A stretch of DNA of 64,000 nucleotides from Malus domestica (lineage: Eukaryota > Streptophyta > Magnoliopsida > Rosales > Rosaceae): contig NC_091673.1 of assembly GCF_042453785.1 (NCBI RefSeq), positions 8,205,001 through 8,269,000 on the forward strand. The letters are read 5' to 3'. The notes below the pieces were generated by a model. The model worked only from the letters and a program-made list of their open reading frames with translations. It was not told the DNA's origin and searched no databases. Position 1 is the first letter of the stretch. Each line of letters opens with the position of its first letter. Positions 1 to 64,000 of the stretch are shown here, in pieces. The position numbers and the translations under genes are program-made.

Positions 1-167
1 TAGATACGGAACCAACTTCTATTTATGGGGTTGTATTACTGGGTCATAGGTTACACGTGATCTGCAAAGTGTTGTTACTGTCCACTTTCAATGCATGAAA
101 ACTACTTCAACAAATGACTAAAAATAATAAAAATATATATGGTTAAACAGTATGTAATTCATCATCA

Positions 168-250
168 GCTGGTTTGCCCGAGAGGTTAAGGGGGAAGACT
201 TAAGATCTTCTGCACACAAGTGCGCATGGGTTCGAACCCCATAGCCAGCA
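168..250 (+). tRNA. trnL-UAA: tRNA-Leu (UAA anticodon)
   Basis: The 83-nt sequence folds as a class II tRNA. A 7-bp acceptor stem (GCTGGTT with AGCCAGC, one G-T pair) is followed by discriminator A at 250. There is a CCC/GGG D stem and an anticodon stem GAAGA/TCTTC with loop CTTAAGA, which places TAA at positions 34-36. A long variable arm (TGCAC/GTGCG) and a T arm ATGGG-TTCGAAC-CCCAT follow. The long variable arm and UAA anticodon identify a leucine tRNA. No intron is seen and CCA is not encoded, as expected for a nuclear gene. An A/T-rich stretch follows and could act as a Pol III terminator region, although no clean T run lies immediately downstream. Confidence 0.95.
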
Positions 251-1120
251 AAAATTTTAAAAATAATTATTTTTCTTGATGTATCCTTTAAGTCCATTTT
301 TATTTCTTTGACCAAAACAAATAGCCCATTTATTTATTTTTATTCAAAAAATTATAAGCCCAATTAAATTATATAAATCTGAATTGGGCCTACCGTGTTT
401 CGAGTCGACCCCAGCTTAAGCCCATCACCTGGTCCACTTTCTTTTCCTAAATCACAAGAAAGCCACTCCATCAAGCATTCTTTCCGTTAAACTCCTCATC
501 GATCTTCGTCTCCCATTCACATCTCCGTTTTGGTTTGCATGCTTATCAACTTCGTGCATTTTCGATGTATATATACTATATAAGGTCTTGTAACATATGA
601 AGGGTTTTCGTGAATGTTGACTGCTATGAAAATGAATGTGTATATATTATATTATGTTTGGTCTGATATCAGAAAGTTGAGAGATCATGTTTGTGAATTT
701 CGTTCATCCTTTAACAAGGTCACGACATGAATGACAGAAATGTTGTTAGAATGCTCCAAATTATTTAATACAAGCAGGCGATCCTCATTCCTTTTCAATT
801 AGTGCATGATCTAAAATACTTTGTCATAGAATGAAAAGAACGTTGAATTTATCATTTATTTTGAAAGGAAGTGCAAAATTTAATATTTATTCTGAAAATT
901 CCGAATTTTTATTTGCTGATAGTATCGTAGGCAAACATTCCAAATTACATTATTATACCACTTTAGGTTTATTATAGGGAAAATTTGAAAGAGGTCCAAT
1001 TTTATAACTCATTTTTTTAAATAGGTCCAATTTTTAGTAACTTTTGACTTTTAACTTTTGAAATAGGTCCAATTTTTAATCCAATTGGACTCATAACAAA
1101 AGATCCCTTTATTATATGAG
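251..1120. other. Intergenic, no supported gene; possible promoter near 350-560
   Basis: No convincing coding region. Around 340-425 there are GGGCC and GCCCA motifs like plant site II promoter elements (near 377-382 and 418-423), then a pyrimidine-rich stretch to about 530. This could be a promoter and leader of a small plus-strand gene whose last exon may be the frame at 1121-1207, but no complete reading frame could be assembled. At about 990-1090 the phrase AGGTCCAATTTT recurs three times in an AT-rich context. Confidence 0.3.
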
Positions 1121-1207
1121 CTGCATGAATACGGAGTTGCAACGGCTTTACGCACATATTTTCGGGACATGTTGAACAAGAAATGGTTGAAGTCTGATGG
1201 AAACTAA
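1121..1207 (+). CDS. Exon-like reading frame, unidentified (possible terminal exon)
   Basis: After an AG at 1119-1120 (a possible acceptor preceded by ATCCCTTT) a frame of 28 codons runs to TAA at 1205-1207. It reads LHEYGVATALRTYF and ends NKKWLKSDGN. The amphipathic, charged composition looks more like protein than the surrounding AT-rich DNA. I do not recognise the family and found no certain upstream exon. A short frame opening at an ATG near 688 (MFVNFVHPLT) after an AG is a candidate but cannot be joined with confidence. It may be a small unrecognised gene, a decayed exon or chance. Confidence 0.25.
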   Translation: MHEYGVATALRTYFRDMLNKKWLKSDGN

Positions 1208-3296
1208 AAATACAAGCTGTAGGATTTCATGACCGTTTCTAGGTTTATATGTAAAAGCCTGATTTCTTGTATTGGGATTTTTAAGTCGACCTTCTAGTCT
1301 TTGTTACCTTTTCCTTTAAACGATTAATTTGATCTGTTGTCGTTGATGTTCTTTCATTACAATTCCTCGTGGATGTGGGCTTTTGGACCACTTATAAAAA
1401 CGCTAGATTAAATGATGCAAATGCTACCGATAAGCGATAACTACAATCTAGTTGTATTTTTTTACTTGTAATGAGAGATCTTATATTAAAATTTTATGAA
1501 TGACGAGTTCGTTGTTAATTTATTATCTATTCTTTGGGAGAATAGAAGGCTTGGATCTTCCGGTCTTTGCGCTCTAAACACAGAGACTGGAAGAGGATCC
1601 CGATTCTGAGAAATGTATCATCGAGAACCAATTTTAGTTGAGGGAACCGGGTCCCACCATCATTATGAACTTGTAGAACAACCAAACGGCGATTAATTAG
1701 GGTTGAGAACTTGAGAGTTAGATTGGTTCATGCCAAATTAATGAGATCCCTTGAGCACGAAGCATGTAAATATAATGATTATATACATTTTTAGTTGTTG
1801 CCTGTATGTGGATGTATTTTTTATTGCACACGATGTCATCACTACTACGCGCTAGAATTTGATCCAAGTTATATTTATATATATATATATATATTTCATA
1901 AAAAAAAAAGCAAATAAAATAGGCATGCCTTTTTTATGTAAATTTAATTACTATATGTTGAGGGCAGGTGCAAAAATCATATTTAATTATTTACATCTCA
2001 TTTTATATTTGTGGGAGATGTATGAGTTGTACACCGTCAAAAAAGATGTTAATTTATGAATTTCATTTATTTTTGTGTCTTAAATTGGCAGGACGTTTTC
2101 TAAAGATGTGAAAAACAAGAAAATGTGAGTATTTTGCATCCAATCTATTGAAAAGCTTTTTGGCCAACACAAAATATAAAGGGTCCATTCAAAAGGCATT
2201 TGCATCTCCAGTTGGAGAAGCTTTGAGTAATGCGAGATTTTTCATGTGTTAACATGATTTGGTACACTATATGTTATAATACAAGTAGTCTGAGACTTGA
2301 AAAAAAAAATTTAACCACTTATTGTATGATACTCGATGATGATATATCGAGTGACATTCCCAGCACATTGAAAATTTCTTTTATTCATAATTTCACAGAT
2401 CCTCCCATTTTAATTGCCAATAAATTAGTGCACAATAAAAAAAGAGGGTACAATCATTCACATAATAAATACATTATTATTCCCATAACAATAAATACAT
2501 TATTATTTTAAATATCCACCGAAATAAATGATGTCTAGATCCCAAACAATACTCTCTCTCTATTTTGTTGGCTTCCAAGCATGTTTTCATGATTAACAAT
2601 GAGATATAATCATTGTGCAAATCCCACTAAAGGATAATTAAATTTACATGACTAGTAAAAAAAAGTTGTTAGCTCCAAATATTTTTTTTAACAAACGATA
2701 TTATCTACACTAACAGGAAGATAAGTGAGTTTAGCCTCACAAATCACAATGAGTTAGCATTAATATGGTTCAAATTCGCTATTAACAATAATCGAACCTA
2801 ATACATCTCACTTACAAGTGAAAAAGAATATAACTTGACTGTAGTACTAAATAACCCAAAATTCTTATTTAGCACTCTAAATTTTCCATATCTAAAGAAA
2901 TTGCCTTCGTTAATTTGATTGATTCATTAGTAATACCATCGCGGAGTTATGTTGTACATTGTTTACATGCAAGTACCTTGCTTTAACCAATTATCATACC
3001 ACATATCCATCACGTAGTAAGTAAATAAATCAACAATATCCCTTCACAGTAATATAATCAAAACTAATTTGATTCGATTGTTCATAAAAAACCAAATTGA
3101 TCCGATTGTTTATAAACAAATGATTCTTTGCAGACATTCATCCCAAAAGCAAATGTGCTCATTAAGCATTATAATTAAAACTACACTATTACTTTACCAT
3201 AATTAAAAGAAAATATATTAAAAATTTATAACTCAAGTGATTAAAAATAAGTAAACGACAAAAAATCTTTGACCAAAAATGTGGGCTATTCATTAA
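1208..3296. other. AT-rich intergenic DNA, nothing supported
   Basis: No coding region, RNA gene or clear repeat pair was recognised. Short AT microsatellites occur (for example near 1875-1895). The small open frames here have the composition of random AT-rich sequence. Confidence 0.6.
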
Positions 3297-3581
3297 GAGT
3301 AATAATATTCATACCATGTTTTTGTACTACATTTTCATACCATTTTAGGTGATATTTGATGTGGACAGTCACATCATTTGAATTAATTAGATTTTTAAAT
3401 TTAGTTCATTATTTAATAAACTAATAATTAAGAAAAAATAGTTAATTAAATGATAATTGTGGTATACGAAGAGTTTTTTTCCTTCATTTCCTTGGGTTTT
3501 GCAAATTTTTCAAATGATGTGGCTGTCTGCATCAGATGCTACATCAGATGATATAGAAATATGGTATGAATAACATTATTT
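3297..3581. mobile_element. MITE, MULE type (family B, copy 1)
   Basis: An AT-rich element of about 285 bp with terminal inverted repeats: left GAGTAATAATATTCATACCA, right the complement of TATGGTATGAATAACATTAT. It is flanked by the 9-bp direct repeat ATTCATTAA at 3288-3296 and 3582-3590. A 9-bp target duplication is typical of Mutator-like elements. It has no coding capacity. The same family occurs at 10491-10793 in the opposite internal orientation, sharing the segments around GATGTGG, TTAATTATTAG and GGGTTTTGCAAATTTTTCAA. Confidence 0.8.
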
Positions 3582-3785
3582 ATTCATTAAAAATAAACGC
3601 GAGTCAATATTGTAATAATAATATAGATGACATATCGACAGCATAAGAAACAACGTCAATTTACCCGGATGAAGTGGATAGTTCCAACTTTCAGGTAAGA
3701 GTCCAGAAAATGAGGGAATGTTAATTATAACGAAATAGACCTGACCTACCTACACTATGTCATCACAATCATATGCCTTCAAGAC

Positions 3786-4010
3786 AGGCAATTCTCAGCC
3801 CTCTCACTTTCCGTGCCCTCCTGTCCCTTTTTGTTTTATATGATCACGGTTAAGCAAAATTAGCATTATATATATATATATATATTTATTTATAGAGATA
3901 ATAAGATAAAAATGAATAGTAATATAAAATGTTGATGTGGCTTAACCATGACTACACAAATAGGAGGGTACGAGAGGGCACGGAAAGTGGGAGGGCAGAG
4001 AATTTGCCTC
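3786..4010. mobile_element. MITE, MULE type (family A, copy 1)
   Basis: A 225-bp foldback-type element. The left end AGGCAATTCTCAGCCCTCTC is answered at the right end by the complement, GAGGCAAATTCTCTGCCCTC. The inverted repeat continues through CACTTTCCGTGCCCTC, giving arms of roughly 45-50 bp. It is flanked by CCTTCAAGAC at 3776-3785 and 4011-4020. It is non-coding. A second copy, with shared core around GTGGCTTAACC, lies at 43902-44101. Confidence 0.85.
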
Positions 4011-4101
4011 CCTTCAAGACAATGATACGACCATCTCTTAATGAGCAAAACTATATTAAAATAGCTGACGTGACAATTTGTTTATTTAATTGTTTTATAG
4101 A

Positions 4102-4292
4102 AAGGATTTGGATCCTCTTCGAGGCATCCTCCTGACCGGACAATACAAGCCGTTGAATTTTGATCCAACGGCTATAAACAGGGGGTCCCTCTAAAAGTTA
4201 TAATAATTGTAGTCGTTGATTAAAATTCAACGATCCATGTTATCCGGTCAAGAGGATCCCGAGGCATTGTCTCGGAGAAGATCCAAATCCTT
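4102..4292. mobile_element. Foldback MITE (family C, copy 1)
   Basis: An inverted repeat element. Left end AAGGATTTGGATCCTCTTCG pairs with right end CGGAGAAGATCCAAATCCTT. A second inner inverted pair lies around the palindromic-looking CCGTTGAATTTTGATC / GATTAAAATTCAACG. A clear target duplication is not seen. A related copy lies at 55857-56046, and a weaker relative lies inside the LRR-RLK intron at 8095-8267. Confidence 0.7.
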
Positions 4293-5657
4293 ATACAAAA
4301 ATGTCATTCCACATAGAACTAGGCAATGTTACCTACTTCGTAAAGTAGACAAGACAAAATTTGCCTAATCAATTGACTATTCAACTAGAGCTCAATTTTG
4401 CCTATACGGGTCGTTAAAAGAAAGGAAAATTGTATTTGAACCTATATAATTTTACTCTACACTTAACTTAAATTTAAAATGTGAATTGTCATTTTTATCC
4501 TATTGTACAGTTACCATCAAATACATGATGAAATCAACTATAAAACTAAAATTTATTAATAAACCCATTAATCAATATCCCACTACCGATTCGAATGACA
4601 ACTGTGGGACTGAGGCTCATTCGAATTGAGGAATATGAAATAAACAGACAAAAGAATGCATTCTACACAATTCATGCATTTATATCATTAGTATTACTAT
4701 TGTGTGTACATGTATAAGATGATTTTGAGTTCTGTAATTCATGTAGATTGGAATATGGATTTACAGATTACAATTCCACCCCCCCCAAAATACGCATAAT
4801 CCTAAAACCAAGGTTAAAAATTGAGATTAAGGCAATTGAAAAACGCTACTACATTCTCCAGTTCCAGAGAGATGTCCAGAAAGAAAAAGTTTGAATACAT
4901 TTGTTTATCAAATGGAGAAAAAAACAATGAGAATCCAATTCAGACAAAGCACACAAGGATTAAAACCCAACTCGATTTCCATTGTAAGAGAAATCTTGTC
5001 AGCACAAAAGATAGTAACATATGATTTAATTACTTCATCTAATCTTGTCTGCTCACATAATTTTCCGACTTTAGATTGCTTTTTTGATCAATTCATCAAA
5101 CACAACTCCAGACATGTATTGACATGACACTCACAGTAAAGTTTTTAAACATCGTTCATTTGACTGCTCTCTTTGCACATTGAATGAGTTATAGAACACT
5201 TATTTTGGATTTTTATTTTCTAAATGGGTGTAAAGATAAATTCACATATTGAATTGGGTTTATGAGGATAGTTAAGGTAGTAAATTTAAGTTTAAAGAGA
5301 TATTGTTAGTTTATCTTAACATTAGATAGATGTTAAGAATAAGTTGGATGTTAAAAAAAGTTACAGGGTTGAAATAAAATTTCCGTCAAAAAAATTGGCG
5401 ACTCATTTGCCTAACTGTTAAAATGCCACCACTCCCTTCTCCTTCCTTTGCTTCTCTTCTACTCCCCTCCTTCTTCCTTCTCTTTTTGGCGGGAAGTGGA
5501 CCCCGCCAATCAAATTTCCTCCTTCCGCCGGTCTCTTTCTCATAAATACCCGCAGCACCACCCCACCCACACCTCCAACCACCCTCTCTCTCTCTCTAAA
5601 CATGTACTTCAATTAAAACCCGCAATCTCCATCTCCTCCCATTTCTCCGGCCAAATT
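4293..5657. other. Intergenic and LRR-RLK promoter/leader
   Basis: AT-rich DNA with no supported gene to about 5400. From about 5425 the strand becomes strongly pyrimidine-rich (CTCCTTCC, CTCTCTCTCTCTC near 5583-5598), a common form of plant 5' untranslated leader, leading to the ATG at 5658. No canonical TATA box was identified with confidence. Confidence 0.5.
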
Positions 5658-8600
5658 ATGGAACCTTCCAGTTTCTACGCCCTCCTCGTACTCCTCCTCC
5701 TCGTCGACACCACACTCTCACTCAACTCCGACGGCCTCTCCCTCCTCTCTCTAAAATCCGCCGTTGACCAGCCCGCCGACGGCTCCGCCTTCTCCGACTG
5801 GCTCGACACCGACCCCACCCCATGCCGCTGGACCGGCATTTCCTGCATGAACATCTCCGGCTTCCCTGACCCCCGCGTCGTCGGAATCGCCCTATCCGGG
5901 AAGAATCTCCGCGGCTACATTCCCTCCGAGCTCAGCAACCTAGTAAACCTCCGCCGCCTCAACCTCCACGACAACAACTTCCACGGCTCAATCCCTTCCC
6001 AACTCTTCAACGCCACCTCACTCCTCCACAGCATCTTCCTCTACGGCAATAACCTCTCCGGCCCGCTTCCACCGTCGATCTGCAACCCCCCGCGTCTCCA
6101 GAACCTCGACCTCTCCAACAACTCCCTCTCCGGTCCGCTCCAGAAAGACTACTTAGAGAACTGCAAGCAATTGCAGCGGCTGATCCTCGCGAGAAACAGA
6201 TTCGACGGAGAAATTCCGGCGGGAATTTGGTCCGGCATGGACAATCTAAACCAATTGGATCTCTCCTCAAACGAGTTAACCGGATCGGTGCCGGATGATT
6301 TCCTGGAGTTGAAGTCTCTGTCCGGCGCGCTCAACCTATCGTACAATCACTTATCGGGAAAGATTCCGAAATCCCTCGGCGATTTACCCGTGACGGTGAG
6401 CTTGGATCTCCGAAACAATAATTTCAGCGGCGAGATTCCTCAAACGGGGTCGTTTTCGAACCAAGGCCCCACCGCGTTTCTGGACAACCCTCTGTTATGC
6501 GGGTTTCCGCTTCAGAAAACTTGTAAAACCCCGGAACAGAGCTCCGCGGATAGTCCGAATTCGGGATCAGGATCGGAAAATAGTCCGGTAAAGGGTCTGA
6601 GTCCGGGTCTGATTATCCTAATCTCGGTGGCGGACGCCGCCGTAGTGGCGTTTATCGGATTAGTCGTCGTTTACATTTACTGGAAAAAGAAAGGCGACGA
6701 GAACGGATGCAGTTGTACCGGAAAGAGCAAATTTGGCGGCAACGAGAAGCGCCACCTCTGTAATCTCTGTTCTTGCGCTTGCATCAATGGCGGGTTCGGG
6801 AACCAGGATTCGGATTCGGGCGACCCGGAAAAGGCAGAGAGGGGAAAAGGGGAGGGGGATCTCGTCGCGATCGACAAAGGGTTCACATTCGAGCTGGACG
6901 AGCTGTTGAGGGCGTCGGCGTACGTGCTGGGGAAGAGCGGACTGGGGATCGTGTACAAAGTGGTGCTCGGGAATGGAATCCCGGTGGCGGTGAGGAGGTT
7001 GGGGGAGGGCGGGGATCAGAGGTATAAGGAGTTCGCGGCGGAGATTCAGGCGATCGGGCGGGTTAAGCATCCGAATGTGGTGAAGCTGAGGGCGTACTAT
7101 TGGGCGCCCGACGAGAAGCTTCTCATCAGCGACTTCATTTCTAATGGCAACTTGGCCACTGCACTTCGCGGTAAGTTTTTTTTTTTTTTTTTCTTTCTAT
7201 TTTGGTTTGTTTTTGTTTTATTTGTATGCTGTTGTGAATTACGTTATTGTGTCGTTTTGTGACTTCGAATCTGATGTGTCGTATTTTGTTTGGCGCCCTT
7301 TCGTTGACTTGTAGTCTTTTCGTGAATTCTTTTTACAGTAACGAAAGATTTTTCAGTGTGACATGTACAAGAAGTGGTACACCACGTATCAGTATATAAA
7401 TTTTGAGATATGTGTGTTAAAAAGTTAATAACTTAGAAAATAAATTTTTTTACCACTTACATAAAAGCACGTGGTGTATCACCCATATTCCTGTCACAAT
7501 GAAAATTTTCTCCACAATAACACTATTTGCGTCTAATTGGTGAGTGAAAGGTCTTCATACGGAAGATTTCAATATCTTCGCTTATAAATGAGAGTCTTAG
7601 TTTAAATGTTACGGTTAATGATATTAATTTATTTTCTTAGAGCATCTCCAAGGGAAGTAGCAGATAAATTGCTATGGCCTGCAAGAAAAACGCATCTTAG
7701 CGGAAGTAGGCAACTCAATTAGCAAAATAAAGAATTAGCAACTAACCTTATAAATATTTCTTCAAGGTAGCAAATTGGGTATCGCAATATAATTTATTTA
7801 GAAAGTATTGTTTAGTAAAGAGTATAAAAATAAACCCATAAGATGGGATGAAACCAATTATAGTTCAGTTATGAAACGGATATCCATTGAAAGAAAGAAT
7901 TTACAAATCATTCCCGAACAAAACTTACAAACATGTCCTCGATGCATATCCATTCTTTATAGAAAGACGGAGGTTCTGTGAAGATCAAATCTGTCGAAAT
8001 ATTTGCCAACTTGGCAAGAAAAATGACATGATTAGATGTCACATTGTTTTATCATATATGGGCAAGTAGGTGTACGCATGCTATTTGATGGGAGTTGAGA
8101 TCCTCTTAGGATTTCTGTGTCCAAGAACGGCGGATTCGAAGATCCGGGCCGTTTAAGGGGCTTGATTTTATGTGAGATGGGCTAGTGGAGACTGCAAAAT
8201 TTAAATTGAGCGGTGCAGATTTCTGTATCCGTCAACTCCGAACACAGAGATCCGGAGAGGATTTCAATTTATTTGATATTTTGATGGCACTATATTTACC
8301 TTGCCTTATATTGGACTAGTGGAGACATGGAAAATGACTAGTGAGTATGTGCGCATTTCCGTGAGCTCAATCACAATTCACTACGTGGTAGGTCAGGACA
8401 ATCATTTCATACTTGGTGCAGACCATTACAGCTTTTTGGCCTTGCTAGTTGTAAGAATAATTTGATGGGAAATGATTTCCGCACCATTTATAACTTCATG
8501 GACCCCCTAATCCTTTTTACCTACTCAATTGAGCATCGAAGGGGAATCAAGGGTCAGAATTAAGACTGGATGCACAGAAAGTGAAAAAGAATGTGCGAAA

Positions 8601-9548
8601 ATCATTCTCGTTTGTCGATCAAATATATGTTCAATGTTAATGAAATTAGAACTTTTGAAGCAGAAAAGTGAACCTCCGTTTTTAATTTGATTGCTTGGTA
8701 TGGATAGGATAGATTATATCTTTTGTGCAGGGGAAACGTAAAGGGTAGATTTACTTCCTTTGTCCTCTGCGGGAAATGATTATCCTATTTTCTGCCTTTC
8801 TTTTTAATTTTCCTTGGTGTCATGGAGCCACCGCAACTACCATGTCATAATTCGAGTCGATAACGTAAGCTGAACGCTATTGAAACTGAAAATTTTGAAA
8901 TACAAATGTGCAGGGAGAATCGGTCAGTCATCATCAAGCCCCTCATGGACAACGAGGCTAAAGATCGCCAAGGGAACAGCCCGAGGTCTCGCCTACCTGC
9001 ACGAATGCAGCCCCAGAAAGTTTGTCCACGGTGACATCAAACCCTCCAACATTCTCCTCGACAACGAATATCAAGCCTACATTTCCGATTTCGGACTCAA
9101 CAGGCTGATCACAATCACAGGCAACAACCCCTCCTCCGGTGGCCTCATGGGCGGGGCTCTCCCTTACATGAAACCAGTCCAAACAGAGCGATCAAACAGC
9201 TACCGTGCCCCGGAGGCCCGTGTGACGGGCAGCAAACCCACCCAAAAATGGGACGTGTACTCGTTCGGTGTTGTGTTGCTTGAATTGCTCACAGGGAAGT
9301 CCCCGGAGCTCTCTCCGACCACGTCAACTTCGGCCGAAGTCTCAGACCTAGTGAGCTCTGTGAGGAAAGGGTTTGAGGATGAAAACCCTTTGTCGGATAT
9401 GGTAGACCATGTGTTGATGCAAGAAGTGCATGCCAAAAAGGAGGTGCTTGCAGCTTTCCATGTAGCTCTTGCATGCACTGAGCTGGACCCTGAGGTTAGA
9501 CCAAGGATGAAAACCGTCTCTGAAAATCTTGAAAGGGTTGGAACATGA
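5658..9548 (+). CDS. LRR receptor-like protein kinase (At1g67510-like, LRR-III type)
   Basis: Two exons, 5658-7170 and 8914-9548, joined in frame across a 1743-bp GTAAGT..CAG intron: 715 residues. Residues 1-20 are a signal peptide. An LRR N-terminal cap holds Cys56 and Cys63. LRR repeats span about 75-265, and a Cys pair follows at 281 and 289. A transmembrane helix lies at about 317-341. A cysteine cluster (351, 353, 368, 371, 373, 375) sits just inside the membrane. The kinase-like domain runs from about 415 to the end. The glycine loop is GKSGLGIVYK. The usual VAxK lysine is Arg (VAVRR, 444-448), the HRD motif is HGD (543-545), and DFG is intact (563-565). The catalytic part may therefore be weak or scaffolding, as remembered for close relatives. 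The upstream in-frame extension from 5448 lacks a better start; 5658 gives a clean signal peptide. Likely a plasma-membrane receptor; ligand unknown. Confidence 0.93.
8095..8267. mobile_element. Probable foldback MITE in LRR-RLK intron
   Basis: The left arm GTTGAGATCCTCTTAGGATT and the right arm (complement AATTGAAATCCTCTCCGGAT) form an imperfect inverted repeat. Both continue into a TCTGTGT motif. It resembles the foldback elements at 4102 and 55857. No target duplication was established. It lies wholly inside intron 1 of the receptor kinase gene. Confidence 0.5.
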
Positions 9549-10490
9549 GGATCGATACGTATACATAGTCGGGAGATAATTTCCGCACTTTCTTTTTGTC
9601 CCGCTGCATTTCTCCTTGTGTTTCGAGCTTCTATATTGAATATAAATTAAAAAAGAATCAAGAGATAAAAATGAAAAGAATAATGCAGCGGGTGAAAATC
9701 ATTTCTCCAAATATAATCATGAAGTTCGACGTTCGTCCGACGGATTTGAAGATTTAGTTTTGTCAGATGGTGCATTTTGGTAAGTTGTGCTGTATTTATT
9801 TTGAAGAATCAATTCGTTCAGGAAGAACCCCATTTATTTTTTGGAAGTCAAGCAAATCCCCAGCATAATTTTGTTATACAATATTTATTTTCCTTTTGTG
9901 TAAAATTGATAATTAAGAATTCGCTAATTTAAAATGTTTAGTTTTTGCCAATTTCTATTTGCTTGTAATAATAATGGACCTTTTCTCCATTTTCCCCCTC
10001 AATTAATGCAATGTATAATGTAGATTCATAAGTTCTTAATTCAACAATTTTTGCCTACCGTCATTTTTTCTCCTCATTCACCACCTGATCCAGACCTAGC
10101 TGATTTTATTCAACTTAAAATATTGGATTGAGATAACAAGCGGTGAATTGTCTTAATGGATAAAAAATTTCTCTTCAACTCATTGTGTTTCGAATTCAAA
10201 ATTCTCTCCCTACTCGCAGCGTAGAATATCCTCTTCAACCCCCTTTTTGGGTTCAAGCTCCCCCTAATTCTATATGGAAACCACGAAAAAACTCAGCTAC
10301 TAATTTATTTGGGTTTTAACTTACACATGAAGCTAATTTCACTCCTAGTCCTAATTCAATTTTGTAAAAAACATTAACCAAGATTAAGTAAAATGACACG
10401 TGACAGATGATTATATGTATTGTGAGTATACCAGAATGACCATACACTAGAGTTTACAGTTGTGAGCAAAAATACTTCCCTGAAACTACC
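9549..10490. other. Intergenic between LRR-RLK and GCS1
   Basis: 3' flank of the receptor kinase, then AT-rich DNA without a supported gene. No poly(A) signal can be assigned with certainty; AATAAT-type motifs are abundant. Confidence 0.5.
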
Positions 10491-10793
10491 GAGTAATGTT
10501 ATTCGTACCATGTTTTTATACCACATTTCTATACCACCTTAGGAAAACATGGTATCTGATGTGGATAGTCATATCATTTGAAAAATTTGCAAAACCCAAG
10601 GAAAGGTAGGAGAAAGACTCCTCGTATACCACAATCATAATTTAATTAACTAGTTTTTCTTAATTATTAGTTTATTAAATCATGAACTAAATTTAAAATC
10701 TGATTAATTCAAATGATGTGGTTGTCCACGTCAAATGACACCTAAAATGGTATGAAAATGTGATACAAAAACATGCTATGAATAACATTACTC
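10491..10793. mobile_element. MITE, MULE type (family B, copy 2)
   Basis: A 303-bp element with inverted ends GAGTAATGTTATTC / GAATAACATTACTC. It is flanked by the perfect 9-bp repeat GAAACTACC at 10482-10490 and 10794-10802. It shares ends and internal segments with the element at 3297-3581. It lies about 180 bp upstream of the GCS1 start codon, directly before the promoter motifs, so it could affect that promoter. Confidence 0.88.
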
Positions 10794-10882
10794 GAAACTA
10801 CCATCAGTATTGACCACGTGGCCGGAGAGGCAGATGCAGAAAAATGGAGCGAAGTTGCGCGTTGGCTTCCGCTCCAAATTAG

Positions 10883-10901
10883 TGGGCCGAGCAGTTGGGC
10901 C
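10883..10901 (+). promoter_or_regulatory. Two TGGGCC site II motifs in the GCS1 promoter
   Basis: TGGGCC occurs at 10883-10888 and 10896-10901, 76-94 bp before the GCS1 ATG and ahead of a TTTCTCTCTC leader. Paired TGGGCC/T motifs are a known TCP-factor-linked signature of plant housekeeping promoters. The motif is seen; function is inferred. Confidence 0.55.
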
Positions 10902-10976
10902 TATTATTTTCCATTTTCACTTTCTCTCTCTGTCTCAGCCAATACTTGAAACAGAGAACAGACAGTGAAGTCTAAA

Positions 10977-13900
10977 ATGGCCGGAACTGGAAGAAGAAGC
11001 TCTCGGAGCAGAGCCAGCTCCTCCAGAGACGGCAATGACGGAGACACAGTTCCTCTCCGACCACCTCCCAATTTGCGGACTCAGAGAGGTGGCAGAGGCA
11101 GAAGTCAAACTTCAATCGGAATTTTCAACGTTAATCTCAAAGTCCTGCTAGGGCTCAGCGCGATCGCCTTCTTCGCCATCTTGTATTTGATTAACAACCT
11201 CATGAAGCATGTCGAACAAGCTCCGACGCCGAGGGTCGTCACGCCCTTCCCGGCTCCAAAGCTCATGGACCTCCCTCAGGTATTCGATTTTTCTTCGTTG
11301 ACTATGTAATGCGTGTATTCTGTGAGTTGATTGTGCATTTTTCGGGTTGTGGCAGTTTCAAGGTGAGCACAAAGAGAGCTTGTATTGGGGAACTTATCGG
11401 CCGAACGTGTATCTCGGAATCCGGGCTAGGTATGCCTTTTTCATTGCCGATCATAATAATCTTTTTCTTGAATGTTTTGTTTAGAATTCATGTTCATTTA
11501 GTTGACATCGTATCGGTTGTGTATTTTCGGGGATTTTGAGCATAAATTTACGTTTTGGTAGTAAGTTTTGTTACTCTTGTCTGTATAACTAGGCACTTGA
11601 TCAAATTGTTGATCAATATTTGTTTCTTGATGTGCTCGGTCTTGCACTTTATCTCATTTCACTAACATTGACGGATGCATTGTTTTTTCCTTGTGTGTAT
11701 TTAGACTTTGCGAATGATGTGGTTGTGATTCTAGTTGTTGCACCTTGCAGGACTCCTCGGTCTTTAATTGCCGGGTTAATGTGGATTGGTATAAAGGATG
11801 GGAGATATTTCATGCGGCATGTTTGCCAAGATTCTGATGATCTGAGTAAATATGGTTGGGCACAACATGATGGACGCAGTTTTGGACATCAAGTCATTGT
11901 TGACCATGACATGAACTTGGCAACAAGTTTCTTGAAATCCAAGGGTGAAGACAGTGGCTATGGCGGAGATTGGGCAGTTCAAATTGATGTGCAGAACCAC
12001 AAGTAAAAAGCCTGACCTAAATCTGTAACGCTTTTTCTTTATGAAATGAACAGGGTATTGGCATAATGTGAAGTGAATTTAGGATTTAATGGAAGGTGTG
12101 AAGATAATACTTACAAGTATGTTGATGTGGTGAAGAGAAATGCGTAGAGTTTCTCTTAATTTTCTGTTGGGAGTTGAGACCCTTCCAAGGAGGTGTGAGG
12201 GTTGTGGCATTTTTTGTTTCTAATAGTAGATGGATTTGCGCATGCATTCTTTATACATGAATCTTTTATTGACTCTTTTCATCATGCCTCATGCTCAGAT
12301 CTAAAGGGAACGAGGAAGCTTCACATATCTTTTTCTATTTGGCCGATGAAGATGGAAATACTCTAAATTTAGGTGGAGATACCTTGGACATTCATGAGAA
12401 CTCTCTCCTTGCATCTGGTTCACGGATGGACGTTGGAAGTTGGCAGCTACATTTAAAATCACTGGTAATGTTATGAAGATATTGTTACAGCACAGAAAAA
12501 TAATAATATCTTTTATATTGAAAGAAAATGTCATATGAATTATGATGAGGAAATATATTTCCGTGAACCATTAAGCATTCTTGGTCTACCTCGCTAACTT
12601 AAGATCCGTTGAATGCTGCCATAGAGTATCATGGTCTTTGTGGTATTCGTGTTATTAGCTAAAAAATAATTAATAATCCAAACAATTCAATGTCCGCTCC
12701 GACCAAGGACAGAGCAAAGATAGGGTTCACATGTGCTAGAGCCAACATCAAAATTAGGAATAAATAGAAAAAAGTAGGAAAAGCTTTAGAACATCAGGGG
12801 GAAAAATGGAAAACCCTCTAATAACTTACTCATCCAACCCACCCAGCCCACCCCATCCTAACTTATCCCCACCACAAGGTCACAGTGCACCCCAAACTTA
12901 TGACTTGCTCTGTCACTTGTTCCGCATTATCTGTGTTCTTACTCATTTCTGAGTTGATGTATTGAAGGCTCCAATACTGATCCATTACTTCTCTGTGTTT
13001 TCTTTTCAGGAGGATTTGGAAGTTCATTATGCTGGTTTTAAGACGCCTCATATTCACAACTTATCAGATCTTGTTCAGGAAAATCTTGGACTACAAGTAT
13101 ATCACAGTTTCATGACATCATTTTATTATCCAAAAAAAATGAATCAGCTTTTTAATATCTACAATTCTTGCCTTGAATGCCTCGATTTCACTTCCATGTT
13201 TTTAGGTAAGGAAGTTTGGTCGACTGCAGCTACCTGACACATCTGAAGATTCTCCAAATATTCTAGTTTTTCAGGTACATTGTGGTAAAGTGTGCTACTT
13301 TTTTAGTCTAACTAATCATTAGTCATTAGTTTTCACTCTTGATTTTTCTTTCTCATCCACCTTCTCCTGTGGTTTCCCATTGTTATCCAGATTTCTGCTA
13401 GGGCACCTTTCAGGACAGATGTTGCATTCATATCTGGAACTGGTTTGGAAAGTTCAAGAGTAAAAGAACGTGTCAGCAGCCTTACAGGTTCGTCTTCCAT
13501 TTAATCATGATAGGTAATAATAATAGAAGCATAAGAGGGTTCCACTGAGTACACAAAAGCATATAAGAGAAGCTTGAAAATGTGAAAGACTATAAATTAA
13601 CCGAGCTCTGTGTCAGACTTCCATTAAGGGACCATGAGGACCGAATAATTGATGTTTCACAATCAAGAACTCAAATGTTGAACCCATTGGCCATTCTTCC
13701 AAGTCTTAATGCTTATACTTCCTACAATTTTGGGTTTTGTCAAGAACCAGAAATTAGAATCTTGCTTTCTGCTATTCTTTAATAACTGTGTGTGCATTTC
13801 CTGATTTCATGAGTGACTTCCAATTAAATGTTATATTGCCCTTAACTTTTATTAGTTACTCTATGATCAAGGTACCTCACTGACCAATCAACTGAAGGAG

Positions 13901-16900
13901 AAGCAAAGAGAATTTGACACAAAATTTGAGAAGAGCTTTAGTCTGGTTGACAAGGTACTTTGGAAATCAGTTTCCCAGGATAATGCATTTTGTTACAAAC
14001 TATTGAATCGGACCTGCTATTTGAATGTCTTGTTGAAAGTGAAATATTTATGTAGTCACACATTTACATGAATTTACACTGAGTATTGCTCTATGATAAT
14101 ACTTTTGATTTTGGATGACATGGTGAAAAAGATTGAGCCAGTCCATCCTGGTAGCTTAATCTGATGACCTAGTCTGCCATTTTCAGTTTTATGTTGTATC
14201 TCTATGGAATGTTTGGGAGTCTTTACTGTATTTTGGCTACACAAGGAAAAGCCTTTATGGCATGTCTTGCATTTCAGTAGGATAGTTGCTGATGCTCTAC
14301 ATATGCAGTTACAAACAATGGCATTAAAAATTTCACGAAACTGAGATAGTTATGTGTGCATTATGAGAATTGAAGCTTCATCTAATGTGCTTAGATATAA
14401 TTGTGCAACAAAAGACTTCTAAACTCGTTGTTACTATGCTTTCAGCTTGATCCTGAATCTATTGTTGCTGGTAAGGCTGCCATAGGAAACTTGTTGGGTG
14501 GCATCGGCTACTTCTTTGGCCAGTCAAAAATTGCTGTCTCCGGGGATACGTTCGTAAGTTATTGGTTACCTCTATGTGCTACTGGTCCTCCTTTTAAAAG
14601 TTTATACTTTTCCTCTGTTTTCACAATTTTGTTTCTTAAAAGAAAAAGACTTCATTTTCCATTTCCCTCTTTTCCCCCGTAATTTAGGGAAAATAAGATC
14701 TCTTAAAGCATCATATGACTAATTGTATGGTCACACAAAATTAGATGCTAATGGTTGCTGCTTAACTAAGTGTTCGTGAAATCCACCTCTTTTGCTTCCA
14801 AATATGAGCTAGTGTTAGAAGAAAAAACCATGACGTTCATAACATTATTAGAATATGATATCAGTGGGTTTTGATCACAATAACTATTTTCTGAATGGGC
14901 CTTAACAGAATAGTTAATTGGAAGTGACCAAATTTATGAAAATTTATGGTCATATCTGTGTGGACATCTGAAAAAATAAAGCCATGGATTTATTTATTAT
15001 GCTTGGTGAAGATATCAGTGTGGACATCTGACAAAATCATGCAGTTGGCCATTTCCTCTTGCAGTCGGGAAGTCATGATAATTCTATTTCATATTGGCCT
15101 GCTGAGCTTTACACAGCTGTTCCAAGTCGTCCCTTTTTTCCAAGGGGATTTTTATGGGATGAAGGTTTTCATCAACTTTTGATCTGGTGAGTTGCCTCAT
15201 GTTTTTCAGTATGCATGTTACTCCAATTTGTCTCAGTTCAGCTGCTGCCTTTGTAATTTCTTGAAGAATTATAAAGATATAAAAAGTTAAGTACCTTATG
15301 TTAGTGTGCTATCGGTCTACTTCTGGAAAATGGAAACTCTTTCATATATGCATCCTTAATATTGAGCAGGCGTTGGGATAAACATATTTCCTTGGACATC
15401 ATAGGACACTGGTTAGATCTAATGAATATTGATGGATGGATTCCACGTGAGCAAATTTTAGGTGCTGAAGCTCTAAGGTACATTCTTGTTCAAATATGTG
15501 TATACCTCAGCTAAGATTTTGTCAGTGTAAGTAGTTTGTGATATTTTTTGTGTGTACCTGCAGTAAAGTCCCAAGTGAATTTGTTACTCAGCTTCCAACA
15601 AATGGAAATCCACCAGCTCTGCTTTTGGCGTTGCGTGGTAACTGAATTTTTTTTTTCTTCACTTAAACCTTTCTGTCCATGGAAAATTGAAAATGTAGTT
15701 GTTTTGTGTGATTTTAAGCTAAGGAAAGACTATTTTGTCATCCATGCCCCCAAAAGTGTTAACTTTAGTTGTTCAAGAAACATTATGTCGTGAGACATAT
15801 GTCTGAACTTTTGACTTCCTAGTTTCTTCCCATATCCCTCAGAATGCATATTGTCTACTTGAAAATTTTGTTGGTTTGCTGTATATATTATTTACGATGT
15901 GATCTGAAAGTTTGCTTCTTCCAGACTTAGTTCATGGCTTAAAGATAAACAAGTTTACTGCTGCTGAAAGCGATGCGATATCTTCGTTCGTAGAACGGGC
16001 TTTTGTTCGCCTAGAAGCATGGTTTCAATGGTTCAACACTACCCAATCAGGTATAGAAGGGTTTGTCAATCTTTAGTCTCTGCCATGGGGTTTTTCTTTA
16101 TAGGAGGGCAAGGGTCGTGATGCATGTGTTTATGGTCTGCTGTTTTAGTTTTACTGAGCAATATGTTTACTCAAGGGCAAATCTTTGGTATGTTTATCGT
16201 CTGTTATTGTACTGAGTACGTGAAATGTGTATGTGCATGCATACTTGTGCTTGTATGTGCGTGGTGGACTGTAGCCATGTGTTTGTGTTACTGACTATGA
16301 TTGTATGAACAAAGGGAAGGAAGTGGGAAGCTACTATTGGCATGGGAGAGACAGCACAACAAATAGGGAACTAAACCCAAAGGTTCCGCTTTACAGAATT
16401 TCTTACTCTTTTAGACGTGTATTAAACAAAATCTGTTACCTTTTGTTTTAACTTGCAAGAAATGTGGTATGATATGGGGCATCATATGCCTGAGTTGCTC
16501 AGCTTTGGAACAAATTTAAGTAAAACTTCCTGTTTAAAACACTGCTAGTAAACTGAGATTGTATTATTGCATGTCCAGACGCTGTCTTCTGGATTGGATG
16601 ATTATCCACGTGCTTCCCATCCAAGTGAGGATGAGCGTCACGTAGATCTTAGATGCTGGATGCTACTTGCGGCAGATTGCTTGCATTCCATTGCAGAACT
16701 GTTTGAGAAGGAAAATAAATCTGCAAAGGTAAGGCAAACAAATACGTATGGAAACACAACTGTGATTTATCAATTAGTTAACATATAAATTAAATAATGC
16801 AGAAATACGGTGCTACAGTTAAGTTACTCTCGGATTTTGAAACTCTGAATCAGGTTCGTTTGTCAATTGTCATTATCATATCTATAGTTTGTTGCAGCAT

Positions 16901-18384
16901 ATTCTTCTTGATGCATTTTACTACAATATATATTTCCACGCCATCATTTTGTGTTTGTGTCTAATAACTACATCTTCTTGGTTAATTACTTTTTCACTGT
17001 TTGGTTCATTGTATTTACAATTATATCTTATACGCTCCTCTTGGACAGATGCACTATGACGATACATATGGAACATATTTTGATTTTGGAAATCATACGG
17101 AAAAGGTATGCTACTTGCTTAATCCCTTTTTCTTCTTTTTTGTGATATTTTCACATGGTACATGGTTTTTTTTTCTTTTCACAATTCTAGTTAATATCTT
17201 GATATGTGGGTAAATATACTCACAAGAGTCAAGACTGCTTATAAGTGAATAATGATGTTGATGTGGGGACTTAAAGTTTCTTATACCATGGGCTGTCATG
17301 TCATAATTGAGTTAGATAAATTTTATCGCCGAACAGATGGTTTCCTGATGTGTCTAATTATCCGTTACATAAACATCTACAGGTGGATAGCCTTTTAGCT
17401 TTTCGGTTACAATAGTTGCATGCTAAAATTGGGCATTGGTTTGATTTTACTAGGTTCGTTTAGTTTGGAAAGAAGTGATAACAGGACACAATTATGCAAC
17501 CAGAGAGCTCGTGCGGGAGGTATTAGAAAGCCCCAAGTTGAGACTCGTTCCTCACATCGGCCCTATTAGTCTTTTCCCATTCATTGGAAGGATTATACCA
17601 GCTGTAAGTTGTGTCATCTGATTGAATACTCTACCGATTATGTATCATTATTGTCATGTAACCATAAGACCACTTCTCTCTTGTTTGATATAGGATTCAA
17701 GGATTTTGGAAAAACAGCTAGACCTTATATCAAATCGGAGCATCTTATGGACAGATTATGGACTCCGCTCTCTTGCCAAAACAAGGTGATCAAGTATACA
17801 GATTATGTAAACTGAATTGGTTTTCATGGTAGAATTAATTTTCCCCTGACGTCTGAGGACCATGTTAATTCGGAAGCACTAAATATTTTCATCTTTTATG
17901 CGACAGTTCCGTGTACATGAAACGCAACACAGAGCATGATGCCCCTTACTGGAGGGGTCCAATATGGATGAACATGAACTACATGATTCTATCATCGCTC
18001 CATCATTACTCTAGAGGTACACAGCTTACCGCCTCCCGCTATGAAGATTGAAGCATTATTCTTTCTTTTATAACTGTCGTATTGTTTGAATTGTTTCAGT
18101 GGATGGACCATATAAAGAAAAAGCGAGAACCATCTACGACGACTTGAGAGGCAATTTGATTAGGTATGTTAAGCCATTCTGTCCATGTAATGCTGAATCT
18201 GCTATGTTCAATGGATTTAAACATGTTTCCCGTATGTTGCAGAAACGTCGTGAAAAATTATCACAAAACCGGGTTCTTCTGGGAACAATATGATCAGAGG
18301 AACGGCAAGGGAAAAGGCGCACGCGTATTCCATGGCTGGACATCTATCGTGTTGTTAATCATGGCAGAAGCTTACTCTAGTTAG
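10977..18384 (+). CDS. GCS1: Mannosyl-oligosaccharide glucosidase (glucosidase I, GH63)
   Basis: Removes the terminal alpha-1,2-glucose from Glc3Man9GlcNAc2 in the ER, the first trimming step of N-glycans. Twenty-two exons give 850 residues: 10977-11279, 11356-11429, 11751-12002, 12299-12464, 13010-13096, 13206-13274, 13391-13487, 13872-13954, 14446-14553, 15065-15186, 15370-15477, 15564-15637, 15925-16050, 16315-16382, 16579-16728, 16803-16853, 17049-17105, 17454-17603, 17694-17785, 17907-18016, 18100-18163, 18243-18384. All frames join, and the length matches the Arabidopsis protein as remembered (about 852). It is type II: a cytosolic Arg/Ser-rich tail, then a membrane helix at about 52-74. 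GH63 motifs include [19 protein letters not shown], then WDEGFH with the presumed acid Asp445, and FFWEQYD with the presumed base Glu818. ATG 10977 was chosen; a GTG 12 bp upstream is not a plant start. Confidence 0.95.
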
Positions 18385-18935
18385 TGAGCGCATCATAGGA
18401 AAAATTGATAGTTGGATTCTGATACGTACAAGGCGCAAGGCTCTTTAAAAGCGATAACGTCGAAAATGCCAGAATGAGCAATGTGGTCTAATCTAGTCCG
18501 AAAAGAATGGTGATACCGTAGTGATACCGGTGGAGTCTTCAATTTTCGTTTCTTGAACCCTACCGTTACTACTTGTACTGATACAAGAGAGCTTAGAAGC
18601 GATTTTGGTTGTTAGAAAACACTTTTAGCCGGTTCAGGTTCTTTTAAGCAGTCTCAAACAGTACTAATGATATATTTGGAGCCTGACAAGATGAGAGACC
18701 AAGGAACGTATACCCATTACCAAATAAGAGTTAATGTTCGTTGCAAATGATGCAGGTAGAAAAATGAGTCTCATCTCTCTCTCTGGTGGTCAGCTAAAAT
18801 GATTTGGATGGTTTAACTCAAAGCCTCTGTTAACGGTTCAAGGGTTATCGCCGGCCACTGCCACTGATAGCTAAATCAAACGCAATAATTTAAATATAAA
18901 CAAATTACAATTAACAAACCAACAAACTTTCCGTC

Positions 18936-21871
18936 TTAGCTTCCGTTCTCTGTTGTTTCTGTATCCTCTGCCATTATAATCTCCATATCCCGGATATCTC
19001 GCTTCAAAACATTGCCTAGTCTCGCAATAGCTTCCGTCTGCTGTTGTAACACCTGCTCCACAAAAACGACCAATTCATTTACCCAATTCTGGTGTTATTA
19101 TATAAAGGAGTGTGCCTTTAAACGCCGATAATATGTACAGTTTTCTTTTCCGAAATCAAATATTGTGCATAAGATAGGGTTGAAATATTCAGGAGGTGAG
19201 ATGAAAAAGAAATTTTCCAAACTAGTCCACTCTCACCTCTTGCATAGCAGCGAGACTCTGTTCATGGATTTTGGTTGATCCTGGAAGATAACCTAAAGCA
19301 CCCGCACCAATAGAATTCTCTTGGACACGGGATATGGTTAGCAGGTTTTGTACCCTCCTAGTAAGCTCAGCTCCGGATCCTTTCAACTGCAAATCCATTT
19401 GCTTGTTAGTATCTTCACCGAATGACAGATGACAAGTAGGATGCATAGAAAAGGGATGAAGGGCATAGTAATGAAGTACCTGTCTAGTAACTGCAGCTAA
19501 CTTCTCGGCCAATTCTACTTCACCTTTCATTAAGGGCAGTCGGAAACCCTTGCCCTCTAGTGCCTCCAGTATTCTCATCACCTTTCAGAATAGCAAAAGA
19601 AAACAAAGATGTCAAAACACTTGGCCAATACAAAACGCATAAGCTACCTGCACAAGAACGGTTTAAACCCTCCAAGCAAACAACAATCATATACCCAGAC
19701 CTCTGGTTGTTGGTTAAGCACTGTCAGTCACAACGCCACATTGCGAGGACGGTATTTTATTCTAAGCCAACTTTAAAAATAACAGAGGCAATAAGGGACA
19801 ATGAGGTGTGAACCTTATTTTCCTTCATCATTAAATGACGTTTTTAGCTCAAGGTAGACTAGAAATTTGAAGCTAATGATGAAACTCATGTTACTCAATA
19901 TTTACAGAACTCATCTTACTCAATATTTACAGTTTCTCATATATATATAGCAGAAAGTGTACTCACCCTCAAAAGGCGCCTTTGAAGACCTTGTTCTTTT
20001 TGTCTCATTCTCTCGATCCAAGGAAGAGTATCAGCTTGAAAATGCCTTTGAAGCTGCAAATGATACAAGGCATGAAACCATTTTCAAATTTGTGGTAAAA
20101 GTAGATGGGCATTTGAACAATAAGTGATACCATCTTGACATTGCTTTGGGTCATTTGCAATCTCTCAGCATCTGAAAGAAGGACTTCATCTTGGAGCTGC
20201 ATGAACTCAGTTTGAAACATCACACATTACTAAACGATAACAAATTTCTCCAAATACATAAGTTGGTGTCACCATGCAAGAACAAAAATTAATTTTTCCT
20301 TTTCTCCATCTCATCAGCTATCAAAACTGGTTCTCGCAATTTTTTTTTCTACTCAAACCCCATATTAGTTCAATACTTGCATCATAGCAATGATCCAACT
20401 ATAGACATATGGGACAACAACTCTGGTGGGTAATCAACAATTTTACAGAATTGTTCGCCAAATCTCAGTCAGTAACTGCCATCACAGAACTCATAGAGTC
20501 ATAAATACCCCTGGACTGTAACATCTCCAAAATTTGCATTCACGAACACCAACTAGTGAATTTTAAGTTTTAACTAAAAGAAACCCTCAAAATAATACTT
20601 AAATGTACTATTTCCAAGTAGTAACAATATAAGAAACAGCCAACAATACTCCAAACAATATCGCTACGCTTCAAACTAATAACAATTACCTTCAGGCGTT
20701 GAGAGAGATCTTTAAATCCCTGAACAAGCTGAGGCCACAGGCGTTCCCTGTCAGTACTTTCCAGACCTTCGAGCTTCGCCATAGCCTCTGCCCACATAAT
20801 CTGGCAATGCAAACTATTCTCCAAACTTAGCCGGAAAAAAGAAAGAAATTAAACCTGATAATGCCCGTAACACCTAGTAAATAAAAAAGGGGAACAATAT
20901 ACTCACATCCGATACACCAGCAGGCTTCACCCTGAACTGCGGATCAGTTACGCTAAACAGCAAATGCTGCAAAAATCAAGACAGTCATTCATTTCTCATA
21001 CGGAAGTCCACAACTAAGCTCGTCAAAGGCAGACAGATATTAAAATCTAGAGTTTTAAATCAAACATGAACGTCACCACTTGGCACCTTCTAAAACAAGC
21101 ATAATTTTGCAACCTTACTTCCATTTTCTCAGCAACCAAACAGACAGGTATAGATATCATGGGCGGGAAGGCAATGCATTCGAAATTGTAACAAAATCAA
21201 TAAAAATAAACTAGAAGACAAACCTTAAAAGCATATTTAGGGTTTCCAGGCTCGTCCTTGTAAGCGTCAACAATTGCCTAACGCAAAAAACCATAATCCG
21301 TCAAATCAAAACGAAATTGAAAGCTAGGGTTAGGGTTTCTGCACTGAATAATCAATAACAAAAAGGAAAACAATACTTGAATATCGCGATCGGCGAGAGA
21401 GAAAGGGAGAGGAGCGACGGGAGCCATCTGAGTCGTCAATTGAGAGTTAGGGAAGGGCGTCGGCTGCTGCGGCGTAGTGAACGGGCTCTGAAACCCAAAG
21501 CCGCCAGCAGACTGAGGCTGCTGAAACGACTGCGTTTGCTGCTGAGTTTGAGAAGAGAATGGAGTGTTGAATAAGGAGCCGAAGCCACCGGTGGAAAATG
21601 CAGACGTCGACGGAGTTCCAAAGGCCGGAGCCGGAGCCGAAGGAGTAAAGAACGACGGGGTCGATGAGGGCATCCCAAAGGTCGGGGTCGACGACGGGGT
21701 GCCGAAGGCTGGGGTCGACGACGGCGTCCCGAAGGCGGGGGTCGACGACGGCGTCCCGAAGGCGGGGGTCGACGACGGCGTCCCGAAGGCGGGGGTCGAC
21801 GACGGCGTCCCGAAGGCGGGGGTTGACGACGGCGTACCAAAAGGTGACGACGAAGATTGAGCTCCGAACAT
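18936..21871 (-). CDS. NUP54: Nuclear pore complex protein NUP54 (FG nucleoporin)
   Basis: Central-channel nucleoporin of the NUP62/54/58 complex. Nine exons on the minus strand: 21377-21871, 21224-21277, 20907-20966, 20690-20800, 20131-20196, 19967-20053, 19480-19581, 19237-19386, 18936-19052. They total 1242 nt, 413 residues, with every junction in frame. The N-terminal third is an FG domain: MFGAQSSSSP followed by seven near-identical nonapeptides FGTPSSTPA (residues about 11-73), then looser GFGS, FNTPF and FGFQSPF units. The C-terminal part is helical and charged (LQDEVLLSDAERLQ, LQRHFQADTLPWIERMRQKE, VMRILEALEGKGFRLPL), as in the NUP54 coiled-coil region. It is longer than the Arabidopsis protein (about 377 by memory), mostly because of the expanded nonapeptide array. 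It converges on GCS1, with about 550 bp between stop codons. Confidence 0.93.
21657..21842. repeat. 27-bp GC-rich tandem array coding the NUP54 FG repeats
   Basis: Seven units of 27 bp (plus-strand core GGGGTCGACGACGGCGTCCC). The central units are identical or nearly so at DNA level, while the outer units diverge. Each unit encodes one FGTPSSTPA on the minus strand. All frames stay open through the array because the unit is a multiple of three without stops, which explains the long shadow frames on both strands here. Confidence 0.95.
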
Positions 21872-22382
21872 TGTCGCTGGCTGATGCTGCTTCTCTCTCG
21901 CTGTTGAATGTAGAGAGAGAGAGAGTGGTGTAGCTCAGCAGTTCAACGTTTTGCCTCTGCCTGCTTTTTGGTTTCTTTGTCTCCGCTTTTTCTCTCACTA
22001 GATTTTGTGAAAAGATTAATTTCATAATTTTGGAGATTCTTGGTTTTTATTCCGAAGCGTGACGTATCTCAATTCCCAAAGAGTTGAATTAAAACTTCAA
22101 CGGAGTCCGGAATGGCTAAAAAAGTTTCAGTTCACTCCGATTAACAGATTTACATAACACACGTCCTCGTAAAGCTTTCAACGTGGAAATTACTTATGTT
22201 TAAGCACGAATCTAAAACAGAGAGAATACTTGACTTAAAATTCTATCATTTCCATGAGACCACTGGCCGTGGTTTAAAGGTGTAGTCTATATTCTGCCTT
22301 GGCCAGACTATCTCTCTCAAAGTGATCCGATGCGGATTAATCAAATGCAATCAAGTTAATTAACAACAGAGAGCAATAAATC

Positions 22383-22491
22383 CCAAATCAAGTACATGAT
22401 AAAAGTAGATTGAACTCCTATCAATGCACGAAGCCCCAAATCAAATACATTATAAAAGTAGACTGAACTCCGATCAATGCACGAAGCTGAG
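22383..22491. repeat. Tandem duplication of about 55 bp
   Basis: Two adjacent copies beginning CAAATCAAGTACATGATAAA and CAAATCAAATACATTATAAA, each running through GTAGA(T/C)TGAACTCC and ending ATCAATGCACGAAGC. They lie downstream of the F-box/kelch stop codon, probably in its 3' untranslated region or just beyond. Confidence 0.8.
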
Positions 22492-22505
22492 CTTCGTGCA
22501 TTGAT
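22473..22505. repeat. Perfect 15-bp hairpin
   Basis: ATCAATGCACGAAGC (22473-22487), a 3-nt spacer and its exact complement GCTTCGTGCATTGAT (22491-22505). It uses the end of the second 55-bp repeat as its left arm. It lies about 165 bp beyond the F-box/kelch stop codon and could form a stem in the 3' part of that transcript. Function unknown. Confidence 0.85.
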
Positions 22506-22668
22506 GAAGTTCGTAACAAAATGCGTTAACCCTAAAGTACTAGTCCGGGCAACAGAACAAACAAATGCACCTACACACGAGTCCTAAAATCCATTCAATG
22601 CTTGAAGTTCAGCAACTGTTTTTAGAGCCTTACGAAGGTCCTCCAACTTTCGGGCACACCTTACAGTT

Positions 22669-24005
22669 TCACACCTTGATGGTAACACAGCACAAGCAGG
22701 GACCGGACAGCTTTACCTCAGAAGTCAGCCACTCGGATCCTGGTGCTGCATTTGGATCGTACAACAAAGTACGATAACCAGGATCCTCCTCGAGTGAAAA
22801 CAACAGAAGTTTGTCATCCAGTATCCCAAATCGGAGCTTGATGCTTGTGCTTCCTGTCAACGGAATCTGCACCATCTCCCAAGAATTGTCGTCAGGGTTG
22901 TAAATTGAAAGTTTCCGCTGGTTCCTCCACTCCAAACAGAACAGCTTCTTTTCCAGCACAGCATGAGCAGTGACCATGACACAACCATTCTTCTTCATCT
23001 CACCCCAAGTGTGACTCTCAGGGTCGTAGACATCAACAAACTTTGAATTTCCAATACTGAAGCTTGACCTTCCGCCCATAACATACAGCTTTCCTTCAAA
23101 TCCACAGGCAAAGCAACCATATCGAGGACGGCGAATACTGCTTATCAGGGTCCAAGTATCGGTGTCAGGATTGTACACCTCGGCACTGGATAGACTGCTG
23201 CCATCTATACCATATCCCCCAACAGCGTAAATCATACCACTTAGTTCTGCACAAGCAAAGTCATGTCGAGCAACATTCATGTTTGCCAATTTGCCCCACC
23301 TACAATTACGAAAGAACTATAAGATTGCATTTATATATTACGAAGTTAAGCTTGTGCGAGGAACCATTTAACATACAGCATTTGTTAAATTCCAATCATG
23401 CCGGTGAAATTAAGTAGCCAATGTAAGGAAAAATACGGGACATTCTTATACTTTATGAAGGGTTAGCAGAAAGGAAATTAAAGGAAGAGACTAATCACTG
23501 AAAATGGACACAAAACAAACCTGTTGAGGCAAGAATCGTATTGGTACACATCTTCTGATGCAACGGTGGTCCCGGGAATCGCAGAATATCCACCAACGAC
23601 AAGAAGCTTTCCATTAAGAACCGCCACCCCAAATCCAAATCTTGTTGGACCAGGCATGGGAGGAAGAACATGGTGCTTATGTCCATGGCAATCTAAAACC
23701 TCCCAGTGGTTTTCCTTTCCTTCGGAATCGGTTGTCAAAACATAGAGCCACTCCTCAAGCAACCCAGCTAATTGCCGCACAGTGATAAGTTCTTTGCTTT
23801 GAAGAAAATACCTCCATTTCTTACACACGCCACCCATAGCAGGGAAGTCTGAATGAGGAACAAGCGCTAGACAATATTTTGCTACGTCATCTGGCAGTCC
23901 CGGCAGGATGGGGCTCTCAGAATCATCTACCTCCAGAGAAGTCAAACTGCGATAGCTTTTTGCACCAATTGGTGCATCTTGCTTGACCAAATTCGATCGG
24001 CACAT
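22669..24005 (-). CDS. F-box/kelch-repeat protein (At1g67480-like)
   Basis: Substrate receptor of SCF ubiquitin ligase by family; target unknown. Two exons, 23521-24005 and 22669-23299, joined AG|G: 371 residues. The F-box lies at about 31-75 (LPGLPDDVAKYCLALVP, VCKKWR). Kelch blades follow, marked by LVVGGYS, IYAVGGYG..SSAEVYNPDTDTW and LYVMGGRSS..VDVYDPESHTW. It ends SGPCLCCVTIKV. The start is uncertain. ATG 24005 is the first in-frame ATG, but the frame stays open upstream and aligns, as I recall it, with the Arabidopsis N-terminus (..FV.KKRF...NM). The position matching the family's initiator is ATT here. So either translation starts at 24005, losing about 15 residues, or an upstream coding exon exists. 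Confidence 0.88.
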
Positions 24006-25838
24006 ATTTGGATCTATAAATCTCCTCTTTTCAGTCACAAAAGCCAGAATTTTGTAGATTGAGAAGCTAGTTACGTCAGGGGAGATGCAGGTTATCTCAC
24101 CTATGATCACTTAGGTATCTCCCAAAAATGCGTATTCTTCTTTAACAGCAGACTTTTGAGTAAAGGAATTCATGATATCCGTCACCTATAGGAATTTTAC
24201 AAGACCAAGGCATAAAATATGTCGCAGAACGCACCACACAAGCAGTATACGCTGGCAATTTTCTGTGTTTTGTCCAGTCGGGTCCAAATTCCATAACAAT
24301 AGTTCTGCTCCCAAAGTAGTTGCTCCCTAACTTATTTCTTGCTCCACACATTGCCCAAGTATCTGCATATCGTCGAGCAAACTTAGTGGATCCTCGTTTT
24401 AAGTAAAGGAACAAAAACGATAAACATTCTATCTGCAGTTGAGGAATAACCGAGTAAGATAGGTCGGAAGAAATCATACCAGTCAATGCCATATACTAGG
24501 CAGGTTTTAGCCCCCAGTAACTTCCATAACATGTCCAGGTTGAGAATCACCTGAATGAATCACAAATGAGTCAAAAAATTCAACTCAAAGATAAACACCA
24601 TACAAGCACTTCAAACAATAAGGCAGTGATCGGGGATTCAGATAGCTGCAACCGAAAATTCAATTAAACAAACTATACTACACAATTACGCATTAAGGGA
24701 ATACAATTCGGTTTTCCTAATCGAATATTTCATACTTTGTTGTATCCTGGAAGTGATTTGCCAAATAACCCTTTAGCAAACTCATTCAAGTGGGGGCAAA
24801 TAACACTTTAAGGAAACGATTCAAGTGGTACCTCAAAGTGATCCTTCGGATTATTCTCCATAATTCTACAGTTACTCTAACAGCATCACTTTCCGGGGAA
24901 TGTAAGAACAAGACCAAAATTAACCATTTGTCACTTTAACTTTGCAAAAACTTGTAGAACAAAGACATGAACACCTAAGATTGATACGAGTGATGAGCAG
25001 ATCAATTACCGGTCTTCATAGTAAAGGCCGGCAGCGGAAATATTTCAGACCGGCCAACGAAGAAACCTACCCATCCGCGTTGTTTAGCTAATTAGATTCA
25101 AAAGTTGTTAAACCAAAATCAAATTTATAGTGAAAGCTAGTGGTTCCGCCAGATCTAACATCCTTGCCCGGATACAACAAAAATGGATCACAGATAACCA
25201 GATCTATATAAAAACCAACAACTGAAATCTCACACCAACAAAGAAGATATAGCCAAGAAATGTGTGCACATCTGCACAAATTTCTGCTCCTGGAAGCTTA
25301 AACCGCTCTAATTACATCATAAAAGCTATAAGCCAAGGGTTTAAGATTCACACTCTCAACAAAAATCTGAATGAAATCTTAATACACCAAATCAACAAAT
25401 AAATATGTTGGTTTGGGTTGGCTAAGCTAAGCTGCGATTAGTGAAACATAATCATGCATAATTAAAGCATAAACTATATGCAGACCTGGCAGTAATCATA
25501 TTGGCTAAACCAGTATGCTCTCCCAAATCTTCTCTCGTAATTTAGATTAGATTAGAATAACGCTCGAATTGAAAACAACATAAACTTAATCCAAAAGAGA
25601 AAATGGAAGGTGAACCTGATTAGGAAATGTCGAAAACAAGAGCATATATAGAGCAAAAGTAGGAATGTAAATCTGAGATTAACAGAAAGGATTAACGAAG
25701 ATTACCTAAAATAGAAGGGGATTATCCAAAAAAGTATTGCGGAAAATTGGAGAGAAATTAGAACGTGTGGAGGAGGAGGCTAAAATTAGAAACAATCAGA
25801 ATTTTTTACTAGGTGATTGAGAGAGCGGAAGAAGAGGA
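24006..25838 (-). other. Probable 5' leader exons and introns of the F-box/kelch gene
   Basis: No other gene fits here. Reading on the minus strand, a promoter-like TATA is at 25839-25848. It is followed by a pyrimidine-rich stretch (CTCCTCTTCTTCCGCTCTCTC), then a donor-like TTTTAG|GTAATC near 25705. This suggests a leader exon of about 110 bp and one or more leader introns before the coding exon at 24005. A 116-codon minus-strand frame at 24142-24492 has no recognisable domain and may be leader or chance. Confidence 0.45.
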
Positions 25839-25848
25839 GTTTTATAGG
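25839..25848 (-). promoter_or_regulatory. Candidate TATA box for the F-box/kelch gene
   Basis: Minus-strand CCTATAAAAC, followed about 15-30 bp later by a C/T-rich leader-like sequence. Fits the expected promoter spacing, but the transcription start is not known. Confidence 0.45.
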
Positions 25849-25859
25849 ACCCGAAATGC

Positions 25860-27903
25860 ACGGGAAAAGGATTAAAGTTTGAACTGACAAAAAGGCCCCG
25901 ACCACGCCAGGGTTCGGAAACAGACCCAACAGGAGGATTCTTTTGGTGTGGATTCTGAAGATTTATGAAGTGTGTTCGTTTATCGTATATCTTGCGATTA
26001 ATTTTTTGTCAAATATTATTTATTTTTATTTTTAAATAAATATATTTAAAATAATTTATGATTGCATGATGTACGATGAAATGATACAATTCACAAATTT
26101 CTGGAATCCTCACGAATAGAATCCAATGAGGTTCCGAACTCAAAACAAAGGGGGAAAATAAAAAAAAAATTATTTATTATTTATCGCGTAATCTTTTTAT
26201 TTAGTTTTATTTGATTGTCGGGAATGGAGTGGGGTAATTCTAAGGCGTATTGACTCGGAGATTGGTTTGTGTGTGAATGATCTGAGCGGAGAAGTACCGA
26301 GGTCAACGGAGTCGGAACTTTAAAGGTCAACGCAGTCAGTCGTGAAGATAAGTGATGGACGACTCGTATGCTCAGAAGCACTTTTGGATTGATACGAGAA
26401 AAAGGATAATCTATACAATATTTAATTTTTTGGATTTTCCTTCGTTTTTGTGAATTATTTCAGAAGACAAAAATGTGTGGACATTTGTGGGAAGATGGGA
26501 TGGAACGGTAAAGTTCAAGAGGAAAGATGGGGCAATCTGACCTTGTTGATATACCAATTAGAATTGAAATAAAATATAATTACATAAAAATATTTTTTTT
26601 TTTTTACAATTTTAATTTATATATTAATATTTAATTAAATTTTTGGAACCTAGTTACATTAGCACATAACAGATTTTTTTCACAGATTTATGATAGAATT
26701 ATTACATTGATTTGCAATATCCTTTTACAAATAATCGATTTTCAATTTCAGAAACTCTCTTGATTGGGATAGGTCAATTCCAAGGGTTGTTTGTTATAGA
26801 ACCCCTAAAAACATACTATCTACTAGTATTAGCAGTGTAATTGAAGAAGAACGTCCATACAACGAGAATCCTTAACGTAGTTAAGGTTTTCTTGTGTACA
26901 TGTAATAGTGGTGTTGAATTGTAAGTTGCACTTACGTTGCCATAAGTTTATCTCGTATTTTTGTGGCTTGTATTATTTTGTTATTTCTTTTTTCCTTCTT
27001 ATGCGTTTCTTGTGATTTATACTCTTGACCTTGTGTTTTGTATTTTTTCAATTTTCCCTCCTCTTTTTTTTCCTGAAGAAAGAGGTATTTATTTCAGTCC
27101 AACCGATGAGTACTTCCCCACTGTTTGTTTTGGATGGCAAATATGATGACTAATCGGGCCACTGCTTTTTTTGGGAGTGATTCTTGGAAGCACTTTGAAA
27201 GTATTTGTCATAATTCAGTAACCATGCCTTCTCAAAATCACTCTTAAACAGCTCTTATTTATAAGTATATTGGATTCAACATAATGCTAAGTATGTACAA
27301 AAACTCAAACCTATATATAAATCAATGAAGATTCTAGTATGCTTTGTTGTGCGACATTCATCGAATGAATGAAATGTTAGATGTACGGTCAATAATCCAA
27401 TGTTTTACTGGAAAAATCCCGTAAATCAAAGACCTAATGTGAACAAATCTTTGAAAATGCATGACACCTAATTAATATGACCCCATATCATCATTATTTC
27501 ATTCAAAACAAACGTGTTTATCACATCATAAAAATCATAGCTACCACATAAATTGGAGAGAAAATGTTGATTAATTATATAAGCCTTCTACAAAAGGTCA
27601 CTAACTTCATGTCTTAAACGTGTGAAGTTAAGTACTTTGACAGATTTTCATTGGTAGGTAATCAAGAACACTCACTTAGTAATCATGGTTACCATCTTTA
27701 CGTTTCTTATTAGTGACTATGCTCAAATTTTGGACATTTCAACTTCGAATTCTCCCTCTCATTGATGATAAACAAAATAAAAGATACAATAAAACTTCTA
27801 GAGTAACACTCTATAAAAAAAATAACTTCCTTAAAGTTTTAAAAAGATTTCGATCTCAACTTGGGACCAGTTTTTTATAGGAATAACTCCATTTTCTTGG
27901 TCC
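25860..27903. other. AT-rich intergenic DNA
   Basis: No supported gene. Contains poly(A/T) tracts (for example near 26590) and short open frames without domains. It leads into the 332-bp repeat array. Confidence 0.6.
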
Positions 27904-28570
27904 CATCTTAAAAAATAACTTGTACTGTTATCTCAGGAATCCTATTTAATTATACCTCTATTAAGTAATAACCTCTTTTAAAGTTATAAAATTGATTTGA
28001 TTCCAACTTTTAACTTAATAAAAGTTACCATATATGGTTGATAACCAGTTACCCTTACCATGCACGAATCACAAAATGCCACTCAAACATATCACTTCAT
28101 CGCATGTTTTTTTCCAGTCCAAAAATTTGAGGAAGGCACATTGATTGGCGAAACTGGGTTTGACTTTAGAGTATCTACTTATTTGGTTTGAGAAATTTTC
28201 TAATGTAATTATAAATCTTATTTTTTAGGATAGTACATCTTAAAAAATAACTTTCGTACTATCATCTCAGGAATCCTATTTAATTATACCTCTATTAAGT
28301 AATAACCTCTTTTAAAGTTATAAAATTGATTTGATTCCAACTTTTAACTTAATAAAAGTTACCATATATGGTTGATAACCAGTTACTCTTACCATGCACG
28401 AATCACAAAATGCCACTCAAACATATCACTTCATCGCATGTTTTTTTCCAGTCCAAAAATTTGAGGAGGGCACATTGACTGGCGAAACTGGGTTTGACTT
28501 TAGAGTATCTACTGATTTGGTTTGAGAAATTTTCTAATGTAATTATAAATCTTATTTTTTAGGATAGTAC
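27904..28570. repeat. 332-bp tandem repeat, copies 1 and 2
   Basis: Copy 1 starts CATCTTAAAAAATAACTT at 27904 and copy 2 starts with the same phrase at 28236. The copies are nearly identical, including ATGGTTGATAACCAGTTAC, CACTCAAACATATCACTTCA and GGCGAAACTGGGTTTGACTT. A third copy is split by two transposon insertions (35432-35568 and 41878-about 42080). Origin unknown. The motif of repeated AATAACCTCTTTTAAAGTTA suggests an old transposon terminus, not a gene. Confidence 0.9.
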
Positions 28571-29458
28571 TGTAGACATCGAAATTTCGGTAAATAAATG
28601 TTGACCGATAAATCAAAGTGTCAACGCTCATGTATTACATAAATTTTACACGTAGCGTGTGACTCAACGAAAAATTGAAATGAGTTGGAAAAGTCATCAA
28701 ATAGGACACGTGTCAACACCTGGCAGAAACGACTTATTTCATCTGGGATATTATATTCAAAATTAGGCCTTGGAAAATTCTATAAATACAAGCCCATTTC
28801 ATTCATTTGGGGGAACCAATTCATATTACACCTTGAAGCTTTGAAGCTCTGAAACTCGGAAGCTCTCAAGCATCCAGGTTCCCGAAGAATCAAGAAAGCT
28901 CTCTTCGTTCTTCGTTCTTCGTCCATCGCTCTTTCAAGATCAAGCCCCAACGACCCTTTGGATCAACAATCATCCACCTTCAAGATCAAGCCCCGAAGGC
29001 CCTTGAAGAAAGTGTTCTTCGTTCATCGTCCTTCCAAGATCAAGCCCCAACGGCCCTTTGGATCAACAAACGTCGACAAATCCACACATCCAACCGTTTC
29101 TTCAAGATCAAGCCCAAAAGCCCTTGAAGATCCGTTCATCACTGTTCTTCAAGATCAAGCCCAAAAGCCCTTGGAGATCCGTTCATCACTGTTCTTCAAA
29201 GATCAAGCCCAAAAGCCCCTTTGAAGATCCGCTCAAATCCACCTTCAAGATCAAGTCCGCGGCCCTTGAAGAACGTTCATCCTTAGATCAAGCCCAACGG
29301 CCCTTTGGATCAATCACACATCCATAAATACACACCTTACGGAGATTGAATCAGAGGATCAAAATAGAGAGAGATTGTAACCCAAAATCATCAAATACAA
29401 ATATTTGTTTGTGCACGTTGTTCTTGTCTCTTTCATTCAGGAATTTTCCGTGTTCACA
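28571..29458 (+). repeat. 5' LTR of the gag-only element
   Basis: An 888-bp LTR, TGTAGACATC to TGTTCACA. A TATA-like TCTATAAATACA lies at about 28779-28790. From about 28935 it contains a run of degenerate units with core AAGATCAAGCCC followed by AACGGCCCTT or AAAGCCCTT, which give spurious open frames. Confidence 0.93.
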
Positions 29459-29480
29459 AATTGGCACGCCCAGTGGGACA
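29459..29480 (+). other. Presumed primer-binding site
   Basis: Immediately after the 5' LTR comes AATTGGCACGCCCAGTGGGA, the position where reverse transcription is primed by a host tRNA. The matching tRNA was not determined. Confidence 0.5.
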
Positions 29481-29536
29481 ATCTCTACCTCTCATCTCTT
29501 TCTCCGTTCAAGGAATCCAAGCACACCTCAAAGTCA

Positions 29537-32209
29537 ATGGCATCAAGTAAGGGACAAGCCATTCTCGCAACCACTGAGGGAAGGATCCTAAGCACTTTTG
29601 CCATAAACGGACAATCCATTGACGCCACAACCGCTCCTCAACATGCCACTTTAAAGTTGGTGCCGCTAAAAGAGCAAGGGGAGCATCAAAGGTGTGAGTC
29701 TGTCATCAACCTGACCTCACTGGGGGCACCGAAGCATGCTGGTGAGGCACACAAGATGACACCCCAAAACAGCCAACAACGTTCTTCGTCAGCATCCTGG
29801 ATGTCTAAAGGAAAGTCACGTTTATTGGTTGCACAAGTCATGACCATCGGCGTTACCTCCATCGAAGAACAACTAGCTCAAATGAATGAAGCGATCGCAA
29901 GGCTAACCCGAACTGTGGAAGAAAAAGACTTGCAAATTGCAGCACTCGTTAATCGACTAGAGGTGCAGGACGGCGATAAACCCGACCCAGAGAATGATCC
30001 ACTAAAGAGAAGAGATGACGAAGAAGATGAGCCTCAGATGGAGAAAAACGATGCGAAGCCGAAGCCAGACCAAGCAGCGGCACTCATGGGATCTCTTTCT
30101 ATCCAGCAACTGCAGGAGATGATCACCAACACCATCAAGTCACAGTACGAAGGGAGCTCACATACCTCTTTGTTCTACTCGAAGCCCTACTCCAAGAAGA
30201 TCGACGCCTTAAGGATGCCGAGGGGCTATCAACCGCCGAAGTTTATGCAATTTGACGGAAAGGGAAACCCGAAGCAACATGTCGCACATTTCGTGGAAAC
30301 CTGCAACAATGCAGGGACGGAGGGAGATTACCTCGCCAAGCAGTTTGTGCGCTCGTTAAAAGGAAACGCCTTTGAGTGGTACACGGACCTGGAGCCCGAG
30401 TCCATCAACAGCTGGGAACAGTTAGAGCGAGAATTCCTCAACCGCTTCTATAGCACCCGCCGCACTGTGAGCATGCTAGAGCTAACGAGCACAAAGCAGT
30501 GGAAGGACGAGCCAGTCATTGACTACATCAACAGATGGCGCACTCTAAGCCTCGACTGCAAAGATAGGCTCTCGGAGACCTCTTCAATTGAGATGTGCAT
30601 CCAGGGCATGCAATGGGGTTTGCAATACATTCTTCAAGGCATCAAACCACGGACCTTCGAAGAGCTAGCCACTCGCGCCCATGACATGGAGGTAAGCATC
30701 GCCCATCATGGGAAGAAGGAACCGATCGCCAACTACAAGAACGACAAAGTTCTTGAGACAAAGGTGGAAAAGGCTGCATGGAAACCCACCAAGGAAGCGA
30801 TGACGGTCAACACAGCTCCCGTCATAATCTCCACACGAGGCAAGGCGGTTCAAACCAAAGCTTTTCGTGATCAAGAGATGCGTAGACGCACTTTGAAGGA
30901 GCTTGAGGAGAAGATTTATCCATTCCCCGACTCTGATGTAGTTGCCATGCTGGATGACTTGTTGGACAAGAAGGTGATCAGTTTGCCTGAGTGCAGATGG
31001 CCGGAAGAGATGAATCGTACCGACAACCCAAGATACTGTAAATTCCACCGCTTCATCAGTCATCCAACGGAAAAGTGCTTCGTACTGAAAGATCTCATCC
31101 TGAAGCTAGCACAACAAGGGGAAATCGAGCTTGACCTCGAAGACACGGCCGCGGCACACACTACTACTATTGTGTTTGAATCATTCGATCCTGTGCATCT
31201 CCGAAGCATGCATGACCATTCCCGTCAATGTTCAAGTCATATGGCACCTCCTACACAACCATCACCGGGGGCAAGCAACCAAGATGCATCTACTGGTGAT
31301 AAGAAATGGTGGACATCGGTGACCTACAAGAAAACGAGGAAGCCAAGACCACAAGCCACAAGGCCAAAAGAGGAGCCTAAACCCGCCCCTCGAACTTCAG
31401 TATTCGAAAGGCTGAATTATTCAAAACCTAGAATTGCAGCACTTGATCGCATCAGTGGTCGAGACCAAAATTCCGTCTTCAAAAGGCTTGAGACGCCAAC
31501 ACCGCAAATATCAGTCTTTGAAAGGTTATCAAAACCCAAGAAACAAAGCGGCACAGCTAGATCTCCTCCGCAACGGTCGGCTTTGGACAGACTTGAAGAA
31601 ACTAAGAAGCCTTCTAGAAACAGGAAGACAACGCCAAAGGAAGAGAAGCTCGACAGTCTAGCAGGAAAAGACGATGTTCAAAGCTTGATTCCTTCAAGGA
31701 TGAAGCGCCAAGCAACTTTGGAAGTCGACACAAAAGGACCACTGAAGGTAAGGAGGCGCACCATCATCTACACCGGCCAATCTTCACGGCAACAAACCCA
31801 AGAGGACCGCACTAAAGAGAAGGCCCAAGAAGACAAAGAAGACGAAATCCTGGAAGAAGACGTCACTTCCGGCTCTGTCAACTCAAAATTTTCACCTCAA
31901 TCGCTGGGGGCATGCTCCAAAAACATGCCAGTTAAGCCGAGTGAAGTTGAAAGATGGACTTATGTCACTCCGAAGAAACTGCACAAGAAGCATATGTCTT
32001 CTCCACAAGTTCACCAATGGGAAAGGGGGCAAAACAGCTCCTGTTCACCTCCAGAACAATGTGAAAGTGTTGGAGATAATGAAACTTTGACACGAAGATC
32101 ATCCATCCCTATCACGATGCGTGACATCTTTCCAGAAGACTTCTTCAACTACTCAGTCAAGGCTCCTTGCTATGAAGATTGCGAGGAACGACTATCTCAG
32201 ATTGCTTGA
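29537..32209 (+). CDS. Retrotransposon Gag polyprotein (no Pol)
   Basis: A frame of 890 codons from the first ATG after the primer-binding site; the open frame extends upstream into the LTR without an ATG. A coiled-coil-like stretch (EEQLAQMNEAIARL) lies at about residue 110-140. The capsid-like Gag domain lies near residues 245-390, with KQFVRSLKGNAFEWYTDL and EREFLNRFYSTRRTV. A zinc-knuckle variant C-x2-H-x4-H-x4-C (Cys501, His504, His509, Cys514) follows. The C-terminal part is basic and repeats a SVFERL/SVFKRL/ALDRL motif. The frame is intact and stops about 2.3 kb before the 3' LTR with no pol behind it. It would form particles for element RNA by family knowledge; activity is unproven. 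Confidence 0.9.
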   Translation: MASSKGQAILATTEGRILSTFAINGQSIDATTAPQHATLKLVPLKEQGEHQRCESVINLTSLGAPKHAGEAHKMTPQNSQQRSSSASWMSKGKSRLLVAQVMTIGVTSIEEQLAQMNEAIARLTRTVEEKDLQIAALVNRLEVQDGDKPDPENDPLKRRDDEEDEPQMEKNDAKPKPDQAAALMGSLSIQQLQEMITNTIKSQYEGSSHTSLFYSKPYSKKIDALRMPRGYQPPKFMQFDGKGNPKQHVAHFVETCNNAGTEGDYLAKQFVRSLKGNAFEWYTDLEPESINSWEQLEREFLNRFYSTRRTVSMLELTSTKQWKDEPVIDYINRWRTLSLDCKDRLSETSSIEMCIQGMQWGLQYILQGIKPRTFEELATRAHDMEVSIAHHGKKEPIANYKNDKVLETKVEKAAWKPTKEAMTVNTAPVIISTRGKAVQTKAFRDQEMRRRTLKELEEKIYPFPDSDVVAMLDDLLDKKVISLPECRWPEEMNRTDNPRYCKFHRFISHPTEKCFVLKDLILKLAQQGEIELDLEDTAAAHTTTIVFESFDPVHLRSMHDHSRQCSSHMAPPTQPSPGASNQDASTGDKKWWTSVTYKKTRKPRPQATRPKEEPKPAPRTSVFERLNYSKPRIAALDRISGRDQNSVFKRLETPTPQISVFERLSKPKKQSGTARSPPQRSALDRLEETKKPSRNRKTTPKEEKLDSLAGKDDVQSLIPSRMKRQATLEVDTKGPLKVRRRTIIYTGQSSRQQTQEDRTKEKAQEDKEDEILEEDVTSGSVNSKFSPQSLGACSKNMPVKPSEVERWTYVTPKKLHKKHMSSPQVHQWERGQNSSCSPPEQCESVGDNETLTRRSSIPITMRDIFPEDFFNYSVKAPCYEDCEERLSQIA

Positions 32210-32214
32210 CGAAC

Positions 32215-32540
32215 CAATGCTCCTTGTTCGCACGAGCCTAAACTGCACGAACCAAAGCTCCTTGTCCGCACGAGCCTAAACTGTAGGACACTAACCTCCT
32301 TGTCTGTAAGAGCCTAAACTGCAAGACACACGGCTCCTCGCCTGCATGAGCTGAAACTGCAACACGGCACAAAGCTCCTTGTCCGCACGAGCCTAAACTG
32401 TAGGACACGAGGCTCCTCGCCTGCATGAGCTGAAACTGCAACACGGCACCAAATGCTCCTTGTCTGCACGAGTTGAAACTGCAAACGACACCAACACTCC
32501 TTGTCTGCACGAGTTGAAACTGCAAACGGCACCAAAAGAA
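32215..32540. repeat. Tandem repeat after gag
   Basis: About nine degenerate units of 30-40 bp with core CTCCTTGTCCGCACGAG followed by CTAAACTGCA or TGAAACTGCA. Minus-strand open frames through it are shadows of the repeat. Confidence 0.85.
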
Positions 32541-33889
32541 AATACCAAAAAAAAAAATAAATAAATATATGTATGTATTTGAACTACGTTACGACTTGAT
32601 CTCTTCTTTGGAGGGGTACGTAGGCAGCTTGAATATTCCAAAATTTCGAGTTCAGTCACATCAAAATAAAAAAAAAAATGTTTTATTAAAGAAAGTCAAT
32701 TTTATTACAAAAAAAAATAAATACATATGTTATTATGTATTTACAAAAAAAAAAAAAAAAACAACCAAAAAAAAAAAAACAAAACAAAAAAACAAAAAAA
32801 ACAAAAGAAAGGAAAAAGAAATAATATATATATATGTCATCTACTATCCAGCCAGCCTATCAGAAGGAGGTCGTCCAAACCCAAGTGGCAGTGACCAGGC
32901 CCAAGCCTATTGGCCAAATCAGGCCTCGGCCCATTTTCCAAAAGCTGCTAGTACAAGCCGAAGAGGAAGGTTCTTCGGATCCTGACCCGTATTCGTCCAT
33001 TCCAAACTCCAAACTCCGATCCGCTCTTCACTGATGAGCTCCGACGCTGCCGACTCGTCCGGTGGCGGGTGCGCTTTCACGGCCGACAAGGACAAGCAGA
33101 AGGAGAAGGCCCGAGTCTGCCGCACCTCCCTCATACTCTGGCACGCCCACCATACCGACCTCATCCTCACAAATTATCCTTGTCTTTGTAGGTAAGAACA
33201 AGGATAAAGGAAAGGACAGGGAGAACGCATGATATGAGATACTCTTGCTTTCTACCCTGGTGATATGAGATACTTCCACTCAAACTCGGGTAAGGAACCG
33301 ACTGCTTGGAACCCTTCCCTGATTGCCTACCTAGCACTGCTCTCGAGTACTCGCCTTCCACTGCTGTTGTACTTTCAAAGAAGCTGCCGCATCTGCCTGA
33401 AGAACAGATAAGGCAAGTGAAAATGATACCTTGCAGCATGTGGAGACAAGGTGCAGAAGGAACAAGCAGAGAAGAATGCGGTCTGCACGGTCAACTCAGC
33501 AGAAGGAGTCCGAACTGAGGAACTCGAGAAGCTGCCATATCTGCCTGAAGAAACAAGCAGAGAAGAATGCAGCATGCACAGTCAACTCAGCAGAAAGAGT
33601 CCGAGATGAAGAACTCGAGAAGATGTCGCATCTGCCTGAGGACAGTGAACTTGTTTTGACCCTCAAATTCTTGGGTCGACTTACTAGGCGTTGTGGGCTG
33701 CACGTGCCGATTCACCACCCTTGAATCGAATCCTTAAAGATCAAGTCACCAACTGGAAGAAGAGTTCATCAATCTTGAAGATCATACCGTTGACCAAACT
33801 GCTCAGGTGTGAATTAGAAAGATTGAACAAAGAAACAGGTTGTCACCTTTACCTCGTGCCTGCTTGTCATGTGTTCGAGTCAACCTTCA
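32541..33889. other. Non-coding internal region of the gag-only element
   Basis: Starts with A-rich low-complexity DNA (32690-32830). It is followed by higher-complexity DNA without a recognisable domain in any frame. Around 33450-33640 a segment of about 90 bp with AGAAGCTGCCATATCTGCCTGA occurs in two to three degenerate copies. No pol remnant was recognised. Confidence 0.6.
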
Positions 33890-34395
33890 AGAATCAAGCC
33901 TCAACGGCCCTTGAAGAAGCTTTCAGCCAAATTCGAAATCAAGCCTCGACGGCCCTGGAAGAAATCACAAGTCTGATTCAAGATCAAGTGTCTACCACCC
34001 TTGAATCAAAACCTAGTTCAAGAATAAGCTGTGGAAAATCAACAATTGGAGGAATCCAGAAAATCCTCCAACCCAGTTCAAGATCAAAGCTGTGGAAAGT
34101 CAACAAGCGCAACAAAATACGTGCTGATTCATCCACTACCAAAGCCAAAAATCATCTACCACATGAAGCTCCTTGTGGCCCAATTTCAACCTTCAAGATC
34201 AAGCCTCAACGATCCTTGAAGAAATTTCAAACAAAAGTTCAAGAACAAGCCTCAACGGCCCTTGAAGAAATCTCAAGCCCAATTCAAGATCAAGCCTCAA
34301 CGGCCCTTGAAGAAATCTCAAGCCCAATTCAAGATCAAGCCTCAACGGCCCTTGAAGAAATCTCCAGCCCAATTCAAGATCAAGCCTCGATGGCC
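33890..34395. repeat. 42-bp tandem array before the 3' LTR
   Basis: Units of about 42 bp with core AAGATCAAGCCTCAACGGCC then CTTGAAGAAATCTCAAGCCC. Three units are almost identical between about 34240 and 34395, with degenerate units before. The core is the same as the repeat inside the LTRs, so LTR and internal arrays share an origin. Confidence 0.9.
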
Positions 34396-34486
34396 CTTGG
34401 ATCGACATCTACAATAAGGGACTTCAAAACGCATCTCCTACACGTGACAAGCACATGTATACGACGTGCCTTGAAGTGGGGGCATT
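34396..34486 (+). other. Region with presumed polypurine tract
   Basis: Ends GAAGTGGGGGCATT directly before the 3' LTR, a position and composition expected for the plus-strand primer. Nothing else recognised. Confidence 0.5.
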
Positions 34487-35431
34487 TGTAGACATCGAAA
34501 TTTCGGTAAATAAATGTTGACCGATAAATCAAAGTGTCAACGCTCATGTATTACATAAATTTTACACGTAGCGTGTGACTCAACGAAAAATTGAAATGAG
34601 TTGGAAAAGTCATCAAATAGGACACGTGTCAACACCTGGCAGAAACGACTTATTTCATCTGGGATATTATATTCAAAATTAGGCCTTGGAAAATTCTATA
34701 AATACAAGCCCATTTCATTCATTTGGGGGAACCAATTCATATTACACCTTGAAGCTTTGAAGCTCTGAAACTCGGAAGCTCTCAAGCATCCAGGTTCCCG
34801 AAGAATCAAGAAAGCTCTCTTCGTTCTTCGTTCTTCGTCCATCGCTCTTTCAAGATCAAGCCCCGACGGCCCTTGAAGAAAGCACCATCGTTCATCATCC
34901 GTTTATCCAAGATCAAGCCCCAACGACCCTTTGGATCAACAATTATCCACCTTCAAGATCAAGCCCCGACGGCCCTTGAAGAAAGTGTTCTTCGTTCATC
35001 GTCCTTCCAAGATCAAGCCCCAACGGCCCTTTGGATCAACAAACGTCGACAAATCCACACATCCAACCGTTTCTTCAAGATCAAGCCCAAAAGCCCTTGA
35101 AGATCCGTTCATCACTGTTCTTCAAGATCAAGCCCAAAAGCCCTTGGAGATCCGTTCATCACTGTTCTTCAAAGATCAAGCCCAAAAGCCCCTTTGAAGA
35201 TCCGCTCAAATCCACCTTCAAGATCAAGTCCGCGGCCCTTGAAGAACGTTCATCCTTAGATCAAGCCCAACGGCCCTTTGGATCAATCACACATCCATAA
35301 ATACACACCTTACGGAGATTGAATCAGAGGATCAAAATAGAGAGAGATTGTAACCCAAAATCATCAAATACAAATATTTGTTTGTGCACGTTGTTCTTGT
35401 CTCTTTCGTTCAGGAATTTTCCATGTTCACA
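34487..35431 (+). repeat. 3' LTR of the gag-only element
   Basis: A 945-bp LTR, almost identical to 28571-29458. It is longer by one unit of about 57 bp (near 34863-34920, beginning CGACGGCCCTTGAAGAAAGC). About four single-base differences were counted by eye. Confidence 0.93.
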
Positions 35432-35568
35432 AGTACATCTTAAAAAATAACTTCCGTACTGTCATCTCAAGAATCCTATTTAATTATACCTATATTAAGT
35501 AATAACCTCTTTTAAAGTTATAAAATTGATTTGATTCCAACTTTTAACATAATAAAAGTTACCATATA
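35432..35568. repeat. 332-bp repeat copy 3, left part
   Basis: After the AGTAC duplication the repeat resumes (ATCTTAAAAAATAACTTC) and runs to ACCATATA, where the solo LTR begins. It continues at 41878. Confidence 0.9.
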
Positions 35569-36752
35569 TGTCACAGCCCGTCCCGAAATTCATTTATCAG
35601 TGAGGTCAAATGATAGTTTTATCATTGGACGGGAAATTGTAGTGTGTATGTGTGACATATTGAGACTTAGAGTTTATTGTGTGGTTTTGAGATTTGTGAC
35701 CACGTGGACCACACACACACACCATACTCACTCCCTCTATCTTCCTTCCCGTGCCCTCATCTCTCTCGGACTCACACTCTCTCTCTTCTTCCTCGTATGG
35801 ACCAAGCTTAAAGTGAGCTTCCCAGTCACAAATCGAAGATTCTAAAGGCACCATTGCATTCCTCGTGCCATTTCGAGTTGGTTGGTACCCATTTCAGGTA
35901 AGGATTCATTCGAAATCTCGAGAACCCGAAACTCATTTTTCATGCACTATTCATATGGACATAAAACCTTGTGTTTCAGAAGATTTCAAGCTCACAGGGA
36001 GCTTTAGGAGGTCCTAAGGAAGCTCGGGGTAGTTCGTTGGAAAAGTTTGGACGTCAGAGGGCCGAGATCGAAGGTTTTCAAAGTTGACCGGATTATCGAG
36101 CTTTCTCAGGTAAAATCTAGTAGATTTTAAAGCTTAAAAATGGTATAACGTGATTCTACATGTTGTTAGCTTTCCAATGGTTCAAATTTCATGAAAAATG
36201 GTTGAAAAACGAGTGAGAATAGTAGGTTTAAAGTTTTACCTAGTTTCCAAGCGACCGGCGACTCGCCGGAGAAGATGACGACATATTCCGTCAGTTTGGA
36301 CGAAATATGTTGACACCGTTAGTCAGTTTTAACGGAATATTCCCTAACGGTGGTTAGGGAATCCGTCAGGTTTGGCCGCGCATGGGGGCGTGTTTCGCCG
36401 TGCCCTTAAAAATTTATGTAAAAATTTGGGGATGATCCTGAGGTTATGTAGGTCACTATAGTATATTCATATACCCATTTTGAGCAATGCATGAGAAGTT
36501 ATTAGCTAGTTTTGTCTATGTGCTTTAAAATAACGTTTTTATAGTTAATATAGGTGAGACTTATCCCGAGGACGAGCGTATCCACGGGCGACTCGGGGGT
36601 TACGACCCGTCGACATACCAGCGAGTGGGCTTTTGTTTTTAGTATATGTTTATATACTTGATATTTTCTCAGAAAAATATGTCTAAATGATAATATGCCA
36701 TACATGCCATGCATATACTATTATGTTTCGTGTGTGAATTGGTGTGTGATAA

Positions 36753-36791
<39 letters not shown>

Positions 36792-37350
36792 GTGGATATA
36801 AATGTGGTGTTGTGGAGGCACAGGTAAGTTCAGGTACGTTATGTTTGGTTATGTGAATCATCGATGATGTGATATGTGATTGAATAATGTTGAGCTCATA
36901 AAACTGCACCTAGGGTGATTGTGATTTAGCCAGAGATATGAAGTACACGCCTGTTTATTTATGTCACCTCCCACACTATATGCTCATATTGGATCCAACT
37001 TACGTGCACAGTCTTGTCGTACATACCTTATTTATGGTTCTGACTCGTAGGTGACTAGCGATTTATCGCCCAACTATTATGAGAGAGTAAAACTGAGCAT
37101 AACTATATTACACCCAATCTTGTCGTACAGACCTTTTTAGAGGTTCCGACTTCTGTGCAGTATATTGTCGTATAGGTCATGGTAGTGACTCCAGCTAGAT
37201 TGACTTTGAGCTATAAATTCAGCCGTACAGGCTACCACAGGGGTTCCGGCTAACATATCATATTCTATGAATGTATTCTTACCTGAATTGCTCACTCTGT
37301 TATATATTAGAATATGATTATGTGAAGCATGAATTGAATTGATATGAATT

Positions 37351-37694
37351 TGTTTATACCATATTTAGATCTCGTACAAATACTCGGGGGACTTAAATGT
37401 AATTATGTAATAAAGGAATGAGAAAATATGTAATAAATGATGAGCTCTTATTCTATAAAATGACTCCTCACCCTCACAATTAGGAGAGGCCATTTCTTAG
37501 GCCATGGGAAGAGTTCTCTCACCCTCAAAAGCTTTCTCCCTCACTCCCTTCACTTCTCAGAGAAATACAATAATCAGTATGGACGTAGCCCAAACATTGG
37601 GGTGAACCACGATACATCTTGTGTTATTTACATTTTTTGCAGATTCATGGTCGGATTTACGTTGTTCCAAGACCTTCGGTTTTGTGCATCAACA
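37351..37694 (+). repeat. 5' LTR of the gene-fragment-carrying element
   Basis: A 344-bp LTR starting TGTTTATACCATATTTAGAT and ending TGCATCAACA. A TATA-like TTCTATAAAATGACTC sits near 37452. It is followed directly by the primer-binding site. Confidence 0.88.
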
Positions 37695-38297
37695 TTTGGC
37701 GCCGTCTGTGGGAATCGACACGAAAAGCTATGTCGGTTCTCTTTCAATTTTTCACCTCCGCCATGAATCTACAAAACCTAAGAGCCCAAAACCTCACTTT
37801 TGGATTTTTTCCAGAAAACCCTCTATCTCTCTCTCTATGGATTTTATTTATTGGTGTTGTACTTGGTACATTTCTAAAAAAGTTGCTCACAAGCAGCAAC
37901 TATCTGATTCCCATCAAATCTACCTTCCTCCAAGGCCAGTCTCTCGAACCTACGACCAAACACACACCGCCCTTGAAGCAAATCTCAACGAGGAGAGAGT
38001 TTCTGTCTCTCTCTCTCTCTTTCTGTCTCTCTATCTCTATCTCTAGACTCTTTCGCTTTCTTTACAGAGTCTCTGACTGAGAAATTCTTGGAATTTGATT
38101 CAATTTTTCGACAACATGAGTTTGACCCAATTCGCCATGTGCTGACCAAAACAAAAAAGAAATGAAAAAAACTCCAAAAGGTTGGTCATTTTCAAGTGTA
38201 AAGACTGAAGAGCCACAGTGAAATGGTTTCCCATTCCCATATACCCCAACCTCTACCGCTGTCCACCACAAAGTTGCTCCAGTCAACTTCAATCTAG
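37695..38297. other. Internal region before the first captured fragment
   Basis: Primer-binding site TTTGGCGCCGTCTGTGGGAA at 37695-37714, then leader-like DNA with CT microsatellites (CTCTCTCTC near 37828 and 38008). A 153-codon open frame here has no recognisable domain and begins in the LTR. Confidence 0.5.
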
Positions 38298-38417
38298 AAG
38301 GTTCAGCTTTACGGTTCCGACCCGGCCATAATCAAAGCCCTGGCGAACACCAGCTTGGGTATAGTCATTGGAGCGTCGAACGGGGACATCCTGGTTCTCG
38401 CTTCCGACCCGACCTGA
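38298..38417 (+). pseudogene. Captured fragment of a GH17 beta-1,3-glucanase gene
   Basis: Forty codons reading KVQLYGSDPAIIKALANTSL, then GIVIGASNGDI and LASDPT before TGA. This matches, from memory, the conserved N-terminal stretch of plant glucan endo-1,3-beta-glucosidases (VRLYDADPAVIKALA...IGIVIGASNGDIP). It is only a piece. The active-site glutamates lie outside it and the flanks are unrelated. It lies in the same direction as the element. Confidence 0.75.
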
Positions 38418-38955
38418 TATCTCCATCTCTGACGACGCCAGCGAGATCCGACAAAACCCGACCCAATGACCCGCAAGAAGATCAAAGAGGAGAAAGCTGC
38501 AGAGCACGGGTAAGATCCAAGTTGAGGCAGAATGGTTCGCGGAGATTTCGAGGTGCTACCAGTCGGAGTCGCAGGTGGAGACGCCACAACGAAGACGATC
38601 TCTTACTACTAGACTCAGCATCAGCGGCATTTTCAGAAGCCCAAGCTTTAGTGATCTTCTGCTTACGACGATGGTGTTTCCGAGGAAGGCTCCGATCGTA
38701 AAGTTGAGTTATCGTCGCATCCGACACATAGTCCTTACTCATCTGATAATGAATGGGAACGGAAACTTACCATGTTGTTACGTGACAAGGAGAAGCAAGA
38801 TGGTGAGGGAGTTCTTCCAACATCAGTTCTGCACCAAGTCCCAAAGGTCATGTTGGGGTATATTGAGGTCCATTCCATTCCGACATTGAGGAAAAAGGGT
38901 TTGAGTAACAGCGTCCAGAGAAGAAAGAGCTTCGTCTCAATCTCTGCATAATCTC
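38418..38955. other. Captured or unknown DNA between gene fragments
   Basis: GC content is higher than in flanking transposon DNA. On the minus strand a frame at 38482-38742 reads SDATITQLYDRSLPRK, RRKQKITKAWASENAADAE and other stretches of protein-like composition. It may be a fourth captured fragment in antisense. I could not identify it. Confidence 0.35.
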
Positions 38956-39093
38956 TCTGATACTGCTCTTATTAAAATCAACACGGCCCACACAAATCCC
39001 CAGTACCGTGAAGCAGCGGATTTCATTCTCTCCGAGGCCAAGTCCCTCTCCCTTGAATCCCAGACTCTCGAGTTCGTCCTCGGTGAGCATATC
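38956..39093 (+). pseudogene. Captured fragment of an aminoacylase-1 (M20) gene
   Basis: The frame reads ALIKINTAHTNPQYREAADF then ILSEAKSLSLESQTLEFVLG. It resembles the N-terminus of plant aminoacylase-1 (INTAHPNPDY...QTLEFVPGKP, from memory). The fragment ends at CTCGGTGAGC, which looks like a splice donor, so it may have been captured with an exon edge. The metal-binding residues of the enzyme lie outside the fragment. Confidence 0.65.
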
Positions 39094-39097
39094 CATC

Positions 39098-39275
39098 GAC
39101 CTTATGTCACTCAACCTCAGTTACAACTCGTTCTCTGGTCACTTCCCCGCTGGAATTTTCAAACCTCACCAACCTTAAAACATTAGACATCAGCAGAAAC
39201 AACTCCTTCGGCCACTTCCCCGTCGGAGTCTCAGCCTTTCAAAACCTCATCGTTCTTGACACATTCAGCAACAAG
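39098..39275 (+). pseudogene. Captured fragment of an LRR receptor kinase gene, frameshifted
   Basis: Two LRR units: DLMSLNLSYNSFSGHFPAGI, then after a one-base insertion LTNLKTLDISRNNSFGHFPV and GVSAFQNLIVLDTFSN. The frame breaks at about 39160 within TTCAAACCTC. The repeat pattern LxxLDISxNxxxGxFP is that of plant extracellular LRR kinases. The parent gene is not in this window; the LRR-RLK at 5658 has different repeats. Confidence 0.8.
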
Positions 39276-40019
39276 AAAAGCAGAAAGCAACTGTCACTTT
39301 GGCTGCAATTATTACCACGGAAATATTAATGTCCAACCAGTTGTCACTTTAGAGAAAAGCAAAAGAAAGCAAGTGGGTGGTATCAAAGCTGTCCTGTTAC
39401 GTTTTATAGGAGAACATGTAGGAAATGGAAAAGAGAAAGAAAAGCAAAAGAAGAAAGCAGAAAGAAAAACAATCAAGTGAGTTGCGGCATAAAAGCAAAA
39501 TACAGAGACGCAGTGGAGAGAAAAGAAGAAAAGCAAAAGATCTTCGTATTATTATGATTCCTTCTGTCTGCCAGATGAAGAGACAGAGATAGTGCAGCAG
39601 AAAAACACAAACAAAAGCAAGGAATAAACACTCCACCAGAGTGATGTGGTTTACTTTCCTTATTTTTGAATGATGTAATTTATTTTTCGTATCTTTCGGA
39701 GTTATCTGTATAAACCCCATCAGAGGGTAATTAATTAAAAAAAAAAAGGCAAGCCCAAAATAATGGGCTGGAATGTTATGTGGAGGGCAAAGGCCCATAT
39801 GCCCAAAAGAACTAGGCCCTATGGCCCCAAAATTATTCGGTAGCATACCGCTATTATCACCAACCATGCGATCAAAAGTATGCACAATACTCTAAATTTA
39901 TTCGGCAATCTACCGCTATTACCACCAACCAGGTGATTAAAAGTACGCCCAGTACTCCAAATTTATTTAGCAGCCTGCTGCTATTACCACCAACCAGGTG
40001 ATCAAAAGTATGCCCAGTA
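39276..40019. other. Internal region, no coding signal
   Basis: A-rich DNA with AAAGCAAAAGAAAGC-type runs. From 39830 there are three degenerate units containing TATTCGG(T/C)A, CCGCTATTACCACCAACCA and AAAGTACGCCCAGTACTCC. Confidence 0.5.
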
Positions 40020-40250
40020 CTTCAAAATTATACATGAGCACTACTCATGTCAATTATACATAAACATTCATGAACATCATTCATGTCAATCATACATAAA
40101 CATTCATGAACATCACTCATATCAATCATACATAAACATTCATGAGAATCACTCATGTCAACATTCATGAGCATCATTCGTGACAACATCCATGAGCATC
40201 ACTCATGTCAATTAACATAAACATTCATGAGCATCACTCATGTCAATCAG
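40020..40250. repeat. Tandem array of about 26-38 bp units
   Basis: Seven or more degenerate units with core CATTCATGAGCATCACTCAT followed by GTCAAT. Directly repeated, without unique spacers. Confidence 0.85.
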
Positions 40251-40410
40251 CTTCAAAAGCTTCATTTACAAAAGCTCTAGCTTTAAAAACTTCATTTATA
40301 GAGCTTTAGCTTCAAAAGCTTCATTTACAAAAGCTCTAGCATCAAAAACTTCATTTACAGAGCTCTAGCTTTAAAGCTTCACTTGCAAAGCTTCACCTAT
40401 AAAGCTTCAG
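40251..40410. repeat. Tandem array with AAGCTTCATTTACA core
   Basis: Four or more degenerate units with CTTCATTTA(C/T)A followed by AGAGCTCTAGC or AAAGCTCTAGC. Confidence 0.8.
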
Positions 40411-40527
40411 TGCAAGGTATACAAATACCGTCTCCGAACAACCGCCACTTCGGCCAATACATAGATTCAATTTGAAGTCTCCAGCCAACAGACTCTATTG
40501 ACCGAAGACTTGGGGGACTACATTATG

Positions 40528-40830
40528 CACCATATATTGGGCCTCAACTGGGCCTCATGAAAAATACAAAATAATTGGGGGACTTAACCTATCGCTTATG
40601 TATTGAGGAGCGATCCCTTATTTTATAAAAGGGACTCCATCACTTTCATTATAAAGCACTCATGAAAAATACTTGGGGGGACTCTAGCCCATCACCTATG
40701 TATTGAAGAGCGAACCCTTATTCTATAAAAGGGACTCCCTCACCATCATTAAAGAGCATCAACTCTAGCCCATCATTCATGTATCGAGAAGCGAGCCCTT
40801 ATTCTATAAAAGGGACTTCCTCACATTCAA
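40528..40830 (+). repeat. Degenerate LTR-like segments inside the element
   Basis: Begins TGCACCATATATTGGGCC, like the LTR start. It is preceded (40452-40523) by a copy of the sequence that precedes the true 3' LTR (CTTCGGCC...GACTTGGGGGACTAC). It then holds three copies of a module with TTATTCTATAAAAGGGACT, which matches the LTR promoter region. It looks like partial LTR duplications. Confidence 0.6.
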
Positions 40831-41041
40831 AGCCACAAGCCGAGCCAACCAAGGCAACATAAGCCACGAGCCGAGCAGCTTCGCAGCATGTGCTACTTCT
40901 AGTTGAGCATCATTTCAGATTGAGCACCGCCTCATATCGAACATCAGTTCAAGACAACATCTAGTTACTTCGGCCCACACATGGATTGAATTTCAAGTCT
41001 CCAGCTAAAAGACTCTTTTGACTGAAGACTTGGAAGACTAC

Positions 41042-41400
41042 TGCTTATATCATATTTAGGGCCTCCGTATTTAGATCTCGTACAAATACTCGGGAGACTT
41101 AAATGTAATTATGTAATAAAGGAATGGGCAAATATGTAATAAGTGATGATCTCTTATTCTATAAAAGGACTCATCACCCTCACAATTAGGAGAGGCCATT
41201 TCTTAGGCCATGGGAAGAGTTCTCTCACCCTCAGAAGCTCTCTCCCTCACTCCCCTCACTTCTCAGAGAAATACAATAATCAGTGTGGACGTAGCCCAAA
41301 TATTAGGGTGAACCACAATACATCTTGTGTTATTTACATTTTTTGCAGATTCATGGTCGGATTTACGTTATTTCAAGACCTCTGGTTTTGTGCATCAATA
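41042..41400 (+). repeat. 3' LTR of the gene-fragment-carrying element
   Basis: A 359-bp copy of 37351-37694, starting TGCTTATATCATATTTAGGG and ending TGCATCAATA. It has a 16-bp partial duplication near its start and about 20 substitutions by eye. Confidence 0.88.
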
Positions 41401-41872
41401 GAATTCATATATATTTATATATTATGTATATGTTTATATTCTGATTCTGGGAAAAATTATACATGTTTTACAATAAGGGGTTAGATATGTTAATAAAGAA
41501 AACGATTTTGTAAAACATTTGTTTTTGCCCACTCACGTTTTCTATTTTACGCCCCTGCAGGTTTTAAGTAAGCTTGTTGTTAGTGGCTTGAGGACGTCGG
41601 CGGTTCTGACTTATCTAAATAATGGAAGGACATTCCTGGTACTGTATAATTAGTACTTGTCTTCCTGGACTGCACCTAAACTTAATATGCTCTGATTATG
41701 AGTGTTTACTATTGTAACTAACTCCTATCTCTTCATGTTTAGTAGTGAACTCTACTATTTCGGTTTTTAATTATTCGTATAATTCTTATCTTTATTGCTT
41801 CCGCACTGTACACATGGTTATGTCACTCCCACATGACGGCCAACATGCCTTGATCTCGATCGGGGTATGTCA

Positions 41873-42080
41873 ATCTATGGTTGATAACCAGTTACTCTTA
41901 CCATGCACGAATCACAAAAATGCCACTCAAACATATCACTTCATTGCATGTTTTTTTCCAATCCAAAAATTTGAGGAGGGCACATAAACTGGCGAAACTG
42001 GGTTTGACTTTAGAGTATCTATTGATTTGGTTTGAGAAAATTTCTAATGTAATTATAAATCTGATTTTTTAGGATTGTAC
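41873..42080. repeat. 332-bp repeat copy 3, right part
   Basis: Target duplication ATCTA, then the repeat resumes at TGGTTGATAACCAGTTAC and runs through TGGCGAAACTGGGTTTGACT to TTTTTTAGGATTGTAC. Confidence 0.9.
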
Positions 42081-43901
42081 AACTTTGTAATTTGTTAATA
42101 CAGAATATTATTTTCTTTTTGATCATGTTGAAATTCCTGATAAGATTTTTATCGATGAGCATTAATATGAATCATATCATTCTTTAGATAAGCATTCTTT
42201 TTCGTATCAATAAATATCGTACTTGTTTAAAAAAAAGTATGTTGATCTCTTTGACATTACCAAAGAAAAATATATGAAAGATTGTTGATTTTTAAGCATC
42301 TAGCTTGAAGATGGGCCAAGAGATTCTAAGCGTGTAAGGGAGCCAATAGAAAATGTGTGGTCTTATCTTATCTATTAAACGCTCAATTTCAACATAATCT
42401 ATAACATTCCTTTACATTATGCCACTTGGTAGGTTAATACTTTTAACAATAATTCCCCCAATTTTTGTGATGCTCGTGCAATGGGTTGAAAATCGACATC
42501 TTCACAGTGATTTTTGTACCATTCTTTCTTTTTTGTGTTCCTTTTTTATATAGATAGCATAGGTCGGTCTGATATATTATAGTAGGACTATGCTATGAAA
42601 TAGAGTATCTTTTTAGCACTACGTGAAACAACTTACATATGTCATGGACCGTGTAACAATCACACGAAAAATACTCCGTGGCATTGATGTAATTTATGTT
42701 TGGATTTGCTGCATTGTGTTATGGCAGGATAACTAAGGTCGTTGTTTAGGGATATGGATCATATCCGGATTCTTACATCTTATTTGTTAATTGTACATTG
42801 TGCGATCATAAATTTTTTTATTTTTTTATTTAAAATTAAATACAAACTGTACTTATCAAAAATTAAGCACGATATACAATAACAGATAAAATGTTAGAAT
42901 CCCTAAACAGGATCCTCATCCGTTATCTAGTGTTGTTGTGGGTGTGATTAGATAGGTCAAGCGTAGACTGAGAACTATGGGTCCAAGTCGACGGCGGATG
43001 GGTCATTGGATGGGTGTGGTGGGAGCAGTGCTTGGCCTTTCAGTTATGAGCAGAACAGAACGTCACCTTCTTATGGTTAGTTTTTTTTTATTGGACCATG
43101 GTCTAAAATATCTATAATATCTCGATATTTTCATCGAAATTTTCATGTTTTTTTATTACTGATATTTTTGATATCATCGATATTTTAGACCTTGCTAAGT
43201 TATTCATGTATCTTACTATGCAATGTATAAAGTGTAAAATATTGTACTAATTCATTATATATAAATGATTATGGTGTGTTTAAACTTCTTTCATTAATTA
43301 CTACATATTTTCTACACTCATAATGTTTGCCAGCTCGTTATATAATCAACTTAAATAAGTTATATCTATCATGCAATGCATTTCCTTCTAATTTTTTGTG
43401 ATAAACTAATAGATACTTGACTAAATAAACATCCTGCAAAGTTTCAATAAAAATTTCCAAGTTTTTCTTACAATTTTCGTGGCTTTTATTCAAATTTTAT
43501 TGATATCGATAATATTCTGATATTTCTATCGAAATTTTTGTGTTTTTGGATTACCCATATTTCCGATATCATCGATATTTTATACTTGATTGGGACGAGA
43601 ACTGTGGCTCTACAATAAATAAATAAATATAAGAAGTTTTGAATTCAATGCATTGAGCTAATAAGTCAACTTAACTGTGATTGGGTCAGAAAAAAAAAAC
43701 GACACTAATCATGCCTCCAAACAAAGTGTTCCAATATAATTATCAACTTGCGAATCAACTCGATTTGAAACTCGGTAACACTTGTTTGGGGGCATTCATA
43801 AGTCCGCATCTTCGTGGAAATAGATGAAAACTTTCTCCTCAACCACCAAAAATATTTTCATTTGGATTTAATTTTTTTTAATTTCAACGTTAATAATTAA
43901 G
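42081..43901. other. AT-rich intergenic DNA
   Basis: No supported gene. ATATCGATATTT-like phrases recur around 43115-43180 and 43500-43580 as an imperfect direct or inverted pair, perhaps an old transposon remnant. Confidence 0.55.
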
Positions 43902-44101
43902 GCATAAGGATTGTCTGTCCTTCATTTTTTCATGCCCTCTTATTTGTATGGTTACTGTTAAACCACATCAATATTTTATATTACTATTCATTTTTGTTTT
44001 ATTATCTTTATAAAAAAAAAATATAAAATGTTAACATGGCTTAACCGTGACCACACAAAATAAAAGGGCATGAAAAAATGGAGGGCAGACAATCCTTATC
44101 C
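43902..44101. mobile_element. MITE, MULE type (family A, copy 2)
   Basis: A 200-bp element with long inverted arms: left GCATAAGGATTGTCTGTCCT, right complement GGATAAGGATTGTCTGCCCT, both continuing through CATTTTTTCATGCCC. It has a perfect 9-bp target duplication ATAATTAAG at 43893-43901 and 44102-44110. It shares its core with the element at 3786-4010. Confidence 0.88.
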
Positions 44102-44272
44102 ATAATTAAGCTTCTCGATTCTTCGAAGAAAGCCCAAAATATCTTAAACTTTTAATTTGGTAGGTAGAGTCAAAATTCAGTTGTGGTCCTCGAGGAATAA
44201 AAGGGAGCTAGAGTTCTACCCATGAACATTTGATAATATGGAACCAAATACATGGGATCACCTGATTCAATT

Positions 44273-44712
44273 AGAGCATCTTTAAAGAAGATATCAAAAA
44301 TATCAAATGGACAAAAAATGGATATTTTCCAACCAATGAACCAAATGCTAACTTGGATTGAAGGAAGTGTTCCCTGCGTAACAAATGACAGCAAGAGAAG
44401 TTAATGTCAGATTATTTTTAATTTGATAAACAGTACGACCCACATTAAATACAACCCATTTTGTTTCTTTGAAATTGTTACCTTCCACCTTCTTTAATAA
44501 TTAACTCATAAGCATTTCACATTATTGTTAGCTAACTATGAAAATTAGTATAGATAATATCATTCGTTAAAAAAAAAACTTGTAAGTATTACAAAAAAAA
44601 AAATGAAACATTCTGACATATCGGGTGGACTAAGAAGTTTTATATGATGACTCATGTGGCATCAAAATCAAATTTGATACTTTGCATTTGATATTTTCTT
44701 TAAAGATGTTCT
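44273..44712. mobile_element. Putative MITE with AGAGCATCTTTAAAG ends
   Basis: Left AGAGCATCTTTAAAGAAGAT and right complement AGAACATCTTTAAAGAAAAT form matching inverted ends about 440 bp apart, flanked by TA. AT-rich, non-coding inside. The large size and modest ends make this less certain. Confidence 0.55.
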
Positions 44713-45310
44713 AAAAATCTTAAAGCAATAGATGTTTAGCGTACCAAATATGAGAATTATGCAACTAAACATATATGCGTCTGTACATTATTCTGCCGCC
44801 CAAAACTATACAGGTTTGTTTACCAAAAAAAAACTATACAGGTTTACACTTTACTCTTTACAGCAATTATTATTAATAATATGGGAGGCTCTTCTGCCTC
44901 AACAGCTCGTGTTTGCTTGGATGAAGATCCGACGGTCTTTAAATTATATTCGTTTATTGTACATTTGCGGTCATAAATTATTGTAAAATTTTTACTTAAA
45001 ATTAAATATAAACAGTATCTAACAAAAATTGACCGCACAATATGCAATAAACGAATGTAATTAAAAGATTTCTATAATCCTCACAAACGAGGATCCTCTC
45101 TTGTTTAGTTGAAACACCTATTCGTGGGAAAAGATCTGCTTCGGCTTGGTGGAGAATCTCATGCAACTTGTCAATAAGGCTATGATCTGATGGCTATGCT
45201 TGCCTATCTTCTGTTTTAAAATAATTAAAAACGGTTTTTAATGAAATGTTTTTGAATTTCAAAAATGCTTAAAGTGTTTATTCAATAAGCATTAATTACG
45301 TGCTTCTTAG

Positions 45311-45519
45311 TACTGGTTTGGTACTGATATGTTTTTATAAAAAATGAGTATTAAAAAAATATGAGCTCAAAAATGTGTTTGATAAACACTTAAAACAGCT
45401 TATTTTCATGGTTTTTGATGAAAAAAGCTGAAAACGTGAAGCAGCAAAAAATGAACTTATTCTCACAGCACAGCATAATCAATTTTTTTTTTCAAAGCAC
45501 AATAATATCAAACCAACTC
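45311..45519. mobile_element. Putative MITE with ACTGGTTTGGTA ends, copy 1
   Basis: Left TACTGGTTTGGTACTGATAT, right AATATCAAACCAACTCT in inverted orientation. The interior includes AAGCTGAAAACGTGAAGCAGC and CTCACAGCACAGCATAA, which match the interior of 51378-51562 in reverse orientation. Confidence 0.65.
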
Positions 45520-45622
45520 TTATAGAAACCACTTTAAGTGTTTTTTTATAGAATTCACTTGTATTTTCACTAAAGATTGGCTAAAATATTGCTTTTAGTT
45601 ATTTTAAAAACACTTCTAAACG

Positions 45623-45673
<51 letters not shown>

Positions 45674-46745
45674 GTACACTGGTTATTATAATAGTGCTTT
45701 TGTTTTTATGGGTAGGCAGGTTTATACCTTTAATAAACATGCTGTTTCTCCTGTGGGAGGTTTTGAATTAGTCTTAAATTTTGGTTTAGGGATAATCGTT
45801 GAGTCTTATGTTTATCATGAAACGTAAGTTGTTGCTGTATTGCATAGAAGAAGGGATACGAGTTCGTACATCTCTTTCCTCTGCCAGTGTATAAAATGAG
45901 GTTGTGTTCATATCCAGGATAAAATAATACCATTCACTCCACCCATACGTTGGATAAGATTGCCAAAACACTATGTGGTATGACCAAATCACAAGGTCAT
46001 ATTATATGTAACCAACTTACACATTTGACATTTTTATTTATTTATTTATATTGAAACGATCGCTTTCGTTTCGTGTTTTATGAAAGCTAAGAGCTGTTTG
46101 ATAACTCTTTCGTTTTTATTTTTTATTTTTTGTGCTTGTGATGGAGGAAGAGTGTATATGAGAGTAATGAAGAATTGAGAAGGAAGAAGGGAAATACTTT
46201 ATATTTATGACAAAACGACTTAAAAGCTTTTTATCGTTACATCAAACTTGAGGTCATGATTAACGAACCACTTTATAACTACAAGTACACATCATTCTGG
46301 TATACTTGCAAGTCGAACTTGTGTGATACAAAAACAACACAAACACGACTTGTTTGTTGGGTAAATAAGAGGCTACATATTATAAGGCCCAAAGAAAGGC
46401 TACATTTTATGAGGCCAAACTTTAGGCTAAATCCAGCTATAAAGTCCTCTGAACAAAATTGGGTTACTTCCCCCTTCTTCCCTTTTGATATTGGGCTTTT
46501 AGTCCAAGTTCGTGCCAGTGTTGGTCCAAACCATGAAGTCGCAACACGACGTCGTTTTAATAATCAGTCTCGACTCAGCTGAGAATTGCAAATTGCCTGT
46601 CCAGTCTCGGAGTCTCCCATCTGCCGATAACAGAAATGAAGAGTCTCCATAACCATAATCCCCTTTCCAACCGAACCAAATTCCCAAACAGATTATCCGC
46701 AACCAATCCAAATTGATCTCCGTAACCAAACACCCCCACAATCTC
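45520..46745. other. Intergenic and GTPase promoter region
   Basis: Contains a (TA)n microsatellite at about 45627-45670. No supported gene. TGGGCT at about 46493 and a short distance to the ATG at 46746 suggest a compact promoter for the downstream GTPase gene. Confidence 0.5.
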
Positions 46746-49436
46746 ATGCCAATTTCCTCCATGTCCATCCTCCGCCACCGCACCATCATCCCCACCACCG
46801 CCGCCGCCCTCCCAACCGTCGCCAAAATCATCCGCCAAATCTCAACTCTCCGGTGCGTCTCCGTCGCCGCAGCCAAACAGCACCAGAACCCTAACGTCTC
46901 CAGGAAATCCCAGCCTCCGAACAAGAAGCTCCTCAGAGCCAAACACACCTTCAAGGACTACTCCTCCCTCGCCCCGGTCCTCTCTCCCCAGGACAAGCCC
47001 CCGCTCTACGAGTCCCAGACCGTCGGCACGGTCGCCGCTGCCCAAGCCAACTTCATGCGCGTCATCGTGGAGCCTCCCAGAAGCATCGAAGACAGCAAAG
47101 TGGAGCTGCTGTGCGTCGTGAAGGCGGTGCTGAAGAAAATTAAGAGGAGAGTGCTGGTTGGGGACAAGGTGCTGGTACGGTCGATTGATTGGGTGGACCG
47201 CCGGGGCATGATCGAGAATGTGTACCAGCGGAGCTCCGAGATTCTTGACCCTCCGGTTGCGAATGTGGACCATCTGCTCGTGCTCTTCTCCATGGAGCAG
47301 CCCAAGCTCGAGCCGTTCGCGCTCACCAGGTTCTTGATCGAGGCCGAGTCCACCGGAATTCCGCTCACACTCGCTCTCAACAAGTCTGAGCTTGTTGACG
47401 AAGAGGTTGGATTCGATTCTTCATTGACTTTAATTTTGGTGATTAGTTTGGCTGCTTAGCTCTAATTGTTGTTAATCTCTTGTGTTATGTGAGTAAACTT
47501 ACTTATCTTGATTAGATAAGTAAGTTCTATGTATAATAATTCAATGCAGCATCAAAATAATAATTCAATGCAGCATCAAAATGTTTCTGAATTTTTCGTC
47601 TGATGCTGTATGGTTTTCGTATAATAGTTCAAAGGAATATCAAACTGGCTCTGAGTTTTTGATATTGGTGATGAATCTTTCGAATTTCTCATGGTACGGT
47701 AGTGCGCAAGAGTTCTAATTCAGTTCAAATTTAGCACTTTAACTGGAACTATTCTTTTTGGTATGCTAAATGTGGTTTACTTTTAGAAGTTGCTATGTAA
47801 TCTTTGTCCGTCTTCAGTATATTCATTTCTGGTAGTATTGATTCCTAAGCGTGCTAGCCTTCGATTAAATATGCAGGCAAAGGCTGCGTGGAAGTTTCGG
47901 CTGCGTAAGTGGGGCTACAAGCCCCTTTTTTGCAGTGTTGAATCGAAACATGGACTTGATTCTCTTGCATTTATATTGAGAGATCAAACGAGTGTCATTG
48001 TCGGTCCAAGTGGAGTTGGCAAGTCTAGTCTGATTAATGCTTTGAGGAGCAACCACCATGCTTCTGATGCTGCAGAAGGGGAAAGTTTGTTTGATCCAGT
48101 GGGTTTCAATCATTCCCTTCGTTCTTTTTTCTTTTGTTTCTATGATTTCGTTAGGGTGAGTTTTGTGCTCATATCTCCGTTGTTTTCTGTACTTATTTCA
48201 GATTTCAGGCAGCAAGTGGTATGGGGACCAGCTTGTTGGACAGGTTTCAACAAGAAGTGGCAGAGGGAAGCACACTACACGCAATGTCTCGTTGCTTCCA
48301 TTGTCTAACGGGGGTTATCTTGCTGACACTCCTGGCTTCAACCAGCCTAGTTTAACGAAAGTCACCAAGCAATCTCTAGCACAAACATTCCCAGAGGTAT
48401 GTGTGCTTTTTATTTGATGCCTTTCACTTGATTCATGTACATAAGTTCCTTTCCCATCACATTGCTGGCACTTGGTGTTACTTTCTACTGGTACTTATGC
48501 GTTTATCCTATCAGATCAGGAAGATGCTCAGTGACAGTGAGCCTGCAAAATGCTCGTTCAATGATTGCCTGCATCTTGGTGAGCCGGGGTGCGTGGTTAG
48601 TGCTGATTGGGAAAGATATCCATACTATTTCCAACTTCTTGATGAGATCAGAATCAGAGAGGAATTTCAGTTGAGGACGTACGGAACCAAAAAGGAGGGT
48701 GATGTAAGGTATGTTCGAACTACATATAGGTTTTTATTCCCAGTTCTGCATGCTTGTTGACAGAATAGTTCAATTACTGTGGTTTTAAGTACTTGAATGC
48801 GGATAATACGCATTACCATGGTTGTTACGAACTTGCGGTGTAACATAAGGAATGTTATGCCCTACCGAAACCTAGTGGTAGATTGAAAGCAGCTACCATT
48901 TCACCGTCCATATGGCTTGAAATGTTTGTAAATTCTTTGTTTGCTGTGTTTAAAAAAAATGAGAATCTATGCATCCGTCACACTGATGTGCACAGAAAAA
49001 ATAATTGTTATCATAATTTTTATCCCAGTTTAACTTTGCCCTGGCACTTGTGGTGCTTGTGCAGACGTAATATCTGCCATATCATAGTTCAATTGGATTG
49101 CTGGCATATCGTTCTCATACATCACGTTCTGGTTTAGTCTCATTACTCACACAAATGTAGTACAGATGTTTCTCTAGCACGAAGTTCCTAATACCTCGCA
49201 CATTTCGTACGTCCTGCTTCTGAACCTGAACGTATCACATTGTTTGCAGGTACAAGGCGGGAGATAAGGGCGTTCAACAAGCTGAACCACGGTTGGAGCT
49301 GAAGAAGCACAGGAGAGTATCTCGCAAGAGTATGAACCAATCTTTACTCGATGAATTAGACGAGCTGGATGATGACAACTTACTAGATGAGGAAAATGAT
49401 GCGTTTCTCAAGGCAACGAGGGATGAAAACCAGTAG
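46746..49436 (+). CDS. RsgA/YjeQ-type circularly permuted GTPase (EMB1688-like)
   Basis: Five exons: 46746-47405, 47877-48098, 48202-48396, 48515-48708, 49250-49436; 485 residues, all junctions in frame. The family matures the small ribosomal subunit. The GTPase motifs come in permuted order: G4 NKSE (212-215), G5 CSVES (239-243), then the P-loop GPSGVGKSS (263-271), a G2-like KHTTRNV (317-323) and G3 DTPGF (336-340). A C-terminal zinc module C-x4-C-x-H-x5-C (Cys372, Cys377, His379, Cys385) follows. The N-terminal 60 residues are rich in Arg, Ser and Ala, fitting a plastid or mitochondrial transit peptide, with an OB-like segment at about 120-165. The acidic tail DELDELDDDN is unusual beside the basic core. 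Start 46746 is the first ATG; Met6 is an alternative. Confidence 0.93.
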
Positions 49437-49797
49437 AAAGTTCAATCTTATCGTGCATTGTAAATAGTTGAGCTTGAGCCCTGATCTTGACAACAACTTA
49501 CCGGAGTCTTCCGTAGTGAAACGCAAGCAACGTTTGTAATTGGCAACCGATTCAATCTCAGAGATCTTTGCACTTGTAATCATGCTTGAATCAATGTTTA
49601 CCTAATGAACTATCAAAAGAAAATCAAAGGGTTTCCTATTTCTGAATCAGAAAACCAAACAATTAAAACGAGATCACATAAACGCAGCAGCAAATACCAA
49701 GAAAATCTCTTTTAGTCTCATTGTATAACTGCTGAAACTATCAGTCTCAGAACAATGTTAATATCTCATTAAATCCATTGATGTGATGACCTACTTC

Positions 49798-50085
49798 TTA
49801 CTTCTTGGAGGATTTCTTCTTCGAGGTCGAGTGCTGCTGCGGCTGCGGCTGCGGCTTGGGATGCTTCTCGGCTTCGCTCGGGTCCAACCACTTGAGGGGG
49901 TGGCGATTGAAGAAGGGCCAATTGGGGACGGTGACCAATGTCGTGAGAACCACGCCACCAGCGTAAGTCAGAGTCATCATCTGGAACGATCCGGTTATGT
50001 AACCGGTGGCGAAACCCACAACGGCGAAGACCAGTAGCAGTATCTGCATCAGCTGCTCGGCTAGCTTCTGCCCTTGCCAATCCAT
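49798..50085 (-). CDS. SPCS1: Signal peptidase complex subunit 1 (SPC12)
   Basis: A single coding exon of 95 residues, beginning MDWQGQKLAEQLMQILL. Two membrane helices lie at about 14-32 and 38-55, separated by a short loop. The conserved block TVPNWPFFNRHPLKWLDPSE follows, and the tail is Lys/Ser-rich (KKKSSKK). This is the small non-catalytic subunit of the ER signal peptidase complex. The sequence GCAG directly precedes the ATG, so a leader intron ends one base before the start codon. Leader exon(s) probably lie between 50200 and 50640. The 3' end converges on the GTPase gene, with 361 bp between stop codons. Confidence 0.92.
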   Translation of the reverse strand: MDWQGQKLAEQLMQILLLVFAVVGFATGYITGSFQMMTLTYAGGVVLTTLVTVPNWPFFNRHPLKWLDPSEAEKHPKPQPQPQQHSTSKKKSSKK

Positions 50086-50660
50086 CTGCAAATTAAACAG
50101 AAAATTAAACAACTTATTACGATTAACCTAATTAATTAAAAGATTAAATAAAGTGAAGCAAATTCTCAACATTTCAAACTGCACCGGGAAAACCCTAGAA
50201 ACAATACCTTGAAATGAACTCTTAGGTAACAACTCCTTCCTCTGCAACCTGGAAAAATAGGAAACATAATTTGAAAACAAAATTAACGAGATCTTGTAAG
50301 TCATGAGAATAATTTGATTGGCTATGAAATCCTTCAGCTGCCCAACAACCAAATTCATACAAATCAATGGCAGGGTTGAAATGGAGAAAATTCGATAAAA
50401 AAATTGGGATCGGAAACCCTAGACCTTCAACCAATCGATAGAAATTGAAACTGAAATTGCACAAGAGGACGGAAAGGAGAGAGTTTTTACCTGCGAACAG
50501 ACCAACGTACGAAGGCACGGAAGTGAGAAACTGAGACGCTGAGAATTTGTGAGAGGACGAAATTACAAAAAATAAAAATCGAGGCGCTCGCTGAATCTTC
50601 GGCAAGAGATCAGAGACGTTGATTTTGTATCTGACGGTAGAGAAGTACGGCACATACGTG
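50086..50660 (-). other. Leader intron and promoter of SPC12
   Basis: The minus-strand TTTAATTTGCAG acceptor abuts the ATG. Possible donors occur near 50208 (AAG|GTATTG) and 50490 (CAG|GTAAAA). The exact leader structure needs transcript data. No separate gene is supported. Confidence 0.5.
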
Positions 50661-52043
50661 GTTTGCTCTAGTCATTGGATTATTTTTGGGTCGATTCAGT
50701 TCTGGGTTTACCTAGCCCAATTGATGGCTCCCCCACCAGGCCTGCGATTTCAAACCCATGGACAAATTTATGGTTAGGATCCTTTCTCCTCCAAATTTTC
50801 TTTTCCAGTCCCTTACTATTTGATCTGTCAACGATCCAGCCATGTCAACATCTTGTGTTAATTTTATAGAGAGATAAAAAAGGGAAGTGAGAGAAGAAAG
50901 AAGGCAAGGGGAAATTTTTTGAAGGAAAGAGAATTCTACTTCCAAATTTATAATGACGAACCAATGCTACCTCCTACCAACAGCATCAGCCCACGTTTTG
51001 GTCTCTGCAAATCCGTCTATTTTACACACATCGCAAGGCGTTCAGTATCGATAAATAAAGACGTGTAGATTTTAAGGAAGCTAACGAATAAGGATAAAAT
51101 AAAGGGTAAAGTGAATAGTACTAGAATTGACTTTTTAGTGTAAAAATATGGTTTTTCGTTAAAGTGAATAGTAGCAAAAGCTTTTTATTAAAGTTCCCTA
51201 GATTTTATTCATATGTTCTCGCTCCCTTGGTATCGGACACCACTTGGAGGTATAACTGTTGCCATATATAAGTTGTTCTCTTATTGAGGGGATTTTTGGT
51301 TAACTTTATATTAAAATTCTATTCAATCCCATTTTCCTTAAGAGGTGGGATATTAAGAAAAAGCTCCTCCTTACTAAGGACTGGTTCGGTATTGTTGTGC
51401 TATGCTATGAGAATAAGCTCATTTTTGTTGCTTCACATTTTCAACTTTTTTTCATTCAAAACTGTGAAAATAAACTATTTATAAATGTTTACCACACATT
51501 TTTGAACTCAGTTTTTTTTATACCTACTTTTAATAAAAGCACCTCAGTACCAAACCAGTACTAATACGGATAAAAGTTTGCCTGAGGGCATTTACTAAAC
51601 TAGAAGCATTTCCAAGTTACCTACCCGGTTTGAATCATGTTTCCGCTTCTAACAAAAGCACTTGCGGTTAACGCATTGCCAGTTATAGAAGCTCAATTCA
51701 ACCCTTGATATCAAATCAAGGGCGAGCGATCATGCTTTCCTGGGTCACACAATGATCACAGTTCAAGTTTCCGATCCGTTCCAAAATTTATGTTTAAGAC
51801 CCTTTGCAAGGTACAACAAAATGACATTGAATCAAATAATAGGACATGATAAAGTCGGTTATATTGTGAAACTATCTCTAGCATTAGCTTTCAAGCACAT
51901 TCCCCAACCAAAACATAACTTGCTACTAAAACAACACGAGGCCGCAAAACTGTCTATGTAACATCTCAAACTATATAAAAAGTAGAGCACAAAACCCTCA
52001 TCACAGGAAATCAGCAACTCTTTGATTCATCGAAAGATGCGCT
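50661..52043. other. Intergenic, with MITE
   Basis: No supported gene between the SPC12 promoter and the L17 3' end, apart from the element at 51378-51562. The last 100 bp is probably 3' untranslated sequence of L17. Confidence 0.5.
51378..51562. mobile_element. Putative MITE with ACTGGTTTGGTA ends, copy 2
   Basis: Left GGACTGGTTCGGTATTGTTG, right complement TAGTACTGGTTTGGTACTGA. It contains TGCTATGAGAATAAGCTCAT and GTTGCTTCACATTTTCA, matching the element at 45311-45519 in reverse orientation. Confidence 0.7.
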
Positions 52044-54418
<2,375 letters not shown>

Positions 54419-54448
54419 GGCGGCTGACGGGGCTTCTGCCTCAGCGAA

Positions 54449-54624
54449 AGGGTTTACGCCTTGCTTATATTAGCAGAGGAGGAGGGTTCGTGTGGGACTC
54501 GTGCGTATATAAACAAATGGATATGAAACCCTACCAGACCTAATAGGCTAATGGACCCTCACTTGGGCTGCTTTGGGCTTCATATTGGCAACCACTAAGT
54601 GTTTGTTAAGTGGGTTTTAGCCCA
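54449..54624 (-). promoter_or_regulatory. RPL17 promoter: telo-boxes and site II motifs
   Basis: Telo-box AAACCCT occurs on the minus strand at 54449-54455 and on the plus strand at 54526-54532. TGGGCT site II motifs occur at 54564-54569, 54574-54579 and (minus) 54619-54624. A TATA-like TAATATAAGC lies near 54463-54472. This combination is the known signature of plant ribosomal protein promoters. Motifs are seen; function is inferred. Confidence 0.7.
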
Positions 54625-55856
54625 CCCCCCTTAATGTAAAGAGATAAAAAAAAAAAAAAAAAAGGGTGTGTTATCCACACCCATTTTTACTTTTCACACA
54701 CCCTTTGTTAATTTATGTCCAATGATCTTCTTCAATTCATCCGATCCGACGACCGAAAACCAAAAAGGTGTGAGAGAAGTAAAAAAGGGTGTGTGGATAT
54801 CACACATCAAAAAAAAAAAAAACACCGTTGTCCTACATGCATAGCCATACCAACAATAAAATTAAGTACGTAGTAGTTAGTGTTTCACGGCAGTAACAGA
54901 AAGTAATCATATTTATGTACCTTATTGTAGGTTCGATTCTCACTGATTTTTCTCCTCTAAACAACTAACCATATAACTCACTAACATTTGTTGTTCTACT
55001 AAAAAATAGTTGATTGAGAAGGTAGCTAGTTCCATGAGTGATCTTCCTCAATTTATTATTTTTTTTTAGTATAACGATATATTTTATACTAAGGGGAGAG
55101 GGAGTTCGGCTAAGCCACACAATAGGCAACCTAATTTGGTATCGAATTCCCATCTACGAGATTTTAATCTAAGACCTTTTACTTACAAGTAAAAAAGAAT
55201 ACCACAAAACCGTAGTATTTAGTGGCTAGGAAATTCCACTACTCTAGCTTACATGTAGGAGGCCAATTGAACTCAGGTCTCAAATATCAGGTGAATGCTC
55301 TCCTCTCACCAAGTTGAGCTACAATTTTCTTGCATTTGTGAGAAGTAAGTTAGTCCAATACCATCGATGATATCAAATAATTTATGCAAATCTTTTGATG
55401 ATAGCCAATACACTAGCTAAACCCACCTACCGCCATCGTAATCAATTCCGATGACTCAACCACAACTTTCTTTTAAGTGGTCATTTATCACAGTGATCGA
55501 AAGGTGTTGAGCATTTACATGACTGCATGGGCTCGAACCCTATTGTGACCAATTTAACATCAAATTTCACAAAATCTATCATTTGAAAAAAAAAAACCCA
55601 CAATTTTCCCGTTAAAAATAGTTTCAAACGAAATCCCAAGCAATTTTGAAAATTTTAAATTCTTCCAAAAAGATACATAAAGAAGGGGAAAAATGCTAAT
55701 AAAATTTCAGATCATGAAGAACACACACACAAAACATCTAAAAGTCGAATAATAAAAACGGGGATTGAGGAAAGAGAGGGAGATGGCAGTACAAATATTT
55801 TATAGAAAAAAAAGTCCCACAAATAGAATAATTCACCCTTTGCTATCCTGTTTGAA
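54625..55856. other. Intergenic, low complexity
   Basis: Poly(A) runs, an imperfect inverted pair around AAAGGGTGTGTTATCCACAC (54661) and GGGTGTGTGGATATCACAC (54786) that may be a small MITE of about 150 bp, and no supported gene. Confidence 0.5.
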
Positions 55857-56046
55857 TTTGGATTCTCTCTGAGATAATTGGTCGGGATCCTCTTAACCGG
55901 TATTGGACCGTTAAATTTTTATCTAACAACCACAAATAGGAGGTCCTCTAAAAGTTATAATAATCGTATCTGTTAGATAAAAATTCAACGGCCCACAGAC
56001 ATCGATCAGAAGGATCCCGACCAATTGCCTCGGAGAGGATCCAAAA
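55857..56046. mobile_element. Foldback MITE (family C, copy 2)
   Basis: The ends TTTGGATTCTCTCTGAG and CTCGGAGAGGATCCAAAA are inverted. An inner pair GTCGGGATCC / GGATCCCGAC and a central AAATTTTTATCTAAC / GTTAGATAAAAATT make it almost fully self-complementary. It is related to 4102-4292 (shared CCTCTAAAAGTTATAATAAT). Confidence 0.8.
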
Positions 56047-56904
56047 TCCCTAACTGTATCTCACGGAATAAAAAAAAAAAAAAAGGGGGGGTCATTAAAT
56101 ATGTGGAGTAACTCCAACCACCATAATTTTTTTTGAGTTGTCTAGATTACAGGAGAGGAAGATGGGGGGAGGTGAGAAAAGTAAGAGGAGAGGGAGTTCT
56201 CCTCCCACTAATGTACCACACATGCTCCTTTCTGTACTCCTTTCTTATTTAATCTATCCATTTTTACTTTCTATTCAGGCCTGCTAGTTTCATGGTTTGA
56301 GAATTGAGATATATAATTACAACGTAAGAAAAAATTCCACATTTCTTGGTTGCCACGTAATTATACGATATTAGGGTACCATATATTGTGGCAAGTGATT
56401 CACAATATCTAATTAAATAAATTCATTAATTGATATGACATGTACACATAAGATGTTAGTGCAAAAATGTGATGTCTCTAGCATTTTTCATGAGCAGCAG
56501 TTATAAACGAAAGAGAAATAGAAATTATTAATTTAGGGTGGTGCAGTGGTGTTATTCAAACACTCAATTTTACCTCTCACACACTCTTCTTAATTTTCGG
56601 TGGTCGAATCGAATGAATTGAACAAAATCAATAGACAAAAATTAACAATAATATGTGTGAAGGAAAAATGAATGTGTGAAGAGGACCCGCATACAATATT
56701 AATTCTCAATAAAAAAAAAGGTAGGCCCAAATACCAAAATATAAGCACCAATGGAAGCCCAATAAAAGTAAACCCTAAGCCTAAAGCAAACCACCAACCT
56801 CCGAACAGATAAAAACCCTAATTAACAAATGCAAATGATGCAGCCACAAACAAAAAACATCGGAAAGGTGTCTGAGAAACCACTCCACCATTGCACGGAG
56901 GAGG
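56047..56904. other. Intergenic and F-box promoter
   Basis: No gene. Near 56720-56780 GGCCCA, GCCCAAT and AAACCCT (telo-box-like) motifs occur before the F-box start codon. Confidence 0.5.
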
Positions 56905-58122
56905 ATGAGATCAAGTAACACAAATTCTACTAAATTACCAAGGTGGTCTGAGATCCCACCAGAATTACTGCAGTTGCTCCTGGAAAAGCTTCCCTCATAT
57001 TTCGTCCACACCCTTCGATTCAAAGCTGTTTGTCCTTCTTGGAATCACGCTGCAAAATCGTATGTCTCCGGCCCATCTTACACACCACTGCCTCAATCTC
57101 CATGGCTCATGCTCCCCGCTCAACGCCGGAAGAAGCGCCTCCCAAGTGATCCTGATGTGGAGGAGGAGGAGGGCTGCTTCTTTAGCCTTGCTGAGGAAAA
57201 GGTTTACAGGATCAAGAGGAATGTGTTTAGAGGCTTACGTGACGACTTTTATTGGTCTCAGTGTGTGGGATCATCACATGGGTGGCTAGCTATTTGGAAT
57301 CCGAAAGCCGGGGAGATATTCAAAGAAATCATTTACCTTGCTAATCCAATTTGTGGTGAAAGTCGGACGCTTCCTCCGTTGCACGTTCCTTTCATTTCCA
57401 AAGTTGTCCTATCCTGCAACCCCTCTCGCAACCACAACTTTGTCGTTGTGGTGGCGAGTCACGGCGGGGGTGTAGGACGTCTAGCATTCTATAAGCATGG
57501 CGGAGGTAACACTGCGTGGACCAAGCTAGACTTCGTTAGAGAACATAAGTACTGTGAGATTGTGTTCCACAATTGCCATTTGTTTGCATTATGCAGCGAC
57601 CACTCAGTTCATGTTTGGGACTTCGGTGAAACCTACAATCATCCCAAGAAAACCATGGAGTTACAACCTTTGATGGCGCAAATGGTTTACGGTGATGGCG
57701 ACGGCATAAGGCATCGGTTGGTGGAGTCGATGGGTGAGATTTTGCTTGTGGAGCACGGACCGTTGCTCTACCCTAGTTGGGATGAAATATCAGTGCCTTT
57801 TTATGTCTACAAGTTAAACTTTGATGCCAAAAGGTGGGAGAAGGTTGACTCTTTGGGCGATCGTGCTATATTTCTGGTCGAAAATCTATCAGCTATGTCA
57901 TTATCCACCCATAAATTGCCAGAGCTCGAAGAAAACTCGATTTACTTCACAGCTGAGGTGAGTGACTCGGTGCGCGATGAGCGGTCTTGTGATTTTTTTG
58001 AATTTCATCTTGGAGTATACAATTTAGAAACCAAAGTTGTTAAGTCGCTCTATAAATCTGGACTGCCTGGGAACAGAAATGATAATTCGGAACCCGTTTG
58101 GATTGTTCCCAATCCACAGTGA
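56905..58122 (+). CDS. F-box protein with DUF295/KIB1-4 beta-propeller (SKIP23-like)
   Basis: A single exon of 405 residues. The F-box lies at about 12-52 (RWSEIPPELLQLLLEKLPSY, LRFKAVCPSWNHAAKS). A DUF295-type propeller follows, with PWLMLP, GSSHGWLAIWNP, IYLANPICGESRTLPPL, CEIVFHNCHLFALCSDHSVH, VESMGEILLVEHG, FYVYKLNFDAKRWEKVDSLG and NSIYFT. Such proteins act with SKP1 and cullin in SCF ubiquitin ligases; this one's target is unknown. ATG 56905 is the first in frame and precedes the F-box closely. A truncated relative follows about 300 bp downstream. Confidence 0.92.
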   Translation: MRSSNTNSTKLPRWSEIPPELLQLLLEKLPSYFVHTLRFKAVCPSWNHAAKSYVSGPSYTPLPQSPWLMLPAQRRKKRLPSDPDVEEEEGCFFSLAEEKVYRIKRNVFRGLRDDFYWSQCVGSSHGWLAIWNPKAGEIFKEIIYLANPICGESRTLPPLHVPFISKVVLSCNPSRNHNFVVVVASHGGGVGRLAFYKHGGGNTAWTKLDFVREHKYCEIVFHNCHLFALCSDHSVHVWDFGETYNHPKKTMELQPLMAQMVYGDGDGIRHRLVESMGEILLVEHGPLLYPSWDEISVPFYVYKLNFDAKRWEKVDSLGDRAIFLVENLSAMSLSTHKLPELEENSIYFTAEVSDSVRDERSCDFFEFHLGVYNLETKVVKSLYKSGLPGNRNDNSEPVWIVPNPQ

Positions 58123-58422
58123 GTTGAATAAAGTGGAAGCTTCTAAATATGTTTTGTTTTCGTCTACACTGTACAGTACACAGCTTAGATTAGTTATAAC
58201 AAAGAATAACGTAAGGTCGACCAATTTTTCGGACTAAATTTGCCAACTATGTGATTGTCACCAATAGAAAATAATCACATTATTTTGCTGATGAGAGGAA
58301 CGTAAGCATGATTTGATAACAGTAAAGAGGTAAAATTTGAAAATGGTAAAGACTACAAAAACAAAGTTTATGATGATGACGATTATAAGATTAATAACCC
58401 ACCAAGTCTCGAAGATTTTACC

Positions 58423-58692
58423 TTGCGCTTTCTTGTATATAGGTTGAATTTTGTTGATGAGAAGTGGGAGAACGTGGAACGCTTGGGTTGCCGGGCGCCA
58501 TGTTTCGGCGAAAATAGAGCAGCAATGTCGCAATCAACTCGGGATTTTCCAGAAATCGAGTTCTTCGATTTACTTCACGAACTCGTTCACCACTCGTATG
58601 GTTTGTTCCCAACCGATGGTGATAGCTGCACAATTAGTGTGCAGCGTCCAAGTACCATATTTTCCACGTCTCATTCCCGAAAATGTATGTAA
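58423..58692 (+). pseudogene. Truncated F-box/DUF295 paralogue fragment
   Basis: The frame reads FLVYRLNFVDEKWENVERLG then FGENRAAMSQSTRDFPEIE. It aligns with the C-terminal part of the upstream gene (YVYKLNFDAKRWEKVDSLG...LSTHKLPELE). After PEIE a one-base shift is needed to recover SIYFT. The F-box and the rest of the propeller are missing. It looks like a decayed tandem duplicate, unlikely to be functional. It ends about 190 bp from the 3' end of the metallopeptidase gene on the other strand. Confidence 0.8.
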
Positions 58693-58881
58693 ACGCGCCC
58701 TTAGCGGATTGATCGCTTTTGTGTTTCTATGTTATGTCGCGTTAATGATTTGATATACGTGTTTTTAAAGCACTCGAATTTTGTAATGCGACCAGAAGCT
58801 AAGAATCTTATTGCAGAATGTATGAATGAATATTTCAAACTTGTATTTAGCATTTCTGGAATTGCTGGTGGTAAAATAAAA

Positions 58882-61800
58882 CTAGAAGATATAACTCGAC
58901 AAGAAGCTCGAGTAAGCAACGACATCCACCCACTCCGGAAAAAGGCCTCTCAGCTTCTTTGTTTCGTCAACCATATATTGGTCTATGACAGCAACATCAA
59001 CCCTCAAATCTTCAAAACCGCTAGCCTGCAAATATCGAAAGCAAAATTTTAGAAACGGACAGAGCTGGAAGAAAATAAACCAACACCAGTTGAAAGAGCT
59101 TTACCTCTAACCAGAAGTTCCAATTCTCAGAGCTAGCTCCACTAAGCCGGCATATATATGACGGTGGACCTCCATCATTTGTTTCAGTAGCTGTTCCAAT
59201 TTTTCTCAAGCATAAGCGTACACTGTGTGAAAAGGTAAAGGTGTCTATCAAAAAATAAAAATGCAGAAGACTTTCCGTTACCTGGAAGTGTATTGTCTGC
59301 AAATGACCAGCTCGATAAAGGGCCTGTTATATTGAGGACGGTAACCCAAACCTCCTCCAAGGAACTGATATGAAGGTATCACAAAAAGCTTTAAAACTTG
59401 CAACCAAAATTAAAAGAATAATCCAGAAAAACCATATAGAAAGCCTATTCTGTATCCAATAGTAGGTCATGAATGTGGTGGTTTGTTTTACTCACCCTAA
59501 AGACAGTTGCAAGTATACTCTCCGAGATCCCTCGCTGAAAACCTTATGTGGCTCATAAGTAGACAGATGGGGGAACTGTTTGTATTGCTTCAAAATACTA
59601 TCACTTTTTGCAGGGAACTTCAAGCTTCTTGAGAACAAAAACGACACAGGAAAAAGTCCCTAAACATATAACATATATACAAAAGGCCATCAGATAATTT
59701 TTCATCCATGGTGCCCATGTTTCAAATTAATATTCAACAATTAACTGAACATAGCAATTGACGTGCATGAACAAGTTATCCATGGATTACAGTAAGGCTG
59801 TAGGGTTGCTCTTGAATCTCGAGTACATCTTAGGCTAGTTTGAATGGAAGAATTTGGAATGAGGACTTATATTTGATTTTTTAGTGAGAGAGTATAAACA
59901 TATTTTTGCTGAGATAACATCGGTAAGAAGATCATTCAGGTAATAGATCATAGATACAAAGAACAATGATTGCAGGACACGAGGACCACGGGTAATACTC
60001 TAGGATGAGTGATCCAATCTCAAGGATAAGCACTAGTGATTAAAAAGGTCATAGAAGGCTGTCTTTAATAGTAAATTGACGTAAACTCATTACAATCTTA
60101 CATACCATAAAATTCTCCCGCTGAGATAAATTTGCAGTTTTAAAAGATAACTCTGAACTAATGTGCAATTCCTTTGCCGCCTCCGGTGCATTTTTGAATA
60201 GGAAAAGTAAAGAATTGGAATCTACGACAGAAAAATCATAGCTGGACTCCACAACCTGATTTGCATCTGTCACACAGAAGAAAAACTGTTTGCATAGGGT
60301 GTAGGATAAATCTTGTTGAGAATATCGCGTTTAAGAATGGGAAAAACTAGAACAAACTCCGGAAATAAAAAAACAAATAACCAAGATAAATAACACCATG
60401 AATTTACGTGGTTCGGCAATATGTGCCTACGTCCACAGGACAGCAACAACAATCTTTCACTATATCAATAATGAGTACAACCAATAATCTTGCCAAATCT
60501 CTAGAACTAGGACTTGACAAAAAACCTGAAAGAACAAGAACAAGAAATACACTATCTCTTTTCTTTTCTCTTGCACACACCTTGCCCCTTAAATCAAACC
60601 AAATCTCTAGAACTAGGACTTGACGAAAAACCTGAAAGAACAAGAACAAGAAATACACTATCTCTTTTCTTTTCTCTTGCACACAACTTGCCCCTTAAAT
60701 CAAAAACTAGTACAATAGCCCCTTTATATAGACATAATAAAGGTCTTCTTCAATAAGGATTATTAATCCTAATTGGAAACTAGTTATAAAACCTACTCCA
60801 ATTGAGAAACTAACTCCAATTGGGAAAACAATTTAATCCTCTAAGACTATAATTCCTTATAGACTTAGGACAACTTATCATGGGTTGGAAAAACCTAACA
60901 AATCCAACATAAAGGAAAGCAAAGATGAAAAGTAAAGAAATAAATAACTACTAGTTGAAACTAATATTAGTTGGATGGATTTGCAAACATTTTAAAAACC
61001 ATGGCCTGCATCATCTATCATAACTATCACATAACACGTTAGCTTTCGCTAGCTTGGATACCTGCAGTAAGAAACGTATGCTGGAAAACAATCCTCTTAG
61101 GAGCGTCCACACTGTAGGGAAAGAACTGAGATGACAAAGCCAAGCCTAGCACACTAATGTGCAGCAAAACTTGCAAAACGGATGACCTAGCTAACCAGCG
61201 ACCAGAAATAGGTATCAGAGGGCCTACACACCAACCAGTCACAACTCCAACTATTGCTGCCATCACAACATCGGGAATAAAATAACCTGCAAGAATATAA
61301 CTGAAGATTAAAAGAAGATTTTCGTTGAATTTTTGCATAACGGGAATCCAAAGTACTTGCAGCATAATTCGAAGTATCAGAATGAACCATATTTAACAAC
61401 AAAATCTTAATGATCTTGTTCTATTACAAGCACAAACCACAAAGTATCATAGAGAATTATGATCCAAATGAAGACCATATATTGATTCAAGCACAAAAAA
61501 CCTTGAACAGTACAATAAATTAAATGTGAAGGTAACACATACCAGCATTAAAGAATGAAATTTCAAAAATACTAACCATATGGAGGTGGCAAAGCACCCA
61601 TCATACCCAGCTTTTCGACCAGAAATTGTAAAAGAAATCCACCAAAATATACAGAGTATGCAAGGCATGGAACTATAGGTAACATGTAAAACAATGTTGA
61701 CCTGAGAGAAATGATATATGTTCAGTTAAAGAACTGTAATGTCTTTTCGAACTGTGAGAACAGGACTAAAATGTTAATGAGAACTGTAAGGAAGGAAACA

Positions 61801-64000
61801 CACAAACACACCAGTAACATTATAACTTTAAGAACTGTGGAAACCAGTACCTGAGTGACTGGCGACCAAATAACTTGACTGATAAGCAATATGAAATCCA
61901 TCCAGGAAGCATAGATACGGACATTGAAAAAGTCAAGAAGCCTCCACTGAGCCCACCTAAAAGGTAAGCCTGCTTTCACTAAATAGTTTTAGCTGTCTCA
62001 GGGTTAACTAAACAAATATGAGTTACGCAACTTAAGTTCATGATTCATCCATTTTAAGTGATCAGTAAAACTTTTAAGTGAAACCATCTGAAGTAAAAGG
62101 TAACCATGCCACTTACCATCGTTAATATAGCGTAGAATCCAAATGCTCCCCAAAACCTCGCTTCATCAGATAAAGCCTGCAAGGTTCAAGCGTATGATAA
62201 TTTATTTGCTAACTTAACATACTGGGATTACTGATATACACAGGCATTACCCAATAGGTCTACAGACTGAATTAGAGACATGATACCACCAAATTAATCT
62301 ATAAGGTAGAAATATAAGCCCATGCAAACTTTACAGGTCATAGCTTCAAAATCTTTTCTTAGTAAATGCAAGCTGATTGACAGACAAGAGAATGTAATAA
62401 ATGAGAATTAAAAGAAATCTATAAGTTTTCAACCAATACATAGAAAAAGAAAAAACATTTCTCCACAACCGTCTTCTATTGAAAAATAAAGATAAACTTG
62501 GTCTTGTCTGGTGCATAAGAGTACCTCCTTTAAAGATTTGAGACCTGATGCATCTTGCGAGAGGGGAAAGCTACTCCAAATAATTCTGGGAATCAACATA
62601 CCAACAAGTGAGCAGGGAATGAACATCAAGTAAGCCAAATATGGACGAGCAAACCTGCATTTGACCAAAAAGGTCAGTGAGAGTTTCAAGGTATAAAGTG
62701 CATCTTCAAAATACACATCAGGAGCTTAGATAAGAGTTCTTTTCTCTTCTTTTTGTAGGACCTACAACTAGTCGACTAGAAATCATACTTTAACTTCATT
62801 TACGAATACAATATGATCCAGAACTTCAACCAAGAAAGGCACACTAATTCAATTGAGTTGGAAAGAACTTTATCCGTAATCACTATAAACCATTGACTAA
62901 AATGGGCAGCCCTTTCATCAATGGTATGTGCTTAACTGATGTGTCTGATCAATGAGCGTAATTAAATTCTACTGAAAAGTTCAATTTTGATAAAAAGCTA
63001 CTCATACAAAAATCCTTACGGAAAAGCACAATGCTATTTCAAAAAACAACAGGGTTATAATTTATAAGGTTAAACTCAACAAAATATGAACCCACCAGTT
63101 CATAGCACAACTAGTGAACAGCAATCTCAGGATGGCAAAGATAACTGGAAATACAATTGCCAGAAGAATCCCAGTGGCATGGAAAATCGTTCCTGCAAAA
63201 TTAACAAATTGGACAACAATGTTGAAAATTCTTGATAAGATGTCAAAGTTTACAATAAGACAGACGTGAGGTAAATAATGAATCCAGCCCACCAAGTAAA
63301 TAACCAAAATTTTCGGGTGCAACAACTAGGACTCTTAGCAATAAGGTTGCATGAAGGTATTCAAATTGAAAAGTAGCGGATTTACCTTTCGTAAAATCGC
63401 AGAAAGTTGAAAAACAAGAAAGGAGCCCACGATTCTGCTTGTGTGAAAAAATGGGCATGGCTAAGAAGATGGCAATAGGAATACTGTGAAGTAGCATGGC
63501 TACCTTCCGTGTATAGTATATCTGAAATATTCATCATTAGAGAGTGAGGACGAGTATCACATATCAGCTGAGGACATGTCAAATTAACAGTATCATGAAA
63601 ATACCACAAATCACCAGCTTTGTACCGTACCATAAACAATGATAAATAATCAAAGAAAACAGCATGCTCTCCGTCGTACTGATATCCGTTAGACTCTCTT
63701 TCATGTACAACTTGTAGCTTAGAAGAATTGGTGAAGGCCTTAATTATGCTAACCAAATTCTCTCCACGAGCTTGCATACTTCCAGGTCTGGAGGCATTGG
63801 AATGTATCAGAGGAAGTGCTTAGGGACAAAGTGGTTCGAAAAATCAAATTAAGTAAATATGTACCAAAATAGCAGATGTAATGCGTACAATAGTCTCTCC
63901 ACTGTATCATAGGATGTATGATAAAAATAACCACCAAGAAGAAAGATAATATCCAAGCCTGGAATGTCGCCATAATCTTGAGAAAATATCCGGAAATCTG
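58882..64000 (-). CDS. ER M28 metallopeptidase, ERMP1-like (3' part; At1g67420-like)
   Basis: Partial, running off the right edge. Fourteen exons: 63889-64000 (incomplete), 63631-63787, 63386-63521, 63096-63192, 62525-62654, 62117-62176, 61851-61969, 61577-61701, 61062-61286, 60106-60266, 59496-59659, 59282-59364, 59105-59190, 58882-59025; about 598 residues, all phases consistent. It opens within the M28 peptidase domain: RIFSQDYGDIPGLDIIFLLG, then YFYHTSYDTVERLLPGSMQA. The histidine of YHTSYDTVE is the expected last zinc ligand. A multi-helix membrane region follows, from VAMLLHSIPIAIFLAMP through many helices to VLQVLLHISVLGLAL. A soluble lumenal C-terminal domain ends in FLSSYIF. It resembles the human ERMP1 family. 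The acceptor at 59190 was chosen over one at about 59225 because only it keeps frame. Confidence 0.9.
60314..60900. mobile_element. Putative solo LTR in an ERMP1 intron
   Basis: Starts TGTTGAGAATATCGCGTTTA and ends AAAAACCTAACA. It is flanked by AATCT (60309-60313) and AATCC (60901-60905), a 5-bp duplication with one change. It contains GTGGTTCGGCAATATGTGCC, a phrase type common in plant Copia LTRs. It lies in the intron between exons 61062-61286 and 60106-60266. Confidence 0.65.
60494..60706. repeat. Tandem duplication of about 107 bp inside the solo LTR
   Basis: Two adjacent copies beginning CAAATCTCTAGAACTAGGAC and ending TTGCCCCTTAAATCAAA; nearly identical, implying a recent local duplication. 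Confidence 0.9.

Follow-up and report, generated by a model that had tools for sequence, protein, structure and literature searches.

The window analysed here, a 64,000-nucleotide stretch of Malus domestica DNA, contains an LTR element of about 4 kb at 37351-41400 (on contig C13), with an internal region of 3347 bp. Its parts are as follows, where TSD is the target site duplication, PBS the primer-binding site and PPT the polypurine tract.

37346-37350, no strand: 5' TSD, GAATT
37351-37694, + strand: 5' LTR, 344 bp, TG...CA
37695-37945, + strand: PBS and fixed leader, with a PBS-like TGGCGCCGTCTGTGGGAA at 37697
37945-38139, + strand: piece of a first exon, 94.4% identical to its host gene on contig C12 and spanning (by eye) the 5'UTR plus the first 8 codons
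38246-38410, + strand: GH17 (beta-1,3-glucanase family) piece, parent at C15:1921092-1921256, 90.3%
38403-38799, + strand: shared cargo segment, 78-90% to sister loci L033, L035 and L036
38956-39093, + strand: aminoacylase-1 N-terminal piece (NCBIfam TIGR01880)
39094-39273, + strand: LRR receptor piece, two repeats with one frameshift between them, parent at C15:11628490-11628668, 92.2%
39276-39600, + strand: purine-rich pre-tail, its extent varying among family members
39601-41041, + strand: fixed 3' tail, for which the family is high-copy; contains tandem repeats, a PPT-like ACTTGG at 41028 and three extra TATA modules
41042-41400, + strand: 3' LTR, 359 bp, terminus TA
41401-41405, no strand: 3' TSD, GAATT

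Over 344 aligned bases the two LTRs show 17 transitions and 4 transversions, 21 differences in all (K2P 0.064), and relative to the 3' LTR the 5' LTR is without 15 bp near its start. Chance agreement over 5 bases between two random positions of the window has a frequency of 0.0016. The paired LTRs, 5-bp TSD, PBS and PPT together mark an LTR retrotransposon, with a PPT-like ACTTGGAAGAC that is degenerate and a 3' LTR that ends in TA. The earlier note had described an LTR pair with a GAATT duplication and neither gag nor pol, and this was borne out: the best Pfam E value is 0.05 in 18 frames of 37695-38260, 38405-38960 and 39270-39800, and 0.072 in the three sense frames of the tail (39795-41041). 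The gag and pol of an autonomous member are thus absent from the 21 frames scanned, which cover both strands of the first three stretches and the sense strand of the tail. Six further frames gave a best E of 0.09 against NCBIfam, and a 98-residue open frame has no relative in the genome collection, the viral collection or the PDB. The PBS pattern has no match in viral or genome contigs, and the U3 pattern none in viral contigs. As TRIM and LARD are defined in the excerpted text of PMC4668562, the element is neither, since TRIMs are very small with a very short internal region, and the internal region of LARDs is large (usually >4 kb), non-coding and conserved, whereas here it measures 3.35 kb and its middle is not conserved.

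Between the leader and the pre-tail lie pieces of several unrelated host genes. The earlier note had read the element as non-autonomous and counted three captured pieces in its own direction, from a GH17 glucanase, an aminoacylase-1 and an LRR kinase. Capture is corroborated by the own-genome parents of the GH17 and LRR pieces, and all three pieces are real, except that the LRR piece is without a kinase domain (the parental open frame extends beyond the 2.1 kb fetched). The count itself was too low, as the C12 first exon and the segment at 38403-38799, found at three sister loci, have to be added. The GH17, aminoacylase and LRR pieces are N-terminal parts of their proteins, all in element sense; the GH17, LRR and C12 parents match in sense, with no other match of at least 60 bp to the element at these host loci. 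The 3' end of the C12 piece coincides exactly with the parental splice donor, ATG/GTATGT. The GH17 span as first given is weak (Pfam E 0.0049), but the homology extends upstream across an in-frame TAG, and with X at the stop the match to PF00332 reaches E 1.9e-5 at 24.9 bits, under the curated cut-off of 28.2. The aminoacylase piece matches TIGR01880 at E 2.7e-7 over profile positions 20-56 of 401, which is far below the cut-off of the full-length model; it has no match in Pfam or the PDB, and no parent locus was found in its own genome. With a stop and a frameshift interrupting their frames, the three pieces do not together encode an intact chimeric protein. In the segment at 38403-38799, which begins with what we take, by eye, to be an ATP-citrate-lyase-like start, 98 bp present in L033 are missing from the window element. 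Microhomology of 5 bp (GACCC, by eye) was noticed at a single junction, that of the GH17 piece with the next one. An intron loss at 38489 was considered and rejected. The loci that align across the gap carry tail or LTR sequence of the family, so the gap reflects bases deleted from the window element relative to its sister elements.

The suggestion that the element belongs to a family worth naming proved correct. A search with 37700-41040 returned 5227 first-look candidates for the 3' half of the family, which are not counted copies; 40 were scored by similarity, one being the window element, and 19 relatives with similar tails were fetched. Eighteen of these have the LTR, the primer-site leader and the 3' tail in common with the window element, the exception, L026, having no 5' LTR or leader within its stretch. 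The leader is common to the 18 up to about 37758-37798, and up to 37945 in L044-L047. The cargo is a different matter. When the 18 relatives and the window element were compared (19 cargoes, L026 left out), broad sharing was found only between L011 and L013, the middles being mostly unrelated, and the other matches of at least 60 bp all fell within roughly 500 bp upstream of the tail. Host genes in the cargo of the relatives include a serpin (L024), a PTR2 transporter (L027), an H+-pyrophosphatase (H+-PPase), a carboxypeptidase, a HEAT-type gene (L022) and a FAD-binding gene (L018). L029 has the LRR piece and tail as in the window element but follows the LRR parent onward where the window element has aminoacylase; L019 and L020 have an H+-PPase piece and the tail in common and no common cargo upstream. 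That tail-proximal cargo is sometimes common to copies with different upstream cargo suggests stepwise capture. We note that the clusters from an analysis of 37 loci may be biased, as these loci combine two sets selected with different queries and one query included 39276-39590. Among 40 scored of 546 candidates, none showed this order of fragments in an ordinary locus without flanking LTRs, a result that would have told against the earlier note. In that set, runs of neighbouring pieces recur at loci where tail or LTR sequence of the family is present too. LTR divergence in 14 dated relatives spans K2P 0.000 to 0.107, one relative having identical LTRs and hence recent activity. Eight of these 14 have exact TSDs, and in the remaining six the two copies agree at 4 of 5 bases. 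L015 and L027, whose 3' LTR match is truncated, were left out of the dating, as were L026 and the two relatives in which no 3' LTR turned up, L018 and L020. No autonomous partner element was found.

Cargo orientation was assessed with Pfam at E<=1e-3, which gave 27 families in 130 sense cargo stretches versus 6 in 113 antisense stretches (L017 has no stretch of 60 residues). Grouping by hand the 25 families shown of the 27, with 11 HEAT-type models collapsed into one gene and LRR_1/LRR_8 into another, yields 14 sense versus 4 antisense host genes (p 0.03, or 0.056 against the share of stretches scanned), a modest excess; adding GRAM makes 15 in sense. Several of these matches, such as EamA, GRAM and BRO1, are below the Pfam curated cut-off, and the SufE, GDA1_CD39, Ist1, RPW8 and EDR4-like matches were not traced to an element. 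The four antisense host-gene matches, which lie in relatives, are to GST, BRO1, Exo84-like and EDR4-like genes.

The sequences show the element to belong to a high-copy non-autonomous family in which the 5' end (LTR, PBS and leader) and the 3' end (pre-tail, tail and LTR) are fixed while the cargo in the middle differs; we consider it probable that this middle is exchanged by template switching onto host mRNAs. We infer an RNA route with the following order of events. The element RNA would be reverse transcribed, probably by the enzymes of another element, and during minus-strand synthesis the enzyme may at times leave the tail or the adjacent cargo, copy one or more packaged host mRNAs and return to the leader. 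Every such switch would replace or lengthen the cargo, and the new chimera would integrate and could move again. Such a change of template is the likely way in which the host pieces were captured; antisense cargo counts against a simple minus-strand switch onto mRNA, because such a switch does not give antisense. More tentatively, a single LTR family may sustain itself by swapping cargo derived from host mRNA, with a fixed priming leader on one side and a purine-rich landing zone on the other. It would then be a counterpart of Pack-MULEs that works through RNA and continually produces new gene mosaics.

Alternatively, a Pack-MULE or Helitron, both known to carry gene pieces, could have brought in the cargo by inserting into an ordinary LTR element; some cargo in relatives is antisense, and multi-gene cargo is typical of Helitrons. 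We regard this as very improbable. Within 37690-39900 we found no convincing terminal inverted repeat (TIR) with a 9-bp TSD, the best agreeing at 7 of 14 bases in what is a weak test, and Helitron-like ends number two versus 0.75 in shuffles; TC...CTRR ends with a hairpin were not found, although this sequence-only Helitron test is likewise weak. By eye, no target duplication accompanies a 12-nt perfect inverted repeat at 38239/38852. In 18 of the 19 relatives, moreover, mostly different cargo is flanked by one and the same leader and tail, so such a DNA transposon would have needed a separate insertion at the same site every time.

Cargo in both orientations would also fit an exchange at the DNA level, in which element copies acquire host sequence through ectopic recombination or the repair of double-strand breaks rather than by reverse transcription; we judge this alternative unlikely. 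Against it stand the TSDs, whose exact or 4-of-5-base agreement fits integration with the cargo already inside, the end of the C12 piece at a splice donor and the sense excess of the cargo. Least probable of all is read-through transduction, in which transcripts running past the element would have added flanking genes. The excerpted review PMC13317346 does class the maize element Bs1 under transduction, but here the cargo is internal, between leader and tail, and not outside the LTR; the parents lie on C15 and C12 and the element on C13, although an earlier copy could have lain elsewhere.

Capture of several genes by LTR elements is already known from Bs1, GmaRetroS15 and pepper; what is new is one family whose cargo differs in most of the copies examined. 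Pack-MULEs and Helitrons also have cargo that varies between fixed ends. They resemble the window element as transposons with host gene cargo (PMC4717578 and PMC2774510, in excerpt) but are DNA transposons, whereas it is an LTR retroelement. According to the available text of PMC13317346, Bs1 likewise holds segments of three unrelated host genes, one of them a beta-1,3-glucanase, but is a transcribed and translated chimeric gene, whereas the window element has broken frames and its family many cargoes. The soybean TRIM GmaRetroS15 resembles the window element in being a small LTR element that is non-autonomous, carries pieces from three host genes and has 5-bp TSDs; the soybean cargo TRIMs, as excerpted from PMC4717578, comprise 30 elements of 1,172-1,449 bp in seven subfamilies, in contrast to a 4 kb element from one family with mostly differing cargo. 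Retroduplication in pepper and other angiosperms is mostly in elements without gag or pol, with two or three genes per element noted, but in the portions seen of PMC5664825 it involves mainly NLR genes, not diverse short pieces that differ among copies of one family. Of 425 maize elements with gene fragments, none contained two or more standard nuclear genes under the conditions of that survey (PMC2774510, in excerpt). In the open-licence literature we found no published description of the family, and the PBS string likewise has no match.

Published surveys, as far as their excerpts go, count captured genes per genome; a fixed-end family with differing cargo offers many capture events in one setting. 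Such a family would let capture order, junction microhomology, strand bias and intron loss be measured, a direct test of template switching. If the family does exchange its cargo, new gene mosaics keep arising, one copy being recent enough for its LTRs to be identical. For gene annotation, copies of the family can be mistaken for gene pieces.

The element at 37351-41400 had been described in the earlier note as a small LTR element with a perfect GAATT target duplication and neither gag nor pol, and that description holds. Two GAATT copies bound it, and a scan of 21 translated frames detected no gag or pol (best E 0.05); the 18 of these frames that come from stretches outside the gene pieces, a rough negative control, produced no hit stronger than E 0.05. 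The LTRs, 344 and 359 bp long, differ by a K2P of 0.064, which corresponds to 2.5-4.2 million years at substitution rates of 1.3e-8 and 7.7e-9 and to 12.9 million years at 2.5e-9. Because transitions account for 17 of the 21 LTR differences, methylation-driven decay may inflate this age. We note that a U3-like module with a TATA motif (for example TTATTCTATAAAAGGGACT) occurs three times in the tail, at 40585-40839, and resembles the promoter region of the LTR.

Of the three host-gene pieces proposed between the LTRs, the aminoacylase one is confirmed by a match to TIGR01880, the eukaryotic aminoacylase family (E 2.7e-7). The identity of the GH17 piece is likewise upheld but its start is not, as homology continues further 5' across an in-frame stop; the extended piece matches PF00332 at E 1.9e-5, under the curated cut-off. 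The third piece does contain LRRs, a pair of repeats separated by a frameshift, and its alignment to the PDB protein TDR covers chain residues 76-134. Many LRR proteins match this piece, and the receptor class is therefore taken from the parent gene. Parent loci were sought with 37740-39590 against the apple genome itself (best 40 of 546 candidates scored, read together with fetched loci), and three were recovered on contigs C12 and C15, all matching in the sense of the element.

Parent loci of captured pieces
C12:31269518-31269712, element sense, first-exon parent, 94.4% over 37945-38139
C15:1921092-1921256, element sense, GH17 parent, 90.3% over 38246-38410
C15:11628490-11628668, element sense, LRR parent, 92.2% over 39094-39273

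None of the three has a further match of at least 60 bp to the element. By eye, the GH17 match sits in a 265-residue open frame that continues as a GH17 protein, the LRR match lies within a 518-residue LRR-type open frame that exceeds the fetched stretch, and 37945-38139 corresponds to the C12 gene's 5' untranslated region plus its initial eight codons, ending exactly at the parent's splice donor, between ATG and GTATGT. No aminoacylase parent was found among the 40 candidates scored out of 546. The segment 38403-38799 recurs at three fetched loci (L033, L035, L036), all with family tail sequence and L036 with LTR and leader in addition; 98 bp of it present in L033 are absent from the window. 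A fourth locus, L030, has the leader and cargo up to 38171 in common with the window, and then again 38325-38481.

A family search of the same genome returned 88 matches (best 40 of 5227 candidates); of the 87 outside the window, 86 fall in the query from position 1654 onward (window 39353 and higher), and the remaining one covers query 2-77. We fetched 19 matched loci at 9-10 kb each. The 5' LTR, leader and tail occur in common order in 18 of these relatives, and both LTRs are matched in 16. The middle is 1.2-2.1 kb long in 17 relatives; at L017:6881-7104 just 224 bp separate leader from tail, and this copy is perhaps near a cargo-free form of the family. Across 19 cargoes (18 relatives and the window), only L011 and L013 have most of their cargo in common (90% over 1.18 kb), and all remaining cargo matches of at least 60 bp are confined to roughly the 500 bp next to the tail.

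Host-gene cargo of relatives
Sense: serpin (L024); PTR2 (L027); H+-pyrophosphatase (L020, common sequence in L019); S10 carboxypeptidase (L021); HEAT-type (L022); DUF642 (L012); FAD-binding (L018); GRAM (L014); EamA (L025)
Antisense: BRO1 (L010); Exo84-type (L016); GST (L025)
Placed by eye from translation: Trihelix (L012); LRR (L014)

At E<=1e-3, 130 sense stretches of at least 60 residues gave 27 Pfam families (25 displayed by the scan) and 113 antisense stretches gave 6. Collapsed by hand to genes, the count is 14 sense versus 4 antisense (p 0.03, or 0.056 when the proportion of sense and antisense stretches is taken as the expectation). Five of 20 singly scanned stretches, including the longest (365 residues, L015), matched no family at E 0.01.

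LTR K2P ranges from 0.000 (L025) to 0.107 in the 14 relatives dated from both LTRs; their 5-bp duplications are exact in 8, and 4 of 5 bases match in the other 6. The copy at L025:6303-8342, with identical LTRs, the duplication GTTAC, and an antisense GST and a sense EamA piece, suggests very recent transposition. L029 and the window have the LRR piece and tail in common, and 5' of 39094 L029 follows the LRR parent where the window instead has the aminoacylase piece; most simply, the LRR piece became attached to the tail first. Similarly, L019 and L020 have an H+-pyrophosphatase piece beside the tail in common, and the cargo upstream of it is not common. Tail homology reaches its upstream limit at 39276-39287 in 7 of 37 loci, at 39592-39612 in 15, at 39660-39673 in 6 and at other positions in the remaining 9, clusters that may reflect selection of the loci by two different queries. 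The last 300 bp of the window cargo are 67% purine versus 47% for the rest (53-68% versus 48-53% in relatives except L017).

The element structure, three parents, differing cargo, recent activity of one copy, common tail-proximal cargo and a GACCC microhomology at the joint of GH17 and the next piece (by eye) fit repeated template switching, in which reverse transcription would alternate between element RNA and host mRNAs, beginning near the purine-rich pre-tail and finishing in the leader. The antisense cargo pieces, however, count against switching onto host mRNAs. We infer an RNA route and an order of captures, with the proteins for the family presumably supplied by another element.

Bs1 captured three host segments, a beta-1,3-glucanase among them (PMC13317346), GmaRetroS15 holds three host segments (PMC4717578), captured genes number 672 in rice and 1343 in sorghum (PMC3726574), and non-autonomous elements are sites of retroduplication in pepper (PMC5664825); in maize, under the conditions used, standard nuclear genes never numbered more than one per LTR element (PMC2774510). 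TRIM and LARD are defined as in PMC4668562. Given these precedents, capture, even of several genes, is already known. Among the open-licence papers searched, we found no description of a single family with fixed ends and cargo differing in most of the copies examined, and the available part of PMC13359793 does not mention a family of this kind.

The genome comprises 19 contigs totalling 651 Mb, and the window is C13:8205001-8269000. The element lies within a solo LTR-like sequence (35571-41872 including the insertion; Gypsy-like by eye; ends TGTCACAGCCCG...GTATGTCA), which in turn interrupts a third unit of the 334-bp repeat at 27904-28570, with a 5-bp duplication containing one mismatch (by eye). 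A second LTR element at about 28571-35427, with the duplication AGTAC, encodes Retrotrans_gag in an open frame at 29381-32206, whereas the two open frames scanned showed no recognisable pol; its PBS region, TTGGCACGCCCAGTGGGAC, is unlike that of the element at 37351-41400. Elsewhere in the window, three tandem copies of the snoRNA snoR74 lie on a 182-bp repeat (53145-53652, minus strand), and an LRR kinase gene lies between inverted repeat arms at 3297-3537 and 10554-10793; the arms measure 145 and 105 nt, are 88-90% complementary and are separated by about 7 kb.
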